From contig NZ_FODY01000007.1 of the NCBI RefSeq assembly GCF_900110485.1, forward strand, positions 1-64,000: 64,000 nucleotides of DNA, given 5' to 3'. Origin of the DNA: Propionispora vibrioides. GTDB taxonomy: Bacteria > Bacillota > Negativicutes > Propionisporales > Propionisporaceae. How positions within the stretch are numbered: the stretch's first letter is position 1; every line of letters begins with the position of its first letter. Made by a program: the position numbers and the translations under genes. Shown one piece after another: positions 1 to 64,000 of the stretch. Under the pieces are notes generated by a model. That model worked only from the letters and a program-made list of their open reading frames with translations. It ran no database searches and was not told the origin of the DNA.

Positions 1-115
1 GATACGAGTCCGCACATCTGGCATATTGTTTATACCTTACATTGTTCAGTTTTCAGAGAACACCGGACTGCGTTGCCGCAGTTCCTGTTGACCGCCGCCT
101 TGCGACAGCTTTTAT
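1..115 (-). other. Leader of an rRNA operon running out of the left edge
   Basis: On the minus strand this stretch follows two strong promoters and carries CTCTGAAAACTGAAC (44-58), a leader sequence typical just ahead of Firmicute 16S rRNA genes. No 16S sequence is inside the window, so the gene itself should begin just beyond position 1. The assignment rests on leader and promoter form only. Confidence 0.7.
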
Positions 116-144
116 ATACTATCACATCGGCTTTTGCCTGTCAA
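116..144 (-). promoter_or_regulatory. Gene-proximal rRNA promoter
   Basis: Minus strand TTGACA (139-144), a 17-bp spacer and TAGTAT (116-121). This is a near-consensus sigma-A promoter placed directly ahead of the rRNA leader. Confidence 0.8.
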
Positions 145-191
145 CCTGTTTTTTTGTTTAACTAGCATCGCTCGTTCCAGCGACTTTTTAT

Positions 192-220
192 ATGATAGCA
201 TATTACAAATTGTTTGTCCA
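192..220 (-). promoter_or_regulatory. Upstream rRNA promoter
   Basis: Minus strand TGGACA (215-220), 17-bp spacer, TATCAT (192-197), 76 bp upstream of the second promoter. Tandem promoters of this kind are usual for Firmicute rRNA operons. Confidence 0.6.
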
Positions 221-287
221 TATATTTTCCCGGATTTTGTCGGTAATTCATGCCGATGGTTTTCGGCAGACTCTTAGTTATAAGCAT

Positions 288-315
288 AAAAAAGTGAGCC
301 CAAGGGCTCACTTTT
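288..315 (-). terminator. Terminator after lysS
   Basis: Perfect 12-bp inverted repeat (290-301 and 304-315) followed on the minus strand by a T run. It lies four bases past the lysS stop and separates greA-lysS from the rRNA promoters. Confidence 0.85.
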
Positions 316-318
316 CAT

Positions 319-1851
<1,533 letters not shown>

Positions 1852-1871
1852 TTACAGGTATTTTAATTGTA

Positions 1872-2348
1872 TTAACGTTTAATATCCAGAATTTCATATT
1901 TTAATATTCCCGCCGGGACATTTACTTCCACGATGCTGCCTACCTTTTGACCTAGAATAGCTGCTCCGACAGGCGATTCGTTAGAAATTTTAGACTCAGT
2001 CGGATCAGCCTCCGCCGAACCAACGATGGTATATTCCAATTCATCGGAAAACTCCAAATCCTTTAAGCGAACGGTCGCACCAACTGCAACAACATCAGTA
2101 CTGATTTCTCCTTCATCAATAACCTGAGCATTGCGTAAGGTTTTTTCCAGGGTAAGGATTTCACCTTCAATAAAGGCTTGTTCATTTTTCGCATCTTCAT
2201 ATTCCGAGTTTTCGCTGATATCGCCAAATTCTATGGCTTGCTTTATGCGCTCCGCTACCTCACGCCGTCTTACCGATTTTAAGTAGTCCAGCTTTTGTTC
2301 GGTCTTCTTTAATCCCTCTAACGTAAGGATAATCTGTTTTTCTGCCAT
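1872..2348 (-). CDS. greA: Transcription elongation factor GreA
   Basis: Rescues backtracked RNA polymerase by stimulating transcript cleavage. The 158-aa length is typical. The N-terminal coiled coil carries the signature [18 protein letters not shown] at its tip, and the C-terminal FKBP-like domain contains [18 protein letters not shown]. The start ATG at 2348 follows an AAAGGAGAG ribosome-binding site, and a TATAAT hexamer lies upstream at 2376-2381 on the minus strand. It is the first gene of a likely greA-lysS unit. Confidence 0.96.
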
Positions 2349-2470
2349 AAGATGAGCTCTCCTTTATCCCTCTAAATTATACCTTATTAGAATTATGATA
2401 GAATCCGATTACTACATCATATTCTTATTTTTAATAAAATTGCCACGCGAAGCAAACAGACAATATAAAT

Positions 2471-2493
2471 AGTGCCAAGTTACACTTGACACT
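2471..2493 (-). terminator. Possible weak terminator after the acyl-ACP reductase-like gene
   Basis: AGTGCCAAG/CTTGACACT hairpin with one mismatch and a T-rich but interrupted tail on the minus strand. It lies 70 bp past the 2566 stop. Only weakly supported. Confidence 0.35.
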
Positions 2494-2565
2494 TGCAACA
2501 GGCTGATGAATACCCCGCTATCATGCATTCATTATAGGCATTAAAGCTTATCTTGTCAATATTTT

Positions 2566-3660
2566 CTAAACGATTTCCCTCCTTAAAGCGGTACTTTTCC
2601 TTGCAGCATTTGTTTTTATTGCAGCTACCTCTTCCGGCCGCAAAGCGCGCTCAAAACTACGGAGCCCAGACAATTTGAACCCATGCTTTTTACCTAGTTG
2701 CTCTATTGTTTCCACCTGCCTGACGGTTAATTCACGTCCTAATGTAAAATTTTCGTATCTTTTTTCCAGAGCCAGGATCATCGTTTCCGCCATGCAGGCG
2801 TAGGCGGTGCCGGCCGGAAAACCAAAATGCATGCCGAAATCCACCTGTCCCGGTACTTCAACAATACCGCCTTCAATGACCAAAATGTCGTCTCTCAGTT
2901 CTGCCACCTTTCTGGACACATTGCGCGGTCTGGCCACATCACACACGATAGCTCCCGGTTTCAGGTCTTCCGCCTCAATAATACTATCTACCGCACTGGT
3001 TACGGCAATAATGATGTCCGCCGTTTTTAATGCAGCTTTTGTATTGGACGTTACCCGCACAGCCAATCCTGTATGACGCATAATTTGTCCGGCCAGCCAT
3101 TCCAGCTTCGTTCCGTTGCGAGCGGCCAGTGTCAAGAAACGGACCTCTTTGGCCAAAATTTGCGCACAGGCTGCACCAATCGAACCGGTTGCCCCGAGTA
3201 TTAAAATATTAGCCTCCTCCAGCTTTATATCCATGATAGCGGCAGCCTGCCGTATTCCCTCAATAGCCGTGGCCACCGTATAGCTATTGCCTGTGGTAAC
3301 GGCAATATTTAGATGATCGGCAACGGTGATTCCCGCATCACCGACAATAGAGGTAAACGCTCCCAGGCCAACCACGTTTGCCCCCAGCTTTTCCGCGATC
3401 TTGCCAGCCTTGATTATCTTGTTCAGCACATATTTCTCCGGCAGCTCCAGCATTTGCCGCGATGTCAACGGGCAGCCGATAAACCAGCCCTCCGCTTCAT
3501 TGCAGGGTGATTGTATCCCGGTTATAGTGGAAACCTTAAAGGGAGGAACATATTTAATCAAGGTCTCTACGAACGGATCGGGCAAATCCTTAACTACGGG
3601 AAACTTCCGGCTTACATCTTTCGCCGTAAGAGGATGAAGGATAAATGCAAACTTTTCCAT
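2566..3660 (-). CDS. Acyl-ACP reductase-like NAD(P)-binding protein (cyanobacterial AAR fold)
   Basis: This 364-aa protein resembles cyanobacterial long-chain acyl-ACP reductase (AAR), which reduces acyl-ACP to fatty aldehyde. Landmarks in order are GLGAFTSIV (98-106), TTGNSYT (122-128), the Rossmann glycine motif GATGSIG (156-162), IEGGIVEVPG (262-271) and AYACMAET (286-293). Cys289 aligns with the cysteine that forms the acyl-enzyme in AAR. From similarity to shikimate-dehydrogenase folds it may be annotated only as a dehydrogenase. No aldehyde-deformylating oxygenase is in view, so the aldehyde, if made, must have another fate. It is third in a likely operon behind an HTH gene and a quinate-dehydrogenase-like gene. 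The alignment is from memory; substrate is unknown. Confidence 0.6.
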   Translation of the reverse strand: MEKFAFILHPLTAKDVSRKFPVVKDLPDPFVETLIKYVPPFKVSTITGIQSPCNEAEGWFIGCPLTSRQMLELPEKYVLNKIIKAGKIAEKLGANVVGLGAFTSIVGDAGITVADHLNIAVTTGNSYTVATAIEGIRQAAAIMDIKLEEANILILGATGSIGAACAQILAKEVRFLTLAARNGTKLEWLAGQIMRHTGLAVRVTSNTKAALKTADIIIAVTSAVDSIIEAEDLKPGAIVCDVARPRNVSRKVAELRDDILVIEGGIVEVPGQVDFGMHFGFPAGTAYACMAETMILALEKRYENFTLGRELTVRQVETIEQLGKKHGFKLSGLRSFERALRPEEVAAIKTNAARKSTALRREIV

Positions 3661-3810
3661 ACCGATTCCACTCCTTTCTATTAGACCTCTCCTGCAGTTA
3701 AACGCGAGTAGATGAACGAGGATTTTTTCGTCCAGTATTGGCGGGTTCTGGCACCAACGTTGGCCGGAAAAAAGACCGCTTAGCGTCTCGATTTAATTGT
3801 TGAATAAGGT

Positions 3811-4713
3811 CTATCCCCAGCACTCGATCCGGGGCCTTATATCCAGCTCGGTTAACCACCGTTCATAATCCCGTCCGGTAAGTTCTTCCGGCCGTTTGCC
3901 CGCTAAGGCAACAAGCACTCCTTCCAGCACATTCGTACCACAAGACCGTCCGCTCATCCATGGTGTAGTCGTTATCAGCGTCTTCACACCGCGTTCTTTG
4001 AGCAGCGCCATATCCTGGGCGGTAACGGTATTGGTGATAATGCTCTTGCCTGCCAAGCTATCCGGCATATACCGCCTGATATAATGAAAATCACCGGCAA
4101 TAACCGCCGCTTCACGAAAGTAACTGCCAAACCGGGGGGTTGCCTGTTGTTGACTTAATCCGGTGGGATAGAAAAACCGGACGGGGAGCCGGGTAATTAC
4201 AGGAGCCAGGCAACGCGCCAGCCTTGCCAGGCCGGTCAAGGTATGTAGCGGCAACGGCAAACCCACACCGAACAGTAAATCGCCAAAAACCAGCTTACTG
4301 CCCCGTTCCGTCAAGGCCTCGGCCATGCCAAAGCGATCTACCGCACAGACCAGCAGCACTGGCGTATCCTGGAATTGTACAATGCGCTGATCATCCAGAA
4401 ATTGAATGACCCGCCGTTCCAAAGTATTTTTAAGACCACTGCCATCGACGACCGGCGTTTTCCTGGCTACTCCTGCCAACCGGGCACTTTCGCGAAAGGT
4501 GTACCGCTTTCCACCGGCATAAATGTAAAGATCAGTTCCGCCCAGACCAAAAGCATCTACCTGCCCATCCAGTTGACGGATCAGTTGCATGGCCTTCTTT
4601 ATACTTCCGTCTGTGCCTATACGGGAAATAGCAACCGGTTGACCGCCGATTGTTTCGACGGAATGGTGATCGCGTTCTGACGCTCCCAGGCTAATACTGA
4701 CAATGCGTTTCAC
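3811..4713 (-). CDS. Conserved protein, possibly the family labelled quinate 5-dehydrogenase
   Basis: 300 aa, cytoplasmic, no signal peptide or membrane segment. The N-terminus (KRIVSISLGASERDHH) and the segments GLGGTDLY and TTTPWMSGRSCGTNVLEG resemble a small Firmicute family that I recall being named quinate 5-dehydrogenase by annotation transfer. I see no convincing dinucleotide-binding motif, so the enzymatic name is doubtful. Start is GTG at 4713 with AGGAGG nine bases upstream. It lies 16 bp after the HTH gene and 150 bp before the acyl-ACP reductase-like gene, so the three look like one unit. Function is not established. Confidence 0.5.
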   Translation of the reverse strand: MKRIVSISLGASERDHHSVETIGGQPVAISRIGTDGSIKKAMQLIRQLDGQVDAFGLGGTDLYIYAGGKRYTFRESARLAGVARKTPVVDGSGLKNTLERRVIQFLDDQRIVQFQDTPVLLVCAVDRFGMAEALTERGSKLVFGDLLFGVGLPLPLHTLTGLARLARCLAPVITRLPVRFFYPTGLSQQQATPRFGSYFREAAVIAGDFHYIRRYMPDSLAGKSIITNTVTAQDMALLKERGVKTLITTTPWMSGRSCGTNVLEGVLVALAGKRPEELTGRDYERWLTELDIRPRIECWG

Positions 4714-4729
4714 CCAGAAAACCCTCCTG

Positions 4730-5248
4730 CTATAAAAGCTGCTCCATAATGGTGCGTACCTTTGCCGGGTCTACATATTCGTCGGCCACCAACGGCGATT
4801 CGCCAATTTTAATGGCGACAATCTCCTTGTCAAGCAAGGCGCCAAATAGCGCGACTCTCTTATCGGAGCCAATGACAATCACCGTTTCATAGGTCCGCAA
4901 TTGGGAAAGAATGCGGATCAAATCGTTGAATAATTCCAGCCCTGACCTTTGCCTGATAAATTCCTGCCGGCCCTGCTCCGATAGCACCAGACAGTAATCA
5001 ATACCGGTTTGCCTGGCAATAGCATCAATTTCATCGCAGTTTTTTATCGGAAACCCGATAATGGCCACCTTACCGCCTTTCCGGATTTCTCCCAGCGTTT
5101 CCAGTTTAGAGATGACCGTACGGTCCAGTCCGAAAGCTTCGGACGTTTCCATCTGAGAGTAGCCCCGGGAACGCATAAGCATAATATTGTCCAGTATTTG
5201 GTGGATTTTATACAAATTGATGACTTTAGCTCCGATGCGCAACAACAT
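4730..5248 (-). CDS. Helix-turn-helix regulator of the reductase cluster
   Basis: 172 aa. Residues about 25-60 (GYSQMETSEAFGLDRTVISK) fit a helix-turn-helix: helix, turn with GLD, and a recognition helix with TVISKLE. The remainder (KVAIIGFPIKN, VIVIGSDKRVALFGALLD) looks like an alpha/beta ligand or oligomerisation domain that I cannot name. It is the first gene of the cluster and is preceded by an imperfect palindrome over its own promoter, which suggests autoregulation. Start ATG at 5248 with AAGGAC upstream. Confidence 0.6.
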   Translation of the reverse strand: MLLRIGAKVINLYKIHQILDNIMLMRSRGYSQMETSEAFGLDRTVISKLETLGEIRKGGKVAIIGFPIKNCDEIDAIARQTGIDYCLVLSEQGRQEFIRQRSGLELFNDLIRILSQLRTYETVIVIGSDKRVALFGALLDKEIVAIKIGESPLVADEYVDPAKVRTIMEQLL

Positions 5249-5298
5249 ACGCTCGTCCTTTCCCTGCCAAGTGCCAATATGATCAGGAAACTACCTAT

Positions 5299-5327
5299 AG
5301 TATATGTACACAATACGGTGCACATAC
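5299..5327 (-). promoter_or_regulatory. Promoter and candidate operator of the HTH-reductase operon
   Basis: Minus strand TATACT -10 (5299-5304). An imperfect inverted repeat, ATGTACAC-N6-GTGCACAT with one mismatch (5304-5325), fills the spacer towards a poor -35. The position is that expected for a regulator acting on its own operon. Confidence 0.5.
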
Positions 5328-5363
5328 GCCTGGAAACCAACTATTTGCAAACAAAAAAGGGTA

Positions 5364-5388
5364 TAAAAAAACAGAGCCGCAGCTCTGT
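5364..5388 (-). terminator. Terminator after dusB
   Basis: Seven-bp perfect stem ACAGAGC/GCTCTGT (5371-5377, 5382-5388) followed by seven T residues on the minus strand, 34 bp past the dusB stop. Confidence 0.8.
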
Positions 5389-5421
5389 TAAACATCAAAT
5401 ATTACCTATGACACTGACGTC

Positions 5422-6378
5422 TTAAGAAAAGTAACGCTTTACCGTATCAATGAAATCCTGCCTGGATTCGGCTTGATTGAATCTTAGCCTCATTTCATTG
5501 GAATGGGGCAAACCCTTTGTATACCAGGCAGCATGGCGGCGCATTTCACGAATACCGACATATTCGCCTTTGTAATAAAGCAGCATATCCAGATGGCGAA
5601 ACAAAACATCCATACGTTCGGCCATGCCAGGCGGCGGCAACAATTCTCCTGCCGCCAGATAGTGCGTAATTTGACGGAAAATCCAGGGATTCCCCTGAGC
5701 GGCCCGGCCTACCATTACCGCGTCGCAGGCGGTTTCTTCCATCATTCTTGCCGCATCCTGCGGCGTCCTGACATCACCATTGCCAATGACCGGAATGGTC
5801 ACGCTCTCTTTCACTTTTTTTATAATACTCCAGTCAGCCTGACCGGCGTAAAACTGCTCCCGGGTACGTCCATGCACCGCGATTGCGCTAATACCGGCCT
5901 TTTCGGCCAGCAGGGCCATTTCCACAGCGTTTACCGAGTCGTCATCCCAGCCTTTGCGGATTTTAACAGTTACCGGTTTGTGAGCTGCTTCCGTTACACT
6001 GGCCATAATGCGGTAAGCTAATTCCGGTTGCTTCATCAGCGCCGAGCCTTCACCGTTTTTTACAATCTTAGGTGTAGGGCACCCCATGTTGATATCAATA
6101 ATATCAACCCCGGCTTGTTCTACGATTTTAGCAGCTTCGGCCATCCCGTCCGGATCGGAGCCAAACAACTGAACGGCTACCGGCCGCTCCCGGTCCTCGC
6201 TTTGCATAATGCTTTCCGTATTGGTGTTTTTGTATAGTAAGCCCTTGTTGCTGACCATTTCGGAATATACCAGGCCGCAGCCCATTTCCTTGGCCAGCAG
6301 TCGAAAGGGTAAATCGGTTACACCAGCCATCGGCGCCAGAATAACCGGATTTTTCAGTATTATGTTTCCAATCTGCAT
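5422..6378 (-). CDS. dusB: tRNA-dihydrouridine synthase
   Basis: FMN- and NADPH-dependent reduction of uridines in the tRNA D-loop. The 318-aa TIM barrel shows the family signature APMAGVTDLPFR (16-27), the FMN-site segment DINMGCPTPKI, the active-site region VKIRKGWDD and GNGDV near the phosphate-binding loop. Start ATG at 6378. A position close to lysS is usual in Firmicutes (yacF in Bacillus). It is transcribed alone here, bounded by its own terminator. Confidence 0.93.
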   Translation of the reverse strand: MQIGNIILKNPVILAPMAGVTDLPFRLLAKEMGCGLVYSEMVSNKGLLYKNTNTESIMQSEDRERPVAVQLFGSDPDGMAEAAKIVEQAGVDIIDINMGCPTPKIVKNGEGSALMKQPELAYRIMASVTEAAHKPVTVKIRKGWDDDSVNAVEMALLAEKAGISAIAVHGRTREQFYAGQADWSIIKKVKESVTIPVIGNGDVRTPQDAARMMEETACDAVMVGRAAQGNPWIFRQITHYLAAGELLPPPGMAERMDVLFRHLDMLLYYKGEYVGIREMRRHAAWYTKGLPHSNEMRLRFNQAESRQDFIDTVKRYFS

Positions 6379-6470
6379 ATCCTTATTGCTCCCCGCTTAA
6401 TCAGATGAACTTATTATATAGTGTCCCTCCATTTAGCGCAAATCAGACCGGTAAGAAACTATCTGTGCGA

Positions 6471-6558
6471 TAGGGAACCACTGATTTATTCACATAACAC
6501 AGCCAGCCGGAAAAATCTCTCGCCAGGCTGGCAGGCTCATTAAATCAGCGGTTCCCTA
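6471..6558. mobile_element. Family 1 miniature element, short form
   Basis: 88 bp starting TAGGGAACC and ending GGTTCCCTA, with longer imperfect inverted repeats (ACTGATTTATTCA against TAAATCAGCGG). It looks like a deletion form of the ~169-bp elements at 40249 and 48971, keeping both ends and the GGCGAGAGATTTTTCC block. It lies between dusB and the srlB terminator. Confidence 0.7.
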
Positions 6559-6565
6559 GAAACAA

Positions 6566-6611
6566 AAAAGTTTCATTATATATACAGCATTGTATATATA
6601 ATGAAACTTTT
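6566..6611 (-). terminator. Terminator after srlB
   Basis: Perfect 20-bp AT-rich inverted repeat (6566-6585, 6592-6611) with a six-base loop, closed on the minus side by a T run. It marks the end of the glucitol PTS unit. Confidence 0.8.
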
Positions 6612-6630
6612 ATACTGCTATATGACCTGA

Positions 6631-6987
6631 TTATTCGATGGTAATCTTATCGCCAACCGTAATTTCAGGTTTATTTTCACCTTTTAATTCAATTTGACCC
6701 GGCAGTTCCACTTCGGAATGTCCGGAAAATTTGAATGTGCAATGACCCAGTTCGCTCAATGTTTTCGGTGCTTCGTCACCGATAGCAGTAATGATGTACT
6801 CATGTTTCCCCATCGTTACTTTGTCGCCCACGGCAAGAGGACTCTTAATTTCGCCTGGCGTATGCATAAGCGATATTTCTTCCAGTTCAGTTAAAGGACA
6901 TTTATCAAAAATAATCAAACAGCCGGTATCCTTCAATAATTCGAAGGCAGCATCTCCAACACTGGTAACAGTAACTTCGTATTTCAT
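6631..6987 (-). CDS. srlB: PTS glucitol/sorbitol-type IIA component
   Basis: Accepts phosphate from HPr and passes it to the IIB domain of SrlE. About 118 aa, the size of E. coli SrlB. The product begins MKYEVTVTSVG and contains FDKCPLTELEEISLMHTPGE followed by a beta-rich fold; the His in LMHTPGE is a candidate phosphorylation site by position, not proven. I prefer the ATG at 6987, behind GAGAGG, over the ATG at 7005, which has no ribosome-binding site. Last gene of the unit gutM-srlA-srlE-srlB. Confidence 0.85.
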   Translation of the reverse strand: MKYEVTVTSVGDAAFELLKDTGCLIIFDKCPLTELEEISLMHTPGEIKSPLAVGDKVTMGKHEYIITAIGDEAPKTLSELGHCTFKFSGHSEVELPGQIELKGENKPEITVGDKITIE

Positions 6988-7112
6988 TTTTACTTTTCCT
7001 CTCATTTCTTAGCACAAAGAATGTAAAGTTAATGAGTGACAAGCAACAGTAGCGTGGCCCGCCCTCATTAACCTTACAAATCTTATATACTATATTGTTT
7101 TTATGATGTGAC

Positions 7113-8090
7113 TTAGAACAACCCGATTCCCATGAAGTATGCAATTACTACGGATGCCGGGCCAGTGATAAGCCGTGTCATCAGAATAACCGGTACACCG
7201 ATTTCAATAGTTTGCGGTTCAGCTTCAGCCAAGCTCAAACCAACCGGATGGAAGTCGCAACCAACCTGCGGGTTGATGGCAAACAGAGCAGGCAGTGCAA
7301 AGGAAGGAGGAATATGGCCAGCGCCAATTTCCACACCAAGCAACACGCCAACTACCTGAGCGATAACGGCGCCTGGTCCAAGCATCGGTGACAGCACCGG
7401 CAGGGAGCACACAACAGATATGGCCAGCAAACCGGGGATACTGCCGGCATACGGCGATACGAAATTAGCAATGATATTACCAATCCCGGATTGTAAGATA
7501 ATACCGATAATCATACTTACAAATGCCATGAAAGGCAGAATGCTCTTAATACAAATATCAATGGTGTTACGACCGGCCTGGAAGAATACACCCACTACCT
7601 TACCGGCTGCTTTACCGAATCTGGCAAGGAAGTTGCTCTTTTCTTCCGGTTGAGGTTGTGCCGGTCTTGCAGCGGCGGCCGGTTTAGCGGCGGCCGGAGC
7701 TGCGCTCGGTACCGGAGCGGAACCGTCAAACATCGTAATGTTCTCTTCTTTAACATCCGATACATAAATATCTTCGGTAATGAATTGAGCCAGAGGACCG
7801 GTTTTACCTACAGGCAAAACATTAACGGTAGGAACACGTTTTTTCGGATATACACCGCAGCGAGCCGTACCGCCGCAGTCAACAACAACAACTGCGATTT
7901 GATCATCAGGAACACCGGTTTTAAAACCGTCTACCAGTTCGCAGCCAGTCATTTCAGCCAGTCTCAGAGCAATCGGATGAAAACCGCCGCCGGTAACGCA
8001 GACAACTTTGTTCTTTTGTTCGGTCGGTTGTATCACTAATGGTCCGCCAAAGCCGGCAGAGCCTCTTTCAATTTTTACTTTATTAAACAT
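7113..8090 (-). CDS. srlE: PTS glucitol/sorbitol-type IIB(C) component
   Basis: 325 aa. The N-terminal cytoplasmic IIB part (about 1-110) starts MFNKVKIERGSAGFGGPL and carries CGGTARCGVYPKKRVPTVNV, which includes the cysteine region used for phosphotransfer. An Ala/Pro-rich linker (about 127-150) leads to a C-terminal membrane part with several hydrophobic helices and the block QVGCDFHPVGLSLAEAEP. Start ATG with AGGAGG nine bases upstream. The substrate may be a polyol other than glucitol, because no SrlD is present nearby. Confidence 0.9.
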   Translation of the reverse strand: MFNKVKIERGSAGFGGPLVIQPTEQKNKVVCVTGGGFHPIALRLAEMTGCELVDGFKTGVPDDQIAVVVVDCGGTARCGVYPKKRVPTVNVLPVGKTGPLAQFITEDIYVSDVKEENITMFDGSAPVPSAAPAAAKPAAAARPAQPQPEEKSNFLARFGKAAGKVVGVFFQAGRNTIDICIKSILPFMAFVSMIIGIILQSGIGNIIANFVSPYAGSIPGLLAISVVCSLPVLSPMLGPGAVIAQVVGVLLGVEIGAGHIPPSFALPALFAINPQVGCDFHPVGLSLAEAEPQTIEIGVPVILMTRLITGPASVVIAYFMGIGLF

Positions 8091-8159
8091 CGCTTCATGC
8101 CTCCTAAAGATTTTAGATATTTATCAGGCTAACCCAAAAATTCTTATTAAAACTTGTGA

Positions 8160-8690
8160 TTAGTCTACGCTGATTCCATTTTTACGGAACATGTAAAGGG
8201 TTGCTTTTTCGGTAATAATGCCGCGCATTAAGATAACGATAACGCCTGTGATAAAGTATCTAACTGCCAGTTCGCCAAGAGGAAGGCCCAGAGTAGTGAT
8301 GCCTTGCGAAATACCCATCCAAACGAATAATTCAGCCGAGTTTGCATGCGGGAAAAGTCCAGTGATCGGATGAACGAAGGAAATTGATGCATCCTGGAAA
8401 GCCGGTTTATATTTTTCCGGCAGGAAACGACCAAAACTGTAGCAAATCGGATTAGTTAGGAAAAATACCGCAATAACAGGGAATATGGTGTAACGCAGGA
8501 TAATGTTGCCGGTACACATCTTAGCTATATTGTTTACTTTCTCTTCACCCACCAAACCAATCAGTGAGTTTACTGCCGTAATAAGAACAACAAGAGTGGG
8601 GATAATGCCTGTAACTAAGCCTGCAAAAACTGTACCGCCTTTTTGGAACAATGCGATAAAACCTGTCGCTAAATGTGCTAATAGATCCAT
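8160..8690 (-). CDS. srlA: PTS glucitol/sorbitol-type IIC component
   Basis: Membrane permease half that works with SrlE. 176 aa, close to E. coli SrlA, with several transmembrane helices (TGIIPTLVVLITAVNSLIG, YTIFPVIAVFFLTNPICYSF) and the conserved segment SFVHPITGLFPHANSAELF. The ATG at 8690 has AAGGAGG nine bases upstream; the upstream in-frame codon at 8717 lies before the Shine-Dalgarno sequence. Confidence 0.9.
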   Translation of the reverse strand: MDLLAHLATGFIALFQKGGTVFAGLVTGIIPTLVVLITAVNSLIGLVGEEKVNNIAKMCTGNIILRYTIFPVIAVFFLTNPICYSFGRFLPEKYKPAFQDASISFVHPITGLFPHANSAELFVWMGISQGITTLGLPLGELAVRYFITGVIVILMRGIITEKATLYMFRKNGISVD

Positions 8691-8866
8691 GAACTTATAC
8701 CTCCTTATAATTTGCACTGCCAGACTAATTCCACCGTAACCGTTCAGTCCCCCCGGACGCTTGCCGCTCCCCTCCCTTCGTGGGATTTGTAAACTGCTAT
8801 ATAAAATATAAGCCTATATTCTATATACTTTGTTAATGAAACCACCAGTTAGCTCTGCTCCTGTTC

Positions 8867-9271
8867 TTACGCCAGGCACTCGGCCGCTGCTTCGGTTTCC
8901 TCAGCCTTATTGAGCTGCCTTTCGATTTGTTCGATAGCTTCCAGCATAGCAACATCCCGTTTTTTATCCGGCTCAGCCAGTACTCTTTCTTTTAGCCGGG
9001 CAACGTTACAGCCTTTTACACCGGGTAGTTCCTTGAAGCGAGCCAGCACGCTAAATCCTTTCATCATGCGGCCTTCCACAACATCACCGTCCTCGTCGGT
9101 AACCAATACCACAATATTACCGGCCGTCAGTTTCCGTTTTTTACTGCCCATACCGACAAGCCCTTTCTGTCTGGACTCGGCCAGTGTCTTTCTCAGGTTT
9201 TTTATTTGGAAGTAAGTTAATAACATTTGCAGAGAATACATGACGAAAAGAAACAACATGAACCTTTCCAT
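8867..9271 (-). CDS. gutM: GutM-type accessory regulator
   Basis: 134 aa with one N-terminal membrane helix (MERFMLFLFVMYSLQMLLTY region) followed by a soluble part with KKRKLTAGNIVVLVTDEDG, as in E. coli GutM/SrlM, described as an activator of the gut operon. A membrane segment makes a direct DNA-binding role unclear. It lies directly between the SorC1 gene and srlA on the same strand, so it is probably part of the same transcript. Confidence 0.8.
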   Translation of the reverse strand: MERFMLFLFVMYSLQMLLTYFQIKNLRKTLAESRQKGLVGMGSKKRKLTAGNIVVLVTDEDGDVVEGRMMKGFSVLARFKELPGVKGCNVARLKERVLAEPDKKRDVAMLEAIEQIERQLNKAEETEAAAECLA

Positions 9272-9312
9272 TGCCAGTCCCCTTCCTTATATCTTAATAT
9301 TTAACTTAATAT

Positions 9313-10275
9313 TTAACGTTGCTCGGCATAATCGCTGATGGCCGTCGCACTGCTATAATTTGTTACCAGCACATTAATTAATTTGCTATGCAGTGCGCCA
9401 ATGATCGCCATGACTTTTTTCTCACCACAGGCTACGCCAATCATTGTTTCAATCCGTTTCAACGCTTCCATTTCGATGCCGACTACCCGTTTATTGAATT
9501 CAAACCGGTCAGTATTGCCTTCAATATCATAAAACCGCAGGCAAATATCGCCAATCGCTCCGGCCTTATCCAAATTGCTGGTATCATAGAGATTGAAGTA
9601 ACCGCTGCTCATCATCGATGAGGCCGGGTCGGTAGGCGAACCGACGCCGACTAATCCTATATTGCATAATTTCGCATAATCCAATACTTCTTTGATACTG
9701 GTTTCTTTTAGAATTTCTTTTCTAATATTCTCGTTGCTGACCACTGCAGGGGCGTGCAATAACTTGAAGCTTCCGCCAAAGGCCCGGGCCAGATCGGTTA
9801 TGATTTCATTGGGATGAATTTCTCGCTGTGACTGACCAACACCGCCGATAAACGGAACAAAGGTCAGATTTAATTTCCCCGGATTAGCGATATAATTGGC
9901 AATGCATTTCACCGTATTACCCATAGACACGCCGATGGTGTTTCCCGGCTTTACAATCCGCATCAAATACTCGGCAGCCGCTTTGGCAACCTGTATGGTC
10001 TGCAGCCGGTCATCTGCTTCATCTTCGACGATAATAACTTCTTTCATGCCAAATAACTTTTCAATTTTTCTTTCCAGCGATTCAAAGTTATTGCGTAATG
10101 GATTGATAATTTCGATTCTGACAATTCCGGTTTCTTTTCCCTCTTTCAACAGTCGAGACACTGTAGGCCGGGAAACTCCTAAAATGCTAGCAATTTCATT
10201 TTGTGTATAGTTTTCTTCATAATACAATTTACAGCATTTTACTATCAGCCGGCTGTCATCCACAATTTTTTGCAT
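9313..10275 (-). CDS. SorC-family sugar-responsive regulator (copy 1)
   Basis: 320 aa. N-terminal helix-turn-helix (YTQNEIASILGVSRPTVSRLL, about 23-43) and a C-terminal phosphosugar-binding domain of the SorC/DeoR type (NTIGVSMGNTV, PFIGGVGQ, GLVGVGSP). First gene of the SorC1-gutM-srlA-srlE-srlB unit, so it probably controls this PTS in response to a phosphorylated polyol. It is a close paralogue of the next SorC gene, with the same length and similar sequence throughout. Confidence 0.92.
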   Translation of the reverse strand: MQKIVDDSRLIVKCCKLYYEENYTQNEIASILGVSRPTVSRLLKEGKETGIVRIEIINPLRNNFESLERKIEKLFGMKEVIIVEDEADDRLQTIQVAKAAAEYLMRIVKPGNTIGVSMGNTVKCIANYIANPGKLNLTFVPFIGGVGQSQREIHPNEIITDLARAFGGSFKLLHAPAVVSNENIRKEILKETSIKEVLDYAKLCNIGLVGVGSPTDPASSMMSSGYFNLYDTSNLDKAGAIGDICLRFYDIEGNTDRFEFNKRVVGIEMEALKRIETMIGVACGEKKVMAIIGALHSKLINVLVTNYSSATAISDYAEQR

Positions 10276-10713
10276 GTTCTACAGTTCTCCTCTTTATTGA
10301 TTGAAACCGAACATTTTTACATTTGTTCTTTACTTATTCTTTTGTTTGAACTTATTATAATTTAAGTTTTTAAAATAGTCAATTAATTTTTTGATAATTT
10401 TCTGCTATTTTTCAAATGACAAATTAAATTTTCAATAAATTCAGTTTATGCCAGGGCTTATCAGTGAATTATTATTGCCTTTACCACTTAAAACTAGCCG
10501 TTATTCTTCTACTTTTTATAATTCAACCGGTAATTTTCTGTCGAAAATTCTCCTTTTCGTTACTTAATTGAATTTTCTCAATTTTCAATCTCGCTTAGCA
10601 GAAATCATTCCAATATTCTTCTAAACAGATTACTTTTTTACATTTTCTCTATTTTTTTATAATTGATAACTTTTGTTCAGTTGTATTTTATTCTAACGCC
10701 AAGGTTGCAACAA
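10276..10713. other. AT-rich intergenic region upstream of SorC copy 1
   Basis: Apart from the SorC1 promoter and shared 15-mer (10315-10382) I see no gene here. The sequence is strongly AT-rich with scattered TTTTCAAAT/ATTTGAA-like words but no clean palindrome, open frame with a ribosome-binding site, or miniature element. Confidence 0.5.
10315..10382 (-). promoter_or_regulatory. Promoter and shared operator of the SorC1-PTS unit
   Basis: Minus strand TTGACT (10377-10382), 17-bp spacer, TATAAT (10354-10359). Twenty-four bases downstream lies AGAACAAATGTAAAA (10315-10329), identical in sequence and position to a site at 13679-13693 in front of the dehydrogenase gene. The shared layout suggests one regulator for both. 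Confidence 0.7.
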
Positions 10714-10755
10714 ACAAAAAAAGTACCGGAACGAAGTTTTCACTCCGCCGGTACT
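10714..10755 (-). terminator. Terminator after SorC copy 2
   Basis: AGTACCGG/CCGGTACT stem (10722-10729, 10748-10755) extended inward by a few pairs and followed by a run of T on the minus strand. Confidence 0.8.
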
Positions 10756-10770
10756 CATCAACTCTTTATA

Positions 10771-11733
10771 TCAATTTTCTTCTTTAAACGCAGCAATCTT
10801 CAAGGCATTACTGTAATTTGTCACCAATACATTGATCAGTTTGCTATTTAAGGCTCCGATAATTGCCATAACCTTGTTTTCGCCACAGGCCACACCAATC
10901 ATAATTTCAATTTTCTTCAAATCCTCCAGTTCAATACCAACAACCCGTTTATTAAAGTCAAACTGTTCGGTATGACCGTGGATGTCATAAAAGCGCAGAC
11001 AAACATCGCCAATCGCACCGGCCTTCTGCAAATTACTCGTATCGTTCAGATTAAAATAGCCGCTGCCCATAATGGTTGACGCCGGATCGGTAGGCGATCC
11101 GATACCCACCAGACCGATATTACACAGTTTGGTATGGTCCAGCACTTCTTTTATACTCTGTTCTTTGAGAATCTCTTTCTTGATGTTTTCATTGCTGACA
11201 ACCGCCGGGGCATGGAGCAGTTTAAAATTACCGCCGAACGATTTAGCCAGTTCAGTGATAATTTCATTAGGATGAATTTCCCGCTGCGATTGTCCGACAC
11301 CGCCAACCAGCGGCACAAAGGTCAAATTCAGGTTCCCCTGAATATCAATGTATTTTGCGACAGCTTTAACCATCGTTCCCATGGAAACACCGATCGTATT
11401 TCCCGGTTTCACAATGCGCATCAGATAGCTGGCCGCCGCCTTGGCTGCGTTCTTAGTCTGGAGACTAACGTCCGCTTCGTCTTCAACAATAATAACTTCT
11501 TTAAGACCGTATAATTGCTCCACACGCCGTTCCAGCGATTCAAAATTGTCCTGCAGAGGATTGACAATCTCAATCCGGACAACTCCCGATTCTTTACCCT
11601 CTTTCAACAACCGCGACACCGTAGGGCGTGAAATCTCCAACAGCTTAGCAATTTCATTTTGCGTATAGTTTTCTTCATAGTACAGTTTGCAGCACTTCAC
11701 AACCAACCGGCTACCATCAATAATCTTGGGCAT
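10771..11733 (-). CDS. SorC-family sugar-responsive regulator (copy 2)
   Basis: 320 aa, the paralogue of the regulator at 9313. The HTH (YTQNEIAKLLEISRPTVSRLL) differs in only a few positions, while the ligand domain keeps NTIGVSMGTMV, PLVGGVGQ and GLVGIGSP. It has its own promoter and terminator, so it is monocistronic, between the dehydrogenase and the PTS unit. Near-identical recognition helices predict overlapping DNA targets; differences in the ligand domain may set different inducers. Confidence 0.92.
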   Translation of the reverse strand: MPKIIDGSRLVVKCCKLYYEENYTQNEIAKLLEISRPTVSRLLKEGKESGVVRIEIVNPLQDNFESLERRVEQLYGLKEVIIVEDEADVSLQTKNAAKAAASYLMRIVKPGNTIGVSMGTMVKAVAKYIDIQGNLNLTFVPLVGGVGQSQREIHPNEIITELAKSFGGNFKLLHAPAVVSNENIKKEILKEQSIKEVLDHTKLCNIGLVGIGSPTDPASTIMGSGYFNLNDTSNLQKAGAIGDVCLRFYDIHGHTEQFDFNKRVVGIELEDLKKIEIMIGVACGENKVMAIIGALNSKLINVLVTNYSNALKIAAFKEEN

Positions 11734-11848
11734 CCTGTTACCCCCCTACAACCTTGCCACTCGCACAGGTCTATTGGCCGGCGCACCTGACTCCACCGGC
11801 AGTCCGTCCTGATTCTTTTAATCAGAATTTATTTTCATAGTTACGCTT

Positions 11849-11877
11849 ATTATAGTGTAGTCCTGCCAAATAGTCAA
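11849..11877 (-). promoter_or_regulatory. Promoter of SorC copy 2
   Basis: Minus strand TTGACT (11872-11877), 17-bp spacer, TATAAT (11849-11854). Same hexamers and spacing as the other two promoters of this region, but the downstream AGAACAAATGTAAAA site is absent. Confidence 0.65.
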
Positions 11878-11926
11878 CGTTTCGCCTGTTCTCTCAACTT
11901 AGCCCGCTTTTTTAAGCTTTTTCTTC

Positions 11927-12056
11927 TAGTGCCTCATCCGGCGGGAAGATGTAGTCATGTCATCGAGAATTTTGCCGTCAGGCAAGCCGACGACAACGAA
12001 GCATGACGGCAAAAAGGCCGGTAATCTACTACAGATTTCTGCCGGATGAGGCACTA
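11927..12056. mobile_element. Family 2 miniature element, short form
   Basis: 130 bp with a perfect 16-bp terminal inverted repeat TAGTGCCTCATCCGGC and CTAG at both junctions. The core keeps AAGCCGACGACAACGAAGC but lacks the usual GAGGCGCATATC half. It fills most of the gap between the dehydrogenase terminator and SorC2. Confidence 0.75.
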
Positions 12057-12066
12057 GTACTTTTGC

Positions 12067-12115
12067 CAAAAAGGCTGTGAATAACTTATAAAGTAAGTTA
12101 CCACAGCCTTTTCCA
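12067..12115 (-). terminator. Terminator after the SAF-domain dehydrogenase
   Basis: AAAAGGCTGTG ... CACAGCCTTTT inverted repeat with an inner AACTTA/TAAGTT stem, just past the 12142 stop; T residues follow on the minus strand. Confidence 0.75.
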
Positions 12116-12141
12116 GTACAAGACCTTTGCTTAAGCAGCAA

Positions 12142-13437
12142 TTATTTGTTATACATGGCGTCCTGTTCTTTACGGAGTTTGTAAATCAAGGTAGACTGAT
12201 CCAATTCGACCATATCTAAAGTCAATAACTGGCCTTTCTTGGCGTCTTTCAGCATGCGGGCCTTTTTCGTAACCAAGCCGTAAGGTACATAGCCTTTAGC
12301 GTCAGATTCCTGAGCTGTGGCAATAGAACCATAGGTGGTATAGCCACCGATTCCGTCGATATATTGACCGGCTTTCAAATCGGTTTTAGCCACAGTAATA
12401 CACTCACTAACCAGACCGTCAATCGGCACAATGGTGGATTCGCCGTCAATAACCGCTTTGGCCACTGTCAGCGGCGTTTCCAGGTTGCACAAGTGATACG
12501 GACGATATAAAATCCACAACGGACCGTTACCCATGCTATGATAACGCATCTGATAAGCAATTTCCTCATTTTCCGTAGATACGGCGACAAATACGCCCGG
12601 CGCAATGCCGTTTACATATTCAACAACACCGTGTTTATTCAAAATACCGCCGTCTTCTTTCAATCTGAATAAGTCAGGCAGCTCTTTAAGTCCGGCAGCA
12701 ATTCCATGCCCACCAATTACATCAGGTATCAGTCCGGTAGCATTAGACATAGCTGTCATTTCTACCATGGTTTTGGTGCCGTCTTTGAAAGAACAAAGCA
12801 TTTTAGGACTCATTTTGCGACGGGTTGCTTCTTCCAGAACGGTATCAGGGTTGCAGTCATAGTCCAGCTTATTATTTTTGCCTTTCCCCATGACTTTGAC
12901 ATCCATACCCATTGCCTTAGCAAAACAGTATAGTTCCATAACGGCACCCGGTTCGTCACCGGCCGAACCGGTATAAATAACGCCATGTTCAGCTGCAAAC
13001 TTTTTGAGGTAAGGTCCGATAACAACGTCGGTCTCTACATTAAGCATAACAACATGCTTACCATTTTTCATGGCGTCAGTTGCCACTTTGGCGCCTACGT
13101 CAGGAACCCCTGTGGCATCAATAGCACACTCAACCAGATTAGCCTGAGAAACCAGGTCGGCATTGGCTGTTGCCACATATTTTCCTGCTTCAATCCATTT
13201 ATTGGCATCAGACAACGTATCAACAATAGCGATTTGATCATCCTTAACACCGGCATAATGGAAAGCATGCACGGCATTTTCCACATTAATATCGGATACA
13301 ATGGCAGGCGTAATCCCCTGCATGAGCACCATCTGCGTCACCATACCCCGGCCCATCTGTCCCGCGCCAACGATCCCGGTGCGAATCATTTTGCCTTCTT
13401 GCTGACGTTTTATTAACTTTTTATCCATGTTTAGCAT
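12142..13437 (-). CDS. COG4091-type NAD(P) dehydrogenase with C-terminal SAF domain
   Basis: 431 aa. N-terminal Rossmann domain (MIRTGIVGAGQMGRGM), a homoserine-dehydrogenase-like middle with TGSAGDEPGAVMELYCFAKA, and a C-terminal SAF domain (about 340-415). The exact reaction is not known to me. The promoter and operator shared with the PTS unit suggest oxidation of the imported polyol phosphate or a later step; SrlD is absent from the cluster. Start ATG at 13437 with AAAGGGGA seven bases upstream; the longer in-frame extension to 13485 precedes that site. The mRNA leader would be nearly 280 nt and contains a miniature element. Confidence 0.75.
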   Translation of the reverse strand: MLNMDKKLIKRQQEGKMIRTGIVGAGQMGRGMVTQMVLMQGITPAIVSDINVENAVHAFHYAGVKDDQIAIVDTLSDANKWIEAGKYVATANADLVSQANLVECAIDATGVPDVGAKVATDAMKNGKHVVMLNVETDVVIGPYLKKFAAEHGVIYTGSAGDEPGAVMELYCFAKAMGMDVKVMGKGKNNKLDYDCNPDTVLEEATRRKMSPKMLCSFKDGTKTMVEMTAMSNATGLIPDVIGGHGIAAGLKELPDLFRLKEDGGILNKHGVVEYVNGIAPGVFVAVSTENEEIAYQMRYHSMGNGPLWILYRPYHLCNLETPLTVAKAVIDGESTIVPIDGLVSECITVAKTDLKAGQYIDGIGGYTTYGSIATAQESDAKGYVPYGLVTKKARMLKDAKKGQLLTLDMVELDQSTLIYKLRKEQDAMYNK

Positions 13438-13485
13438 AAGACAATCCCCTTTAATCTTTTTATTTAAACTTCCCGACAAGTCCAT

Positions 13486-13648
13486 TAGCGGACTGTCTAC
13501 TCTGAAATCATAATTGTTTCACGGGCCTTTTTCCACATGACTTCGTTGTCGTCAGCTTACATATGTTTGATATGTGCGCCTCTTTCGCCTCGCCTTGCGA
13601 AAATATTCCCGCTAATTCTTTTACGCTTTCAAAGTACACAGTCCACTA
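13486..13648. mobile_element. Family 2 miniature element in the dehydrogenase leader
   Basis: 163 bp, imperfect ends TAGCGGACTGTCTACTCTGAAA and, on the other strand, TAGTGGACTGTGTACTTTGAAA. The core on the minus strand is CGCAAGGCGAGGCGAAAG, GAGGCGCACATATC and GACGACAACGAAG. It sits between the promoter (13718-13746) and the start codon (13437) of the dehydrogenase gene. Confidence 0.8.
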
Positions 13649-13678
13649 GGATTTGTCGAAAGTTCAACGACTTTTTAA

Positions 13679-13746
13679 TTTTACATTTGTTCTAACATTA
13701 AAATTATGTCCACCTTTATTATAGTGTAAGATTTTTAAATAGTCAA
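13679..13746 (-). promoter_or_regulatory. Promoter and shared operator of the dehydrogenase gene
   Basis: Minus strand TTGACT (13741-13746), 17-bp spacer, TATAAT (13718-13723), then AGAACAAATGTAAAA (13679-13693) at the same distance as in the SorC1 promoter. An identical 15-mer at an identical position is unlikely by chance. Confidence 0.7.
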
Positions 13747-13838
13747 TAAAATTAAAACTAACTTTCTCTTAAATTTTAGATTTATCACCAACTCATTCTA
13801 AGAAACTCCGTTGCTTAGTTTATTCATTTATTTTTTAC

Positions 13839-13874
13839 AAATGTTTTTTATAAAATCATTTATAAAAAACATTT
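13839..13874. promoter_or_regulatory. Perfect AT-rich palindrome upstream of the dehydrogenase promoter
   Basis: Two perfect 16-bp arms (13839-13854, 13859-13874) around a 4-base centre. Together with the bases to its left it includes ACAAATGT, the core also found in the downstream 15-mer. It lies about 95 bp upstream of the -35 and may be a regulator site. Confidence 0.5.
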
Positions 13875-13931
13875 CTTCTTTTTCTTTGTTAATGTATGAT
13901 GTCCAAAAAGACAGGAAGAAATTTATCCTGC

Positions 13932-13979
13932 AAAAAAAATACAAGCCGGCAAAGTAGTCTCCTACCTTGCCGGCTTGTA
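13932..13979 (-). terminator. Terminator after coaX
   Basis: Long hairpin ACAAGCCGGCAA ... TTGCCGGCTTGT (13941-13979) followed on the minus strand by eight T residues (13932-13940). Confidence 0.9.
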
Positions 13980-14009
13980 CCCCATTTACACTGTTCACTC
14001 GGGTTCATA

Positions 14010-14774
14010 TTAAGAATTCCGTTCATAAAGAATACGCAGGCCTTCCAGCGTCAGAAAATGTTCAACCACCTGAATACTGGTCGATTCCTGGGCGATCAGG
14101 TTAGCCAAACCGCCGGTAGCGACGACATAGGCGTCCTGTCCCATTTCACCCCTCATCCGGCGGACGATCTCATCCACCTGTCCGGCAAAGCCGAAGATAA
14201 TGCCCGATTGCATACTGGCCACCGTATTGCGGCAAATAACGCTTTTCGGTTTAACCAGTTCAATGCGCGGCAGCTTGGCCGCCCGTTGAAAAAGCGCCTC
14301 GGTGGAAATTCCGATACCCGGCGCAATGGCGCCGCCGAGATAATCGCCATTTTCCGCAATAGCACAAAATGTCGTGGCCGTACCAAAATCGACGATAATC
14401 AGCGGTCCGCCAAATTTAGCATGGGCCGCTACAGCATTGACAATTCGATCGGCTCCCACTTCCCGTGGATTTTCATAGCGAATGCAAATGCCTGTCTTAA
14501 TCCCAGGTCCAACTACCAGTGGTTCAACTTTGAAGTAGCGCTGGCACATTTTGATAATCGGCACGACCAGCGGCGGCACGACCGAGGAGATCATGATGGC
14601 ATGCACCTCGCTGATGCTGCGTCCGGCAAAACTAAATAGATTGTGAATCAACATACCGTATTCATCGCCGGTTTTCTGACGGTCGGTCGAAATACGCCAG
14701 TGATGAAGCAATTCCTTACCATCATAGAGACCTAACACAATATTGCTGTTTCCGATATCAAATACCAAAAGCAT
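14010..14774 (-). CDS. coaX: Type III pantothenate kinase
   Basis: First step of coenzyme A synthesis, phosphorylation of pantothenate. 254 aa with the ASKHA-fold signatures of Coa[12 protein letters not shown] (5-15), [19 protein letters not shown] and [11 protein letters not shown]. The conserved motifs appear intact. Start ATG at 14774 with TTGGAGG six bases upstream. It follows birA by about 20 bp, so the two vitamin-related genes form one transcript ending at the hairpin just downstream. Confidence 0.95.
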
Positions 14775-14795
14775 ATATATCCTCCAACATTCTCT

Positions 14796-15785
14796 TTATT
14801 TACTCTTTTCCGTCACTGCCGGCCGGATGGAGACATCGCCGGCAATGACCGTTTCCAGCGATCCGGCCGTCTGTACCAGCAAAGCTCCTGATGCATCAAT
14901 ATCCACCGCCAGTCCGCTAAATTGCTTGTCCGGTCCGACAACCTGCACGGTTTGTCCCAGCGTAACCGACAACCGGCGCCACTCTTTTAGAATGCCGTCA
15001 AATCCGCTCCGGCTTACCTCCAGATAGACCGTTTCCAGTTCGGCCAATATTTCCTTCAATACCGTTTTACGGCAAAAAGGCCGGCCGGCGGCCTCCGCCA
15101 GCGAAGTGGCAATACCGGCTAGTTCTGACGGAAACTCGTCAGCCGCGATATTCACGTTAGTGCCCATGCCGAGTACAACATAGTTGATCGCGTCCATTTC
15201 CGCGCTCATTTCGGTCAAAATACCCACTATTTTTTTTCCGTTATATAAAATATCATTAGGCCACTTGATACCACAGAGAACGCCGGTCGTCCGCCGAATA
15301 GCCCTGGTGAGCGCCACGGCAGTCATCAATGTACATTTAGGAGCATCATAGGGCTGAAAGGGCGGCCGCAAAACAATCGACAGCCAGATCCCCTTGCCTC
15401 TGGGGGAAAACCACCCCCGCGCCAGTCGTCCCCGTCCGGTGCACTGGGCTTCCGCCAGCACCAGCGTGCCTTCCGGACAGCCTGCCGCCGCCAGTTTTTT
15501 CGCCTCATTGCTGGTGGAGTCAACACTGTCAAACCAGTAGATCTCTTTGCCCAGCACCTGAGTAGACAAGTCATTTTTTATCTCATCCGGCAGCAGCAAA
15601 TCCGGTACTTCACTCAGACAATAACCCCGCCGGGGATGTGCTTCAATCAAATAGCCGTCCTGTTTTAGCGCCCGGATATGTTTCCAGATCGCCGTACGGG
15701 ACACTGCTAACTGCCGGGAAATCTCCTCACCCGAGACATACTCTCCCTGATTTTTTCTTAATACACTGAGAATGCTGGAACGCAT
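14796..15785 (-). CDS. birA: Biotin-protein ligase and biotin repressor
   Basis: Attaches biotin to carrier proteins and, through an N-terminal winged helix (about 1-60, EISRQLAVSRTAIWKHIRAL), represses biotin genes. The catalytic domain shows SVDSTSNEAKKLA, the biotinyl-AMP loop TGRGRLARGW, GIKWPNDI and the C-terminal SH3-like domain. The ATG at 15785 is better placed than the GTG at 15791, which would leave only one base after AAGGAGG. No biotin genes are in the window. Confidence 0.94.
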   Translation of the reverse strand: MRSSILSVLRKNQGEYVSGEEISRQLAVSRTAIWKHIRALKQDGYLIEAHPRRGYCLSEVPDLLLPDEIKNDLSTQVLGKEIYWFDSVDSTSNEAKKLAAAGCPEGTLVLAEAQCTGRGRLARGWFSPRGKGIWLSIVLRPPFQPYDAPKCTLMTAVALTRAIRRTTGVLCGIKWPNDILYNGKKIVGILTEMSAEMDAINYVVLGMGTNVNIAADEFPSELAGIATSLAEAAGRPFCRKTVLKEILAELETVYLEVSRSGFDGILKEWRRLSVTLGQTVQVVGPDKQFSGLAVDIDASGALLVQTAGSLETVIAGDVSIRPAVTEKSK

Positions 15786-16039
15786 AATCACCCCTCCTTA
15801 CCCACCGCCTGCCCGGTTAATCGCAGGCCGGCTACTTCCATAACCGTTCAGGCAGCCTTCTTTCCATTTTTTTCAAGAAGGTGTGGTAAAACCCGAGCGC
15901 GAAGAATAGTATTATTAATTCCCTTCTATAAAAAAGAGGAATCGTTGATTTAGTGTTTTCCAAGAACAGTTTACTCTAAAAGAACATACAAAGCTATGAT
16001 AGCATGTTTATCGATACTGAACAATACGGAGGATCAACA

Positions 16040-16717
16040 ATGTCTTTAAAAATTTTGATTGCCGACGACGAAATAAATATTTGCGAAGTAGTGCAGTTAT
16101 ATTTGGAAAAGGAAGGCTTTACCGTGTATACGGCTACCAACGGCGAACAGGCTATGGCGATTGAAACGACCGAAAAACCTGATTTGTTGCTGTTGGACAT
16201 TATGCTGCCCAAATTATCCGGCTGGGATATCTGCCGCAGCATCGAACGTACGGTACCTGTCATCTTCCTAACCGCCCTGAGTGCCGAAAGCGATAAAATC
16301 ACCGGCTTCTCCTTGGGAGCCGACGATTATATCACCAAGCCCTTTAGTCCCAGAGAGCTGGTAGCGCGGGTCAAGGCGGTCCTGCGGCGGAGCGGCCTTT
16401 TACAAACCAGCGGCAGCGCCCTTGAGTTTCCCGGTCTTTTGATCAACGCCACGACGCAAACCGTCGAAGTGGACAGTCAATCAGTCACATTGACCCCGAA
16501 AGAATTTGAGTTGCTCTCGTTTATCACCCGCCATCCCAAAATCGTTTTTTCCCGCGAACAGCTATTGACCAATGTCTGGGGATATGATTTTCAGGGTGAT
16601 GATCGCACGGTGGATGCCACCATTAAACGGTTACGGCAAAAAATCACTCATGCCCACTATGCTTACGTGCATACCGTCTGGGGAACAGGTTACAAGTTCG
16701 AGGTGACTGCAAAATGA
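16040..16717 (+). CDS. OmpR/PhoB-type response regulator
   Basis: 225 aa. Receiver domain with IADDE at the N-terminus, phosphoacceptor Asp in LLLDIMLPKL and Lys in TKPFSPREL; C-terminal winged helix with TLTPKEFELL, VWGYDFQGDDRTVD and VWGTGYKF. Start ATG at 16040 follows GGAGG at seven bases; an in-frame ATG at 16004 lacks a site. It overlaps the kinase gene by 4 bp. The pair stands alone on the plus strand and probably controls the secreted protein gene that follows. Confidence 0.92.
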   Translation: MSLKILIADDEINICEVVQLYLEKEGFTVYTATNGEQAMAIETTEKPDLLLLDIMLPKLSGWDICRSIERTVPVIFLTALSAESDKITGFSLGADDYITKPFSPRELVARVKAVLRRSGLLQTSGSALEFPGLLINATTQTVEVDSQSVTLTPKEFELLSFITRHPKIVFSREQLLTNVWGYDFQGDDRTVDATIKRLRQKITHAHYAYVHTVWGTGYKFEVTAK

Positions 16718-18120
16718 TGCGCTCCATTTTCGGCAAACTGCTGATCTCCCATATTGTGGTGATCATGATCAGTTCATTGGCGCTCAGTCTATTGATGTCC
16801 TACCTGGTCCGCGGGCACTTTATCGACAACAAACGTCGCGAACTGCTGCAAAAAGGGGAAGCCACTGTCATCCTGCTCTCCCCCTCCCTATATAGCGGCC
16901 GCCTGCCCAGCGATATTACCATGAATGTTATGAGCAATCTGGCCGGCGCGACTATCTGGCTGATGGACGAGCAGGGCTCTATTATCGCCGGCACACCGCC
17001 GGAGCATTGGGATCGCGGCGGCTTCTTTGAGACTGATCAGGAAATGATGGAGTTGTTTAACGGGACTCCCCAATCCTGGGTAAGCGAAACCAGAAATAAC
17101 AGAGCTCCGGCCATCGTCGTAGCCGTTCCTATTCCTGACACCATTGTCCCCACCGCCCTCTTTTTATATGCGCCCATCCTCGGAGTAAATCGAAGTGCGG
17201 AGGGGTTGGTACGCCTCATGTTCTACTCGCTCTTAGTCGGCGCTTTTATTTCGGTTGCCTTAGGCTACATCACCTCCCGCAATCTGACCAGACCGATTGC
17301 CGACATCAGCCAAGCAGCCCGCAATTTTGCCAAAGGGGATTTCAACAGCCGCACAACCGCTACAGGAAATGACGAAATTGGTGGTCTGGGGCGGACCTTT
17401 AACAGCATGGCCGCTTCCCTGGCCCGGGCTGAACAAAATAGACGGGATTTTCTCGCCAATGTGTCTCATGAATTGAAAACTCCGGTGGCCTCGATTCAAG
17501 CCCTGGCCGAAACTATCCTGGACGGTCTGGCGGCCAAACCGGCTCAGCAGGAACGGTATCTGCAGACCATTGTCGGCGAATCCAACCGTATCAACCGTCT
17601 GATCCGCGAGCTTTTGGATATGGCGCAACTGGAAGCCGGTGAACTGTCAATTGTCCGGCAGAAACTCGATATAAGAGAGTTTTGGGAACAAGAACAGGAT
17701 AAATACGTTTCGTTATTAGCCGCTAAGGCTCTATCATTGGAAGTGGATATCCCGGCAGGCCTTTCTCCAGTCTGGGCCGATCCAGACCGTCTTTCCCAGG
17801 TCCTGTCCAACCTGCTCTCCAATGCCATCCGCTATGCGCCGGAACAATCGACTTTGACACTGACCGCCCGCTCCGTCCCTCAATTTCTTTCCCTTGCGCT
17901 CACTGACCAGGGACCGGGTATTGCCCCTGCCGATCTGCCTCATATTTGGGAACGCTTCTACCGGGTCGATTCAGCCCGGGCCCGCGATTCCGGCGGCACT
18001 GGACTGGGCCTTTCGATAACCAAAAAACTGGTCGAGACTATGGGCGGCAGCATTACCGTCCACAGTGTGGTGAACGAGGGAAGCACGTTCTCCTTCACGC
18101 TTCCCGTCGCCAGCGAATAA
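16714..18120 (+). CDS. Membrane sensor histidine kinase
   Basis: 468 aa. Transmembrane helix near residues 8-30, extracytoplasmic sensor domain of about 125 residues, second helix near 165-188, HAMP linker (about 188-240), HisKA box FLANVSHELKTPVASIQ with the phosphorylated His, and an HATPase domain with DPDRLSQVLSNLLSNAIRYA, DQGPGIA and GGTGLGLSI. Complete by motif. Translationally coupled to the regulator (ATGA overlap). The signal is unknown; the sensor domain resembles no ligand fold that I can name. Confidence 0.93.
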   Translation: MMRSIFGKLLISHIVVIMISSLALSLLMSYLVRGHFIDNKRRELLQKGEATVILLSPSLYSGRLPSDITMNVMSNLAGATIWLMDEQGSIIAGTPPEHWDRGGFFETDQEMMELFNGTPQSWVSETRNNRAPAIVVAVPIPDTIVPTALFLYAPILGVNRSAEGLVRLMFYSLLVGAFISVALGYITSRNLTRPIADISQAARNFAKGDFNSRTTATGNDEIGGLGRTFNSMAASLARAEQNRRDFLANVSHELKTPVASIQALAETILDGLAAKPAQQERYLQTIVGESNRINRLIRELLDMAQLEAGELSIVRQKLDIREFWEQEQDKYVSLLAAKALSLEVDIPAGLSPVWADPDRLSQVLSNLLSNAIRYAPEQSTLTLTARSVPQFLSLALTDQGPGIAPADLPHIWERFYRVDSARARDSGGTGLGLSITKKLVETMGGSITVHSVVNEGSTFSFTLPVASE

Positions 18121-18290
18121 TACTGAACTCCCAGTAAAGCTTGAGGTCTTTGCGGTCTCTTTCCGTCACCGCTGTGTTGCCGTTTCTGACGGGCATCAGC
18201 CCGCCGGGTCCGGCCGTCTTGCAGAGCCGAAAAATCCTAAATCCTTCTAATCTTTTAATGAGAGCTCAATATAAGTTTTTTTATCTCTCC

Positions 18291-18323
18291 TGTCATGATT
18301 TTGTCATATCTGAAACCTATACT
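18291..18323 (+). promoter_or_regulatory. Candidate response-regulator site and promoter of the secreted protein gene
   Basis: Direct repeat TGTCAT-N5-TGTCAT with 11-bp period (18291-18296, 18302-18307) lies over the place of a missing -35; TATACT (18318-18323) serves as -10. An 11-bp direct repeat next to an activator-dependent -10 is the usual arrangement for OmpR/PhoB-type regulators such as the one encoded just upstream. Confidence 0.5.
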
Positions 18324-18365
18324 AAAACTGACAAAAGAACCCAATTATGATACGGAGGGATTCAC

Positions 18366-19040
18366 ATGAATGTAAAAAAAATTTCCCAGACGGCTATGGC
18401 AGCCTTGGTGGCTGCAACCTTCCTGGTAGGCGGTCTGGCGGTATTGCCGACAGTACAGGCGGCTGACGGCGCCGATCGCCCGGCGATCGAACAACGCCAT
18501 AAGATCAATCCGGAACAGATGGCCGAACACATTGCCACCACCTTCTCGCTAAATAAAGACACGGTCCTGCAATACTACAACAATGGTACAAGCTTCAAGG
18601 ATATCCGGCACGCTGCTTTTTTAGCCAAAGCAGGTAACCTATCGCTGGATACTGTTTTACAAACTAAAACCGACAGCAATTCCTGGCAGGATGTAGCTCA
18701 GACCCTAAAAATCAGCCCCCAGCAAATCAAAGCCACCCGCATAGATTTACAGGCGAACCATCTGACCAAAGCCGGCCTTGACAAGCAAGCAGCCCTTGAC
18801 CTCTTAAACCAGGGCTATCATCCCCGCGATATCGCCTGCGCCAACCAGTTGAGCAAAGATACGGGTAAATCCATCACCGATGTGCTGTTTTATAAAAAGA
18901 TCAACAATACTTGGCAGGACGTAGCCACTACCCTCGGTGTCAGCCCCGAGCAATTCAAGCAGGAAATGAAAAATCTAAAGGGTTCTTTCCCGCACCATGG
19001 CGGCTTTCACCACAGAGGTACCGACCGAATAGCCTACTAA
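18366..19040 (+). CDS. Secreted protein with two helical repeats
   Basis: 224 aa, family not recognised. Sec signal peptide at residues 1-32 (charged MNVKKIS, hydrophobic core, VQA cleavage region). The mature part holds two copies of a ~65-residue unit, each ending in a shared block: SWQDVAQTLKISPQQ in the first and TWQDVATTLGVSPEQ in the second. The C-terminus is His-rich (HHGGFHHRG), which might bind metal. ACGGAGG precedes the ATG. Located 245 bp after the kinase; probably exported to the cell surface as an output of that two-component system. Confidence 0.75.
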   Translation: MNVKKISQTAMAALVAATFLVGGLAVLPTVQAADGADRPAIEQRHKINPEQMAEHIATTFSLNKDTVLQYYNNGTSFKDIRHAAFLAKAGNLSLDTVLQTKTDSNSWQDVAQTLKISPQQIKATRIDLQANHLTKAGLDKQAALDLLNQGYHPRDIACANQLSKDTGKSITDVLFYKKINNTWQDVATTLGVSPEQFKQEMKNLKGSFPHHGGFHHRGTDRIAY

Positions 19041-19065
19041 GTCTTAGCCAACTTGATAAATGCAA

Positions 19066-19096
19066 TAAAAAAGAACCTGACTTACGTCAGGTTCCT
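19066..19096 (-). terminator. Terminator after the asparaginase gene
   Basis: GAACCTGAC/GTCAGGTTC hairpin with a T run on the minus strand, about 70 bp beyond the 19164 stop. Confidence 0.75.
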
Positions 19097-19097
19097 C

Positions 19098-19133
19098 CGC
19101 AGACCGGCCTAGCTTGGGCCGGTCTGTCTTTTC
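19098..19133 (+). terminator. Terminator after the secreted protein gene
   Basis: CAGACCGGCC ... GGCCGGTCTG stem followed by TCTTTTC on the plus strand. It sits next to the opposing terminator, closing both convergent units. Confidence 0.7.
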
Positions 19134-19163
19134 ATTTATCAGGAAGAGCAGGCCGCCTTCCTG

Positions 19164-20159
19164 TCAAAAAACGGCTTCCACTGTACCAATGATATCGCCG
19201 CAATGATTTTTTTGCGTAAAGGGAAATTTAGCCGCCAACAGCTCAAACTCCTGAGCCGAAATCAAGTCCAGTTTTTTCAGAAGAGAAATGACCACGGGCG
19301 CGACCGGCGCGTTACCACCATCGTCAATTTTGAGCGCTATCCCCAGTCCTTCATTTACCGCCGACAAACAATAGACTGCCTCAGCACCGACTTTGGCTAC
19401 CAGACGTCCCTTGGTGACTTGCATGATCACCGTATCCAGGCGCCCGGTGCCGGCAACTACCTGAGGATAAGCCAGCATCGCATCCCGGATGGCGACCACG
19501 GCAGCCTGGCTTCCACCCCAGTCGGTTGCCGTCGGGTTTGCCAGCTTGGCATAAGCCAGCGCCATGTTCCGTAAAGGCAGGTAAAAGACAGGAACGCCGC
19601 AACCGTCAATGCCGGTCTCCACTTCAGCTGCCGGCAAGCCGGCTGACCGGCTGACAGCCTGCAGCATCAATTGCTGTACCGGATGTTCCAAGGCAAAATA
19701 CCGGTCCCGCGGCACCTCCAGCAAGGTAGCCAAAGCCAGCATACCGGAATGTTTGCCGGAGCAAGGGTTGTGCACAGCCTGATAAGGCAGGTTCCGGCAC
19801 ATCAACTCCCTGGCAGCTTTACCGCTGAGTGGTCTGGCCGTGCCGCAGGCAAGGGCCTCGGTAGTCAAACCGATTTTGCCTAGCAGTTGACTGATGATCT
19901 CCACATGGTCCGGTTCACCGCTATGGGAAGCCGTCATAATGGCAAGTTCCCTGGTTGTCAGTTTAAACTTGTCCAGACCGCCCCGTTCCACCAGCGGCAA
20001 CACTTGAAAAGGCTTGGCTGCCGACCGCCAGAACATCCTCCGTCCGGCATCGCCGACCTGGTACTGCACCTGTCCTGTCCGGTCCACCGCCACAATATCG
20101 CCGCAGTGAATGCATTCAACCTTGCCACCGCGGGTATAGTGTAGTAATACTTCACTCAT
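19164..20159 (-). CDS. Asparaginase (COG4448 / Rhizobium type II family)
   Basis: 331 aa, hydrolyses asparagine to aspartate and ammonia by family. Not related to E. coli AnsA/AnsB; it has the conserved blocks of the COG4448 family: FWRSAAKPFQ, TASHSGEPDH, HNPCSGKHSGMLA and GIDGCGVPVFYLPL, with the Cys and Ser/Lys residues of those blocks intact. No signal peptide, so cytoplasmic. Start ATG at 20159 with AGGAGG eight bases upstream, in preference to the TTG at 20165. Confidence 0.9.
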   Translation of the reverse strand: MSEVLLHYTRGGKVECIHCGDIVAVDRTGQVQYQVGDAGRRMFWRSAAKPFQVLPLVERGGLDKFKLTTRELAIMTASHSGEPDHVEIISQLLGKIGLTTEALACGTARPLSGKAARELMCRNLPYQAVHNPCSGKHSGMLALATLLEVPRDRYFALEHPVQQLMLQAVSRSAGLPAAEVETGIDGCGVPVFYLPLRNMALAYAKLANPTATDWGGSQAAVVAIRDAMLAYPQVVAGTGRLDTVIMQVTKGRLVAKVGAEAVYCLSAVNEGLGIALKIDDGGNAPVAPVVISLLKKLDLISAQEFELLAAKFPFTQKNHCGDIIGTVEAVF

Positions 20160-20183
20160 AGCCAATTCCTCCTATAAAGAAGA

Positions 20184-20210
20184 AAAGACTTGTATAGTGC
20201 AAGTCTTTTC
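20184..20210 (-). terminator. Terminator after ftsH
   Basis: AAAAGACTTG/CAAGTCTTTT hairpin followed by T-rich sequence on the minus strand, between ftsH and the asparaginase gene. Confidence 0.75.
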
Positions 20211-20227
20211 CGCAATGATGTTACTTA

Positions 20228-22156
20228 TTAACGTTGCCAGCCGTGTTCGCGGGAAAGGTACACGATTTTCGGTCCCTCTGCCACACCACCACTGCCGGTA
20301 TTATCCTGTGCAGCCGGTTCAGCAGGTTCAGCCGGTTTGTCTTCCCCTACCGCCGTGCCATCAATTTTTCCTTCTTTTAACAACTGCTCCAACTGAGAAG
20401 CTTCCAGCGTCTCCCGCTCAATGAGTGCCTGGGCAATCAAATGCAGCTTATCAATATTGGTCCGCAGCATTTCTTCCGTCTTGGTATAGGCATCCTCAAT
20501 TAAGCGGCGTACTTCCTGGTCTATGGCCGAAGCCACCTCTTCGCCGTAGTTGCGGTCGCGGGAAATATCACGACCCAAAAATACTTGCTGATCCTGCCGG
20601 CGGCCAAAGGTAATCGGCCCCAGCGCTTCGCTCATACCGAACTCGCAAATCATTTTGCGCACCAGATCGGTAGCCCGTTCCAGATCGTTTTGCGCCCCTG
20701 TGCTGATCTCGGACAGAACAACGGCCTCTGCCACCCGGCCACCCAGCAGGGTTTTCAATTGATCTAAGAGCTCCGAACGAGTCGCGTAATAACGGTCTTC
20801 TTTCGGCAGCATCAATGTATAACCGCCGGCCCGGCCGCGGGGAATAATCGAAACCTTGTGCACCGGATCGGTGTGAGTCAGCAGCATGCCAATCAAAGCA
20901 TGCCCAGCCTCATGATAGGCGGTAAGCTTCTTTTCCTTGTCGCTGATCACTTTGCTTTTCCGTTCCGGTCCGGCAACCACCCGTTCCACCGCTTCTTCCA
21001 GTTCCGGCATTTCAATGCGGCGCTTATTGCGGCGCGCCGCCAGCAGAGCCGCCTCATTGACCAGATTGCTCAGGTCGGCGCCGGTAAAGCCGGGCGTACG
21101 GCGGGCCAGTACTTCCAAACTGATTTCCTTAGCCACCGGTTTTCCCTTGGTATGAACTTTCAGAATCTCCGACCGGCCTTTTACATCGGGACGGTCGACC
21201 ACAATCTGCCGGTCAAAACGGCCGGGACGTAAGAGCGCCGGATCGAGAATATCAGGACGGTTGGTAGCGGCAATAATGATAATTCCCTCATTGACGCCAA
21301 AGCCGTCCATTTCCACCAGCAACTGATTGAGCGTCTGTTCGCGCTCGTCATGTCCGCCGCCCAAACCGGCGCCACGCTGACGGCCAACAGCGTCAATTTC
21401 ATCAATAAACACAATGCACGGAGCATTCTTTTTCGCCTGTTCAAACAAGTCCCGCACCCGGGACGCACCGACACCGACAAACATTTCTACGAAGTCGGAG
21501 CCGCTAATGCTGAAAAACGGTACGCCAGCCTCGCCGGCCACCGCCCGCGCCAGCAGTGTCTTACCTGTTCCCGGCGGTCCAAACAGCAGCACGCCCTTAG
21601 GGATACGCGCTCCTAAGTCATTAAACTTTTTCGGATGCTTCAGAAACTCGACAACCTCTTCCAGTTCCTGCTTCGCCTCATCGGCACCGGCCACATCGTG
21701 GAAGGTCACCTTGATCTTGTCTTCACTGTGCAGCTTGGCACGGCTTTTACCGAAAGACATCACCCGGTTGCCGCCGCCCTGGGTCTGTTGCATAATGAAA
21801 AACCACACGCCGATCAAGAGCAGCATCGGCAGAATTGACGAGAAAATTGTTGTCCACCAGGGTGGCTGTGGCGGCTGTTCAGCCTTAATATCCACATTCT
21901 TTTCCCGTAATGTATTAATCAGTGTAGGATCATTGGGTGCAACCGTGGTAAACTCCTGACCATCCTTAAGCTTACCTTTAATCGTATTGTCCACGATCGT
22001 TACACGTTCAACCTTTTGATCCGTTGTTTGCTGCAGAAACTGCGTATAGCTGATTTCCTGCTTGTTCGTGGTACGCGATGAATAGTAGTCAATTATCGAT
22101 ATAGCAATGATGATAATTAACAAGTAAAAGCTGACATTACGAAAAAATTTATTCAA
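20228..22156 (-). CDS. ftsH: ATP-dependent zinc metalloprotease FtsH
   Basis: 642-aa membrane-anchored AAA+ protease for membrane-protein quality control. Two transmembrane helices (about 6-24 and 108-125) flank a small external domain. Walker A GPPGTGKT, Walker [13 protein letters not shown], arginine-finger region RPGRFDRQI, zinc site HEAGH and a downstream Asp ligand in NDLERATD are all present. TTG start at 22156 with AGGAGG eight bases upstream. The order tilS-hpt-ftsH matches Bacillus. Confidence 0.97.
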
Positions 22157-22283
22157 AAAGTAGCCCTCCTCTCACTAGAGCCCAAAACCGATATTCCGCA
22201 GAGGTTCAAATACCTCCATAGTAGAACATTATACCATAACTGCCACTACTAAACAATTTGTTACCTTCAGCTTTTAACAAAAT

Positions 22284-22835
22284 TTAAGGTTCATATACTG
22301 CTGGTTTCAAGATACCGATAAACGGCAGATTACGGTACTTTTCGGCGTAATCCAATCCATAGCCGACCACAAAATGATCCGGTATGGTAAAACCGTTATA
22401 ATCTATATGCACATTCACTTTCCGGCGCTCCGGTTTGTTAAGCAGCGTGCACATCCGGAGACTGGCCGGTTTGCGTGATTTGATATTATCCAGTAAATAA
22501 TTGAGGGTCAGACCTGAGTCAATGATATCCTCTACCACTAGTATGTGCTTTCCTTCCACCGTTTCATCCAAGTCTTTTAAAATACGCACCACGCCGCTGG
22601 AGGACGTACCGGCACCATAGCTGGACACTGCCATAAAATCGATGGCAACCGGAATATCAATCGCCCGTGCCAGATCGGCCATAAAAATAACCGCCCCGCG
22701 CAGTACGCCAATCATCAAAATTTCCTTGCCCGCATAATCCTGAGAAATCTGCTTCCCCATATCGGCAATCCGCTGTTTTAACTCCTCCGTGCTAATCAGT
22801 ACTCTTTCCACATCATCCATCATCGAATGTACCAT
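22284..22835 (-). CDS. hpt: Hypoxanthine phosphoribosyltransferase
   Basis: Purine salvage: hypoxanthine or guanine plus PRPP to IMP or GMP. 183 aa with the PRPP-binding motif [11 protein letters not shown] and the flexible-loop region [30 protein letters not shown] forms the purine-contact C-terminus. The ATG at 22835 follows GGGGGAG and overlaps the 3' end of tilS by 23 bp, so the two are translationally linked. Confidence 0.96.
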
Positions 22836-24228
22836 CTTTCTCCCCCTGCTTTTCGATTGTCAGCTGCAATAAATTCCGAGTATTGCTGTCTATTTTGCCT
22901 CGTTCAGACTGCCTGAAACCACAGACCCACAGTATTCCTGCTGCATCATAGATGATCGGCACCTGATCGCGCTGTTGACGCTCTACCTTAGCGTCAATAA
23001 AAAAGTCCTTTAATTTCTTGCTGCCCCGCATACCTGACGGAACAAAACGGTCTCCCGGCAGACGCGTCCTGATACCCAAGGGCGGCACAAGCTTGTCGGC
23101 ATCAAAGACCGCGTTCTGCGATAAATGGTCACCAGTACTAGCTTGCAATAATCGGGCGTGAACTATGCACCCTAATTCCGCCGCCACCGTACGGCCCGGT
23201 ACATTCAACCGGATGTCCACCGGAGCAGGAATCTCCGGTTCCGCCGGATGGGACAGAGTGCCAATGACAAGACCGTTATAAGTCTTGCGTGCCCAAAGGC
23301 AGCCGGGCAACGGCAGGCAGGCGCCCACCTGTCCGGTTAAAATCATCTCTATCATTTTTTCCACATGATAGAAGCTTATTCCTCTTAGATTTCCCTGTTT
23401 TTTTTCAATTGTCAAACGCAATACTTCCCGCTGCAGCGCACAAGGCAGACTGGCAAACTTCTGTCCGTCCAACACGAACATTTCCGACTCGGTTTGTACC
23501 GTTTCTCCCCAGATCTGCTCGGCTGCCGCCCGGACAAAAGCGTGCTCCTCGCCAATGATCGCCGCCGTGCGGCACAAAGACTCCTTAATTGCCGGATTAT
23601 AGCGTTCCTCCAGCCAAGGCAGCAATTCCAGACGGATGGAATTGCGCAGATAATCGGTTTGCCGATTAGTGCTGTCCGTGCGGGCCGGCAGCCGGTGCTC
23701 CCGGCAGTAGGCCTCAATCTCAGACCGGGTCACCGCCAGCAACGGCCGGATAATTCCGTTACCGGTCGGCAGCATACCCGCCAGACCGTCACCGCCCGCG
23801 CCCCGCAAAAGATGGATGAGTACCGTCTCAGCCTGATCGTCCCGGTGATGGCCTGTGGCAATAGCTGCCGCTTTGACCTTGGCGGCAACTTCCCGCAAAT
23901 ACCGGTATCTGAAGAACCGTGCCGTCTCCTCCAGCGAATGCCCGGAACCGGCGGCTAAAGCCGGAATGTCCAGCGCCGTGCTGTAACAGCGGATATCCCG
24001 TTGCCGGCAGAAATCAGCGACAAACTGCGCGTCTGCCGCCGACTCAGCCCCCCGGATCATATGGTCCACATGGGCCGCTACCAGTTCAATATCATAGGTT
24101 GAGCGCAAAGCTTGCAGGATATGCAGCAACGCCAGCGAGTCCGGCCCGCCGGAGCAGGCCAGCAGAACGGTATCACCGGATCGCAGCAGCGAGTGACTCT
24201 CTATATATTGTTTAACTTTTTTTATCAT
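22813..24228 (-). CDS. tilS: tRNA-Ile lysidine synthetase
   Basis: Converts the wobble cytidine of tRNA-Ile(CAU) to lysidine so that AUA is read as isoleucine. 471 aa. The PP-loop [13 protein letters not shown] lies near residue 28, followed by HVDHMIRG and [13 protein letters not shown]-terminal substrate domains contain [11 protein letters not shown] and [13 protein letters not shown] place the start at the ATG at 24228 because the upstream extension to 24294 runs through a 55-bp palindromic element; the ribosome-binding site is weak. Confidence 0.93.
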
Positions 24229-24245
24229 ACGACCGGCTTCTTCCC

Positions 24246-24300
24246 TAGGGCGTGTCAAAAAACTAGCCGGATCATTTCGGTAGCTTTCCGACACGCCCTA
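24246..24300. mobile_element. 55-bp palindromic element (family 3)
   Basis: Begins TAGGGCGTGTC and ends GACACGCCCTA, with further imperfect pairing inside. It has the same TAG...CTA ends as the other miniature elements but a different sequence. It covers the last codons and stop of the downstream-half ThrE gene and lies just ahead of tilS. Confidence 0.6.
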
Positions 24301-24727
24301 ATTTATTATAATTTATCACCAGGCGATAGGCGGTAGAACTAGAAAAAATGCCGAAAGCAATGGCGGCGCCCGTCAAAACGGTACGCATAGCCATGGATAC
24401 CCCGTCCACATAGTGCCCCTTCACCATATACAGCATGGTTGTATAGGCCTCGCTGCCCGGCACCAGGGGAAAAAACGCGGGAATAATAAAGATGATTGCC
24501 GGTTTCTTTAACAGCCGGGCCAATAGTTCGGCCGACACGCCGATAACAATGCTGGCCAAAAAATTAGCCATTATCGGGTTGGCTCCCGCCAGTCCCGCCA
24601 GATACATAACTCCCCAGGCGGCCACGCCAACGCCGCCGGCATATAACAGCAAGCTGCGCGGAATCCGGTATAACACCCCGACAGAAACAGACATTAGAAA
24701 TACCGCCACCAATTTAAAAACAACCAT
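24272..24727 (-). CDS. Threonine/serine exporter, C-terminal half (ThrE/YjjB type)
   Basis: 151-aa membrane protein with four to five helices and the hallmark IIPAFFPLVPGSEAYTTML. Works as the second subunit with the adjacent gene in split ThrE exporters. The last residues (about LGRVGKLPK) and the TGA stop are encoded by the palindromic element at 24246-24300, so the original C-terminus was probably different. AAGGGAAGG precedes the ATG. Confidence 0.88.
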   Translation of the reverse strand: MVVFKLVAVFLMSVSVGVLYRIPRSLLLYAGGVGVAAWGVMYLAGLAGANPIMANFLASIVIGVSAELLARLLKKPAIIFIIPAFFPLVPGSEAYTTMLYMVKGHYVDGVSMAMRTVLTGAAIAFGIFSSSTAYRLVINYNKLGRVGKLPK

Positions 24728-24751
24728 ACTACCTTCCCTTTCACCGCTTTT

Positions 24752-25510
24752 TCACAGGACCGTCGCCAGGACGATAAAAACGCCCATGGCTACCGCCACC
24801 GCCGTTAGCAGGGCTTCCATGCCCCGTGACAGGCCGCTCACCAGATCACCGACAATGAAATCACGCAGCGCATTGGTAATCGCCATACCCGGCACCAGGG
24901 GCATGATGCCGCCGATAATAATGCTGTCACGGCCTAAATGGGGCCAGTAATAGTATAAAACCGAACCAATCACCGCCACTACTGCGCCGCCTAAAAACTC
25001 ATAAGCTACCGGCGTTCCCTGCAGCCGGGAAACAACATGGGCAATATAACGTACCGCGCCGGCGGCTACGAAAGCCGCCCCAATCTCAAAAAAACCGCCG
25101 GCCTGCAGGACAGCGGTCGTCGCCCCGATGGCGCCCGACGCAGCTATGGAAGTCGGCAAAGAGAATCCGCTCCGTTCCTTGGAGATGCGCAACAGGATGG
25201 CTTTGGCGCTGCCAGGATCAATACGCCGCTCCACCAGCCGGCGCGACAGCTCGTTCACCTTGGCAATGCGGTCCAGGTTGATCGTCCGGTCCCTGACCCG
25301 GCGAATCATTGTCAGCGACTGGCCCGACGCATCGCTTACCGTCAGAAAGACCCCGGTTGGAATGACAAAACTCTCCACACCGGCCGCGCCGCAGGCTCTG
25401 GCCATATGCTCCATCGTTTCCTCCACCCGCCGGGTCTCACCGCCGTTTTTTAGCAGGACTTCACCGGCCAGCGCCGCCAACAGAACAATCTTCTCCAAGG
25501 GAATCTCCAC
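24752..25510 (-). CDS. Threonine/serine exporter, N-terminal half (ThrE/YjjP type)
   Basis: 252 aa. A soluble N-terminal region (about 1-120) with LLKNGGETRRVEETM and FVIPTGVFLTV is followed by several membrane helices and GGIMPLVPGMAITNALRD. This matches the DUF1212 half of ThrE; the DUF3815 half lies 24 bp downstream. GTG start at 25510 with AGGTGG seven bases upstream. Likely exports small amino acids. Confidence 0.88.
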   Translation of the reverse strand: MEIPLEKIVLLAALAGEVLLKNGGETRRVEETMEHMARACGAAGVESFVIPTGVFLTVSDASGQSLTMIRRVRDRTINLDRIAKVNELSRRLVERRIDPGSAKAILLRISKERSGFSLPTSIAASGAIGATTAVLQAGGFFEIGAAFVAAGAVRYIAHVVSRLQGTPVAYEFLGGAVVAVIGSVLYYYWPHLGRDSIIIGGIMPLVPGMAITNALRDFIVGDLVSGLSRGMEALLTAVAVAMGVFIVLATVL

Positions 25511-25776
25511 ATTGCCACCACCTTTTGGTATTACTGTTCGCCCAGATTATAAAATTTCCTTCTGAGCCCGGCAGTACGACGCTGGGAAGCCCCGCCGGCA
25601 CGGGCAGAAAAGGCAGCCCGCAAAACATAATGATGTGACCAAATGAAAAAATCCATTACGCCACAGGTCTCGAAACCATTCGCGGGTCCTGGCAGCGAGA
25701 CTATTCCGCAGCACAAAGTAAGGGAGGGTACTAAAATAGTATGGCTCCCTCCCTCGTCGCTTATTAAATCCCGGTA
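25511..25776. other. Non-coding gap with hairpins between spoIIE and the ThrE genes
   Basis: About 265 bp with no supported gene. It contains a hairpin GGGAGGGTAC/GTA(TG)GCTCCCTCCC near 25724-25757 and a looser GTCTCG/CGAGAC pair near 25671-25702. It could be another decayed miniature element, but I cannot match it to the two main families. Confidence 0.4.
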
Positions 25777-25780
25777 CAGA

Positions 25781-25809
25781 AAAAACAGCCGGATTATCCG
25801 GCTGTTTTT
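25781..25809 (-). terminator. Terminator overlapping the spoIIE stop codon
   Basis: Perfect 13-bp stem (25781-25793, 25797-25809) whose 3-base loop is the spoIIE TAA stop codon. The stem itself includes the T-run. Confidence 0.75.
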
Positions 25810-28259
25810 CCCTGTAGGGCATTGGACTCCGCAATCCGGACGGCCAACACCGTCATATCATCCCGCAGGCGTCCGCCCGACAGGCGTTTGGCTTCCGCCA
25901 GAATCTGCTGTGCCACCTCCTGCGGCTGACTGCTGCGCAGGCGCCGCAAATAATTGATTACCCAATTCTCTTTGCCGGCTGCCGTCGCCTGTACATCGGC
26001 CACACCGTCGCTTACCATGACAATAATATCGCCTGCCGCCAGTTGCGCCTCTACCGGTTCAATTTCAATCTGCTGCAATATGCCGATTGGCAACGATGCC
26101 GACCGGATCATGCCGACTTCATGAACCCGTTTTACAAAACTTGGCGGAGCGCCAATCTTGAGAAACTCCACCGCCCCGTTATAAGTATCAATAATTGCCA
26201 TATCCAGCGTAGCAAAGCTTTCAGCCGGTCCCTGCAGCAGCAGCATAGCATTGGTTGTCCTAATGGCCGCTTCCACAGCAAAACCGGCAGTCAGGAGTTT
26301 TTCCATGAGTTGTACCGCCAGAGAGCTTTCCGTCGCCGCCTGACTGCCACTGCCCATACCATCGCTTAGTAGCAGCAGCGTTTTCCCTTGCGGCAAATGT
26401 GTGACGGAACAGGTGTCGCCGCAAACCTGGTGTACCTCCTTAGCTAAGCTGGCCATACCGGCCTGTACGGTAAAACGTTTGGCCGGCTGGAGCACGATCT
26501 GACAGGGCTTGTGTCGCAGGGCATGACCGCACTGAGTCCGCAGTACCATTCGTTCCTGCAGCAAATTGGCGGCCAACGGCAAAATAACCTGCCGGCATTC
26601 TTGCCGATCCTGACAAGGTTCCTTTTCCAGCCGGATACATAACGTCCCTTGGCGGCCGTTCACTTTCACACCACTCACGGGACAGCCCGCCTCGGCCGCT
26701 TTCGATGCCAGCAGCGCCGCCGCTCTCCGGTCATCTTTTGTTTCTCTGACCACTTCCTGCGCCAGGTTTCCCACAATATTGGCAATCGCTTTCATTTGTT
26801 CGGCCACCAGTTGCCGCTGGCCGGCCAGCTTGTAACGGCTGCCGCCCGTACCGCCGCTCTGCTCAGCCACCGCAACAAGAGCCACCGCCAGTTCCCGCTG
26901 TTTAATGCATACGCTGCGCAAATAAGGCGGCAATGTGCTGCTTGTGATGGCTTCCCCTGATAAAATCAGTTCACTAATCACCTGGCTGGTCCGGTAAAAA
27001 TCAACTTCCCAGCAATTGGCCCGCTGGGCGCAGGCCCCACAAACCTGTTCATCAATAGCCGCCAGCACCTTGGCAGTCGCTTCTTCCCGGAACTGTTCCG
27101 GTCGCGGCTCGCTAACCCGGTTCATGGTCACTGCCAGTTCCTGAAATAGATCAGCCACATGAGTCAGTTTAGTCGCCGCCTCACTGATTTTTTGCGACGG
27201 TTTTGCCCGTTCTCCCCGCGGCACAAAGCGGGCCGTCCATTCTCCCAACCAGCTCATGGGCAGGCAAATAAAAGGAATCGCGGCTAAGGCGGATTCACTT
27301 AATACATTTAACAGCTCAGCAGCTTGTCCAAAGAATAATATGGTCAAGAGACTGCCTGTTTCAAAGCCTAAAATAACGGCAAATTTACCAAATTTACGAA
27401 AAATACCCGCAAAAGTCCCGGCCAGGGCATAGTACGCCACATGCATCACCGCGCCGTCCAGCAATCCGGCGGCCAGACCAAGCACGGTCCCGGCAGCGGC
27501 ACCGGCTCCCGGTCCGCCCGCCAGGGCCAGTATCATGATTAGCAGACTGCCGGCCATATTGCGTACATTGTAATCCAATAACCACCAGCCATCCAAACCG
27601 CTGCTAGCAATCGCCAGCAAAACGACCAGACACATGAAGGTTTCCTGACTGAGCTGCCTGCCGGCGCTTGCCGGCGCCGCCTGCAAGACCGGGAAAGCGT
27701 ATAAAAACGCATAGGCCAGCAGCATGCACATGGCGGCCTCCATACAAATTTCCAATACCGTATACAGGGTAACAACCGGTAGGTTCATATAAGCCAATCC
27801 CAGCCCGCCGATCAGTACCGTGCCCATCAGAAACAACGGAACGGCCAGGAATTTCCGATGCAGCAGCGTAAGCTTGTCTGCCAGCAGAAAGTAAAGCAAC
27901 ACCGACAACCCGTAGACTGACGCCTCCGAATAGTGTCCGGCCGACAGGCTCCCCACAATCACCCAGAACCCGGCCCCTAAAGCCTGACTGGGCAAGAATT
28001 GAGCCGTTGCCGCAAAAAAGGCCAGTCCGAAGGGAGAAATTTCACCGAGAATACTGACCCTCGACAGCAAGAAGGCCAGTACGGCAACAAACAAATACTC
28101 CGCCGTCACCACCGCCGCAAAACGTCTAACCAACAGGCGTCCCACTTTGAAACTTTCTGTCATTCGTTGCTTTATGGCAGGCGCCGCACTGACCTGTTCG
28201 GCCATTTCCGGCAGCCCTACGGCTTTATCCGGCAAAGAAACTACTGTTACTTTCGACAT
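25794..28259 (-). CDS. spoIIE: Stage II sporulation protein E (SpoIIE phosphatase)
   Basis: Dephosphorylates SpoIIAA at the asymmetric septum and so activates sigma-F. 821 aa, as in Bacillus. An N-terminal membrane region with about ten helices (to residue ~325), a central oligomerisation region with a Cys-rich patch (VCGACAQRANCWEVD), and a C-terminal PP2C domain with LLLSDGMGSGSQA, AIIDTYNGAVEF and MVSDGVADVQ that carry the metal-binding aspartates. The ATG at 28259 follows GGTGGAGG at five bases. A degenerate miniature element lies in the upstream region. Confidence 0.96.
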   Translation of the reverse strand: MSKVTVVSLPDKAVGLPEMAEQVSAAPAIKQRMTESFKVGRLLVRRFAAVVTAEYLFVAVLAFLLSRVSILGEISPFGLAFFAATAQFLPSQALGAGFWVIVGSLSAGHYSEASVYGLSVLLYFLLADKLTLLHRKFLAVPLFLMGTVLIGGLGLAYMNLPVVTLYTVLEICMEAAMCMLLAYAFLYAFPVLQAAPASAGRQLSQETFMCLVVLLAIASSGLDGWWLLDYNVRNMAGSLLIMILALAGGPGAGAAAGTVLGLAAGLLDGAVMHVAYYALAGTFAGIFRKFGKFAVILGFETGSLLTILFFGQAAELLNVLSESALAAIPFICLPMSWLGEWTARFVPRGERAKPSQKISEAATKLTHVADLFQELAVTMNRVSEPRPEQFREEATAKVLAAIDEQVCGACAQRANCWEVDFYRTSQVISELILSGEAITSSTLPPYLRSVCIKQRELAVALVAVAEQSGGTGGSRYKLAGQRQLVAEQMKAIANIVGNLAQEVVRETKDDRRAAALLASKAAEAGCPVSGVKVNGRQGTLCIRLEKEPCQDRQECRQVILPLAANLLQERMVLRTQCGHALRHKPCQIVLQPAKRFTVQAGMASLAKEVHQVCGDTCSVTHLPQGKTLLLLSDGMGSGSQAATESSLAVQLMEKLLTAGFAVEAAIRTTNAMLLLQGPAESFATLDMAIIDTYNGAVEFLKIGAPPSFVKRVHEVGMIRSASLPIGILQQIEIEPVEAQLAAGDIIVMVSDGVADVQATAAGKENWVINYLRRLRSSQPQEVAQQILAEAKRLSGGRLRDDMTVLAVRIAESNALQGKTAG

Positions 28260-28281
28260 AAGAACCTCCACCTCTGCTATC

Positions 28282-28432
28282 TAGTCCCTTGGCAATTCTA
28301 AAACGACAGATGATGGCGGCTATGTTTCGCAGCACAAGGCGAGGGAAAGAGGCATACCGAACGTATGCCGATTGACGACAACGCAGTGTTACGAAATATA
28401 GACCGTCAGCATTACAGGATTAGGGTTGTCCA
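28282..28432. repeat. Degenerate family 2 element upstream of spoIIE
   Basis: The core CACAAGGCGAGGGAAAGAGG, then GCATACCGAACGTATGCCG and GACGACAACGCAG matches the family 2 consensus. The left end TAGTCCCTTGGCAATTCTAAAA resembles the terminal repeat, but the right end is decayed and its boundary is approximate. Confidence 0.6.
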
Positions 28433-28611
28433 GAGACGTTCATCTGTACTATCATTTTACAGAAAGGAATACCCAATCTTTGTCTGAACAAGTCGCTAAA
28501 TTGGAAAAATATTCCGACATATGGCAAGCGAAAAGTACAAATATATCCATGACTGCCATTGATCAGTACCGGCAGTCCTAAGAAGTGGCTGAGTAAATTG
28601 TCGATACAAAT

Positions 28612-28677
28612 AAAAAACGGTGAGGGCTTTTGCCTGTCTCCGGCTAAGAAGACAGGGCAAAGGCCCTCACCGTTTTA
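28612..28677 (-). terminator. Long hairpin, second terminator after the S1 protein gene
   Basis: Nearly perfect ~25-bp arms (28614-28638, 28651-28676) with a T run on the minus strand. It isolates spoIIE from the genes upstream. Confidence 0.7.
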
Positions 28678-28706
28678 TTGCAAGCCGCCCACAAGTCTTC
28701 CGGCAC

Positions 28707-28735
28707 AAAAAAAGAACCTTCCCGCAGGAAGGTTC
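28707..28735 (-). terminator. Terminator after the S1 protein gene
   Basis: GAACCTTCC/GGAAGGTTC stem (28714-28722, 28727-28735) with a CGCA loop and a T run on the minus strand, six bases past the 28742 stop. Confidence 0.85.
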
Positions 28736-28741
28736 CATCTT

Positions 28742-29191
28742 TTATTCCGCTCGGCGGGCAGCGCCACGGCCACCACGCTTTGATTCCGTGTTGCGCTTAA
28801 GATCACTTAACCGTTCATCACTGTCTTTCAGAAACTTGTTCAGCTTATCCTCAAAAGAAACGGTGTTAAACTTGTTGGGACGCCGATTGTCATTGGCAGG
28901 GCGCCGATTATCATTGGCGTATACTCGTTTGGGGCCTACAGCGGCATTAGGATTTGGCGCTTGCAACTGTTTGATGGACAAGCCGATTTTACCGCGCTCG
29001 TCAACCGATAACACTTTGACCTTTACCTTATCCTGTTCCTTGAGAAAATCTTTTACATCGCGGACATATACATCGGCGACTTCAGAAATATGGATGAGAC
29101 CGACTTTTCCTCCAGGCAGTTCAACAAACGCCCCGAAATTTGTAATCCCGGTTACAACGCCCTCTACCACACTGCCAATTTCAATGGACAT
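28742..29191 (-). CDS. S1 RNA-binding domain protein (YabR-like)
   Basis: 149 aa. One S1 domain at residues 3-75 (VVEGVVTGITNFGAFVELPG, HISEVADVYV, KVLSVDERGKIGLSIK), then a basic, Asn/Arg-rich tail containing two copies of ANDNRRP. The position between divIC and spoIIE is that of yabR in Bacillus. Role not established; RNA or ribosome association is the usual suggestion. GGGAGG precedes the ATG. Confidence 0.88.
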   Translation of the reverse strand: MSIEIGSVVEGVVTGITNFGAFVELPGGKVGLIHISEVADVYVRDVKDFLKEQDKVKVKVLSVDERGKIGLSIKQLQAPNPNAAVGPKRVYANDNRRPANDNRRPNKFNTVSFEDKLNKFLKDSDERLSDLKRNTESKRGGRGAARRAE

Positions 29192-29305
29192 ACTAACAAA
29201 TATCCTCCCTTAAATAACTCGTTTTGCAAACATATTATACTCTTGACGGTGAAAAGGTGTCAAGAAATACTGTTACAATTAACAATCTTATAACAATAAT
29301 GCCCC

Positions 29306-29611
29306 TTATTCCTTGGCCGGAACATAGGGCACTTCTCCCGGTTTTACCAAACCCAGTTCCTCCCGGGCCAGCTTCTCAATATAGGTCCGGTCATTCAGAC
29401 GGTTACGCTCCTCCGTCAGTTCGGCATGACGTTTGTCGGCTTCCGCCAGCTTAGCTTTCGTCGCCTCAAGCTCCTGGTTGATCGCATTAATCTGAGATTG
29501 TTGTCCAAAAGAAAGATACGCAAAATACACAATCAGTCCGATAACGACCAGCCTAAACCATTTTAGCCGGTATTTCGGCCGCTGCTTGATCACTTTCAGC
29601 ACCACCATCAT
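29306..29611 (-). CDS. divIC: Septum formation initiator DivIC/FtsB family
   Basis: Bitopic division protein that links FtsL and FtsQ/DivIB at the septum. About 101 aa: a short basic cytoplasmic tail, one membrane helix (LVVIGLIVYFAYLSFG), a coiled coil (INQELEATKAKLAEADKR and onward) and the conserved end REELGLVKPGEVPYV. The start is uncertain: I choose the tandem ATG at 29611, preceded by GGAAA; the frame is open to an ATG at 29659. Confidence 0.85.
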   Translation of the reverse strand: MMVVLKVIKQRPKYRLKWFRLVVIGLIVYFAYLSFGQQSQINAINQELEATKAKLAEADKRHAELTEERNRLNDRTYIEKLAREELGLVKPGEVPYVPAKE

Positions 29612-29726
29612 TGATAATTTCCGGCACCACGAGGCAGCCGGCAAAAGGCAATACAACATTCATTTCTGCCTATATTCGCCAGACCGCTCCGTTTTCCTGC
29701 CACACCAGACGGCTGGCATCAGAAAA

Positions 29727-30224
29727 CTACTTCTCCGGCGGCCGCTTGTTAAAGCGCCAGGGTCTACGGGCGCGGCAATATCGCCCGGCGCTCCGCCCCG
29801 CAGCCGCCAGCCGCCGCCCAGTAAACAGAAAAGGAAAGACCAGTGCTCCAAACAGGATAGCCACCGGTTTTACCACCAGCCAGAACAGCAACAGTTTCAG
29901 GTATCTGACGCCGGCGCCGGTAAGCCGGAGCCCCTGCAACAGCAAACGAATGACGAAGGAGCTGGCCAGACGATAGTACAGAGCGGCACCGGCAAATAAA
30001 CCGATAAAGACATATAATCTGAGCTCACCGCCGTTGCTGAACAGCAGGATGCCGAAAACCACGGCGGTCGCAATCAGCCAGTACAAAAGGTCGGCCAATG
30101 CCGTGCTCCATTTTTTCAGCCTGGCGGTTCCCCGTAAAACCCGGTAGCCGTCAAATAAAATGCCTAGCAGGAAGCCTGTTGCCGCCATGACCCCAAACAC
30201 TGCAGCCTGCCCGCTCAATTCCAT
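29727..30224 (-). CDS. yabQ: Spore cortex biosynthesis protein YabQ
   Basis: 165-aa membrane protein required for spore cortex formation in Bacillus. It opens with MELSGQAAVFGVMAATGFLL, then LFDGYRVLRG and two more hydrophobic helices before a basic C-terminus. The ATG at 30224 has AAGGAGTG nearby; the frame continues upstream only through a miniature element and should not be used. Its neighbour divIC is standard, but yabP is displaced by the lytic transglycosylase gene. Confidence 0.88.
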   Translation of the reverse strand: MELSGQAAVFGVMAATGFLLGILFDGYRVLRGTARLKKWSTALADLLYWLIATAVVFGILLFSNGGELRLYVFIGLFAGAALYYRLASSFVIRLLLQGLRLTGAGVRYLKLLLFWLVVKPVAILFGALVFPFLFTGRRLAAAGRSAGRYCRARRPWRFNKRPPEK

Positions 30225-30241
30225 AGTCTCACTCCTTACCC

Positions 30242-30402
30242 TAGTAGTCTGCCTACTTTGAAAGCCTAAAAGAATTCGCGGGAATTTTTTCGCAAGGCGA
30301 GGCAGAGAGGCGCATCTATCGAGCATAGATAAATCGACGGCAATGAAGCATTGTGGAAAAGGACCATGAGGCCTTTATGATTTCAGAGTAGACGGACCAC
30401 TA
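30242..30402. mobile_element. Family 2 miniature element between the transglycosylase and yabQ
   Basis: 161 bp; ends TAGTAGTCTGCCTACTTTGAAA and, on the other strand, TAGTGGTCCGTCTACTCTGAAA. Core CGCAAGGCGAGGCAGAG, GAGGCGCATC, CATAGATAAATCGACGGC. Its right end supplies the TAG stop of the transglycosylase gene, and its left end lies 18 bp before the yabQ start. Confidence 0.8.
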
Positions 30403-31116
30403 GTACCACCGCCAGGATTTATGTCTGTTACGCAGTTGGCGCCCCTGACACACCAAAAGCAGCAGTGTTGCCCCTGTCAGCAGGTGCAACGGCGGCCAAA
30501 AGGCGTTCAGGTCATCGCCCGGCCAGGTAAACGGCTCTTGCCGCAGTTCGGAAGAGTACCGCGCAATCCGTGCCAGATACTGCCTGGTTTCATCATACGG
30601 CGGTACGCCGCCGTAGTCATCCACAGCCTGCGGTCCCGCATTATACGCCGCCAGCGCTTGTACGGCATTACCCTTGTACCGCTCCAGCAGGCGACTCAAA
30701 TACGCTGTGCCGATCCGTATATTTACCGCCGGATCAAAGTAGCAGGCTTCATCGCTCCGGCCACCGGTGGCATGAATTTCACTGTTGATTTGCCGCCAGG
30801 TGGCCGGCATGACTTGCATCAGCCCCCTGGCACCAGTCGGGGACACCGCCTGAGGATTAAAGGAACTTTCAGCGAAAATCACACCGGCTACCAGTTCCGG
30901 ATTAACGCCGGCCGCCCCAGCCGCCTGATTGATCAGCCCGGCATAGGGGATGTCCGCCGGCACCGGCTGACCCGGCGCTGCTGCCCGGTTATTAAAATGC
31001 CGCCAGCTTAAGGTCCTGTATCCCAGCACCGCTGTGTGTAACACACCATACGTCAGCAGCTCAGCCAGCAGCAGCCAGACCAGGAAGCGCCATGTCCTTA
31101 GCAGTCTGCTTCGCAA
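30400..31116 (-). CDS. Membrane-anchored lytic transglycosylase (SLT family)
   Basis: About 238 aa. An N-terminal membrane helix (about 10-30) is followed by the SLT lysozyme-like domain: VIFAESSFNPQAVSP with the catalytic Glu, GARGLMQVMPATW, and AYLSRLLERYKGNAVQALAAYNAG. It cleaves peptidoglycan glycan strands by family. The TTG at 31116 is seven bases from GGAGG; the ATG at 31122 would be only one base away. Lying between yabP and yabQ, it may act in cortex or engulfment wall turnover. The TAG stop belongs to the end of a miniature element. Confidence 0.88.
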   Translation of the reverse strand: MRSRLLRTWRFLVWLLLAELLTYGVLHTAVLGYRTLSWRHFNNRAAAPGQPVPADIPYAGLINQAAGAAGVNPELVAGVIFAESSFNPQAVSPTGARGLMQVMPATWRQINSEIHATGGRSDEACYFDPAVNIRIGTAYLSRLLERYKGNAVQALAAYNAGPQAVDDYGGVPPYDETRQYLARIARYSSELRQEPFTWPGDDLNAFWPPLHLLTGATLLLLVCQGRQLRNRHKSWRWY

Positions 31117-31150
31117 GCCCATTCCTCCCCTGTCTGCCGGGAATAACCGT

Positions 31151-31432
31151 CTATTTTAAAAACCTTTCCAGCAGCCCTTTTTTCTGGTGCCCACCGTCAT
31201 CATAGCTAATGCCCTTGACTAGCCCCTCCACCACCAGGCTCCCCTGCTCCAGATTAAGCTGCTTAATATTGAGATGCTCTCCTTTAATCGACAGCAGGCC
31301 CTGCTCGGTTTCCATGATCATTTCATTTTCATCATAACTGCCCAGGCTTACCACACCCTCGACCTCCAATTCCTCCCTTTCCACTAACCGCAGTTGATGC
31401 TGCCACTTCGGTGTTCTATTATCAACCGGCAT
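31151..31432 (-). CDS. yabP: Sporulation protein YabP
   Basis: 93 aa with the YabP/YqfC fold: RLVEREELEVEGVVSLGSYD, IMETEQGLLSIKGEHLNIKQ and LNLEQGSLVVEGLVKGI. In Bacillus it is mother-cell expressed and needed for cortex assembly with YabQ. The ATG at 31432 has GGGAGG seven bases upstream; an open extension to 31573 precedes that site. rqcP (yabO), which often precedes yabP, is not seen. Confidence 0.9.
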   Translation of the reverse strand: MPVDNRTPKWQHQLRLVEREELEVEGVVSLGSYDENEMIMETEQGLLSIKGEHLNIKQLNLEQGSLVVEGLVKGISYDDGGHQKKGLLERFLK

Positions 31433-31579
31433 ACCTTTCCCTCCCCGATGATCCATCGACTTAGTGATGTATATGCAGGGACAATGTATTCTATTACTTT
31501 TCCTTTTACCATTTAATACCTGTTCTTTCCCACGTCTTCTTCGGGCCTGTTTGATGAGATAAACTGTCTCCAATCATCT

Positions 31580-31676
31580 CTTCCCCTTTTTGTCATGATA
31601 CAAAAAGGGGAAGCTTCCTAAAATCCGAAACTCGCTTCGCTCAGACAAGCGGATTTCTTAACGGAAGCTGCCCCTT
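31580..31676 (-). promoter_or_regulatory. Two overlapping, mutually exclusive hairpins upstream of yabP
   Basis: On the minus strand AAGGGGCAGCTTCC (31663-31676) can pair with GGAAGCTTCCCCTT (31605-31618), with an inner AAATCCG/CGGATTT stem. The same GGAAGCTTCCCCTT region can instead pair with CAAAAAGGGGAAG (31580-31592 side). The layout is attenuator-like, but it might also be a palindromic element. About 150 nt ahead of yabP. Confidence 0.4.
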
Positions 31677-31848
31677 CTGGCATCCTGCGGACCACCTTTT
31701 TCCGTAACGGCCGTTAAAACCATCTAAACGAGTTAAAGTAATTCCTTACCGCAGAAATTATCATTGGTCTCTGATCATTCATCAACTAATTATCATAGCC
31801 TTTTGTGTTAGAAAGAAAACTTTCTGCTGACTACTATGCTTTTATGAA

Positions 31849-31887
31849 AGAGAGGCTGTTGCGTTAAAAACCACAACAGCCTCTCTA
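31849..31887 (-). terminator. Terminator after the SpoIID-domain gene
   Basis: AGAGAGGCTGTTG ... CAACAGCCTCTCT stem, 13 bp, 14 bp past the 31901 stop, with T-rich sequence following on the minus strand. Confidence 0.8.
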
Positions 31888-31900
31888 ACTGACTTAAATT

Positions 31901-32875
31901 TTAGTTCCATCGTTTTTCGATGGTAACATCCTTAAAGTAATGTCCAATGATGTCTTGCGACTTTTTGCCTTCTTGGGCCATTTTGTTAGCGCCCCATTGA
32001 GAGATGCCTACGCCGTGGCCATAGCCTTTACCGGTAAAGCGAACGCTATTGCCTGTCAGCTCAATCTTATCAAGCAGCATGGATTTTAGCTTGCTGCTGC
32101 CCAGGCCGATGCGCATTTCCGGTCCCGACACCTCGATAGTCCCGTTGACCAGCAGCGTCAGCGCCCGGCCGGAAGGACCTTTTTTACCGATTTGCAGGTT
32201 ATCCAGGCTGGTCACATCCTTACCCAGACCGTGCAGCACATCCATGACTTCCTGCTTGGTAAACTCGGCTGTCCAGTTTTGCACATCGGCGGGAGCCAAC
32301 TCATCCGGCGATTGCACACTGGTGATATACGGCGGCTCGTCCTCTTTAAAATCCAAGCCTTCTTTAGCAGTGGCCGTTATACCGCCGGCGCTGGCATGAA
32401 ACCAGGCATGAATGGGCTTACCCTGGTAGGTAATGATTTGACCGCGGGTCATATCCACCGCTTTTTTCACCTGATCATTAACCGCTTGAGCATCATAGGC
32501 CTGAAATTCCTTAATATCGGTCGAAGCCTGTGTTCCCCGGTCAGGTACGCCGCCCTTTTCCTCAATAGCCTGCAGGGTAAAAGTCCTGGCCAAAATCGCC
32601 TGTGTAGCTAGCGCCTCCAAGGGCCAGTCATTCTTCATCTCACCGGCCACTACACCGGCAATATAGTCTTCCATTTTCATGGAACGTTTCTCACCGGTTT
32701 CATGCATATACACGGTGATGGTCGGCTCGGTCCCTTGAGCCGTTTGCTGCTGGGGCGCCGGCGGCTTCTGTTCCGGCTTTTGCTGCGGCGACTTCGACCA
32801 GGAACAGCCGCCGAGCAGCAGGATGGCGGCAAGCACAATCCATAGCTTAACATATATCGGTTTCATCTTCTGCAT
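31901..32875 (-). CDS. SpoIID/LytB-domain lipoprotein
   Basis: 324 aa. Lipoprotein signal with lipobox LLLGGC, then a Pro/Gln-rich linker (about 30-50) and a SpoIID domain: MEDYIAGVVAGEMKNDWPLE (catalytic-Glu region), TQAILARTFTL, HAWFHASAGG and the terminal GYGHGVGISQWGA. Family members are lytic transglycosylases acting on stripped glycan strands. A lipid anchor and the position among phosphate genes make it uncertain that this is the engulfment SpoIID. AGGAGG precedes the ATG by seven bases. Confidence 0.9.
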   Translation of the reverse strand: MQKMKPIYVKLWIVLAAILLLGGCSWSKSPQQKPEQKPPAPQQQTAQGTEPTITVYMHETGEKRSMKMEDYIAGVVAGEMKNDWPLEALATQAILARTFTLQAIEEKGGVPDRGTQASTDIKEFQAYDAQAVNDQVKKAVDMTRGQIITYQGKPIHAWFHASAGGITATAKEGLDFKEDEPPYITSVQSPDELAPADVQNWTAEFTKQEVMDVLHGLGKDVTSLDNLQIGKKGPSGRALTLLVNGTIEVSGPEMRIGLGSSKLKSMLLDKIELTGNSVRFTGKGYGHGVGISQWGANKMAQEGKKSQDIIGHYFKDVTIEKRWN

Positions 32876-32949
32876 ATCACTGCCTCCTTAGCAATTATCT
32901 GCTATTAGTATGACAATGATATGAGAATTTTATCACTACTCGCTAATTT

Positions 32950-34998
32950 TTACACCGTAAACTGACGTACCATCGACTCCAAATCGGCAGCCATACCTTG
33001 CAACCTATCTACCGCATCGGTAATTCGATGGGCCGCGGCTGCCTGTTGCTCGGAAACGGCGGCAATTTCCTGCGAACTGCCGGTATTGCCGGCCGCCAGT
33101 TCGGTAATATGGGTTACGGCCTCAATGGCCTGACCGCATAGCAGCATCTGCGCATCGGTTTCCTGTGTAATGGTCTTGGCCTGCGATCTGACATACTCAA
33201 TATCTTCTACAATCTTGGCAAAGGCAACGCCGCTCTGCTGGGTGATAACCACGCCTTTATCCACATAACTGCGGCTTTGCTCCATCGCGCTGACAGCATC
33301 CTCCGCCTCATGATGAATCCGACTGATAATGTCGGCAATCCGGCCTGTGGCTTGTGTCGACTGCTCCGCCAGTTTTCGTACTTCCTCCGCCACCACGGCA
33401 AAGCCCCGTCCGGCCTGACCGGCCCGGGCCGCCTCAATCGCCGCATTAAGCGCCAACAGATTGGTCTGATCGGCGATTTCCTTGATAATATGAGTAACCT
33501 GACCGATCTCCCTGGTGCAGGCAACTAGTCCGGCTACCGTCTTTCCTGTTCTGTCGGCCAACAGTTTAATCTGATCCATCGTCCCGGTCGTTTGTTCAAT
33601 CACCGACTGACCTTCCAGTGCCGCAGCGGCGCAAACCTCAGTCGAACGGGCAACCTCCTGAATACTTTCTGTGACCGTCCGGGTCACACCGACCAACTCA
33701 TGCAGCAAAACCTCGGTAGTTTCGGTATCGCGACTCTGTTGTTCCATCTGTCCGGCAATATGTACAATCGATTCTGCCACATGACTGCTGGCCGACTTAG
33801 CCTGTCCGGCAGCCTGTCCCACCTGTCCGGAGGATTCCAGTACCAATACGGCCGTTTCCTTTACCGACAGAACAATTTGCCGCAAATTAGCCGTCATTTG
33901 ATTGAAACCGCCTGCCACACGTCCTAGTTCATCATTATTCCTATTGTCCAGCTGATGGGTCAAATCACCGCCAGCAACCCGTTCCACCGCCTGCTGCAAT
34001 TTTTTAAGCGGCAGCAGTGTTTTGCGGATAGCAAAAAAACCAAGCAGTACAAAGACAAGGGTAATCGCCGCCGTTACAAAGATGCTATGCCGCACCGTTG
34101 TGTAGGCTTCTGTTAAGGCCAGCTCTTTGGGATAGGCGGCGATAGCCAGCCAGGGAGTATTGGCAATCGGCCGGTAAGAGATCAAATATTCCTGACCCCG
34201 GAAAACACCGATAGTATCGCCGGTTTCCTCGGTTACCGCCTTTTTATAAAAATCGTCGGGCAGCACCTTGCGTTCGGTGACTGCAGCCGTATCGCTCTGA
34301 TAAAAGAGTGGTACTTGCTCATGATCAACAATGATGACGGCATAGCCCGGATTCTGGGCTAATACCTCTTCCACCATGGTATACAGAGTGTTCAGCGAAA
34401 TATGCGCCCCCAGCACACCTTCCACCTGGTTGCCGCTGCCGTATACAGGTGTGGTTCCTACCAGTTGCAACTGCTGATTAGGTCCGGCCACAGGCTCCGA
34501 GATTTGCGTCAACCCCTGCAACGCTGTTTTAAAATAGCCGGCCTCTGCCAGCGACGGCATGGTCAGCGGCTGGGTCGACCATACCAGGCTGCCGTCAGGC
34601 CTAGCCACGAATAAAGGATCATTACCGCCATAATAGGCCTGAATCGTCTCCAGATACTGCCGGATAGCCTCAGGCTGCATCGTCCGTAGCGCTTGATAAG
34701 CCCCGGCTACCGTAATAAAATTCTTTTTACTTTGCAAATAACGGCCGATGTCACTGGCCACGCGTTCAGCTACTTTATTGTTTTTATCTACAGCAGCGCT
34801 TTGCAGACTGGACATGGTCTGCGCGGCAAAATACCAGCCGGTCAGCAGCATCGCCAAAGAGCAGATGACAACAATAAACCCTGTGGCCCGTGTCACCAGG
34901 GAAGACATTAACTGCCGTACCGCGTGCTCGCCCTTTTCGTACCGGCAGTTCGACAAACCTCTGCGGATGCTCTTCAAACCTATTTTGATTCGGTTCAT
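32950..34998 (-). CDS. Methyl-accepting chemotaxis protein with Cache sensor
   Basis: 682 aa. Transmembrane helix near 40-62, periplasmic double-Cache-like sensor (about 65-300; [33 protein letters not shown]), second helix near 305-325, HAMP, and a cytoplasmic signalling domain with the hairpin tip [26 protein letters not shown] lies seven bases before the ATG. Three TTAACA-like repeats at 11-bp spacing lie about 80 bp upstream, and the pst genes end nearby, so a receptor induced by phosphate limitation is plausible. Ligand unknown. Confidence 0.93.
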
Positions 34999-35075
34999 CC
35001 CCGTGCCCCCTAATCCATGTATGTTCGTTTACATATTACCATTTTTTTCTTTGTCCACCTATAGCAATACATCAT

Positions 35076-35103
35076 ATTTAACAAAGACTTAACACAGTGT
35101 TAA
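35076..35103 (-). promoter_or_regulatory. Candidate PHO box upstream of the chemoreceptor
   Basis: Minus strand TTAACA (35098-35103), TTAAGT (35087-35092), TTAAAT (35076-35081), period 11 bp. The repeats match the PhoP-type TT(A/T)ACA direct repeat, but the second and third are degenerate and the -10 is not at the 20-21 bp distance seen for pst. Confidence 0.45.
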
Positions 35104-35121
35104 TCTTTCGCTCATCTTAAC

Positions 35122-35170
35122 ATAACAACAGGGGCAGGGACCCTTTTACGGTCCCTGCCCCTGTTGTTAT
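35122..35170. terminator. Strong hairpin after pstA
   Basis: Two perfect 21-bp arms (35122-35142, 35150-35170), loop CTTTTAC. It ends the pstC-pstA transcript and insulates the chemoreceptor promoter. The T tail is weak, but the stem is very stable. Confidence 0.75.
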
Positions 35171-35191
35171 AAAGCCAGGTTAATCCTTTTA

Positions 35192-36070
35192 TTAATGCTT
35201 TCCGGCACTCAGCTTTTTCTGCAAAAGCTGCCCCGGAATAGTAAACATCAGATTAAAGGCCAGGATGGTGATAATCAGCAGCGCGCCAATACCGTTGGCA
35301 ATCTCCATCCGGTCAGGCACCAGGCCGACCGCCATGACATACCACATATGCACCGCCAGTGTTTCACCAGCCGCTGTCACATCAAAATTAGGAATCTGAC
35401 GGGCTACTGTCGTACCGGCGGTAAATATCAAAATGGCTGTCTCGCCGAGGGCTCGCCCTGCTGTCAGGGTAATGCCGGTGATGATTCCCGGCAGGGCATT
35501 GGGCAGTACCACCCGCCAGATGGTTTGCCACTTGGTGGCGCCCAGCGCCAGACTGGCTTCCCGGTAAGATACCGGCACGGTGCGGATCGACTCCTCCGTT
35601 ACCCGCACCAGCACCGGCAGATTGAGCAGCATAAGGGTAAGCGAACCACCGATAATGCTGAAACCGACCCCCAGCATGTTCACAAAAATAATCATGCCGA
35701 ACAGGCCCAGTACGATGGAGGGTACAGTCGCCAGGCTTTCGGTACTAAGACGGATTATATCGGTAAGACGGCTGTTTCCGGCGTATTCAGCCAGATAAAC
35801 CCCGGCACCAATGGCAACCGGAATCGAAAAGAGCAGGGACAGCACCAAAATATAAAAGGAGTTGAAAAACTGCGCTCCTACACCGCCACCCACAGTAATA
35901 TCGCTCGACCGGCCGGTAATAAAGTTCCAGGATAGGACGGGAACTCCCTGATACAAAATATACAGCAAAAAAACTGCCAGAATGCCCATGATCAGAAGAC
36001 CGGCTCCCCACATCAGTGCCGTCGCCAAATGGTTGATCAAGTAAGACCTCTTAGCGTACGTTCCGTTCAT
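35192..36070 (-). CDS. pstA: Phosphate ABC transporter permease PstA
   Basis: 292 aa, six membrane helices. The binding-protein-dependent permease loop is YREASLALGATKWQTIWRVVLPNALPG (EAA motif, given here as EASLALGATKWQ), and GRALGETAILIF is typical of PstA. The ATG at 36070 lies two bases beyond the pstC stop (TGAGATG) with GGGGTGAG upstream, so translation is coupled. It requires PstB, which is encoded 12 kb away. Confidence 0.95.
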   Translation of the reverse strand: MNGTYAKRSYLINHLATALMWGAGLLIMGILAVFLLYILYQGVPVLSWNFITGRSSDITVGGGVGAQFFNSFYILVLSLLFSIPVAIGAGVYLAEYAGNSRLTDIIRLSTESLATVPSIVLGLFGMIIFVNMLGVGFSIIGGSLTLMLLNLPVLVRVTEESIRTVPVSYREASLALGATKWQTIWRVVLPNALPGIITGITLTAGRALGETAILIFTAGTTVARQIPNFDVTAAGETLAVHMWYVMAVGLVPDRMEIANGIGALLIITILAFNLMFTIPGQLLQKKLSAGKH

Positions 36071-36071
36071 C

Positions 36072-36980
36072 TCACCCCACCCTTTCTTTGGCAATCCGGC
36101 GAATAACCAGGATCATCCCCAGTGACAATAAAAGCAATACCAGAGCCATCAAAAACAGTGAATTGCCCCAGGCCGAACCAAACGGCGTATTACCCATTTC
36201 CACGACAATCTCACTGGGCAGTGTCGCCGTAGGCATAAACAAAGACTTGGCCAATTGCGGCGTATTGCCAATGATCATTTGTACCGCCATCGTCTCTCCG
36301 ATAGCCCGGGCCATGGCTAAGATTACTGAGGTTAAAATACCCGGCAAGGCGGCCGGCACCAGCACCTTCCATAATGTCTGCCAACGGGTCGCGCCCAGGG
36401 CCAGGGACGCCTCCTCCAGCGTACGGGGCACCGCCCGCAGCGCATCCTCCGAGATGCTGATAATCGTCGGCAATATCATAACTGCCAGAATCACGGCCGC
36501 CGCCAACAGGCCAAAACCGGAACTGGCATGAAAGGTTTCCCGGATAAAGGGCACTAGGATGGTCAACCCCACAAAGCCGTAAACCACGGAAGGTATGGCC
36601 ACATACAAATCAGTGGCGGGCCGCATGAAATTTCTCAGCCGCGCCGGAGCAATCTTGGCCATGAACATAGCTCCCGCCAAACCAAGCGGCGCACCAAGCA
36701 CGACTGCCAGCAGTGTTACGAGCACCGACCCGGAAATGAAGCTAAAGGCACCATAACTGCCTTCGCTCGGGTCCCATTTGGTCGAAAAGAAAAACTCGCT
36801 GGGACTGACTTCCTTAAAGGTGAGCAGCCCCTGCTGCCCGATAAAGAGAATGATCGACAAAATAATAACCGCCATTAAGCCGGCACTGGCAATAAATAAG
36901 TACCGGACATATTTATCATAGAGAAGTTTCCATTTATGTTCCCTATCTTCTACTGTTACACAGTTCTCTGCCAACTCCAT
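36072..36980 (-). CDS. pstC: Phosphate ABC transporter permease PstC
   Basis: 302 aa with six helices. Signature segments are KWDPSEGSYGAFSFISGS, ALRAVPRTLEEASLALGATR and GETMAVQMIIGN. Partner of PstA. It has its own PHO box and -10 upstream, in addition to read-through from pstS across a hairpin. AAGGATGTGAGG precedes the ATG. Confidence 0.95.
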   Translation of the reverse strand: MELAENCVTVEDREHKWKLLYDKYVRYLFIASAGLMAVIILSIILFIGQQGLLTFKEVSPSEFFFSTKWDPSEGSYGAFSFISGSVLVTLLAVVLGAPLGLAGAMFMAKIAPARLRNFMRPATDLYVAIPSVVYGFVGLTILVPFIRETFHASSGFGLLAAAVILAVMILPTIISISEDALRAVPRTLEEASLALGATRWQTLWKVLVPAALPGILTSVILAMARAIGETMAVQMIIGNTPQLAKSLFMPTATLPSEIVVEMGNTPFGSAWGNSLFLMALVLLLLSLGMILVIRRIAKERVG

Positions 36981-37011
36981 GACCTCACATCCTTATAGTT
37001 CTCATGAGTTC

Positions 37012-37066
37012 ATTATAAAGCACCGGGTCAGGGCAATTTGTTAACGCTTTGTAAAGTTTCTGTTAA
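37012..37066 (-). promoter_or_regulatory. PHO box and promoter of pstC-pstA
   Basis: Minus strand TTAACA (37061-37066), TTTACA (37050-37055), TTAACA (37039-37044), period 11 bp, then 21 bp to TATAAT (37012-37017). The repeats match the PhoP-type consensus and give pstCA a promoter separate from pstS. Confidence 0.75.
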
Positions 37067-37099
37067 ATAAAAAAGCAGGCCACGAAAAGCGTGGCCTGC
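37067..37099 (-). terminator. Stem-loop between pstS and pstC
   Basis: Ten-bp perfect stem GCAGGCCACG/CGTGGCCTGC (37075-37084, 37090-37099) followed by a T run on the minus strand. It should terminate most pstS transcripts, which allows more binding protein than permease to be made. Confidence 0.85.
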
Positions 37100-37115
37100 C
37101 TTTAGAAGAAAGCGC

Positions 37116-37991
37116 TTATTTCTTCACTTTGGTGATGGGAATAAAGCCGTTTTTCTCTACATAGGTTTCCTGGAACTCTTTGCTCATAACATAGTCAATG
37201 AAGGCTTTCACCGCACCGGTGGCTTCTCCCTTGGTATACATATGCTCATAGGCAAAGATAGTGTATTGACCGCCGATAACCGCATCAGGACTGTACTTTA
37301 CACCGTCTACGGCCAAGGCTTTGACCGTGTTGTCGGCATAAGCGGCGTCAACGTAGCCAATAGCACCGGGTGTGCTGGCAATTGCCGAACGAACCGCACC
37401 GTTGGAATCCTGAATAACGGCATTGTCAGTAAAGGCAGCGCCTTTCAGCACCAGATCACTGATAGTAGCGCGGGAACCGGAGGATTTAGCCCGGTGAATC
37501 AAGGTGATTTTTTCATCCTTGCCGCCCACATCTTTCCAATTGGTAACTTTACCGGTCAGAATATCGACATACTGCTGTTTTGTCAGATTATCCAGAGTGA
37601 CATCCTGATTGGCAATAAATACGAACGGTGCTACTGCGACCTGATGATCAATCAGGCCTTTATCTTTATATTCAGCCGGCAAATCAACATCGGAATTGCC
37701 GATATTCACCGAACCTGCCGCAACCTGATTCATCCCGGTGAAGGAACCGCCGCCGGCGATATTGATCGTGACCTTGTCATGTTTTTTCTGGAACTCTTCC
37801 TGAGCTGGTTTGAGGAGCGGCAGCAACGCCGTCGAACCTGATGCTGTTACCGTACCTTCCACTTTAGCCTCAGCCGGCTGGCTTTTTCCTTCGGTGCCTG
37901 CCCCCGAGCTACCGCAGCCTGCAATCACACTCATACCTAGAACAAGACCCAACACAGCGGCCAAAGCCTTTGACTTCTGAACAAGTTTCAT
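37116..37991 (-). CDS. pstS: Phosphate-binding lipoprotein PstS
   Basis: About 291 aa. Lipobox VIAGC at residues ~24-28, then the phosphate-binding fold: TASGSTALLPLL, NIAGGGSFTGMNQVAAGSV, RAKSSGSRATISDLVLKG and ATPGAIGYVDAAY. Captures phosphate outside the membrane and delivers it to PstCA. Start ATG at 37991 with AGGAGG nine bases upstream; the TTG one codon earlier is possible. A clear PHO box precedes it. Confidence 0.95.
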   Translation of the reverse strand: MKLVQKSKALAAVLGLVLGMSVIAGCGSSGAGTEGKSQPAEAKVEGTVTASGSTALLPLLKPAQEEFQKKHDKVTINIAGGGSFTGMNQVAAGSVNIGNSDVDLPAEYKDKGLIDHQVAVAPFVFIANQDVTLDNLTKQQYVDILTGKVTNWKDVGGKDEKITLIHRAKSSGSRATISDLVLKGAAFTDNAVIQDSNGAVRSAIASTPGAIGYVDAAYADNTVKALAVDGVKYSPDAVIGGQYTIFAYEHMYTKGEATGAVKAFIDYVMSKEFQETYVEKNGFIPITKVKK

Positions 37992-38026
37992 CAAATGAGA
38001 CCTCCTATTTTTTTGGCTATGCTCTC

Positions 38027-38080
38027 ATTGTAAAGCATGCCCAACTGGCCTGTGTTAAGCGAATGTTACGGTTTTGTTAA
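38027..38080 (-). promoter_or_regulatory. PHO box and promoter of pstS
   Basis: Minus strand TTAACA (38075-38080), GTAACA (38064-38069), TTAACA (38053-38058), exact 11-bp period, then 20 bp to TACAAT (38027-38032). This is the standard arrangement for PhoP-activated promoters in Gram-positive bacteria. Confidence 0.8.
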
Positions 38081-38088
38081 CTTTCTTC

Positions 38089-38246
38089 CAGTGCCTCATC
38101 CGGTGAAACTGGAAGTGTAGCGTCGAGAATTCTTGCTGTCAGGCGAGACAGAGGAGGCGCATATCGCGGACATATGTAAGCCGATGACAACGAAGCCGGC
38201 AAACAAAAAGGCCGACAATACTTAGGCTTTTACCGAGGAGGCACTA
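38089..38246. mobile_element. Family 2 miniature element upstream of pstS
   Basis: 158 bp, ends CAGTGCCTCATCCGGTGAAA and, on the other strand, TAGTGCCTCCTCGGTAAAA. Core GAGGAGGCGCATATCGCG, ACATATGTAAGCCGATGACA and ACGAAGC. It ends only nine bases from the pstS PHO box. Confidence 0.75.
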
Positions 38247-38283
38247 GCCATGCACCAATCCGCCGCAACGGTCTTCCGACAAA

Positions 38284-38303
38284 GAAAAAACCGGCCAATG
38301 CCG
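38284..38303 (-). terminator. Terminator after the EAL/GGDEF gene
   Basis: Short CCGGC/GCCGG stem followed by six T residues on the minus strand, 50 bp past the stop. Confidence 0.6.
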
Positions 38304-38353
38304 GATTTGCGCGTTTACACCAACTCTTTAATTACTGAAAACAGAACAACTAT

Positions 38354-40201
38354 TCAATGGCCGCAAGCTTCCGGTCCGACAAAGTAGCAGCTTTTCCAGA
38401 TGACTTTGCAGCGTTTTTTTACGCCTCCGGCGGTTTCAGCCAATGCAGCCGTTGACTTAAACCGTCCGGCCTGGTTTTTTACCACGGCAATGGACAGGGA
38501 AATCAGCGGATATTTTTCTTCCACACCATGACGGTTTTTGGCAATGATATATCCCTTAATTTTATCCCGTTCGGTATAAAAATCCAAAATCCGGTTATCG
38601 AACAATTCAATGAGCGCCTGGCACAGAGCTTCCACATTCACCTGTTTTACCACGGCGATAAAATCATCGCCGCCAATATGCCCGACAAAACAATCCCGGT
38701 TGCCCCAAAGCAACACCTGCTGTTGAATCATCTGAGCCAGCATGGACAGTACCTTATCGCCGTTGTCAAACCCGTAGGTGTCGTTGTAGGCTTTAAAATT
38801 GTCCAGATCAAAATAGAGCACGGCAAAGTCCGTGCGCCGCTCCAGTTCCTGCCGCAGTTTTTCTTCAATCAGAATATTGCCCGGCAGCCCGCTGAGCGGG
38901 TTGCAATGCTTAGCCCGGTTGACCTCCAGCTGAGTGGTTTTTTCCAGCAGGCATTTTACTGTAGTAATGCCATAATACAGCCCATTGCGCGTTACGATAA
39001 TATAGTCATATAAATTCTTCTCCGGACGGGACACGGCAAACTTGGATACCTGGTCCAGGGGCATATAATAATCGACAATCAACGGATTGCGGTCCATGAG
39101 CAGGCTTACCTGCCGCTTGGTGTATACGGCTACTCCGTACTGGGTGCCCAATCGGCCAAAGAGGGTATTGCGCATCAAAAGGCCGACCGGATAGCCATCC
39201 TGGACAATGGTAATCCCCATTAAGTTAGGATTACAGTCAAAATGCTCGATGGCCTGAGAGCCGATTATGCTGACTTCAAAGGACGGGTCACGGCGAGCAA
39301 TATCGCCAATCGGTATAGTCAGCGGCGTATGAAAGAGTTCCTGCTGCTTTTGCTCCTGTTTAGCTATGACATGCTGCCTGATGGCCGGCAAAATATCCAT
39401 AAACTCTGCCTCTGGCCGTCCCAGAAAGAAACCCTGTCCATAGGGAATGCCAAGGGAAATCAACGTGTTGAGTTCATCAACAGTTTCAATGCCTTCGGCA
39501 ATAATTTTCATATTCGTCAATACGGCAAAATCCTGAAAGGCCCGCATTAATGCCTGTTTTAGCGAGTCCTTATCAATATCACGCACCAGATCCATGTCGA
39601 TTTTCACAAACTGCGGTCTGGTTTCAGCCAGCATTTTCAGGCCCGAATAGCCGGACCCGGTATCATCAATCGCAATTTTATAGCCCTGACTGGTATAATT
39701 GTCCAGCACCCGCCGGAAACTTTTATAATCATTGATCGAAGTTTTCTCGGTAATTTCAAAAATAATCTTGGTCGCGTCAATCTGATAGCTGTCCAGAATT
39801 TCCTTGGTGACACCTTTTTCAAAACGGGCGTCGTTGATGATCTTCGGGTCCACATTAATAAACAGCATCTGCATATCAGGCAGATGCTTTGCCTTTTCCA
39901 GCGCCTTTGTCCGGCATAAAAAATCTAAATCCCAAACCTTGCCACTCTGCTCGGCGGCTAAAAACAGCAAAGCAGGACTCTCCAACGGAGAGTTCTGCGG
40001 TCCCCGGCTCAAGGCTTCATAGCCGGCAACCGTCCCGTCGTCTAACGATACAATCGGCTGAAAAACCGGCCGGATTTGTTGGTTGGCAAGAACCTGCTCA
40101 AACTCCTGTAGCATATCTGACGTGATCATCGTATCATTCATTGCACCATCTGCGGCACGGTTAGCCGGGTTTTTTGAGGCTTCCCACTTGAGTGCCAGCA
40201 C
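38354..40201 (-). CDS. EAL-CBS-GGDEF protein, probable cyclic-di-GMP phosphodiesterase
   Basis: 615 aa. EAL domain first (about 20-260): YEALSRGP, FINVDPKII, FEITEKT, IDDTGSGYSGL, IAEGIET and YGQGFFLGRP retain the catalytic residues. A CBS-like pair follows (about 270-410), then a GGDEF domain (about 430-590) whose motif is IGGDDF, so cyclase activity is doubtful. No membrane helix: cytoplasmic. I place the start at GTG 40201, seven bases after GGAGG; the frame continues upstream into a miniature element. Confidence 0.88.
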   Translation of the reverse strand: MLALKWEASKNPANRAADGAMNDTMITSDMLQEFEQVLANQQIRPVFQPIVSLDDGTVAGYEALSRGPQNSPLESPALLFLAAEQSGKVWDLDFLCRTKALEKAKHLPDMQMLFINVDPKIINDARFEKGVTKEILDSYQIDATKIIFEITEKTSINDYKSFRRVLDNYTSQGYKIAIDDTGSGYSGLKMLAETRPQFVKIDMDLVRDIDKDSLKQALMRAFQDFAVLTNMKIIAEGIETVDELNTLISLGIPYGQGFFLGRPEAEFMDILPAIRQHVIAKQEQKQQELFHTPLTIPIGDIARRDPSFEVSIIGSQAIEHFDCNPNLMGITIVQDGYPVGLLMRNTLFGRLGTQYGVAVYTKRQVSLLMDRNPLIVDYYMPLDQVSKFAVSRPEKNLYDYIIVTRNGLYYGITTVKCLLEKTTQLEVNRAKHCNPLSGLPGNILIEEKLRQELERRTDFAVLYFDLDNFKAYNDTYGFDNGDKVLSMLAQMIQQQVLLWGNRDCFVGHIGGDDFIAVVKQVNVEALCQALIELFDNRILDFYTERDKIKGYIIAKNRHGVEEKYPLISLSIAVVKNQAGRFKSTAALAETAGGVKKRCKVIWKSCYFVGPEACGH

Positions 40202-40248
40202 ATTGGTTCCTCCGATAACATTTTTTATTCTATTAAGCAACCGTTTCT

Positions 40249-40417
40249 TAGGAAACCGCTGATTTAATGAGCCTGCCGGCCTGGCGAGAGATTTTTCCGA
40301 CTGGCAAGGAAGCAAAAGCGCAGGAATAGCGGCCCCTATTTCAAGGTTTTGCTGACGTAGCCAGACGGAAAAAGATCCGCCAGGCTGCGTGGCATGAATA
40401 AGTCGGTGGTTCCCTTA
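40249..40417. mobile_element. Family 1 miniature element, full length
   Basis: 169 bp beginning TAGGAAACCGCTGATTTAAT and ending GGTTCCCTTA. The interior (GGCGAGAGATTTTTCCG, GGCCCCTATTTCAAGGTTTT, CGGAAAAAGATCCG) matches the element at 48971-49138 in the opposite orientation. It lies between the phospholipase stop codon and the EAL gene leader. Confidence 0.8.
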
Positions 40418-40421
40418 GCGG

Positions 40422-41138
40422 TTACCCGCCGTTCAAACTCTGCTGCGGCAGCCCAACCTGTTCGGAAAACCGCTGCAGTAAGCCGGCGGTAGTACGTTGG
40501 GCCAGCGGTAACAATACCAGTGTTGCCGAGCGAAAATCCGTAATACTTGCCGTTTCATTTACCCACTCGAGCAAATCGGCGGCAATCAGCGCGTTATGTA
40601 AGGCAAGTCGGCAGGGATGCTCACTGTCATACACACCCTGTCCTTCGACGGCAAATTCGTGATGATGCTGTTCGGCCCAGCGTTCATACTCGCGGTGACC
40701 GCAAAACAGTTTGGCTCTGGCATGGTGCGGCACGCACACATCCTGCAGCAGGTGCGCCGCTGCGCCCAAAAAGAAGACGGCTTTGGCGATATCACCACAC
40801 TCAAAATGCTGTACTCCCCGGTTATAATAACCCTGCAGTTCGGCCAGGGCATTGCTAAAGTGCCACAGTCCCCTGCCACTGACCGGATCAAAGTAATGGC
40901 CGGCGTTTTTCCAGCCACCATCCGCCCAGTAGACGCCAGCGTTCAATTCAGCCAAATAACTTTCAAAAAACACCGCGCTCCCCATGAGTCCGTCTTTTTT
41001 TAAAGTAGCAACAGCCTGCCTGTTGCAGAATTCATGGGTAATACCCGGACGGTCAAGCAGACCCTGCAACGGACTGGCTATCGCCAGCATCAGCGTTGTA
41101 CCGGTATATTTCACAGAAGGAGATTGGCTCCCTTGCAC
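40422..41138 (-). CDS. Zinc-dependent phospholipase C family protein
   Basis: 238 aa. By family it hydrolyses phospholipids to diacylglycerol and a phosphorylated head group. All metal-ligand positions of alpha-toxin/Bacillus PLC have candidates: His35, Asp73, His81, His129, Asp133, His139, His148 and Glu152, in THEF, WADGGW, AHLLQD, PHHA and HREYE. There is no clear signal peptide, unlike secreted toxins, so an intracellular role is likely. GTG start at 41138 with GAGGAG nine bases upstream, 26 bp after a diacylglycerol glycosyltransferase gene and in the same transcript. Together these suggest membrane lipid remodelling. No C-terminal C2-like domain. Confidence 0.8.
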   Translation of the reverse strand: MQGSQSPSVKYTGTTLMLAIASPLQGLLDRPGITHEFCNRQAVATLKKDGLMGSAVFFESYLAELNAGVYWADGGWKNAGHYFDPVSGRGLWHFSNALAELQGYYNRGVQHFECGDIAKAVFFLGAAAHLLQDVCVPHHARAKLFCGHREYERWAEQHHHEFAVEGQGVYDSEHPCRLALHNALIAADLLEWVNETASITDFRSATLVLLPLAQRTTAGLLQRFSEQVGLPQQSLNGG

Positions 41139-41163
41139 ACAGCATCACTCCTCGCCCACCGAT

Positions 41164-42315
41164 TTAGAAACCAGATACGATTCCCCGTTTATCGAAGCGG
41201 TGACTGATAATAGCGGCAATCGCTTCTGCCGCCCTTGGTTGCCCAAGCTTTTCTGCATTATCCTGCACAAAAGCCGCGATATTGCCGTTCACAATCATGC
41301 CAGTTAAAAGTCGCTTTAATTCAGCGTCATTCTTTACCCAGAACGCCGCCCCCTTGGCATCCAGATAGGCTGCGTTTTCCTTCTCCTGCCCCGGAATGGG
41401 AGCATACAGCAGCATCGGCAGTTTCATGCTCAACGCCTCACTGATCGTCAGGGCGCCCGGTTTGGTAATCAGTACATCGGCTGCCGCCATCAGTTCCGGC
41501 ACCTGACTGGTATAGCCCAGCAGCTTGACCGGATGACCGGAAGCCGCCGTAACCGCTTGTAGCTTTTTATACAATTTCCGATTCTTGCCGACCACCACCA
41601 CCAGTTGCAGCGGCAGGGAAATTTCATTCAGCACATAAATTGCCTGGCTCACGCCACCCAATCCCAAGCCACCGCCCATGAGCAGCACGGTGTAGCGATC
41701 GGTCGCCAACCCCAGCCGGCGGCCGGCCGCCGTCCGGTCCACAGCCTGGGAGAAGCGTGAATCAATGGGAATACCGGTTACATTCACCTTGGCAGCAGCC
41801 ACCCCCTGTGCCAGCAAAGCCTCCCGCAATTCCGGCACGGCAACGAAGTAACAATCCACTTCCGGATATACCCACAGGCGGTGTACGGCAAAATCAGTGA
41901 TCACGCCTACCAGCGGAATATGAATTTTTCCCTTCCGTTTCAAGTAGGCCGCCGCACCACAGGAAAATGGATGGGTCGCAATCAGCCAGTCCGGCTGATA
42001 GGTTTCAATAATTTCCAGCATACTTTCCTGTAAAACCCGGGCCATTAGGGTTCCCATCCCCGTTCCCTGCCGGCCGTTTTGGGTCCATCGGTATAAAACA
42101 TCATATATATTAGGTGACAAACGGAGCATTCTCAGATAGGTTTCCTTCATAAAGCCACTCAGATAAGACCTTTCGCCATCCATAAAATCGACTACCGTAA
42201 TCTGTGCCAGCGGATATCTGCTTTGCAGTGCGCCGGCAAGCGCATTCGCCGCCCGGTCATGGCCCGAACCAATAGAAGCCGACAGAATCAAGATGTTTTT
42301 GATTTGTCTCGACAT
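41164..42315 (-). CDS. Diacylglycerol glycosyltransferase (MGDG synthase/UgtP type)
   Basis: 383 aa, GT28-like. N-terminal MGDG-synthase domain with LSASIGSGHDRAANAL (7-23 approx.) and a C-terminal sugar-nucleotide domain with LLMGGGLGLGG, KLLGYTSQVPELMAAADVLITKPG (in part) and EALSMKLPMLLYAPIPGQE. Family members transfer glucose or galactose to diacylglycerol. Start ATG at 42315 with GGGGAGG upstream. First gene of the operon with the phospholipase C, behind four PHO-box repeats. I infer that it turns the PLC product into glycolipid under phosphate limitation. Confidence 0.85.
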   Translation of the reverse strand: MSRQIKNILILSASIGSGHDRAANALAGALQSRYPLAQITVVDFMDGERSYLSGFMKETYLRMLRLSPNIYDVLYRWTQNGRQGTGMGTLMARVLQESMLEIIETYQPDWLIATHPFSCGAAAYLKRKGKIHIPLVGVITDFAVHRLWVYPEVDCYFVAVPELREALLAQGVAAAKVNVTGIPIDSRFSQAVDRTAAGRRLGLATDRYTVLLMGGGLGLGGVSQAIYVLNEISLPLQLVVVVGKNRKLYKKLQAVTAASGHPVKLLGYTSQVPELMAAADVLITKPGALTISEALSMKLPMLLYAPIPGQEKENAAYLDAKGAAFWVKNDAELKRLLTGMIVNGNIAAFVQDNAEKLGQPRAAEAIAAIISHRFDKRGIVSGF

Positions 42316-42359
42316 ATTGTCCCGCCTCCCCAAACATCGCATTCTATGATTACAATGAT

Positions 42360-42424
42360 AGCATATCACAGGCAAATTGTACTACTTGTTAAGCTCATAT
42401 TAACTCTTGTTAATTTTTTGTTAA
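42360..42424 (-). promoter_or_regulatory. PHO box and promoter of the glycosyltransferase-phospholipase operon
   Basis: Minus strand TTAACA (42419-42424), TTAACA (42408-42413), TTAATA (42398-42403), TTAACA (42387-42392), spacings 11, 10, 11, then 21 bp to TATGCT (42360-42365). Same repeat and same distance to -10 as at pstC and pstB. Confidence 0.72.
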
Positions 42425-42461
42425 ATAAAACAGCCGCCGCCGGCATAGCCGGCGATAGGCA

Positions 42462-42491
42462 TTGCACGGTCTTAATCAAAGGCTGTATAAT
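42462..42491 (+). promoter_or_regulatory. Promoter of the PhoR-type kinase gene
   Basis: TTGCAC (42462-42467), 18-bp spacer, TATAAT (42486-42491), 31 bp before the ATG at 42523. It is divergent from the PHO-box promoter and has no TTAACA array of its own in the right orientation. Confidence 0.65.
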
Positions 42492-42522
42492 GAAGGCACC
42501 ATATTTCCGGGAGGTGTCAGCT

Positions 42523-44322
42523 ATGTTCCGCTGGGGAATCCGCTCCAGACTGCTTGTTTCTTTTTTATTGCTGGGGATTATTACCCTGTCTTTACTGGGA
42601 GGCTATATTCTCTGGTACTTTTATCAACACAACCTGGAGAGCCTGACCAGCAACTTATTGACCCACGCCCAGGTTACCGAGCAGTTCCTGCTCCATTCCA
42701 TGCACACCCCGGAGGGTAAAGCCTCCCTTGATCCGGAGGTCAAGGAGCTGGCTGCCAAAAATAATCTGCGGATTACGATAGTCGATACGGCCGGAACAGT
42801 GCTGGCCGACTCGTGGGAAAATCCGGAAATGTTAGAAAATCATCTGTCCCGGCCGGAAATCAGCGACGCCATCCGTCAGGGTACCGGCACTAGCATCCGT
42901 TACAGTACTACCTTACACCAGAACCTGCTCTATGCGGCCATTCCTATCCGGCAGCAGGGAGAACTATTAGGCGTAGTCCGTGTCGCCAGTACACTGGCCT
43001 ACGTGGAGGCCGGGTTCGGTCAAATCCGCTCCGCCGTGCTAGCCGCCCTCTTCCTGGTCGCGCTGCTGACCATCCTGCTCAGTCTGCGGCTGGCCAAGCA
43101 CTATACAGCGCCACTGGAGGACATCACCGCCGCCGCACTCGCCATTGCCAACGGGGACCTCAAACGCCGTGTCCACACCCACACCGGTGACGAGCTTGAC
43201 TTTCTGTCTCAAGCGTTAAATAATCTGGCATCCAATCTGGATGACAAAATTCATGAAGCCCAGGCAGAGACGCAAAAGCTGTCGCTAATTTTACAGCATA
43301 TGGACAATGCCGTTATCCTGCTCGATCGCTACGGCCGGGTTACGGCCATCAATAAAATGGCCAAAGACACCTTTTCCATTGACGATGCCATGATGGGCCA
43401 GCATAATCTGCAGGTCATCGGCAACAGCCTGCTTAATCAGGCTATTCAGGAAACCCTCCAGTCTTCCGTAAACAAATCGATTGATTTAAAAACCAATATC
43501 GGCGGCAACAAACGGGTATTCCGGGTTTTTGTCGCCCCCATCATCGACCCCGAGCAAGAAACTACGGGAATTCTTACCGTGTTCCACGATATAACCGTGC
43601 TGCAGGAAATCCACGAACGCCAGGCCGAGTTTGTGGCCAATGCCTCGCACGAATTGGCCACCCCGCTGACCGCCATTAAAGGCTTTGCCGAAACGCTGCT
43701 GGACGGCGCCCTCCAGGACCCTGAACTGAGCAGCCGCTTTGTCAACATCATCCACAACCAGGCTGAACGCATGCACCGGCTGGTAAAGGATTTGTTGCAA
43801 CTGGCCAAGCTTAATTCCCAGGAATACCGCCAGCAAATCAGTCTGGAACCGGTCAAACTGCAGCCACTGCTAGAGACGGTAGTTCAGGAACTGCTGCCGA
43901 ATATCGAACGAAAAGAGCAGCATCTGTCGCTGGAAGTGACAGAAAACCTGACGATTCCCGCCCACCCTGACTGGTTAAAACAGGCATTAGTCAATTTACT
44001 GGACAACAGCAACAAATACACACCCAATGAAGGCAAAATTATCATTACCGCCTGGCAGGAAGCGACGCAGGCCTGCATCAGAATCCAAGATACCGGTCTG
44101 GGCATTCCGTCCCAGGATCTGCCGCTGATCTTCGAGCGTTTTTACCGCGTGGAACGGGCCCGAACCCGCAGCACCGGCGGCACCGGTCTGGGCCTGGCCA
44201 TTGTCAAATTCATTACCGAAATGCATGGCGGCCAAATTAACGTAACCAGCGAACTCAATCGCGGCACGGCCTTCACCTTACGGCTGCCGCTCGGCCCGGC
44301 ACCGGAAAAACCATCAGAATAG
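42523..44322 (+). CDS. phoR: PhoR-type membrane histidine kinase
   Basis: 599 aa. Helix near 10-32, extracytoplasmic sensor (about 33-160, with IVDTAGTVLADSWENPE), second helix near 165-185, HAMP, PAS (about 245-345), HisKA NASHELATPLTAIKGFAETL and HATPase (QALVNLLDNSNKYT, DTGLGIP, GGTGLGLAI). This HAMP-PAS-HisKA plan is that of Firmicute PhoR. GGGAGG lies eight bases before the ATG; the long open extension upstream to 42223 crosses the promoter. Its regulator partner is probably the PhoP-type protein at 49136, more than 4 kb away. Confidence 0.85.
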   Translation: MFRWGIRSRLLVSFLLLGIITLSLLGGYILWYFYQHNLESLTSNLLTHAQVTEQFLLHSMHTPEGKASLDPEVKELAAKNNLRITIVDTAGTVLADSWENPEMLENHLSRPEISDAIRQGTGTSIRYSTTLHQNLLYAAIPIRQQGELLGVVRVASTLAYVEAGFGQIRSAVLAALFLVALLTILLSLRLAKHYTAPLEDITAAALAIANGDLKRRVHTHTGDELDFLSQALNNLASNLDDKIHEAQAETQKLSLILQHMDNAVILLDRYGRVTAINKMAKDTFSIDDAMMGQHNLQVIGNSLLNQAIQETLQSSVNKSIDLKTNIGGNKRVFRVFVAPIIDPEQETTGILTVFHDITVLQEIHERQAEFVANASHELATPLTAIKGFAETLLDGALQDPELSSRFVNIIHNQAERMHRLVKDLLQLAKLNSQEYRQQISLEPVKLQPLLETVVQELLPNIERKEQHLSLEVTENLTIPAHPDWLKQALVNLLDNSNKYTPNEGKIIITAWQEATQACIRIQDTGLGIPSQDLPLIFERFYRVERARTRSTGGTGLGLAIVKFITEMHGGQINVTSELNRGTAFTLRLPLGPAPEKPSE

Positions 44323-44468
44323 TAGTTCCCTTTACTATCAAACGCGGGGCGATCACATCGTTTCGCGTTTGGTTTTACCTGATTTTAAAGAAACCATAAC
44401 TCATAGCCCGCCGGCTTCGCATATACTGTATATAGGCAGGTCAATATTCTCAGGAAAGAGGGATTGTA

Positions 44469-45854
44469 TTGAATAAGTATTATGTACTGGATACGAACGT
44501 ACTGCTTCACTCTCCTCAGTCACTATTTGCTTTCAATGAACATACCGTCATTATTCCTGAAGTTGTTCTCGAAGAATTAGACCGCTTTAAAAGTGAATCC
44601 AGCGACCGCGGCGCCAACAGCCGCGAGGTCAGCCGGATTCTTGACCGGTTTCGCACACAAGGCAACCTGCTGGCCGGCGTTCCTTTGTCCGAGCAGGGCG
44701 GGAGCTTACGCATCGAAACCAACCATCTGGACACCACACTGCCACCCCATTGGGATCGCAGCAAAGGCGATAACCGTATTCTCCAGGTTTGCAAGGGCTT
44801 TATGGAACAGGGCCACCCCACCATCCTGGTAAGCCGTGATACCAACATGCGAGTCAAAGCGACCATTCTAAAGATACAGGCAGAAGATTACCTGAACGAT
44901 AAAGTTGCCAGTATTGAAAAACAGTATACCGGCCGTCTGGTCGTATACACCTCCTCCGAAATCATCAATGTCTTTCATGACGACGATAGTCATACCATTT
45001 CCCCCGAAGCTCTGTTCGTTTATGATGAACCCAGCCACACAGTAATTCCGGCGACACTGGAAACCAACCAGTTTCTTCTGATCAAGTCCACCGACAACGA
45101 GCGGCATACCGCGTTGGGACGGTTTGACGGCAAACAGGTCGTCCATCTGCGTTACGCCAACCGCAACCCCTTTGGCGTGATTCCCCGCAACATCGGCCAG
45201 ATCTTTATGCAAGAGTGCCTGATGATGAGCGCCGCCGAAGCTCCGCTGGTCATTATCAAAGGGCCGGCCGGAACGGCCAAGACCTTCTACGCCCTGGCGG
45301 TGGGCCTCTATAAACAGCTCGAATGCCGCCCCCGGGATTACCACCACCTCTTAATCTGCCGCCCCAATATTCCGATGGATGAGGACATCGGGTTTCTGCC
45401 CGGTTCGGAAAAAGAAAAAATTGATCCCTATATGCGGGCTGTACGGGATAATCTCTTTTTACTGCTGGCCGGCCACAATATGACGGAGGCCAAGGAAATC
45501 GCCCAGGCTGAAGATACCGTGCAAATGCTGTTCGACAAACGGACCATTCAAACCGAAGCACTGGCTTATCAACGGGGCCGTTCGCTGCAAAAATACTGGA
45601 TGATCCTGGACGAAATGCAAAACTCCACGCCCCGCCAGGCCAAAGGGGTGATCACCCGTCCCGGTTTGGGCACAAAAATCATCCTGCTGGGCGACCCGGA
45701 ACAAATTGACCATCCCTTCCTCGACAGCCGTTCCAACGGCCTGTCCTATGCCAGCGAAAAAATGCGCGGCTCCAAGCTGTGCTTCCAGGTGACGCTGCAG
45801 CACGACGAATGCGAGCGGTCACCGCTGGCTGCCGAAGCGGCCCTGCGCCTGTAA
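44469..45854 (+). CDS. PIN-PhoH fusion ATPase (PhoH2 type)
   Basis: 461 aa. N-terminal PIN ribonuclease-like domain (YVLDTNVLLHSPQSL, EVVLEELDRFK, DNRILQVC) and a C-terminal PhoH ATPase (Walker A IKGPAGTAKTF, Walker B WMILDEMQNSTP, LLGDPEQIDHPFLDSRSNGL). Homologues have RNA helicase and RNase activity in mycobacteria. TTG start at 44469 with GAGGG six bases upstream. PhoH was named for phosphate-starvation induction in E. coli; I see no PHO-box array here. Confidence 0.9.
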   Translation: MNKYYVLDTNVLLHSPQSLFAFNEHTVIIPEVVLEELDRFKSESSDRGANSREVSRILDRFRTQGNLLAGVPLSEQGGSLRIETNHLDTTLPPHWDRSKGDNRILQVCKGFMEQGHPTILVSRDTNMRVKATILKIQAEDYLNDKVASIEKQYTGRLVVYTSSEIINVFHDDDSHTISPEALFVYDEPSHTVIPATLETNQFLLIKSTDNERHTALGRFDGKQVVHLRYANRNPFGVIPRNIGQIFMQECLMMSAAEAPLVIIKGPAGTAKTFYALAVGLYKQLECRPRDYHHLLICRPNIPMDEDIGFLPGSEKEKIDPYMRAVRDNLFLLLAGHNMTEAKEIAQAEDTVQMLFDKRTIQTEALAYQRGRSLQKYWMILDEMQNSTPRQAKGVITRPGLGTKIILLGDPEQIDHPFLDSRSNGLSYASEKMRGSKLCFQVTLQHDECERSPLAAEAALRL

Positions 45855-45862
45855 AAACCGTA

Positions 45863-45905
45863 AAAGGCTGCTGTGTCAGGAAACTCTCCTGTCACAGCAG
45901 CCTTT
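45863..45905. terminator. Bidirectional terminator between phoH and the zinc-binding lipoprotein
   Basis: Perfect AAAGGCTGCTGTG/CACAGCAGCCTTT arms (45863-45875, 45893-45905), located between two convergent genes. Confidence 0.85.
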
Positions 45906-45928
45906 CTCACACCCGTTGGCGCTCAGGA

Positions 45929-46897
45929 CTATTCCTGCAGCGCCTTTTTCAGGTTAACCAGATTCTCCCGCATAACGGTCAAATAGTTTTTCCCTTGCTT
46001 CAATTCGTCTTCACCGAGGCTCTCCACCGGATTGAGCACCAACAGGCCGGCACCGGTTTCTTTCGAAATGGTCTGGGCCAGCTTGGGGCTGACAATGGTT
46101 TCGAAGAATATGTATTTTACATTATGTTCGCGGCAGAACTGCACCACATTGGCCATTTTCTCCGGTGTCGGTTCACTGTCCGGCGAAAGTCCCATGATGG
46201 CAACCTGCTGCAGATTGTACCGTTTAGCCAGATAGCCAAAGGCGGCATGACTTGTAACAATATCCCGGCTGGACACGTTGGCCAGCGTCGTCCGGTATTC
46301 CTGATCCAATGCTTGTAATTCGGCTTTGAACTTTTCACCGTTCTGTTCATAATATGCCTTATTCTGAGGATCAGCCTCACTCAGGGCCTGCACAATCGTA
46401 TCCACTTCCTGCTGGGCCGCAACAGGGTCCAGCCATACGTGAACATCCATGTGTTCATGGTGGGTATCCTTAGCCGCATGCTCCGCTTCCTGCCCGTCAG
46501 CTTCCTCCTCTTCAGCAGGTCCTTCCATCAACGGAATACCCCGGCTGACCTCCACGGCTTTCGCATCACCCAGCACATCGGGTTTTAGCAGCTTATCCAC
46601 CGGTTCCAGTCCGGCACTCTGGTATAAAAAGAGTTTGGCGGTTTTTATCCTGGCCAGGTCTTTAGGACTTGGCTCCCAGTCGTGAGGTTCGGCACCGGGT
46701 GGAATGAGCATGCTGACCTCTGCCTTATCACCGGCTACCTGCTTGGCAAACTCATATACCGGATACATGGTGGTCACCACCTTCAGGCCGGAACCTGCCG
46801 TGGCGGTACTGTCGGCCTGTTTGCCGCAGCCTGAGAGAAAAAGCGCTCCGGCCGCCACAACTGCCACAATCATCCACAATAAGCGAACTGACTTCAT
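45929..46897 (-). CDS. znuA: Zinc ABC transporter substrate-binding lipoprotein (ZnuA/AdcA type)
   Basis: 322 aa. Lipobox FLSGC, cluster A-I fold with metal His in PPGAEPHDWEPSPKD, an acidic and His-rich loop (AEEEEADGQEAEHAAKDTHH and DTHHEHMDVHVW), HAAFGYLAKRYNLQ and a late Glu/Asp site. The His-rich loop is characteristic of zinc proteins. No permease or ATPase gene is adjacent. It is preceded by a strong promoter and a 22-bp perfect palindrome that is probably a Fur-family (Zur) operator. Confidence 0.9.
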   Translation of the reverse strand: MKSVRLLWMIVAVVAAGALFLSGCGKQADSTATAGSGLKVVTTMYPVYEFAKQVAGDKAEVSMLIPPGAEPHDWEPSPKDLARIKTAKLFLYQSAGLEPVDKLLKPDVLGDAKAVEVSRGIPLMEGPAEEEEADGQEAEHAAKDTHHEHMDVHVWLDPVAAQQEVDTIVQALSEADPQNKAYYEQNGEKFKAELQALDQEYRTTLANVSSRDIVTSHAAFGYLAKRYNLQQVAIMGLSPDSEPTPEKMANVVQFCREHNVKYIFFETIVSPKLAQTISKETGAGLLVLNPVESLGEDELKQGKNYLTVMRENLVNLKKALQE

Positions 46898-46923
46898 AAC
46901 ATCCTCCTTGATCGTATCTTTGG

Positions 46924-46974
46924 TTAATAAGAATATTCTTATTAAAGTATAGAGTAAAAAAAATCCTTCGTCAA
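46924..46974 (-). promoter_or_regulatory. Promoter with 22-bp palindromic operator of the zinc-binding lipoprotein gene
   Basis: Minus strand TTGACG (46969-46974), 17-bp spacer, TATACT (46946-46951), immediately followed by a perfect 22-bp palindrome whose half site is TTAATAAGAAT (46924-46945). Placement over the start site and the gene's function suggest repression by Zur or another Fur-family protein. Confidence 0.75.
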
Positions 46975-47006
46975 GCTACATGAGAATTTTTTTCGTTAGC
47001 TGACAA

Positions 47007-47036
47007 GCAACCCCCCGGCCTCAGCCGGGGGGTTGC
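47007..47036 (-). terminator. GC-rich terminator after the 47-aa gene
   Basis: Perfect 13-bp stem GCAACCCCCCGGC/GCCGGGGGGTTGC with a 4-base loop. On the minus strand a T-rich stretch follows about 18 bases later. Confidence 0.7.
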
Positions 47037-47071
47037 AAGAAGGTTAATGATATATCCGAAAAAAAGTGTCC

Positions 47072-47215
47072 TTAATCCAGCAGTTCATCCTTTACATATT
47101 TTGCAGCCGAGTAAAGCAGAACTCCTGCCGCCACCATTTTCACAATGGCGGGCATATCCATATCGGAATGCCGGCGTCTGGAACAATGACGTTGTTTTAT
47201 CATTCTTTCAAACAT
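47072..47215 (-). CDS. 47-aa small protein of unknown function
   Basis: Not recognised. The reading frame starts with ATG at 47215 behind an excellent GAGGAGG site and ends at TAA 47072. The product has a basic N-terminal half rich in Arg and His (MFERMIKQRHCSRRRHSD) and a hydrophobic stretch of about 17 residues (IVKMVAAGVLLYSAAKY) before an acidic end, so it may be a small membrane or membrane-edge peptide. Downstream GC-rich terminator and upstream phoU hairpin give it its own unit. Confidence 0.65.
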   Translation of the reverse strand: MFERMIKQRHCSRRRHSDMDMPAIVKMVAAGVLLYSAAKYVKDELLD

Positions 47216-47297
47216 AACACCACCTCCTCAGCTACTATTGTAACCAATCTTGAATGCTGGCAGACAAGAAAAAAATGTGAATTTATCCGATGGTTAA

Positions 47298-47329
47298 GCC
47301 TCAGAGGGTGCCAAAACACCCGCTGAAGC
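47298..47329 (-). terminator. Hairpin after phoU
   Basis: GCCTCAGAGGGTG/CACCCGCTGAAGC stem with one or two mismatches, 11 bp past the phoU stop; no real T tail. Confidence 0.5.
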
Positions 47330-47339
47330 AAGTCCCCGT

Positions 47340-47999
47340 CTACTTTTTGCGAAGCCGTTCGCCGGTAGCCAGATAAATCGTCCACTCGGCAATGTTAGTG
47401 GCATGATCGGCAATGCGCTCCAGGTATCTGGCCACAAATAGAATTTGCGTGGCCTGGCTGATGGTAGCCGGCTTTTCCATCATGTAAGTCAACAGTTCGC
47501 GGACAACCTGATGATAGAGTGAGTCCACTGCATCGTCGGCCTGGCACACTTCTTCCGACTGCGCTACATTCAATGTCGTATAGGCCTCCAGCGAATCCTG
47601 CAGCATCTTTTGGGCCAGTTTGGCCATGCGGGGTATATCCATCAATGGCTTAATCAAAGGCTCATCGGCAATTTTCAAAGTGATTTTGGCAATATCATAC
47701 GCATGGTCTCCCATGCGCTCCAAATCGGTAGTAATCTTCAGCCCGGTACCGATGATGCGAAGATCGCGCGCCAACGGCTGCTGCCGGGCGATTAAGACCA
47801 TGCATTTGTCCTCAATATCAATTTCCAGCCCGTCGATGGCGTCATCCCCTTCCATGACCTTGCGGGCCAGGGCGCGGTCCTGGGTAGAAAGGGAGAGCAC
47901 CGCTTCTTCAATCGCCCGGACCACCATATGGCCCATTTGCAGAATCTCCTGTCGCAGCGCCTCCAATTCCTGATTATAACCTTGTCTGGTACTTGGCAT
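47340..47999 (-). CDS. phoU: Phosphate signalling protein PhoU
   Basis: 219 aa, two repeated three-helix PhoU units (about 10-100 and 115-205), each with the metal-binding pattern seen in LERMGDHAYDIAKI and LERIADHATNIAEW. Links Pst activity to PhoR and limits signalling when phosphate is abundant. AGGAGG lies seven bases before the ATG. 27 bp after pstB in the same transcript. Confidence 0.95.
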   Translation of the reverse strand: MPSTRQGYNQELEALRQEILQMGHMVVRAIEEAVLSLSTQDRALARKVMEGDDAIDGLEIDIEDKCMVLIARQQPLARDLRIIGTGLKITTDLERMGDHAYDIAKITLKIADEPLIKPLMDIPRMAKLAQKMLQDSLEAYTTLNVAQSEEVCQADDAVDSLYHQVVRELLTYMMEKPATISQATQILFVARYLERIADHATNIAEWTIYLATGERLRKK

Positions 48000-48026
48000 G
48001 CTTTTCCCTCCTCCAAAGCGTTCTCA

Positions 48027-48782
48027 TTAACCGAACCGCCCGGTAATGTAATCCTCGGTCCGTTTATCCTGCGGCTTGGTAAAAATAGCATCGGTCTTGC
48101 CATGTTCCACCAGTTCGCCGTTTAAGAAAAAGGCGGTCTGATCCGATACCCGGGCCGCCTGCTGCATATTATGCGTTACCATGATGATGGTATACCTGTT
48201 TTTCAGCTCGGTAACCAACTCTTCAATCTTCATCGTCGATATGGGGTCAAGAGCCGAACAAGGTTCATCCATCAGCAGCACTTCCGGTTCTACGGCCAGC
48301 AGCCGGGCGATACAGAGACGCTGCTGCTGACCGCCTGACATGCCCATGGCTGACTGATGCAGCCGGTCCTTGACCTCTTCCCACAACGCCGCGCCTGTGA
48401 GGCTTCGTTCCACAATATCGGCCAGCGTCGCTTTATTGGTGATGCCATGAATCCGCGGCCCGTAAGCGACATTATCAAAAATCGACATGGGAAATGGATT
48501 AGGTCGTTGAAATACCATCCCCACCCGTTTGCGCAGCATAACCACGTCGGTTCCCGGCTGCAGCACATTCACGCCGTCCAATAAAATCTCGCCTTCAATC
48601 CGGACATTCTCCACCAGATCATTCATCCGGTTGATTGTCTTAATAAAGGTGGATTTACCGCACCCCGACGGTCCGATCAGGGCCAGCACACTGTTTTTTA
48701 CCACACCGAGGGAAATCTTCTTTAACGCCAGCATATCCCCGTAATATAACTTCAACTTATTCGCCTGTATTTTATAGTCCAT
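48027..48782 (-). CDS. pstB: Phosphate ABC transporter ATPase PstB
   Basis: 251 aa. Walker [11 protein letters not shown]-loop region [22 protein letters not shown] signature MSGGQQQRL, Walker [13 protein letters not shown] and the switch His in VTHNMQQA. Drives PstCA. Encoded with phoU about 11 kb upstream of pstSCA, so the usual pstSCAB-phoU operon is split here, with a separate PHO-box promoter. Confidence 0.96.
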
Positions 48783-48865
48783 CTTGGCTATACCCTCCTG
48801 CTAGCGGACCGTCTACGCAGATGGTCCACCAGGTGTTTTGAGCGGTGTTGCCGCCTATATTGTGC

Positions 48866-48909
48866 ACTATACCATAAATACAGGGGCCTGATTGTTAAGT
48901 TTTGATTAA
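48866..48909 (-). promoter_or_regulatory. Short PHO box and promoter of pstB-phoU
   Basis: Minus strand TTAATC (48904-48909) and TTAACA (48893-48898), period 11 bp, then 21 bp to TATAGT (48866-48871). Only two repeats, so the weakest of the pst sites, but the distance to -10 is the same. Confidence 0.55.
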
Positions 48910-48913
48910 AATT

Positions 48914-48956
48914 AAAAAAGCGCGAACCGTCCGGATGTAATCCTCAGGTTCGCGCT
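48914..48956 (-). terminator. Terminator after the PhoP-type regulator
   Basis: AGCGCGAACC/GGTTCGCGCT stem (48919-48928, 48947-48956) followed by a T run on the minus strand that leads directly into the pstB PHO box. Confidence 0.8.
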
Positions 48957-48970
48957 GATGCTACAAATAC

Positions 48971-49138
48971 CAGGTACCACTGATTAATTCACGCTGCGCG
49001 TCCTGACGGATCTTTTTCCGCCTGGCTGCGTCAGCAAAACCTTGAAATAGGGGCCACTATTCCCGCGGTTTTACTTCCTTGCCTGACGGAAAAATCTCTC
49101 GCCAGGCCGACAGGTTAATTTTAATCAGCGGTTACCTA
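48971..49138. mobile_element. Family 1 miniature element at the end of the regulator gene
   Basis: 168 bp from CAGGTACCACTGATT to AATCAGCGGTTACCTA. The reverse strand aligns along its length with the element at 40249-40417. Its right end supplies the TAG stop of the regulator gene (49136-49138). Confidence 0.8.
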
Positions 49139-49828
49139 GATCTCCCGAAAACGGTAGCCGACGCCGCGCACCGTTTCAATCGCCTCGGCAACTTCGCTGT
49201 CTTCCGCCAGCTTGGCCCGCAGGTGCCGGACATGAACATCGACCGTCCGGGTATCGCCAAAGTACTCATAGCCCCATACTTTTTCGAGAAGTTGTTCTCT
49301 GGTATACACTTTCCCGATGTTTGTAACAAATAATTTCAAAAGTTCATATTCCTTCGGGGTAAGCTCCAGTTTCGTCTTGTTGAGAAACACTTCATAACGG
49401 CTGAAGTGAAACCGCAGACGGCTAACGGTAAGCTCACCCGTGCCGGCCGGCTCCTTCTGACTGCGCCGCAGCACGGCCTTTACCCGGGCCACCAGTTCAC
49501 GGGGACTGAATGGCTTGGTCATATAATCATCAGCCCCCAGCTCAAGACCGATGATTTTATCAATCTCTTCCGTCTTGGCTGTCAGCATAATAATCGGAAT
49601 ACCAGCCGTAGCCTGTTGGTTTTTTAGGCTTCGGCACACCTCCAGACCATCCAGTTCGGGCAGCATCAAATCAAGCACGATCAAATCCGGCTTGTTCTGT
49701 CGGGCCGTCTGTAAAGCAACGGTTCCGTTATCCGCCTCTAAAACCGCGTACCCTTCCTTTTGCAAATTAAACTTTACCAGTTCTCGTATGGCTACTTCGT
49801 CATCGACTACAAGAATGTTGCCTGTCAT
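49136..49828 (-). CDS. phoP: PhoP/PhoB-type response regulator
   Basis: 230 aa. Receiver domain: VVDDEVAIRELV, phosphoacceptor in LIVLDLMLPELDG, Lys in MTKPFSPREL. C-terminal winged helix: LELTPKEYELLKLF, KVWGYEYFGDTRTVDVHV and ETVRGVGYRFREI. Likely partner of the PhoR-type kinase and the protein that reads the TTAACA repeats. The ATG at 49828 has AAGGAG upstream; the open extension to 49891 lies before that site. The stop codon is formed by a miniature element, but the winged helix is complete. Confidence 0.85.
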   Translation of the reverse strand: MTGNILVVDDEVAIRELVKFNLQKEGYAVLEADNGTVALQTARQNKPDLIVLDLMLPELDGLEVCRSLKNQQATAGIPIIMLTAKTEEIDKIIGLELGADDYMTKPFSPRELVARVKAVLRRSQKEPAGTGELTVSRLRFHFSRYEVFLNKTKLELTPKEYELLKLFVTNIGKVYTREQLLEKVWGYEYFGDTRTVDVHVRHLRAKLAEDSEVAEAIETVRGVGYRFREI

Positions 49829-49908
49829 GTCATCACTACTCCTTACTGACCGGCCAGTTATCAGAGGTGTCATGAATAATATGGCATTCATGGTGCTTTC
49901 ATTTAAAT

Positions 49909-49936
49909 AAAAACCAGGTTAGATAACCTGGTTTTT
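49909..49936 (-). terminator. Terminator after the HU gene
   Basis: AAAAACCAGGTTA/TAACCTGGTTTTT hairpin (49909-49921, 49924-49936) with a two-base loop, 17 bp past the HU stop. Confidence 0.8.
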
Positions 49937-49952
49937 GAGACTGCCACTTATT

Positions 49953-50225
49953 TTAATTCACGGCATCCTTTAAGCCTTTGCCAGCCTTGAAGACCGGGTT
50001 TTTAGAAGCCGGAATAGTAATCTCGGCACCGGTTTGAGGATTGCGGCCCTTTCTTTCTTCGCGGGTTTTTACCTCGAAAGTACCAAACCCAATCACCTGT
50101 ACTTTATCATTCTGGGCCAAAGCTTCTTCAATAGTAGTAAACAGGGCGTTGATGGCCTTCTCTGCATCCTTCTTGGTTAAATCGGATTTTTCAGCAACGC
50201 TGGCTACTAATTCAGTTTTATTCAC
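49953..50225 (-). CDS. hup: HU-family DNA-binding protein
   Basis: Histone-like nucleoid protein, 90 aa. It has the HU fold with [20 protein letters not shown] at the N-terminus, the [20 protein letters not shown] arm and the end [18 protein letters not shown] start at 50225 with AGGAGG eight bases upstream. It follows yabN/mazG; the next canonical gene of this region, yabP, is 18 kb further along. Confidence 0.96.
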
Positions 50226-50331
50226 AAATCCATCCTCCTCACGAAAATCGTTACGAATAGCATTATTCGCTGTTCATATTTTTATTCCTGTCTAATAGTA
50301 AAAAATTTACCTAAAATCAGTAATTTTTTTA

Positions 50332-51813
50332 TTATTTTTTGGAAAATTCCCCGTTTTTCACCTCCGCTTTCTTCGCTTGCTCCCAAAATTCATCTAATTC
50401 AGCCAGTGTAAACTTGTCCCAACTGCGATTAGCAAGGGCTACCTGCCGTTCGACATAAGAAAACCGATTAACAAATTTATTGTTCGTCCGGGTCAAGGCA
50501 ATTTCCGCATCAACGGTTAAAAAACGCGCCAGATTGACGACGGCAAACAGGACATCACCCAATTCCTCTTCCACAGCCGGGCTCTGCCCTTCCCGCACGG
50601 CTTCCTGCAGCTCAGCAAGCTCCTCCGATAATTTTTCCCAAACCGGAGCAATATTATCCCAGTCGAAACCAACTTTAGCTGCTTTTGCCTGCAATTTGGC
50701 CGCCCGCGCCAGGGCGGGGAAATGAATTGGAATACCGTCCAGCACCGACTTTTGTCCGGCGTGGCTTTTTTCCCGTTTTTTGATGGCTTCCCAGTTGACA
50801 ACCACTTCCGCGGCGTCCCGTACCAAAATGTCGCCAAACACGTGAGGATGGCGACGGATCATCTTTTCCACCACCTGGTCAACTACATCCTGCATAGAAA
50901 AAGCACCGGTTTCTTCCGCCACTCGGGCGTGAAAGACAATCTGCAGCAAAAGATCGCCCAACTCTTCGCACAGCTTGTCCCGGTCACCCAGTTCGATGGC
51001 CTCCAGAACCTCATAAACTTCTTCCAGCAGGTATTTCCGCAAAGTGGCATGATCCTGTTCCCGGTCCCACACACAGCCTTCCGGTGAACGCAGTTTGGCC
51101 ATGACTGCTACCAGCGGCTCTACGCTAAACCGCTGCTGCGTATCCGGCACGGCAGGTACGTACACGCTGGTCAAATGATCAATAAACGGCAGCCTGTCCA
51201 GTTCATACAGCGGTACCGTCACCAGCTTTTCATCCACCAGTCCCAGATTTTGCACGACGGTGATCAACACATCGTCGGGGTAAAAATCCATTAAGGACAA
51301 CTTGGTTTCCGAAGCTACCTGGCGATTGTAAACCTGTGTCACTACCAGTGCCGTCCGCCGATCCGGCGCCACCTGCCCGATATCGGCCGCGTCCAGCACG
51401 GTAAGGCCGTCAATCGGATCGACCCCCAGTCGGGTGTACAGGACCTCCAGAAAGCTCATGCCCGGCAAGACCGTTACCGGGATGTTCCGCTCCTCGGCCA
51501 TTTGCTGAATAAGCGTCACCGTTTTTTCAGCGACCAGAGGACTGCCCGGCACGGCGTAAACCACTGACTTTTCGGCAGCCTGCCACAGACAATCGGCCGC
51601 GATCGCCTCATAGACTTCAGCAAAACTGTCTTTTTCCTCATACAAGTAATCATAGCTGATAAACCGGATACCCCGTTTCTCCAGCTCGTTTACCGTCGGA
51701 TGCTTGGCCGTGCGCAACAGCAAGGCTTCCGCTTGCGTAAGCCGTTCCAGCGTATCGAGTGTCAAAAGACCGAAAGAGCCTGGTCCCAGACCGATAATAG
51801 TAATATCCCCCAT
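50332..51813 (-). CDS. yabN: Tetrapyrrole-methylase-like/MazG fusion (YabN)
   Basis: 493 aa. N-terminal SAM-dependent methylase-like domain (about 1-225: TIIGLGPGSFGLLTLDTL, YAVPGSPLVAEKTV, LPGMSFLEVL) and a C-terminal MazG nucleotide pyrophosphohydrolase (about 250-480). The MazG part has two EExxE-type repeats, as in CVWDREQDHATLRKYLLEE, LCEELGDLLLQIVFHARV and VEEELGDVLFAVVNLAR. It likely removes non-canonical NTPs. AAAGGAG precedes the ATG. Shares a transcript with the flippase gene upstream (16 bp gap). Confidence 0.94.
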   Translation of the reverse strand: MGDITIIGLGPGSFGLLTLDTLERLTQAEALLLRTAKHPTVNELEKRGIRFISYDYLYEEKDSFAEVYEAIAADCLWQAAEKSVVYAVPGSPLVAEKTVTLIQQMAEERNIPVTVLPGMSFLEVLYTRLGVDPIDGLTVLDAADIGQVAPDRRTALVVTQVYNRQVASETKLSLMDFYPDDVLITVVQNLGLVDEKLVTVPLYELDRLPFIDHLTSVYVPAVPDTQQRFSVEPLVAVMAKLRSPEGCVWDREQDHATLRKYLLEEVYEVLEAIELGDRDKLCEELGDLLLQIVFHARVAEETGAFSMQDVVDQVVEKMIRRHPHVFGDILVRDAAEVVVNWEAIKKREKSHAGQKSVLDGIPIHFPALARAAKLQAKAAKVGFDWDNIAPVWEKLSEELAELQEAVREGQSPAVEEELGDVLFAVVNLARFLTVDAEIALTRTNNKFVNRFSYVERQVALANRSWDKFTLAELDEFWEQAKKAEVKNGEFSKK

Positions 51814-51829
51814 AATATGCCATTCTCCT

Positions 51830-53428
51830 TTATTTTTTCTTAAATAATTGCAAGTGTCTCAGCAGCTTTGCCAAAAAGGTCCCTGCCTTAGGAATTCCCG
51901 CCACATCCCGTTCCTCGACACCGCCCAGCAGCAGCAGGCTAGCGCCATACACCAGACTGCCTGCCGCAATCGCTGCCAGTGTCGCCATAGTATTATTCAG
52001 CCAGGCGGACATGGCCGCATCATATGTATATATTACCATAATACTCATCAGGATAGTGGCCATAATCGTTTTTGCCGTATTACCAAGCCTTGGACAAAAG
52101 CCGGTATACCGGTAGACAAAATACAGATTGAGCAGGGCGCCTACCGCAAAGTCCACATTGGTGGCCCAGGCAGCCCCCTGAATGCCCAGCGCCGGCAGCG
52201 CTGTCAGATACCAGCTCAAACCAATTTTTACGGCTGCCGCGATCAGCATATTGACCAGCGGTATGGCCGTGCGCCCCAACCCCTGCAGTACGCCGGTGCT
52301 GACCTGATGGATACCCAGAAAAACAACGCCCACCGACAAAACCCGCAGTGAAATTCCCGCCTCCGGCGCGCCATAGAGCATCGCCGAGATGGGTGTGGCC
52401 AACAGATACATCCCGGCAAAGCTGGGAATGGTAATCAGATTGGCAATTTTGATTGCCTTGGCTACCCGGTTTTGGATATGGCCGCTGTTTTTCAGCGTAA
52501 ACGCCTCCGCCACCGAAGGCACCAGGCTGGCAGCCAACGAACCGGTCAGGATAGTCGGCAAATTGATCAGGGCCGTCGCCATACCGGTCAGATAGCCAAA
52601 CAGTTCTGTCGCTTCCTGAATGGAAAATCCCGCCGCTTCCAGACGGGCCGGCACAATTAAAAGGTCAATGCTGGATACGACCGGCAGCATAATATTGGCC
52701 AACGATACGGGCAATGCCAATTTCACAATCCGCTTCATAATCCGCCAGCCCGAGTCCCGGCCGTTCACCGTTTCCCGTGGCTGCGGCAGATATGGCCGGC
52801 GATGCCAATAATAGTACATCAGCACAACCAGACCGGCCGCCGCTCCGGGAGCCGCCCCGAAGCTGGCGCCAGCCGCTGCATATTCAAGGCCCTGCGGCAT
52901 CAGCACATAGGCCAGCCAAACCATGACCGCCACCCGCACCAGTTGCTCCACAATCTGCGACACCGCGGTCGGCGTCATCTGTTGCAAGCCCTGGAAGTAT
53001 CCCCGGTAGCTGGACAGCACGGTTACAAAAAAAATAGCCGGCGCCAAGGCGGCAATGGCGTAATACGCCCGGGCGTCTCTGATCAACTGGTACTCGACAA
53101 GCCAGCCGGCCCCCCAATATAACAGCAGACTGGACAGCAGACCGGTAACCGCCAGCACACTCCAGGATATCCGAAATACCCGGTTGGCGCCGCCGATATC
53201 ACGGACGGCGATTTTCTCGGCCACCATAATGGAAATGGCAATCGGAATACCCGCCGACGATAAGCTCAGCGCCAGCAAATAAATTGGATAAGCCATTTGA
53301 TATAAACCAATGCCTTCACCGCCCAACAGCCGGGATAATAAAATACGGTTCACTGAACCGATCAGTTTCACGATGATCCCGGCAGCCGTGAGGATTAAGG
53401 CACCGCGCAGAAAATTATCTTTGCTCAC
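51830..53428 (-). CDS. spoVB: Polysaccharide/lipid II flippase of the SpoVB/MATE-like family
   Basis: 532 aa, about 14 membrane helices. Opens with FLRGALILTAAGIIVKLIGS, then RLLGGEGIGLYQMAYPIY and GIPIAISIMVAEKIA, as in SpoVB/MurJ-like exporters (MOP superfamily). Position between spoVT and yabN is that of yabM/spoVB-type genes in Bacillus. It probably translocates a cell-wall or cortex precursor. GTG at 53428 is six bases from GGGAG; the GTG at 53452 has no usable spacing. Confidence 0.88.
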   Translation of the reverse strand: MSKDNFLRGALILTAAGIIVKLIGSVNRILLSRLLGGEGIGLYQMAYPIYLLALSLSSAGIPIAISIMVAEKIAVRDIGGANRVFRISWSVLAVTGLLSSLLLYWGAGWLVEYQLIRDARAYYAIAALAPAIFFVTVLSSYRGYFQGLQQMTPTAVSQIVEQLVRVAVMVWLAYVLMPQGLEYAAAGASFGAAPGAAAGLVVLMYYYWHRRPYLPQPRETVNGRDSGWRIMKRIVKLALPVSLANIMLPVVSSIDLLIVPARLEAAGFSIQEATELFGYLTGMATALINLPTILTGSLAASLVPSVAEAFTLKNSGHIQNRVAKAIKIANLITIPSFAGMYLLATPISAMLYGAPEAGISLRVLSVGVVFLGIHQVSTGVLQGLGRTAIPLVNMLIAAAVKIGLSWYLTALPALGIQGAAWATNVDFAVGALLNLYFVYRYTGFCPRLGNTAKTIMATILMSIMVIYTYDAAMSAWLNNTMATLAAIAAGSLVYGASLLLLGGVEERDVAGIPKAGTFLAKLLRHLQLFKKK

Positions 53429-53564
53429 ACCATTCTCCCTCTCTGTTTCCACCTCCTTACTAATATATTGAACCTCTGCGGTAAAATATCCCTGCTAACG
53501 AAAAATTCCCGTCGCCGGCCCGAGGTTCATAGGAGGGAGACACCGGAACCCCTGGCAGTGATAT

Positions 53565-53592
53565 AAAAAAGTAGCGAACAAAGGTCCGCTAC
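53565..53592 (-). terminator. Terminator after spoVT
   Basis: GTAGCG/CGCTAC stem (53571-53576, 53587-53592) followed by T residues on the minus strand, 20 bp past the spoVT stop. Confidence 0.75.
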
Positions 53593-53611
53593 CTGTTGAT
53601 CACCTATTCAA

Positions 53612-54178
53612 TTATTGCGACATCTGCTTAGCCAAAAAGCCTGCTGCAGTTTCGGCCAGCTTGGTTTCCATATCGGCCATCTGGACGCCCGCCTGTTTGG
53701 AACAGATCACCACCGCACCGATTGCATCACCTTCCACAATAATCGGGGCAATGACTTCCGCCGTAAACTTGCAGGTTTCCCCCTCATCGCAGACAGTAAC
53801 ACAATCCTTGCCATTCTTTTGTTCGCCGGGATTATTAATCAGCACGGTCTTACGTTCTTCCATGACCTTTTCAATGGCCGGTCCTAGCGGCTTATTGAGA
53901 AATTCTTTCTTTGATGCCCCTGCCACGGCTACGATATTGTCTCTGTCGGCAATCAAAATGATCTGTCCGATTGCTTCATACAAAGAGTCAGCGTACTCCT
54001 TCGCAAAATCCCCTAATTCTCCTACCGGAGAATACTTCTTTAAAATAACTTCTCCCTCACGGTCCACATATATCTCTAACGGATCACCTTCACGAATCCT
54101 TAATGTTCGTCTGATTTCTTTCGGGATTACTACTCTGCCAAGGTCATCAATTCTTCTCACAATACCAGTTGCTTTCAC
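53612..54178 (-). CDS. spoVT: Stage V sporulation protein T
   Basis: 188 aa. N-terminal swapped-hairpin AbrB-type DNA-binding domain (KATGIVRRIDDLGRVVIPKE, LEIYVDREGEVILKKY) and a C-terminal GAF-like domain (about 60-185). Tunes late forespore sigma-G genes in Bacillus. GTG start with GGGGGG six bases upstream; a sigma-G-like promoter lies just ahead. Confidence 0.96.
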   Translation of the reverse strand: MKATGIVRRIDDLGRVVIPKEIRRTLRIREGDPLEIYVDREGEVILKKYSPVGELGDFAKEYADSLYEAIGQIILIADRDNIVAVAGASKKEFLNKPLGPAIEKVMEERKTVLINNPGEQKNGKDCVTVCDEGETCKFTAEVIAPIIVEGDAIGAVVICSKQAGVQMADMETKLAETAAGFLAKQMSQ

Positions 54179-54225
54179 CAGTATCCCCCCTTTTCAAACA
54201 GTATTTGACATTTCAGTTCAGTGAT

Positions 54226-54255
54226 AGTATATATCCTGCATAACACTTTTATTCA
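54226..54255 (-). promoter_or_regulatory. Sigma-G-like promoter of spoVT
   Basis: Minus strand GAATA (54251-54255), 18-bp spacer, TATACTA (54226-54232). This resembles the sigma-G consensus (GHATR, about 18 bp, CATNHTA) and spoVT is sigma-G-controlled in Bacillus. The first base of the -10 differs. Confidence 0.5.
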
Positions 54256-54261
54256 TGACCT

Positions 54262-57200
54262 TCAAGCCGGTAAAAAACGGTCTGTCGACGAGATAACCGC
54301 CGGATTTTCAAGCAATTCGAGCTTTTTTAGCAACCAGGGGCACAGGGATTTATCAGATAATTTTGCTGTTTTTACCTGTATGCTGCCCGGCGGTCCGGGA
54401 AACATGGTAACCCGGCCAGGCAGGCTTTCTTTCAGCGCCAGAATTCGCTCAATCTCCACATTCGGCTTCTCGCTGAACGTCATATCAATATAATGGGGTT
54501 TCTGAATAATCGCCCGGATACCCAACTGACGGGCCTTATTTTTCATACGGGCAATGGTTAAGAGGTTCATGACGCATTCCGGCGGCTCACCAAAACGATC
54601 GATCAGCTCATCCAGCAATTCGTTCAAATGCTCGTCGCTGCGGCTGGCGGCAATCCGCTGATATATTTCTATTTTATGCATGGCATCGCCGATATAGTCA
54701 CCGCTGATATAGGCTTCCACCTGAAATTCAAGCACAGGTTCCACCGGCACTTCCACTGTTTTGCCTGTTTTCAGTTCCTGAATCGCCTCATCCAGCATGT
54801 GGCAGTACATTTCAAAACCGACATTGACGATATGACCATGCTGCTGGGCGCCTAATATATTACCTGCCCCCCGGATTTCCAAATCCCGCATGGCGATCTT
54901 GAAGCCGGCGCCCAGTTCGGTAAACTCCTTAATGGCTTGCAGGCGCTTTTCCGCCACTTCGGTCAGCACCTTGTCCTGCCGGTAGGTAAAATAGGCAAAC
55001 GCCATTTGGTGGGACCGTCCCACCCGGCCCCGCATCTGGTAAAGCTGAGAAAGGCCGAAATAATCGGCGTCATAAATAATGATGGTATTGGCATTGGGTA
55101 CATCCAGCCCGTTCTCGATGATACTGGTGCAGACCAGTACATCGTCATGGCCCTCATAAAAATCAAGCATAACCTGCTCTAAAATTTCTTCCGGCATTTG
55201 TCCGTGAGCGCATTTAATCTTGGCATCAGGCAGCATATCGCTTAAATGCTTCGCCATTTTGTCGATGGTCTGCACCCGGTTATACACAAAGTACACCTGC
55301 CCGCCCCGTTTCAGTTCCCGTTTAATGGCCTCACGAATCATTTCGTCATGATATTCAACCACATAGCTCTGGACCGGGAACCGGTTTTCCGGCGGCGTTT
55401 CAATAATGCTCATGTCCCGCGCACCGACCAGCGACATATGTAAGGTACGGGGAATCGGCGTGGCGCTCAGTGTCAGCACATCAATCCCGGTACTCCATTT
55501 TTTCAGTTTTTCCTTTTGGGCCACACCGAAGCGCTGCTCCTCATCGACGACCAGCAGGCCGATATCCTTAAATACCAGATCGGAATTTAAGATCCGGTGT
55601 GTCCCGATCAAGATGTCAACCTGACCAGCTGCCAGCTTTCTCAACGTTTCCTTCTGTTCCTTGGCGCTGCGAAACCGGCTGATCACATCCACCGTCGGCC
55701 CAAAGCCGGATATGCGTGAGCTAAAGGTCTGGAAATGCTGCTGGGCCAGTACGGTAGTCGGTACCAGCACCGCCACCTGCTTGCCGCTCATGACTGCCTT
55801 AAAAGCCGCCCGGATGGCTACCTCGGTCTTGCCGAAACCAACGTCACCGCACAGCAGGCGATCCATGGGCCGCTGTTTTTCCATATCGGTTTTAATTTCC
55901 TTGATGGCCTCCAGCTGGTCGGGAGTTTCCTCAAAGGGAAAAGCGTCTTCAAACTCCTTCTGCCAGGGAGTATCCGGCTCAAAGGCAAAGCCCGGCAGCA
56001 CTTGCCGCTCGGCATAGAGAGCCACCAGTTCCCTGGCAATATCGGCAACCGCCGCTTTGGCCCGGCTCTTGACCTTCAACCATTCGCTGCCGCCCATACG
56101 GTGCAAACGCGGGATTTCACCTTCGGCACCGATATACTTTTGCAGCAAATGAACCTGATCGGTGGGCACATACAGTTTGTCTTCCCCGGCATAGCGGATA
56201 TGCAGATAATCTTTGTGAATACCGCCGACATCCAGCGTTTCTACCCCGACATATTTCCCAATACCGTGATTGACGTGTACTACATAGTCCCCGACATTAA
56301 TATCACGGAAATAAGTAATTTTCTTTTCCTTGGCCACTCTGAGACGGGGCTTTTTCTTTTGCCGTCCGAAGATATCCAGTTCGGTAACGACCGCCAGCCG
56401 GGCCTGCGGCAATTCAAAGCCGGTGTGCAGCACGCCGGTGGCAATCAGCACCGTATCGACACTCTTGGCCGTCAACTCATCGCCAACAACCGATTTAATG
56501 CCAGCCTGCATCAAATTTTGCTGCATGGCGGCCGCCTTGTCCCGGGAGGACAGCAAAATAACCGGCAGGACCTTCCGTTCCAGCCAGCTTTTCAATTCGC
56601 TAAAAAACATATCCATTTGCTTATGAAATGGTGCAATCCCCTTGGCGGTAATGCCGGTAATCCTTGCCGGTTCAGTTTGCGGTGTTTTCTGCAGCATCAG
56701 CGACAGATAGACGACAGAATACGGCTTGGCCGCATTGGCCAGATCGGTCCAGCCAAAAACCTTTCGTTTGAGTTCGGGATTTTCTTTAACGACCTGGCTG
56801 ACTTGTTCCCGGATGCGAGCCGGTTCATCGAACACCACGGTTCCGCCCGGCGGCAAATAGGAGAAAAACGTCGCCGGCTTACCTTCATAGGCCGGTTCCA
56901 GCAGCGGTAGAATATCCACCTGATCCAGATTGTCCACCGACCGTTGCGTCGCCGCGTCAAAGGCACGCAGCGAATCTACCTCATCACCAAACAACTCCAG
57001 CCGGACAGGCAGTGATTGGTTTACCGCAAAAATATCAATAATGCCGCCGCGGGCCGAAAACTGGCCCATGCTATCCACCTGATCAACCCGTTCATAACCT
57101 AACTGTACCAGTGAATTCAAGAGCTGCTCCCGATTGATCTCGTCATGAATGCTCAATGACAGCCGGCTGTTTAAAAACTCCTGGCGGGGTGGCGCCTTCT

Positions 57201-57579
57201 GGATAGCCGCCTGGGCCGTAGCCAGTACAATCATGATATCGCCCCGGGCTATGCGGCCCAATACGTTCATCCGGCGGGCAAACAATTCGGCGCTTTTAGC
57301 CGTCACGGTAAAGGTTACGATATCAATAACCGGCAGTTCCACTACCTCTACGGCAGGCAGCAGCGTCGCCAAATCCTCCCGGATTTGCTCCAGATTGTCA
57401 TAGGTTCCCGTAACCACAACCAGCGAACGGGGCTTGGCTAAAAAAGCAGTCGCCAGCAGCAGGCTTTTTTGACTGCCCGTAACCCCGTATACCAGACTTT
57501 GTTCTTTTTCTGATGTAAATCCGGCAACAGCTTGCATCAGCGCCGGATCGTTCTGAACCATTTCTGTTAAAATCTTCAT
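54262..57579 (-). CDS. mfd: Transcription-repair coupling factor Mfd
   Basis: 1105 aa. Displaces stalled RNA polymerase and recruits UvrA. UvrB-like N-terminal modules, RNA-polymerase-interaction domain ([20 protein letters not shown]), translocase motor with [37 protein letters not shown] and QMRGRVGRS, then the C-terminal TRCF domain. Full length. The ATG at 57579 lies five bases after GAGAGG; the upstream GTG at 57597 is less likely. Order fin-mfd-spoVT is as in Bacillus. Confidence 0.97.
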
Positions 57580-57599
57580 AAGCACCTCTCGTCCCACAG

Positions 57600-57629
57600 C
57601 AAAAAGAGGCTTTAGCCAGTGCTAAAGCC
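57600..57629 (-). terminator. Terminator after fin
   Basis: Perfect nine-bp stem GGCTTTAGC/GCTAAAGCC (57608-57616, 57621-57629) followed by T residues on the minus strand. Confidence 0.75.
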
Positions 57630-57689
57630 CTAGTAAGTATGTTGATCCCTCATCGGGATGAGCTCTACCCTTATTCTATATTGTACTCA

Positions 57690-57929
57690 TTAATGCAAAA
57701 ATCTATGACCTGTTCCCCGGTCACCCGCATCCTGAAAGCCCAGATACTCGATGCACTTATCGCAAAGCGATTGCACCTGCATGATGCCGGCAGCCGTATC
57801 GACTTTAATTATATCCTGGCGTTCTTTTGCCGTCAAGCAATCAAACCCAAACTTCGCATCATCCACTTCTTCGACTTCAATCTCATCGATTGGCTCACCG
57901 CAGCAATCGCAAGTATAGTAGATTCTCAC
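57690..57929 (-). CDS. fin: Anti-sigma-F factor Fin
   Basis: 79 aa. Two zinc-ribbon halves: YTCDCCGEP at the N-terminus and LCDKCIEYLGF near the C-terminus, with FGFDCLTAKERQDII between, as in Bacillus Fin (YabK). In Bacillus it blocks sigma-F to allow the switch to sigma-G. GTG start with GGAGG nine bases upstream. Located just ahead of mfd, the conserved position. Confidence 0.9.
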   Translation of the reverse strand: MRIYYTCDCCGEPIDEIEVEEVDDAKFGFDCLTAKERQDIIKVDTAAGIMQVQSLCDKCIEYLGFQDAGDRGTGHRFLH

Positions 57930-57960
57930 GTTCTCGCGCCTCCACTGTCAGACTAAATTC

Positions 57961-58347
57961 CTACGAAACCCGCAGCCGCTTGACCGCCAAAAGGTTCCAA
58001 GCCAGGTGCAACACAATCGCACCGGTCAAAGCCAGCCCAATCTGCCCTGTTTCCCGTAAGGTTACAACGGTCGCGCCGCCAAACAGACTATGCCCGGCGA
58101 CACTAAGCAAAGCCGCCTTACTCCGCCCCCTGCCGCCAGTCAGCCAATCATAGCCGGCCTCAATCACGCCAAACACGACATGGGTCAAAAAAATATCGGC
58201 TCCCAAATAAAAAGAGAGCAGTGTCTTGGCACTTTCTTCGATGACAGGACTGTAAGTAATCACCGTTTTTACTCCGATACGAGTTAGCAGCGCCTTATTG
58301 ACAATAAAGCTCAGCGCCGCCATCAGCACAGCGATCAGATAAGCCAT
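57961..58347 (-). CDS. Small PrsW-like integral membrane protein
   Basis: About 128 aa with roughly four membrane helices. Residues PVIEESAKTLLSFYLG carry an EExxK motif, followed by FGVIEAGYDW and GHSLFGGA. This is the pattern of PrsW/CAAX-type intramembrane proteases (EExxK, then Glu and His in later helices), though the protein is much shorter than PrsW. Function not assigned. The ATG at 58347 has GGAGG six bases upstream. Just before fin on the same strand, so a sporulation link is possible but unproven. Confidence 0.55.
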   Translation of the reverse strand: MAYLIAVLMAALSFIVNKALLTRIGVKTVITYSPVIEESAKTLLSFYLGADIFLTHVVFGVIEAGYDWLTGGRGRSKAALLSVAGHSLFGGATVVTLRETGQIGLALTGAIVLHLAWNLLAVKRLRVS

Positions 58348-58368
58348 TTCCAGCCTCCAAAGAAAAGT

Positions 58369-58399
58369 GAGTGGTCCATTTACTGCGAACGGACCACTT
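58369..58399. repeat. Short palindromic remnant of family 2
   Basis: AGTGGTCC ... GGACCACT hairpin matching the outer end of family 2 elements (as in 30242-30402). It may also act as a terminator. Confidence 0.45.
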
Positions 58400-58446
58400 C
58401 TCTCATTTACTCCTAGCATTTCCCATCTGGCTGCAATTTATACTTG

Positions 58447-58506
58447 CAGTGGCCCACCAACCTTAAAAGCAGAAACTGCTGACGGTCAAAATTGGGCGGA
58501 CCACTA
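58447..58506. mobile_element. 60-bp family 2 deletion form
   Basis: CAGTGGCCCACCAACCTTAA at the left end and, on the other strand, TAGTGGTCCGCCCAATTTTG at the right. Only the two ends remain. Its final TA (58505-58506) is shared with the start of the next element. Confidence 0.55.
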
Positions 58507-58667
58507 GTGTCTTGGCAAAGTTATGAATTAGAATTATACAGTATAGATTTTTCTGCAATGCAAGGCGTAGGAGGCGCGCATATCGGCCATATGTAAGCCG
58601 ACGACAACGCAGCAGTGCGGAAAAAGATAGGCTGTATAAACTAAGATTTAACTTGGTCAAGACACTA
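58505..58667. mobile_element. Family 2 miniature element, copy A of a near-identical pair
   Basis: 163 bp, ends TAGTGTCTTGGCAAAGTTAT and, on the other strand, TAGTGTCTTGACCAAGTTAA. Core GGAGGCGCGCATATCGGCC, ATATGTAAGCCGACGACAAC. Differs from 61830-61990 by one base change and a 2-base indel. It supplies the TAG stop of the M23 peptidase gene. Confidence 0.85.
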
Positions 58668-59570
58668 GGGCAGCACTTGCAGCGGATTCAACGGTTGGTC
58701 ATTGAGGCGGACCTCAAAATGCAAATGCGGCCCGGTGGACCAACCGGTATTGCCCATATAGGCAATCACTTCGCCAGCCTCCACATACTGCCCCGGCTGT
58801 ACTACCGACTGGGATAAATGGCCATATAAAGTGGAATACCCTCTGCCATGCTCTAAAATGACGGTTTTCCCATAGCCGTCACACCAACCGCTGAACGTTA
58901 CCTTGCCGGCCATGGCGCCCCGCACCGGTGTTCCCACATCGTTGGCAATATCAATACCGCTGTGCAGCCGGCCCCAGCGATACCCGAACGGCGAGGTTAT
59001 TTCTCCTCTGGTCGGCCATAAAAAGCGGGAGGTTGTCCCTCTGGACACAGGAGAAGCCTGCCGCAAGGGCAGCCGGCCACCGGGAATAAACAGTTTTTCA
59101 CCTTCTGCCAGTACGGCATTATCGTCCTTCTTGCCGTTAGCAACCACAATAGCCGGAATATCGGCCTGATACGCGCGGGCAATCTCCCATAACGTATCGC
59201 CTGACCGTACCGTGTGCAGTACGCCTTTACCCGGTAGAATGGTAAGCTCCTGGCCGATTTGCAGCGTATCGTCGGACAGATCGTTCGCCGCCAGCAAAGT
59301 GGCGATATCCAATTGATATTGCTCGGCAATACCGCTTAAGGTTTCTCCTGACTGCACTACATGCTTACGCAGGGGAGCCAGTCCGGCTACGACGGTTTGC
59401 GGCGGTTCCGACACGGCCGGCAGCTCCGGTTTCTCCTGATTCGCCTCAAAGGAATGCCCTGCCTCGTCCCGGTGGGGCAAGTTAAGCACACTTACACTGG
59501 CCAACACAATGATGGCTAGTACAACAAAAAACCGCTGCACTGCCGCTTTATGCTCAAGAAAGTTATTCAT
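58665..59570 (-). CDS. M23 metallopeptidase with two LysM domains
   Basis: 301 aa. N-terminal membrane anchor (about 15-32), two LysM peptidoglycan-binding repeats (about 68-112, HVVQSGETLSGIAEQYQLD; and 116-162, HTVRSGDTLWEIARAYQAD), then a LytM/M23 endopeptidase: RWGRLHSGIDIAND with the His and Asp ligands and GPHLHFEVRLN with the HxH motif. Cuts peptide cross-links or acts in spore-wall signalling. The TAG stop comes from a miniature element, but the domain is complete at NPLQVLP. Confidence 0.92.
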   Translation of the reverse strand: MNNFLEHKAAVQRFFVVLAIIVLASVSVLNLPHRDEAGHSFEANQEKPELPAVSEPPQTVVAGLAPLRKHVVQSGETLSGIAEQYQLDIATLLAANDLSDDTLQIGQELTILPGKGVLHTVRSGDTLWEIARAYQADIPAIVVANGKKDDNAVLAEGEKLFIPGGRLPLRQASPVSRGTTSRFLWPTRGEITSPFGYRWGRLHSGIDIANDVGTPVRGAMAGKVTFSGWCDGYGKTVILEHGRGYSTLYGHLSQSVVQPGQYVEAGEVIAYMGNTGWSTGPHLHFEVRLNDQPLNPLQVLP

Positions 59571-59908
59571 AGCGCCTAATCACTCCGGTTTACAGATATG
59601 AGTTGTCCCTGGTATATGATAAGCAGCGCACTCTTTATTTATGCATAATTGCGGAGTTTTAAAATGATCATTGGTTGCCAAGCCGACTGCTGCAGCCCGT
59701 TTGGGTATAAAGCACTGGTTTTCCCCTACCACTCAAATAAAAAAAAATCGTACCAAAAGCTGAAGCACTCCACCAAAGCAAACCAACTGTATCCAAAACC
59801 GAATTTACCGGAATCAAGAGTACCGTCCCCATTAACCAGCCTGGCTCAAACGAATGTACCCGAAACCGGACTTCTCAAATCAAAAGAACCGTCCCCTCCT
59901 GTAGGCAA
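59571..59908. other. Non-coding gap with two CCGTCCCC repeats
   Basis: About 340 bp without a supported gene. Holds the upstream region of the M23 gene and two same-oriented copies of a short motif, GAGTACCGTCCCC (59818-59830) and AAGAACCGTCCCC (59884-59896), a word often seen in Firmicute intergenic repeats. A 102-codon open frame on the plus strand has no ribosome-binding site and a protein-like composition only in part. Confidence 0.45.
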
Positions 59909-59936
59909 ACAAAAAAGAGAGGATATTCTCCTCTCT
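59909..59936 (-). terminator. Terminator after the cysteine-rich protein gene
   Basis: AGAGAGGA/TCCTCTCT stem (59916-59923, 59929-59936) followed by a T run on the minus strand. Confidence 0.8.
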
Positions 59937-59950
59937 GGCTGTAGCATATA

Positions 59951-60625
59951 TTATTGATTGTGTCGGGAACATTTGGAAGGAATTAGTTCAATAAGTTCTA
60001 ATTGCTCGGCCTGCTGCAGGTCCTTATCGGTCGCGGCCGATATGGCCTGGCGGCCGCCGCAGTGCTGGCACTGAAGTTCGATGCAGTCAGGCAGCACGAC
60101 CGCTTCAATATCGACGGAGCCGCAGAGGCAATAAATGTGTCCCTTCTCGGCAATGTCGTGGATTTTATTGAGTACGTCAAACAAGATTTGGGGATTTTCA
60201 ATATTTTCGTCATAGCTGTCGTAGCTGTCAATATCATCGTCCGTCTTTTCCCGAAGCAGCCGCTCAAATTCCCGCTGATTTCCGGCGATCATCTGCTCAA
60301 CAGCTTCCCGCTCGCCCATAAAGCCCAGTTCTACCGTCTCATTGGGGCAATAAATTTTCTGAACCTGCATCTTGTCTATATGTTTTCGCCAAAGCTGCTT
60401 GCTATCCAGGCAAATAATATGATTGACCTCACAAACCACGCAAGGGATTTTCAGGAGATACTGACCGTGACCCACGCCAGTAATGGTTGCCTGTACCTGG
60501 CCACAACTGCAAACCAGTTCCCGGGACTGAGCCTTTTTCACGGTGAAAGCTGAAACATCATGCACATGAATTTTCCCACACCGGGAACAATACAGCGCCA
60601 ATGAATAGACTGTACGGATAACCAT
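59951..60625 (-). CDS. Cysteine-rich zinc-ribbon protein of unknown function
   Basis: 224 aa, not recognised. Four pairs of cysteines suggest zinc ribbons: CSRCGK near the N-terminus, VCSCGQ, CVVCEV and, near the C-terminus, CLCGS with CQHCGG. An acidic middle (DDDIDSYDSYDENIEN) separates the N- and C-terminal ribbons. GGAGG lies nine bases before the ATG at 60625; the frame continues upstream through a degenerate repeat. Between spo0F and the M23 peptidase gene; possibly a conserved Firmicute family near spo0F, but I cannot confirm that here. Confidence 0.6.
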   Translation of the reverse strand: MVIRTVYSLALYCSRCGKIHVHDVSAFTVKKAQSRELVCSCGQVQATITGVGHGQYLLKIPCVVCEVNHIICLDSKQLWRKHIDKMQVQKIYCPNETVELGFMGEREAVEQMIAGNQREFERLLREKTDDDIDSYDSYDENIENPQILFDVLNKIHDIAEKGHIYCLCGSVDIEAVVLPDCIELQCQHCGGRQAISAATDKDLQQAEQLELIELIPSKCSRHNQ

Positions 60626-60685
60626 ACCTGTCTCCCTCCTCTCTACAAGGAATCTTCGCCAAGGATCAGAGAATTCCTGCCTAGG

Positions 60686-60900
60686 ATGTGTCGTCAAACT
60701 AACGGAATGATCGATGGCGAGAGATTTTTGCGCCAGACGAGTTAAAATCTTGCAGGAAAGCGGCCCTATTCCAAAAAATTTTAACAAAGTATGAAACAAG
60801 AAGCGCCGTCAGGGAGCGTTTCGGATAGTTTGCTGACTGCAACAACGAAGGCTTACGAAAAATAGACCCGTCAATATTCACGGGATAGGGTTGATAGGTA
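60686..60900. repeat. Degenerate hybrid repeat related to families 1 and 2
   Basis: Contains GGCGAGAGATTTTTGCGCC and GCGGCCCTATTCCAAAAA as in family 1, then CAACAACGAAGGCTTACGAAA as in family 2. Boundaries are unclear; it looks like an old composite. Confidence 0.45.
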
Positions 60901-60901
60901 C

Positions 60902-61062
60902 TGGTGCTTCGCCAACTTTGAAATTGTAAATTAAATTTGCGGGGAATTTTTCGTAAGGCAAGGCGAAGGAGGTGCTTCTATCGGGAATAGGTAAGCCGCC
61001 GACACGAAGCCTTAAGAAAAAAACCGTAAAGAAATTACAGTTTCAGAGTCGGTGGAGCACTA
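60902..61062. mobile_element. Family 2 miniature element downstream of spo0F
   Basis: 161 bp, ends TGGTGCTTCGCCAACTTTGA and, on the other strand, TAGTGCTCCACCGACTCTGA. Core CGTAAGGCAAGGCGAAGGAG, TAAGCCGCCGACACGAAGCC. Adjacent to the degenerate repeat on its left. Confidence 0.7.
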
Positions 61063-61132
61063 AATATATAAACAGACCGGATAAAGACCTCCGAGGCCCT
61101 ATCCGGTCTGTCCAAAACCGTCTTGTCGAATG

Positions 61133-61549
61133 TCAGCCGATCATTAACCGTGAAGCTGCGCAGCCGGCAATGTTTTCCGCCACCATACGGCAAACCGCCA
61201 TAATATCAAAAGGTTTGGTAATATAGGCGTAGGCTCCCATTTCCCTTGCCTGGTTTACCAATTCCAGCTCTCCGTAGGCAGTCATCATAATGACTCTATC
61301 TTCCTGACGCATGGTCTTCAACTCCTGGAGCGTCTCAATGCCATCCATGCCGGGCATCTTCATGTCCATCAGGATTACTGCCGGATTGACCTCCTTCGCT
61401 CGCTGCACACCTTCATAGCCGTTTCCCGCCGTAACGACCTCATATCCTTCGTCAGTCAATACTTCGGTTAAAAGCCGTCTGATTCCTGGCTGATCATCGA
61501 TAACCAGTACTTTGGATTTAGCCGCAGTCGTTGCTGTCATTTTGTTCAC
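61133..61549 (-). CDS. spo0F: Sporulation phosphorelay response regulator Spo0F
   Basis: Single receiver domain of about 125 residues, no output domain. VLVIDDQPGIRRLLTEVL near the N-terminus, phosphoacceptor in VILMDMKMPGMDG, switch residues in MMTAYGEL and YITKPFD. Passes phosphate from sensor kinases to Spo0B in the phosphorelay. The start may be the GTG at 61549 or the ATG at 61540; the spacing to AGAGGCAGG does not decide clearly. A sigma-H-type promoter lies upstream. Confidence 0.88.
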   Translation of the reverse strand: MNKMTATTAAKSKVLVIDDQPGIRRLLTEVLTDEGYEVVTAGNGYEGVQRAKEVNPAVILMDMKMPGMDGIETLQELKTMRQEDRVIMMTAYGELELVNQAREMGAYAYITKPFDIMAVCRMVAENIAGCAASRLMIG

Positions 61550-61605
61550 CCTGCCTCTGTTTTTAATTTAACAAAACATTAACAAAACATTTCCTCATTA
61601 CATGT

Positions 61606-61634
61606 TTATTCGCACTGCATGACAAATATCCTTC
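61606..61634 (-). promoter_or_regulatory. Sigma-H-like promoter of spo0F
   Basis: Minus strand GAAGGATAT (61626-61634) and GCGAATAA (61606-61613), with 14 bases between AGGATAT and GAAT. Matches sigma-H (RnAGGAwww, 11-12 bp, RnnGAATww) except one base. spo0F has a sigma-H promoter in Bacillus. Confidence 0.55.
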
Positions 61635-61715
61635 TATATTTTGGTAATTGTTGTATTTATTTTAAAAATTCGCCAGCAGGTTCCTCCGGTTTTAGCCGGC
61701 AGCCAAGTATCCAAT

Positions 61716-61831
61716 CAGTGCTCTGCCAACCTTGAAACTGGAAGATGGTAATGAGTCAAAATTTTGTCAGCCAAGACGGAGGAAGAAGGCATACCGTCAG
61801 TATTCACTGGATTAAGGCTGATGAGGTACTA
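61716..61831. mobile_element. Family 2 deletion form abutting the next element
   Basis: About 116 bp, from CAGTGCTCTGCCAACC to GATGAGGTACTA. Keeps CCAAGACGGAGGAAGAAGGC of the core. Its last TA (61830-61831) is also the first TA of the next element. Confidence 0.55.
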
Positions 61832-61990
61832 GTGTCTTGGCAAAGTTATGAATTAGAATTATACAGTATAGATTTTTCTGCAATGCAAGGCGGAGGAGGC
61901 GCGCATATCGGCCATATGTAAGCCGACGACAACGCAGCAGTGCGGAAAAAGAGGCTGTATAAACTAAGATTTAACTTGGTCAAGACACTA
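61830..61990. mobile_element. Family 2 miniature element, copy B of a near-identical pair
   Basis: 161 bp, same ends and core as 58505-58667. It supplies the TAG stop (61988-61990) of the large gene at the right edge. Confidence 0.85.
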
Positions 61991-64000
61991 ACGTCTGCCC
62001 AGCGATTGCCGCACACTGTGCAGCCAGCCTGACAGGTGAAATACGAGCGGATTGTGGTAAACCTTCAGCGTATAGGTGGCGCTCGTGTCGTCTACGGTGA
62101 AAACAATATCATTATAGGGCGTAGGCAAGCCCCAGGTATTCATAATGGGTTGGCCGTTTTTAAGAACGCTGATCCGGTAGGCGCTGTCCCGCAAATAGAG
62201 CGGATATTTCAGCGTAACCGTATGCCTATGAGCCGCGTCGCTGGGTAACGTTTTTCCCAACAGTTGGACAGCATATTCGCTGACTCCGAAGGAATCACTT
62301 AGCCGGGCGCCATAAACCGCCTGGAGGTTTGGGGTATAGTAGTCGATATAGGCGCGGACCAGTTCACTGGCCGTAGCAAACCGCAGAAGGCCCTTTTCGG
62401 CGTAGGTCTGAGCCAAATAAGCCAAATGTTCGTCCAATGCCTGGAATTGTCCTCCCTCCAGACTTCTCCAGTCCCCATTGCCCAGCATGAACATGGCGTG
62501 GGTAAAGCCGTCGATCAGGTGGATGCCCGGTTTGATCTGCCCGTCAGTCATAAAGGCCCTCATGCCTTGATCGGCTTTTTCGTTCATCACTGCCGCCGTA
62601 TCGGTATCATAGGCAATCGACGGTTTGGGCGTAGGTCTGAACTCAACCAGCCCGATTTCTTTAAAGTCACCGGCCGGCCGGTTGATATCGTCGGCCTTGG
62701 TAAAATAAATTTCCTGGCCGTAAGCGCCTGACGTACTGCCGCCCAGGTTGCCGTCGGCGTCGCTGGAACCCCAAAGTCCCACTTTCCGGTAGGCGTTAGT
62801 GCTCATCTGTTCATCCGCATTGCCGTTGCCAATATCGAACGAACCGGCCCGGGTGGTAATGAGCTGTCCTTGCCCGGAATCGGCGCTAAGCTCTTCCATA
62901 ATGCGCTGATAAGTATATAAAATACCGGCCCGGCTGCTGCCATCACTGAAATCGCCTTCGGTAACGACCGAATGAGCCCAGCCGTGATGCAGGTGATTGG
63001 CCCATAAACCATCCACCGCCGCATTATAGGATAATACATTGCCCGGCAGCTCGGGATCATAATCGCTATGCATGTGCAGGGCGTATTCATGACCGTGGCG
63101 GCTTTGTTCCGTCACCGACTGCCGGATAGCCAGAGTGGCTTGCTGCCACTTGCCGGTAGTCGACTGGCCGGCAGCCCATTCGGCGGCTTTAACCGCCGGC
63201 CAGGCTGTGTAATGGGTCCACTTGGCACCATGCTGTTCGGCAATGGCGTTCAGCCTTTCGGCTTTTTGCACCAACTGGACGGTAAATTCCTCCGGGTCCA
63301 GCCAGCCGTTTGCGTTGCCCCAGGCTTTGGCATAACCGGCCGAATCGATCGGCTCCAAATCCTCGGTCATAACATAATAGACTGTGCCCGGCCCGGGGTC
63401 ACGGACAGCCAGCTTGGCCAGATCGAAAGTCCGGTCCTCCACCGCCAGCCGTACCGGCCAGGGTTTTGTGAAATTGACCGTATCGGGGCGCTGTGCCTTA
63501 ATTGTCCAGGACAGGCCGCGCGTTTCGCCAGGCAGCAGTTCAGTAACCTCCTGTGCGGCCGCGCCGACCACCACATAGCCATAACCCTCGGGTTCCACAC
63601 AGCGCACCGTCAGTTTGTCAATCGGCTGCCGGCTGTGGTTGGTCAACCGGGCCTCTACAGTCAGCGTATCGCCTAGCACCGCAGCATAGGCGGGCTGCAC
63701 GGCGGACAGTTCCACGGCCTTCGCCGGCGCCAGACCGGCAGTCAGGCCCTTAATCAGCGCATGCTGCCCCTGGCCGACCTTGACGGTCAGCCGGTAACGG
63801 GCAGCCATAGCCGGTTTAAAGCCGGGAACGGCCGCGGTGAACAGTGCCTCCGGCTCGCGGGCCAGCGATTCCCAACGACCCTCATAATTATTCACATACC
63901 GCTTATCCTGCCATTGGCTGTTTTGCTGCTGCGGCGGCAACGCTCCGGTAAACACCGTTCCCAGCCGGGCAATTTCCCCGCCTGTGGCATCCAGAGCAGT
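61988..64000 (-). CDS. Large secreted-type protein of unknown function, 5' end beyond the window
   Basis: The frame is open to the right edge (at least 670 codons), so the start is outside. A beta-sandwich of NEW3/CARDB type is suggested near the start by LGDTLTVEARLTNHSRQPID and LLPGETRGLSWTI. The remainder contains MHSDYDPELPGNV, HHGWAHSVVTEGDF and long alpha/beta segments that might belong to a polysaccharide-active or deacetylase-like domain, which I cannot name with confidence. The C-terminus (SGWLHSVRQSLGRR) runs into the TAG of a miniature element. Confidence 0.6.
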   Translation of the reverse strand, partial: TALDATGGEIARLGTVFTGALPPQQQNSQWQDKRYVNNYEGRWESLAREPEALFTAAVPGFKPAMAARYRLTVKVGQGQHALIKGLTAGLAPAKAVELSAVQPAYAAVLGDTLTVEARLTNHSRQPIDKLTVRCVEPEGYGYVVVGAAAQEVTELLPGETRGLSWTIKAQRPDTVNFTKPWPVRLAVEDRTFDLAKLAVRDPGPGTVYYVMTEDLEPIDSAGYAKAWGNANGWLDPEEFTVQLVQKAERLNAIAEQHGAKWTHYTAWPAVKAAEWAAGQSTTGKWQQATLAIRQSVTEQSRHGHEYALHMHSDYDPELPGNVLSYNAAVDGLWANHLHHGWAHSVVTEGDFSDGSSRAGILYTYQRIMEELSADSGQGQLITTRAGSFDIGNGNADEQMSTNAYRKVGLWGSSDADGNLGGSTSGAYGQEIYFTKADDINRPAGDFKEIGLVEFRPTPKPSIAYDTDTAAVMNEKADQGMRAFMTDGQIKPGIHLIDGFTHAMFMLGNGDWRSLEGGQFQALDEHLAYLAQTYAEKGLLRFATASELVRAYIDYYTPNLQAVYGARLSDSFGVSEYAVQLLGKTLPSDAAHRHTVTLKYPLYLRDSAYRISVLKNGQPIMNTWGLPTPYNDIVFTVDDTSATYTLKVYHNPLVFHLSGWLHSVRQSLGRR

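Follow-up and report, generated by a model that had tools for sequence, protein, structure and literature searches.

The reductase considered here has several described relatives. Among them is the cyanobacterial AAR (TIGR04058, PDB 6JZQ), which in the form of SeAAR carries the acyl group as an acyl-enzyme on C294 and uses NADPH (PMC7089970). Another is the N-terminal thioester-reductase domain of PigE, which acts in the prodigiosin pigment pathway fused to an aminotransferase; PigE activity in cell lysates yields an aldehyde from a thioester, but the purified enzyme is inactive (PMC8341465). Similarly, COG5322-type domains are fused to transaminases in KecF and PpKTFusion, and for that of KecF, a protein of secondary metabolism, formation of an aldehyde from a carrier-bound thioester has been proposed (PMC6498172, PMC10829540). 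A reductase-fold domain is also found in a peptide synthetase, the carmabin TAD (PDB 9E4S), and the title of a related entry reports a cysteine disulfide with dephospho-CoA.

In contrast to the fused domains of PigE, KecF and PpKTFusion, the reductase of Propionispora vibrioides (GCF_900110485.1) is free-standing. It is paired with an orphan protein bearing the database label 'quinate 5-dehydrogenase' (QDH) and stands under its own HTH regulator. The three genes lie in a window of 64,000 nt (NZ_FODY01000007.1, positions 1-64,000), and a literature search found no paper on an HTH-QDH-AAR operon. What is new is the setting: here, known reductase chemistry belongs to a unit that recurs across the phylum, has its own regulation and includes a new partner. 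Comparative analyses indicate that this misleadingly labelled operon carries the features of an AAR-type reductase, an orphan partner of the same predicted fold, and a dedicated predicted operator.

Organization of the cluster

The three genes fill positions 2566-5248 on the minus strand in the transcription order HTH-QDH-AAR, with dusB upstream of HTH and with greA and lysS downstream of AAR. HTH (4730..5248) encodes 172 aa, QDH (3811..4713) encodes 300 aa and AAR (2566..3660) encodes 364 aa, with 16 bp separating HTH from QDH and 150 bp separating QDH from AAR. A terminator-like hairpin with an 8-pair stem followed by a T run is present between dusB and the operon (5370..5389, minus strand), and a perfect 12/12 sigma-70-like promoter (TTGACA-17-TATAAT) is located between AAR and greA at 2559-2531. 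With a hairpin after dusB and a promoter before greA, the three genes seem to be transcribed together. The dusB-HTH hairpin region overall showed no enrichment over shuffled sequences. The first-pass annotation had described a three-gene cluster, and since the gene order is kept in dozens of genera at 46-85% identity, this is not a chance set of open reading frames.

Further upstream of dusB, the window holds sorbitol phosphotransferase system-like genes (6631-8717), and a homologue of the gene at 6631-7005 occupies the same place in the Propionispora locus L141. Additionally, an 80-base stretch in G000 contig 1 (318170-318251) matches a portion of the cluster sequence at 76% identity.

A predicted thioester reductase of the AAR superfamily

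The AAR protein retains both features reported at first reading, namely the GATGSIG dinucleotide loop (residues 156-162; 3175..3195, minus strand) and Cys289 (codon 2794..2796, minus strand), the predicted acyl-enzyme cysteine. G156 is present in 32/32 and G162 in 31/32 rows of a wide alignment that includes PigE and SeAAR. A cysteine occupies position 289 in 98 of 103 aligned homologues, and this residue aligns with C294 of SeAAR and also with the cysteine of PigE. AAR identity across the Negativicutes is 59-85%, and most AARs retain every catalytic residue.

The predicted model (pLDDT 88.9) has the three-part AAR fold and matches cyanobacterial AAR (6jzq) with Z 36.7 and rmsd 2.5 over 325 residues, at 26% identity and with the GATGxIG loop in common. 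The carmabin TAD follows at Z 34.4 despite only 18% identity, and the next matches, malic enzyme and shikimate dehydrogenase, drop to Z 13.9. Sequence matches in the PDB were 4ppm (PigE) and 6jzq. The fold match and the alignment of C289 with C294 uphold the view that this is an AAR-superfamily (COG5322-like) thioester reductase with an intact acyl-enzyme cysteine and predicted activity. For members that contain the cysteine, an NAD(P)H-dependent reduction of thioesters can be proposed with fair confidence.

The more specific designation 'cyanobacterial-type' was not sustained. In NCBIfam searches the best score was for PigE (NF053554, 220 bits against a cut-off of 850, reductase part only), followed by TIGR04058 (122.9 bits against 449.7) and glutamyl-tRNA reductase (46 bits, also below cut-off). 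The PigE and TIGR04058 results hold in 25 of 25 members of the wide AAR set. By profile score, PigE is thus the nearest characterised relative, and the cysteine, the CMAET motif, the glycine loop region and the GG motif are common to both proteins. Additionally, only one of the three ADO-docking residues is kept, as R73, R79 and K80 correspond to P74, N80 and K81 here, and a conserved arginine (R244) stands in place of SeAAR Y247, a residue in contact with H7 and the acyl tunnel. The operon differs from that of cyanobacterial AAR, and no match to the ADO family PF11266 was found in the P. vibrioides genome, although the control search found one in Synechococcus elongatus. Across the whole genome, spoIVA is present and an ADO match is absent, in agreement with the initial description of a sporulating host without an alkane pathway.

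Could AAR or QDH instead be a shikimate or quinate dehydrogenase? Pfam searches of AAR matched Rossmann families alone, with PF01488 on the Rossmann half at 48.9 bits, and QDH carries its database label. However, the aroE model gives AAR just 21 bits against a cut-off of 200.2, QDH shows no match at all, the NVTxPxK motif is absent from both proteins, and in the fold comparison of AAR shikimate dehydrogenase reaches only Z 13.9, compared with 36.7 for cyanobacterial AAR. The genuine AroE of this genome is encoded on contig 1 (270.9 bits, motif NVTIPHK). A tree of AAR with PigE, SeAAR and AroE had very long end branches and no starred fork, and gave no placement; AAR is therefore set apart from AroE by profile scores, motif and fold rather than by the tree. 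With all three lines against it, a shikimate or quinate dehydrogenase identity is exceedingly improbable and was rejected.

An orphan partner with an AAR-like predicted fold

The doubt previously cast on the quinate-dehydrogenase label of QDH was well placed, since the protein has neither a Pfam family nor a credible NCBIfam family. Pfam searches of QDH gave 0 matches, the single NCBIfam match was spurious, and the PDB sequence search returned no credible match. An uncharacterised 'quinate 5-dehydrogenase' has been reported, by annotation, as a conserved gene in Deinococcus-Thermus (PMC9425974), and it shares its annotation label with QDH.

The QDH model (pLDDT 92.6) has as its best solved structures 6jzu and 6jzq, both AAR (Z 13.8), with an rmsd of 4.3 A to AAR over 248 of 300 residues; the TAD (Z 12.9) and glutamate dehydrogenases (about Z 10) come next. 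Profile-profile comparison of QDH and AAR (hhalign, with narrow and wide alignments) gave no significant match, so that the shared fold rests on structure prediction at 4.3 A rmsd. This predicted fold suggests common descent of QDH and AAR. Inspection of the alignment shows that QDH lacks the GxxGxxG loop and the cysteine. Its invariant polar residues form a separate set.

Copies of QDH are also found in other settings. For instance, in several families solo paralogues (L123-L126, L129) are followed by genes for a small protein with an SCP2 domain and for a protein resembling amino-acid permeases. Divergent copies are present near PHP-domain, SfsA-like, patatin-like and methionine-synthase-like genes (L128, L132, L136, L137) or near a ThiL-like kinase (L133-L135), and a DUF3786 gene adjoins the L135 copy.

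Distribution and gene order

QDH was found in 291 and AAR (E < 1e-20) in 240 of 398 sampled genomes of the phylum. In the 395 of these genomes tabulated for co-occurrence, both are present in 234, QDH only in 56, AAR only in 5 and neither in 100. Among 40 relatives, AAR and QDH occupy nearly identical genome sets; in two genomes, both from a single genus, QDH is accompanied by a decayed AAR.

The order HTH-QDH-AAR is kept in distant families, usually between dusB and greA-lysS. The full arrangement dusB-HTH-QDH-AAR-greA-lysS is present in records titled Moorella thermoacetica, Anaerospora, Propionispora and others, and the nearest named relative, Propionispora sp. 2/2-37, has an identical gene order and an AAR of 84% identity. 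In Carboxydothermus and Desulfotomaculaceae-type loci, HTH directly precedes AAR with no QDH between them; in the HTH-AAR genomes that were searched, QDH is encoded at another site, where its neighbours are often genes for an SCP2-domain protein and a permease. No functional neighbour was found at the AAR-only loci of Fervidicella and Armatimonadota records. In some genomes, a protein of about 320 aa with a start motif like PVANGxLPRxHGG is encoded between dusB and HTH (L036:4093-5061, L040:3266-4225, L121:7468-8427), and the L036 copy matched no Pfam family.

The presence of QDH is associated with that of the sporulation gene spoIVA. In the same 395 genomes, QDH and spoIVA are both present in 271, QDH only in 19, spoIVA only in 63 and neither in 42, an odds ratio of 9.5 that ignores kinship. 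It is nevertheless very doubtful that the operon serves sporulation. Several of the 19 QDH-bearing genomes without spoIVA are more than 95% complete, and intact AAR is present in records of Succiniclasticum and Phascolarctobacterium, genera that are not known to sporulate. The QDH label also extends, by annotation, to Deinococcus-Thermus (PMC9425974).

A probable dedicated regulator and its predicted operator

The HTH protein has an XRE-like HTH profile match to 3vk0 (E 4e-4). An earlier observation placed a palindromic site on its own promoter, and this palindrome proved to be real and conserved. The predicted operator, TATGTACAC-AATACG-GTGCACATA, is located before the HTH gene at 5303..5326 (no strand assigned). 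A search of the window that allowed up to 3 mismatches found this one site, against an expectation of 0.04, and the site is also unique in the P. vibrioides genome. Of 101 distinct regions upstream of HTH, 93 contain a match to the consensus TGTRCACAA-NN-TTGTGYACA at no fewer than 15 of its 18 positions, a level that only one of 2020 mononucleotide shuffles reaches.

Among the 40 relatives, each genome has at most one operator. In 17 of 19 positive genomes it is found at the HTH promoter position expected from mapped gene positions; in the remaining two, G017 and G003, the site lies elsewhere and has two mismatches. Conversely, the operator is missing in all 13 tested QDH-AAR loci without HTH. 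It is also found in front of displaced members of the unit. For instance, a relocated solo QDH has a 17/18 operator just before its start (L126:6372-6391), and an AAR without an adjacent HTH has a 16/18 operator in front (L156:5929-5948). The HTH protein is therefore predicted from sequence to be a single-target autoregulator that follows its genes, and the operator pattern is as expected for such a regulator. The sign of control is presumably repression rather than activation.

A possible function for the operon

The operon probably constitutes a self-contained, autoregulated unit with a single regulatory target, made up of an acyl-thioester reductase and a partner of the same predicted fold. 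The computed basis for this reading comprises the fold, the active-site residues, the conserved gene order, the conserved single operator and the co-occurrence of the genes. A carrier protein or CoA would hand its acyl group to Cys289 of AAR, and hydride from NAD(P)H would then release this group as an aldehyde. QDH, with the same overall fold but neither the cysteine nor a standard glycine loop, may form a heteromer with AAR or may act next on the aldehyde. The HTH protein would recognise the 24-bp palindrome of its promoter and keep the operon repressed until a signal, probably a substrate or product, is sensed. Both the reaction and the heteromer are postulated on these grounds.

A more far-reaching version is possible but tentative. 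AAR and QDH may be the active and inactive AAR-fold subunits of a two-subunit thioester reductase. The enzyme would then be central to a previously undescribed pathway from acyl thioesters to aldehydes, one ancestral to both Clostridia and Negativicutes and controlled by a regulator that serves no other target. If the proposed reaction is true, most Clostridia and many Negativicutes would possess an unrecognised route from acyl thioesters to aldehydes, and the carriers would include acetogens used in biotechnology.

The destination of such an aldehyde could be ether lipids or plasmalogens, the possibility raised at first reading, as AAR-type reductases yield fatty aldehydes and some solo QDH paralogues lie near a patatin-like phospholipase or accompany a permease and a lipid carrier of the SCP2 type. 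However, the cluster has no linked glycerolipid or ether-lipid gene, and the P. vibrioides genome encodes a separate DUF2229 protein that is a candidate plasmalogen enzyme. This domain (G000 contig 22, 71360-72007) is within a 1299-aa open frame that may encode a plasmalogen-forming enzyme or a related activase. That the operon feeds ether-lipid or plasmalogen synthesis with fatty aldehydes or alcohols is therefore improbable.

Decay of the AAR slot

The AAR slot has not remained intact in all lineages. In one family, the cysteine is replaced by tryptophan and the glycine loop is changed (L048, L065, L068, L117), and at L111 the cysteine position is occupied by phenylalanine. Additionally, L107, L108 and L112 encode proteins of about 230-300 aa in the AAR slot that the AAR profile misses. 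These degenerate proteins (group A5) have only weak profile similarity to AAR (E 0.016) and are likely to descend from it; the intermediates at L048, L065, L068, L117 and L111 are better evidence for such descent than the A5 profile match. QDH remains beside the decayed slot in these lineages, an operator matching at 16-17/18 positions is retained at the tryptophan-variant loci, and the palindrome is still clear at L107.

Since the operon persists in lineages whose AAR slot has lost the cysteine, reductase chemistry is not the whole of its universal function, and no other observation argues as strongly for a second role. One alternative is that the conserved role is not catalysis at all. QDH and the AAR-slot protein would then work as a pair in ligand sensing or scaffolding, tuning the HTH regulator or some other process, with reductase activity either ancestral or a lineage-specific extra. 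The greater frequency of QDH than of AAR (291 compared with 240 of 398 genomes), a regulator with one target, and the retention of the operator with tryptophan-variant, broken-glycine-loop or unrecognisable proteins in the slot after QDH would all be consistent with such a pair. However, the catalytic residues of most AARs are strongly constrained, which is unexpected for a mere scaffold, and the A5 proteins are linked to AAR only by position and a profile match at E 0.016. A purely non-catalytic pair is thus unlikely, although less so than a lipid or sporulation role, and an autoregulated thioester-reductase unit is the preferred reading. The operator and the lineages that have lost the cysteine make the question directly testable.

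A different kind of disruption is seen at L028/L031 (G025 contig 12), where AAR is split into two overlapping frames by a frameshift or an assembly error.
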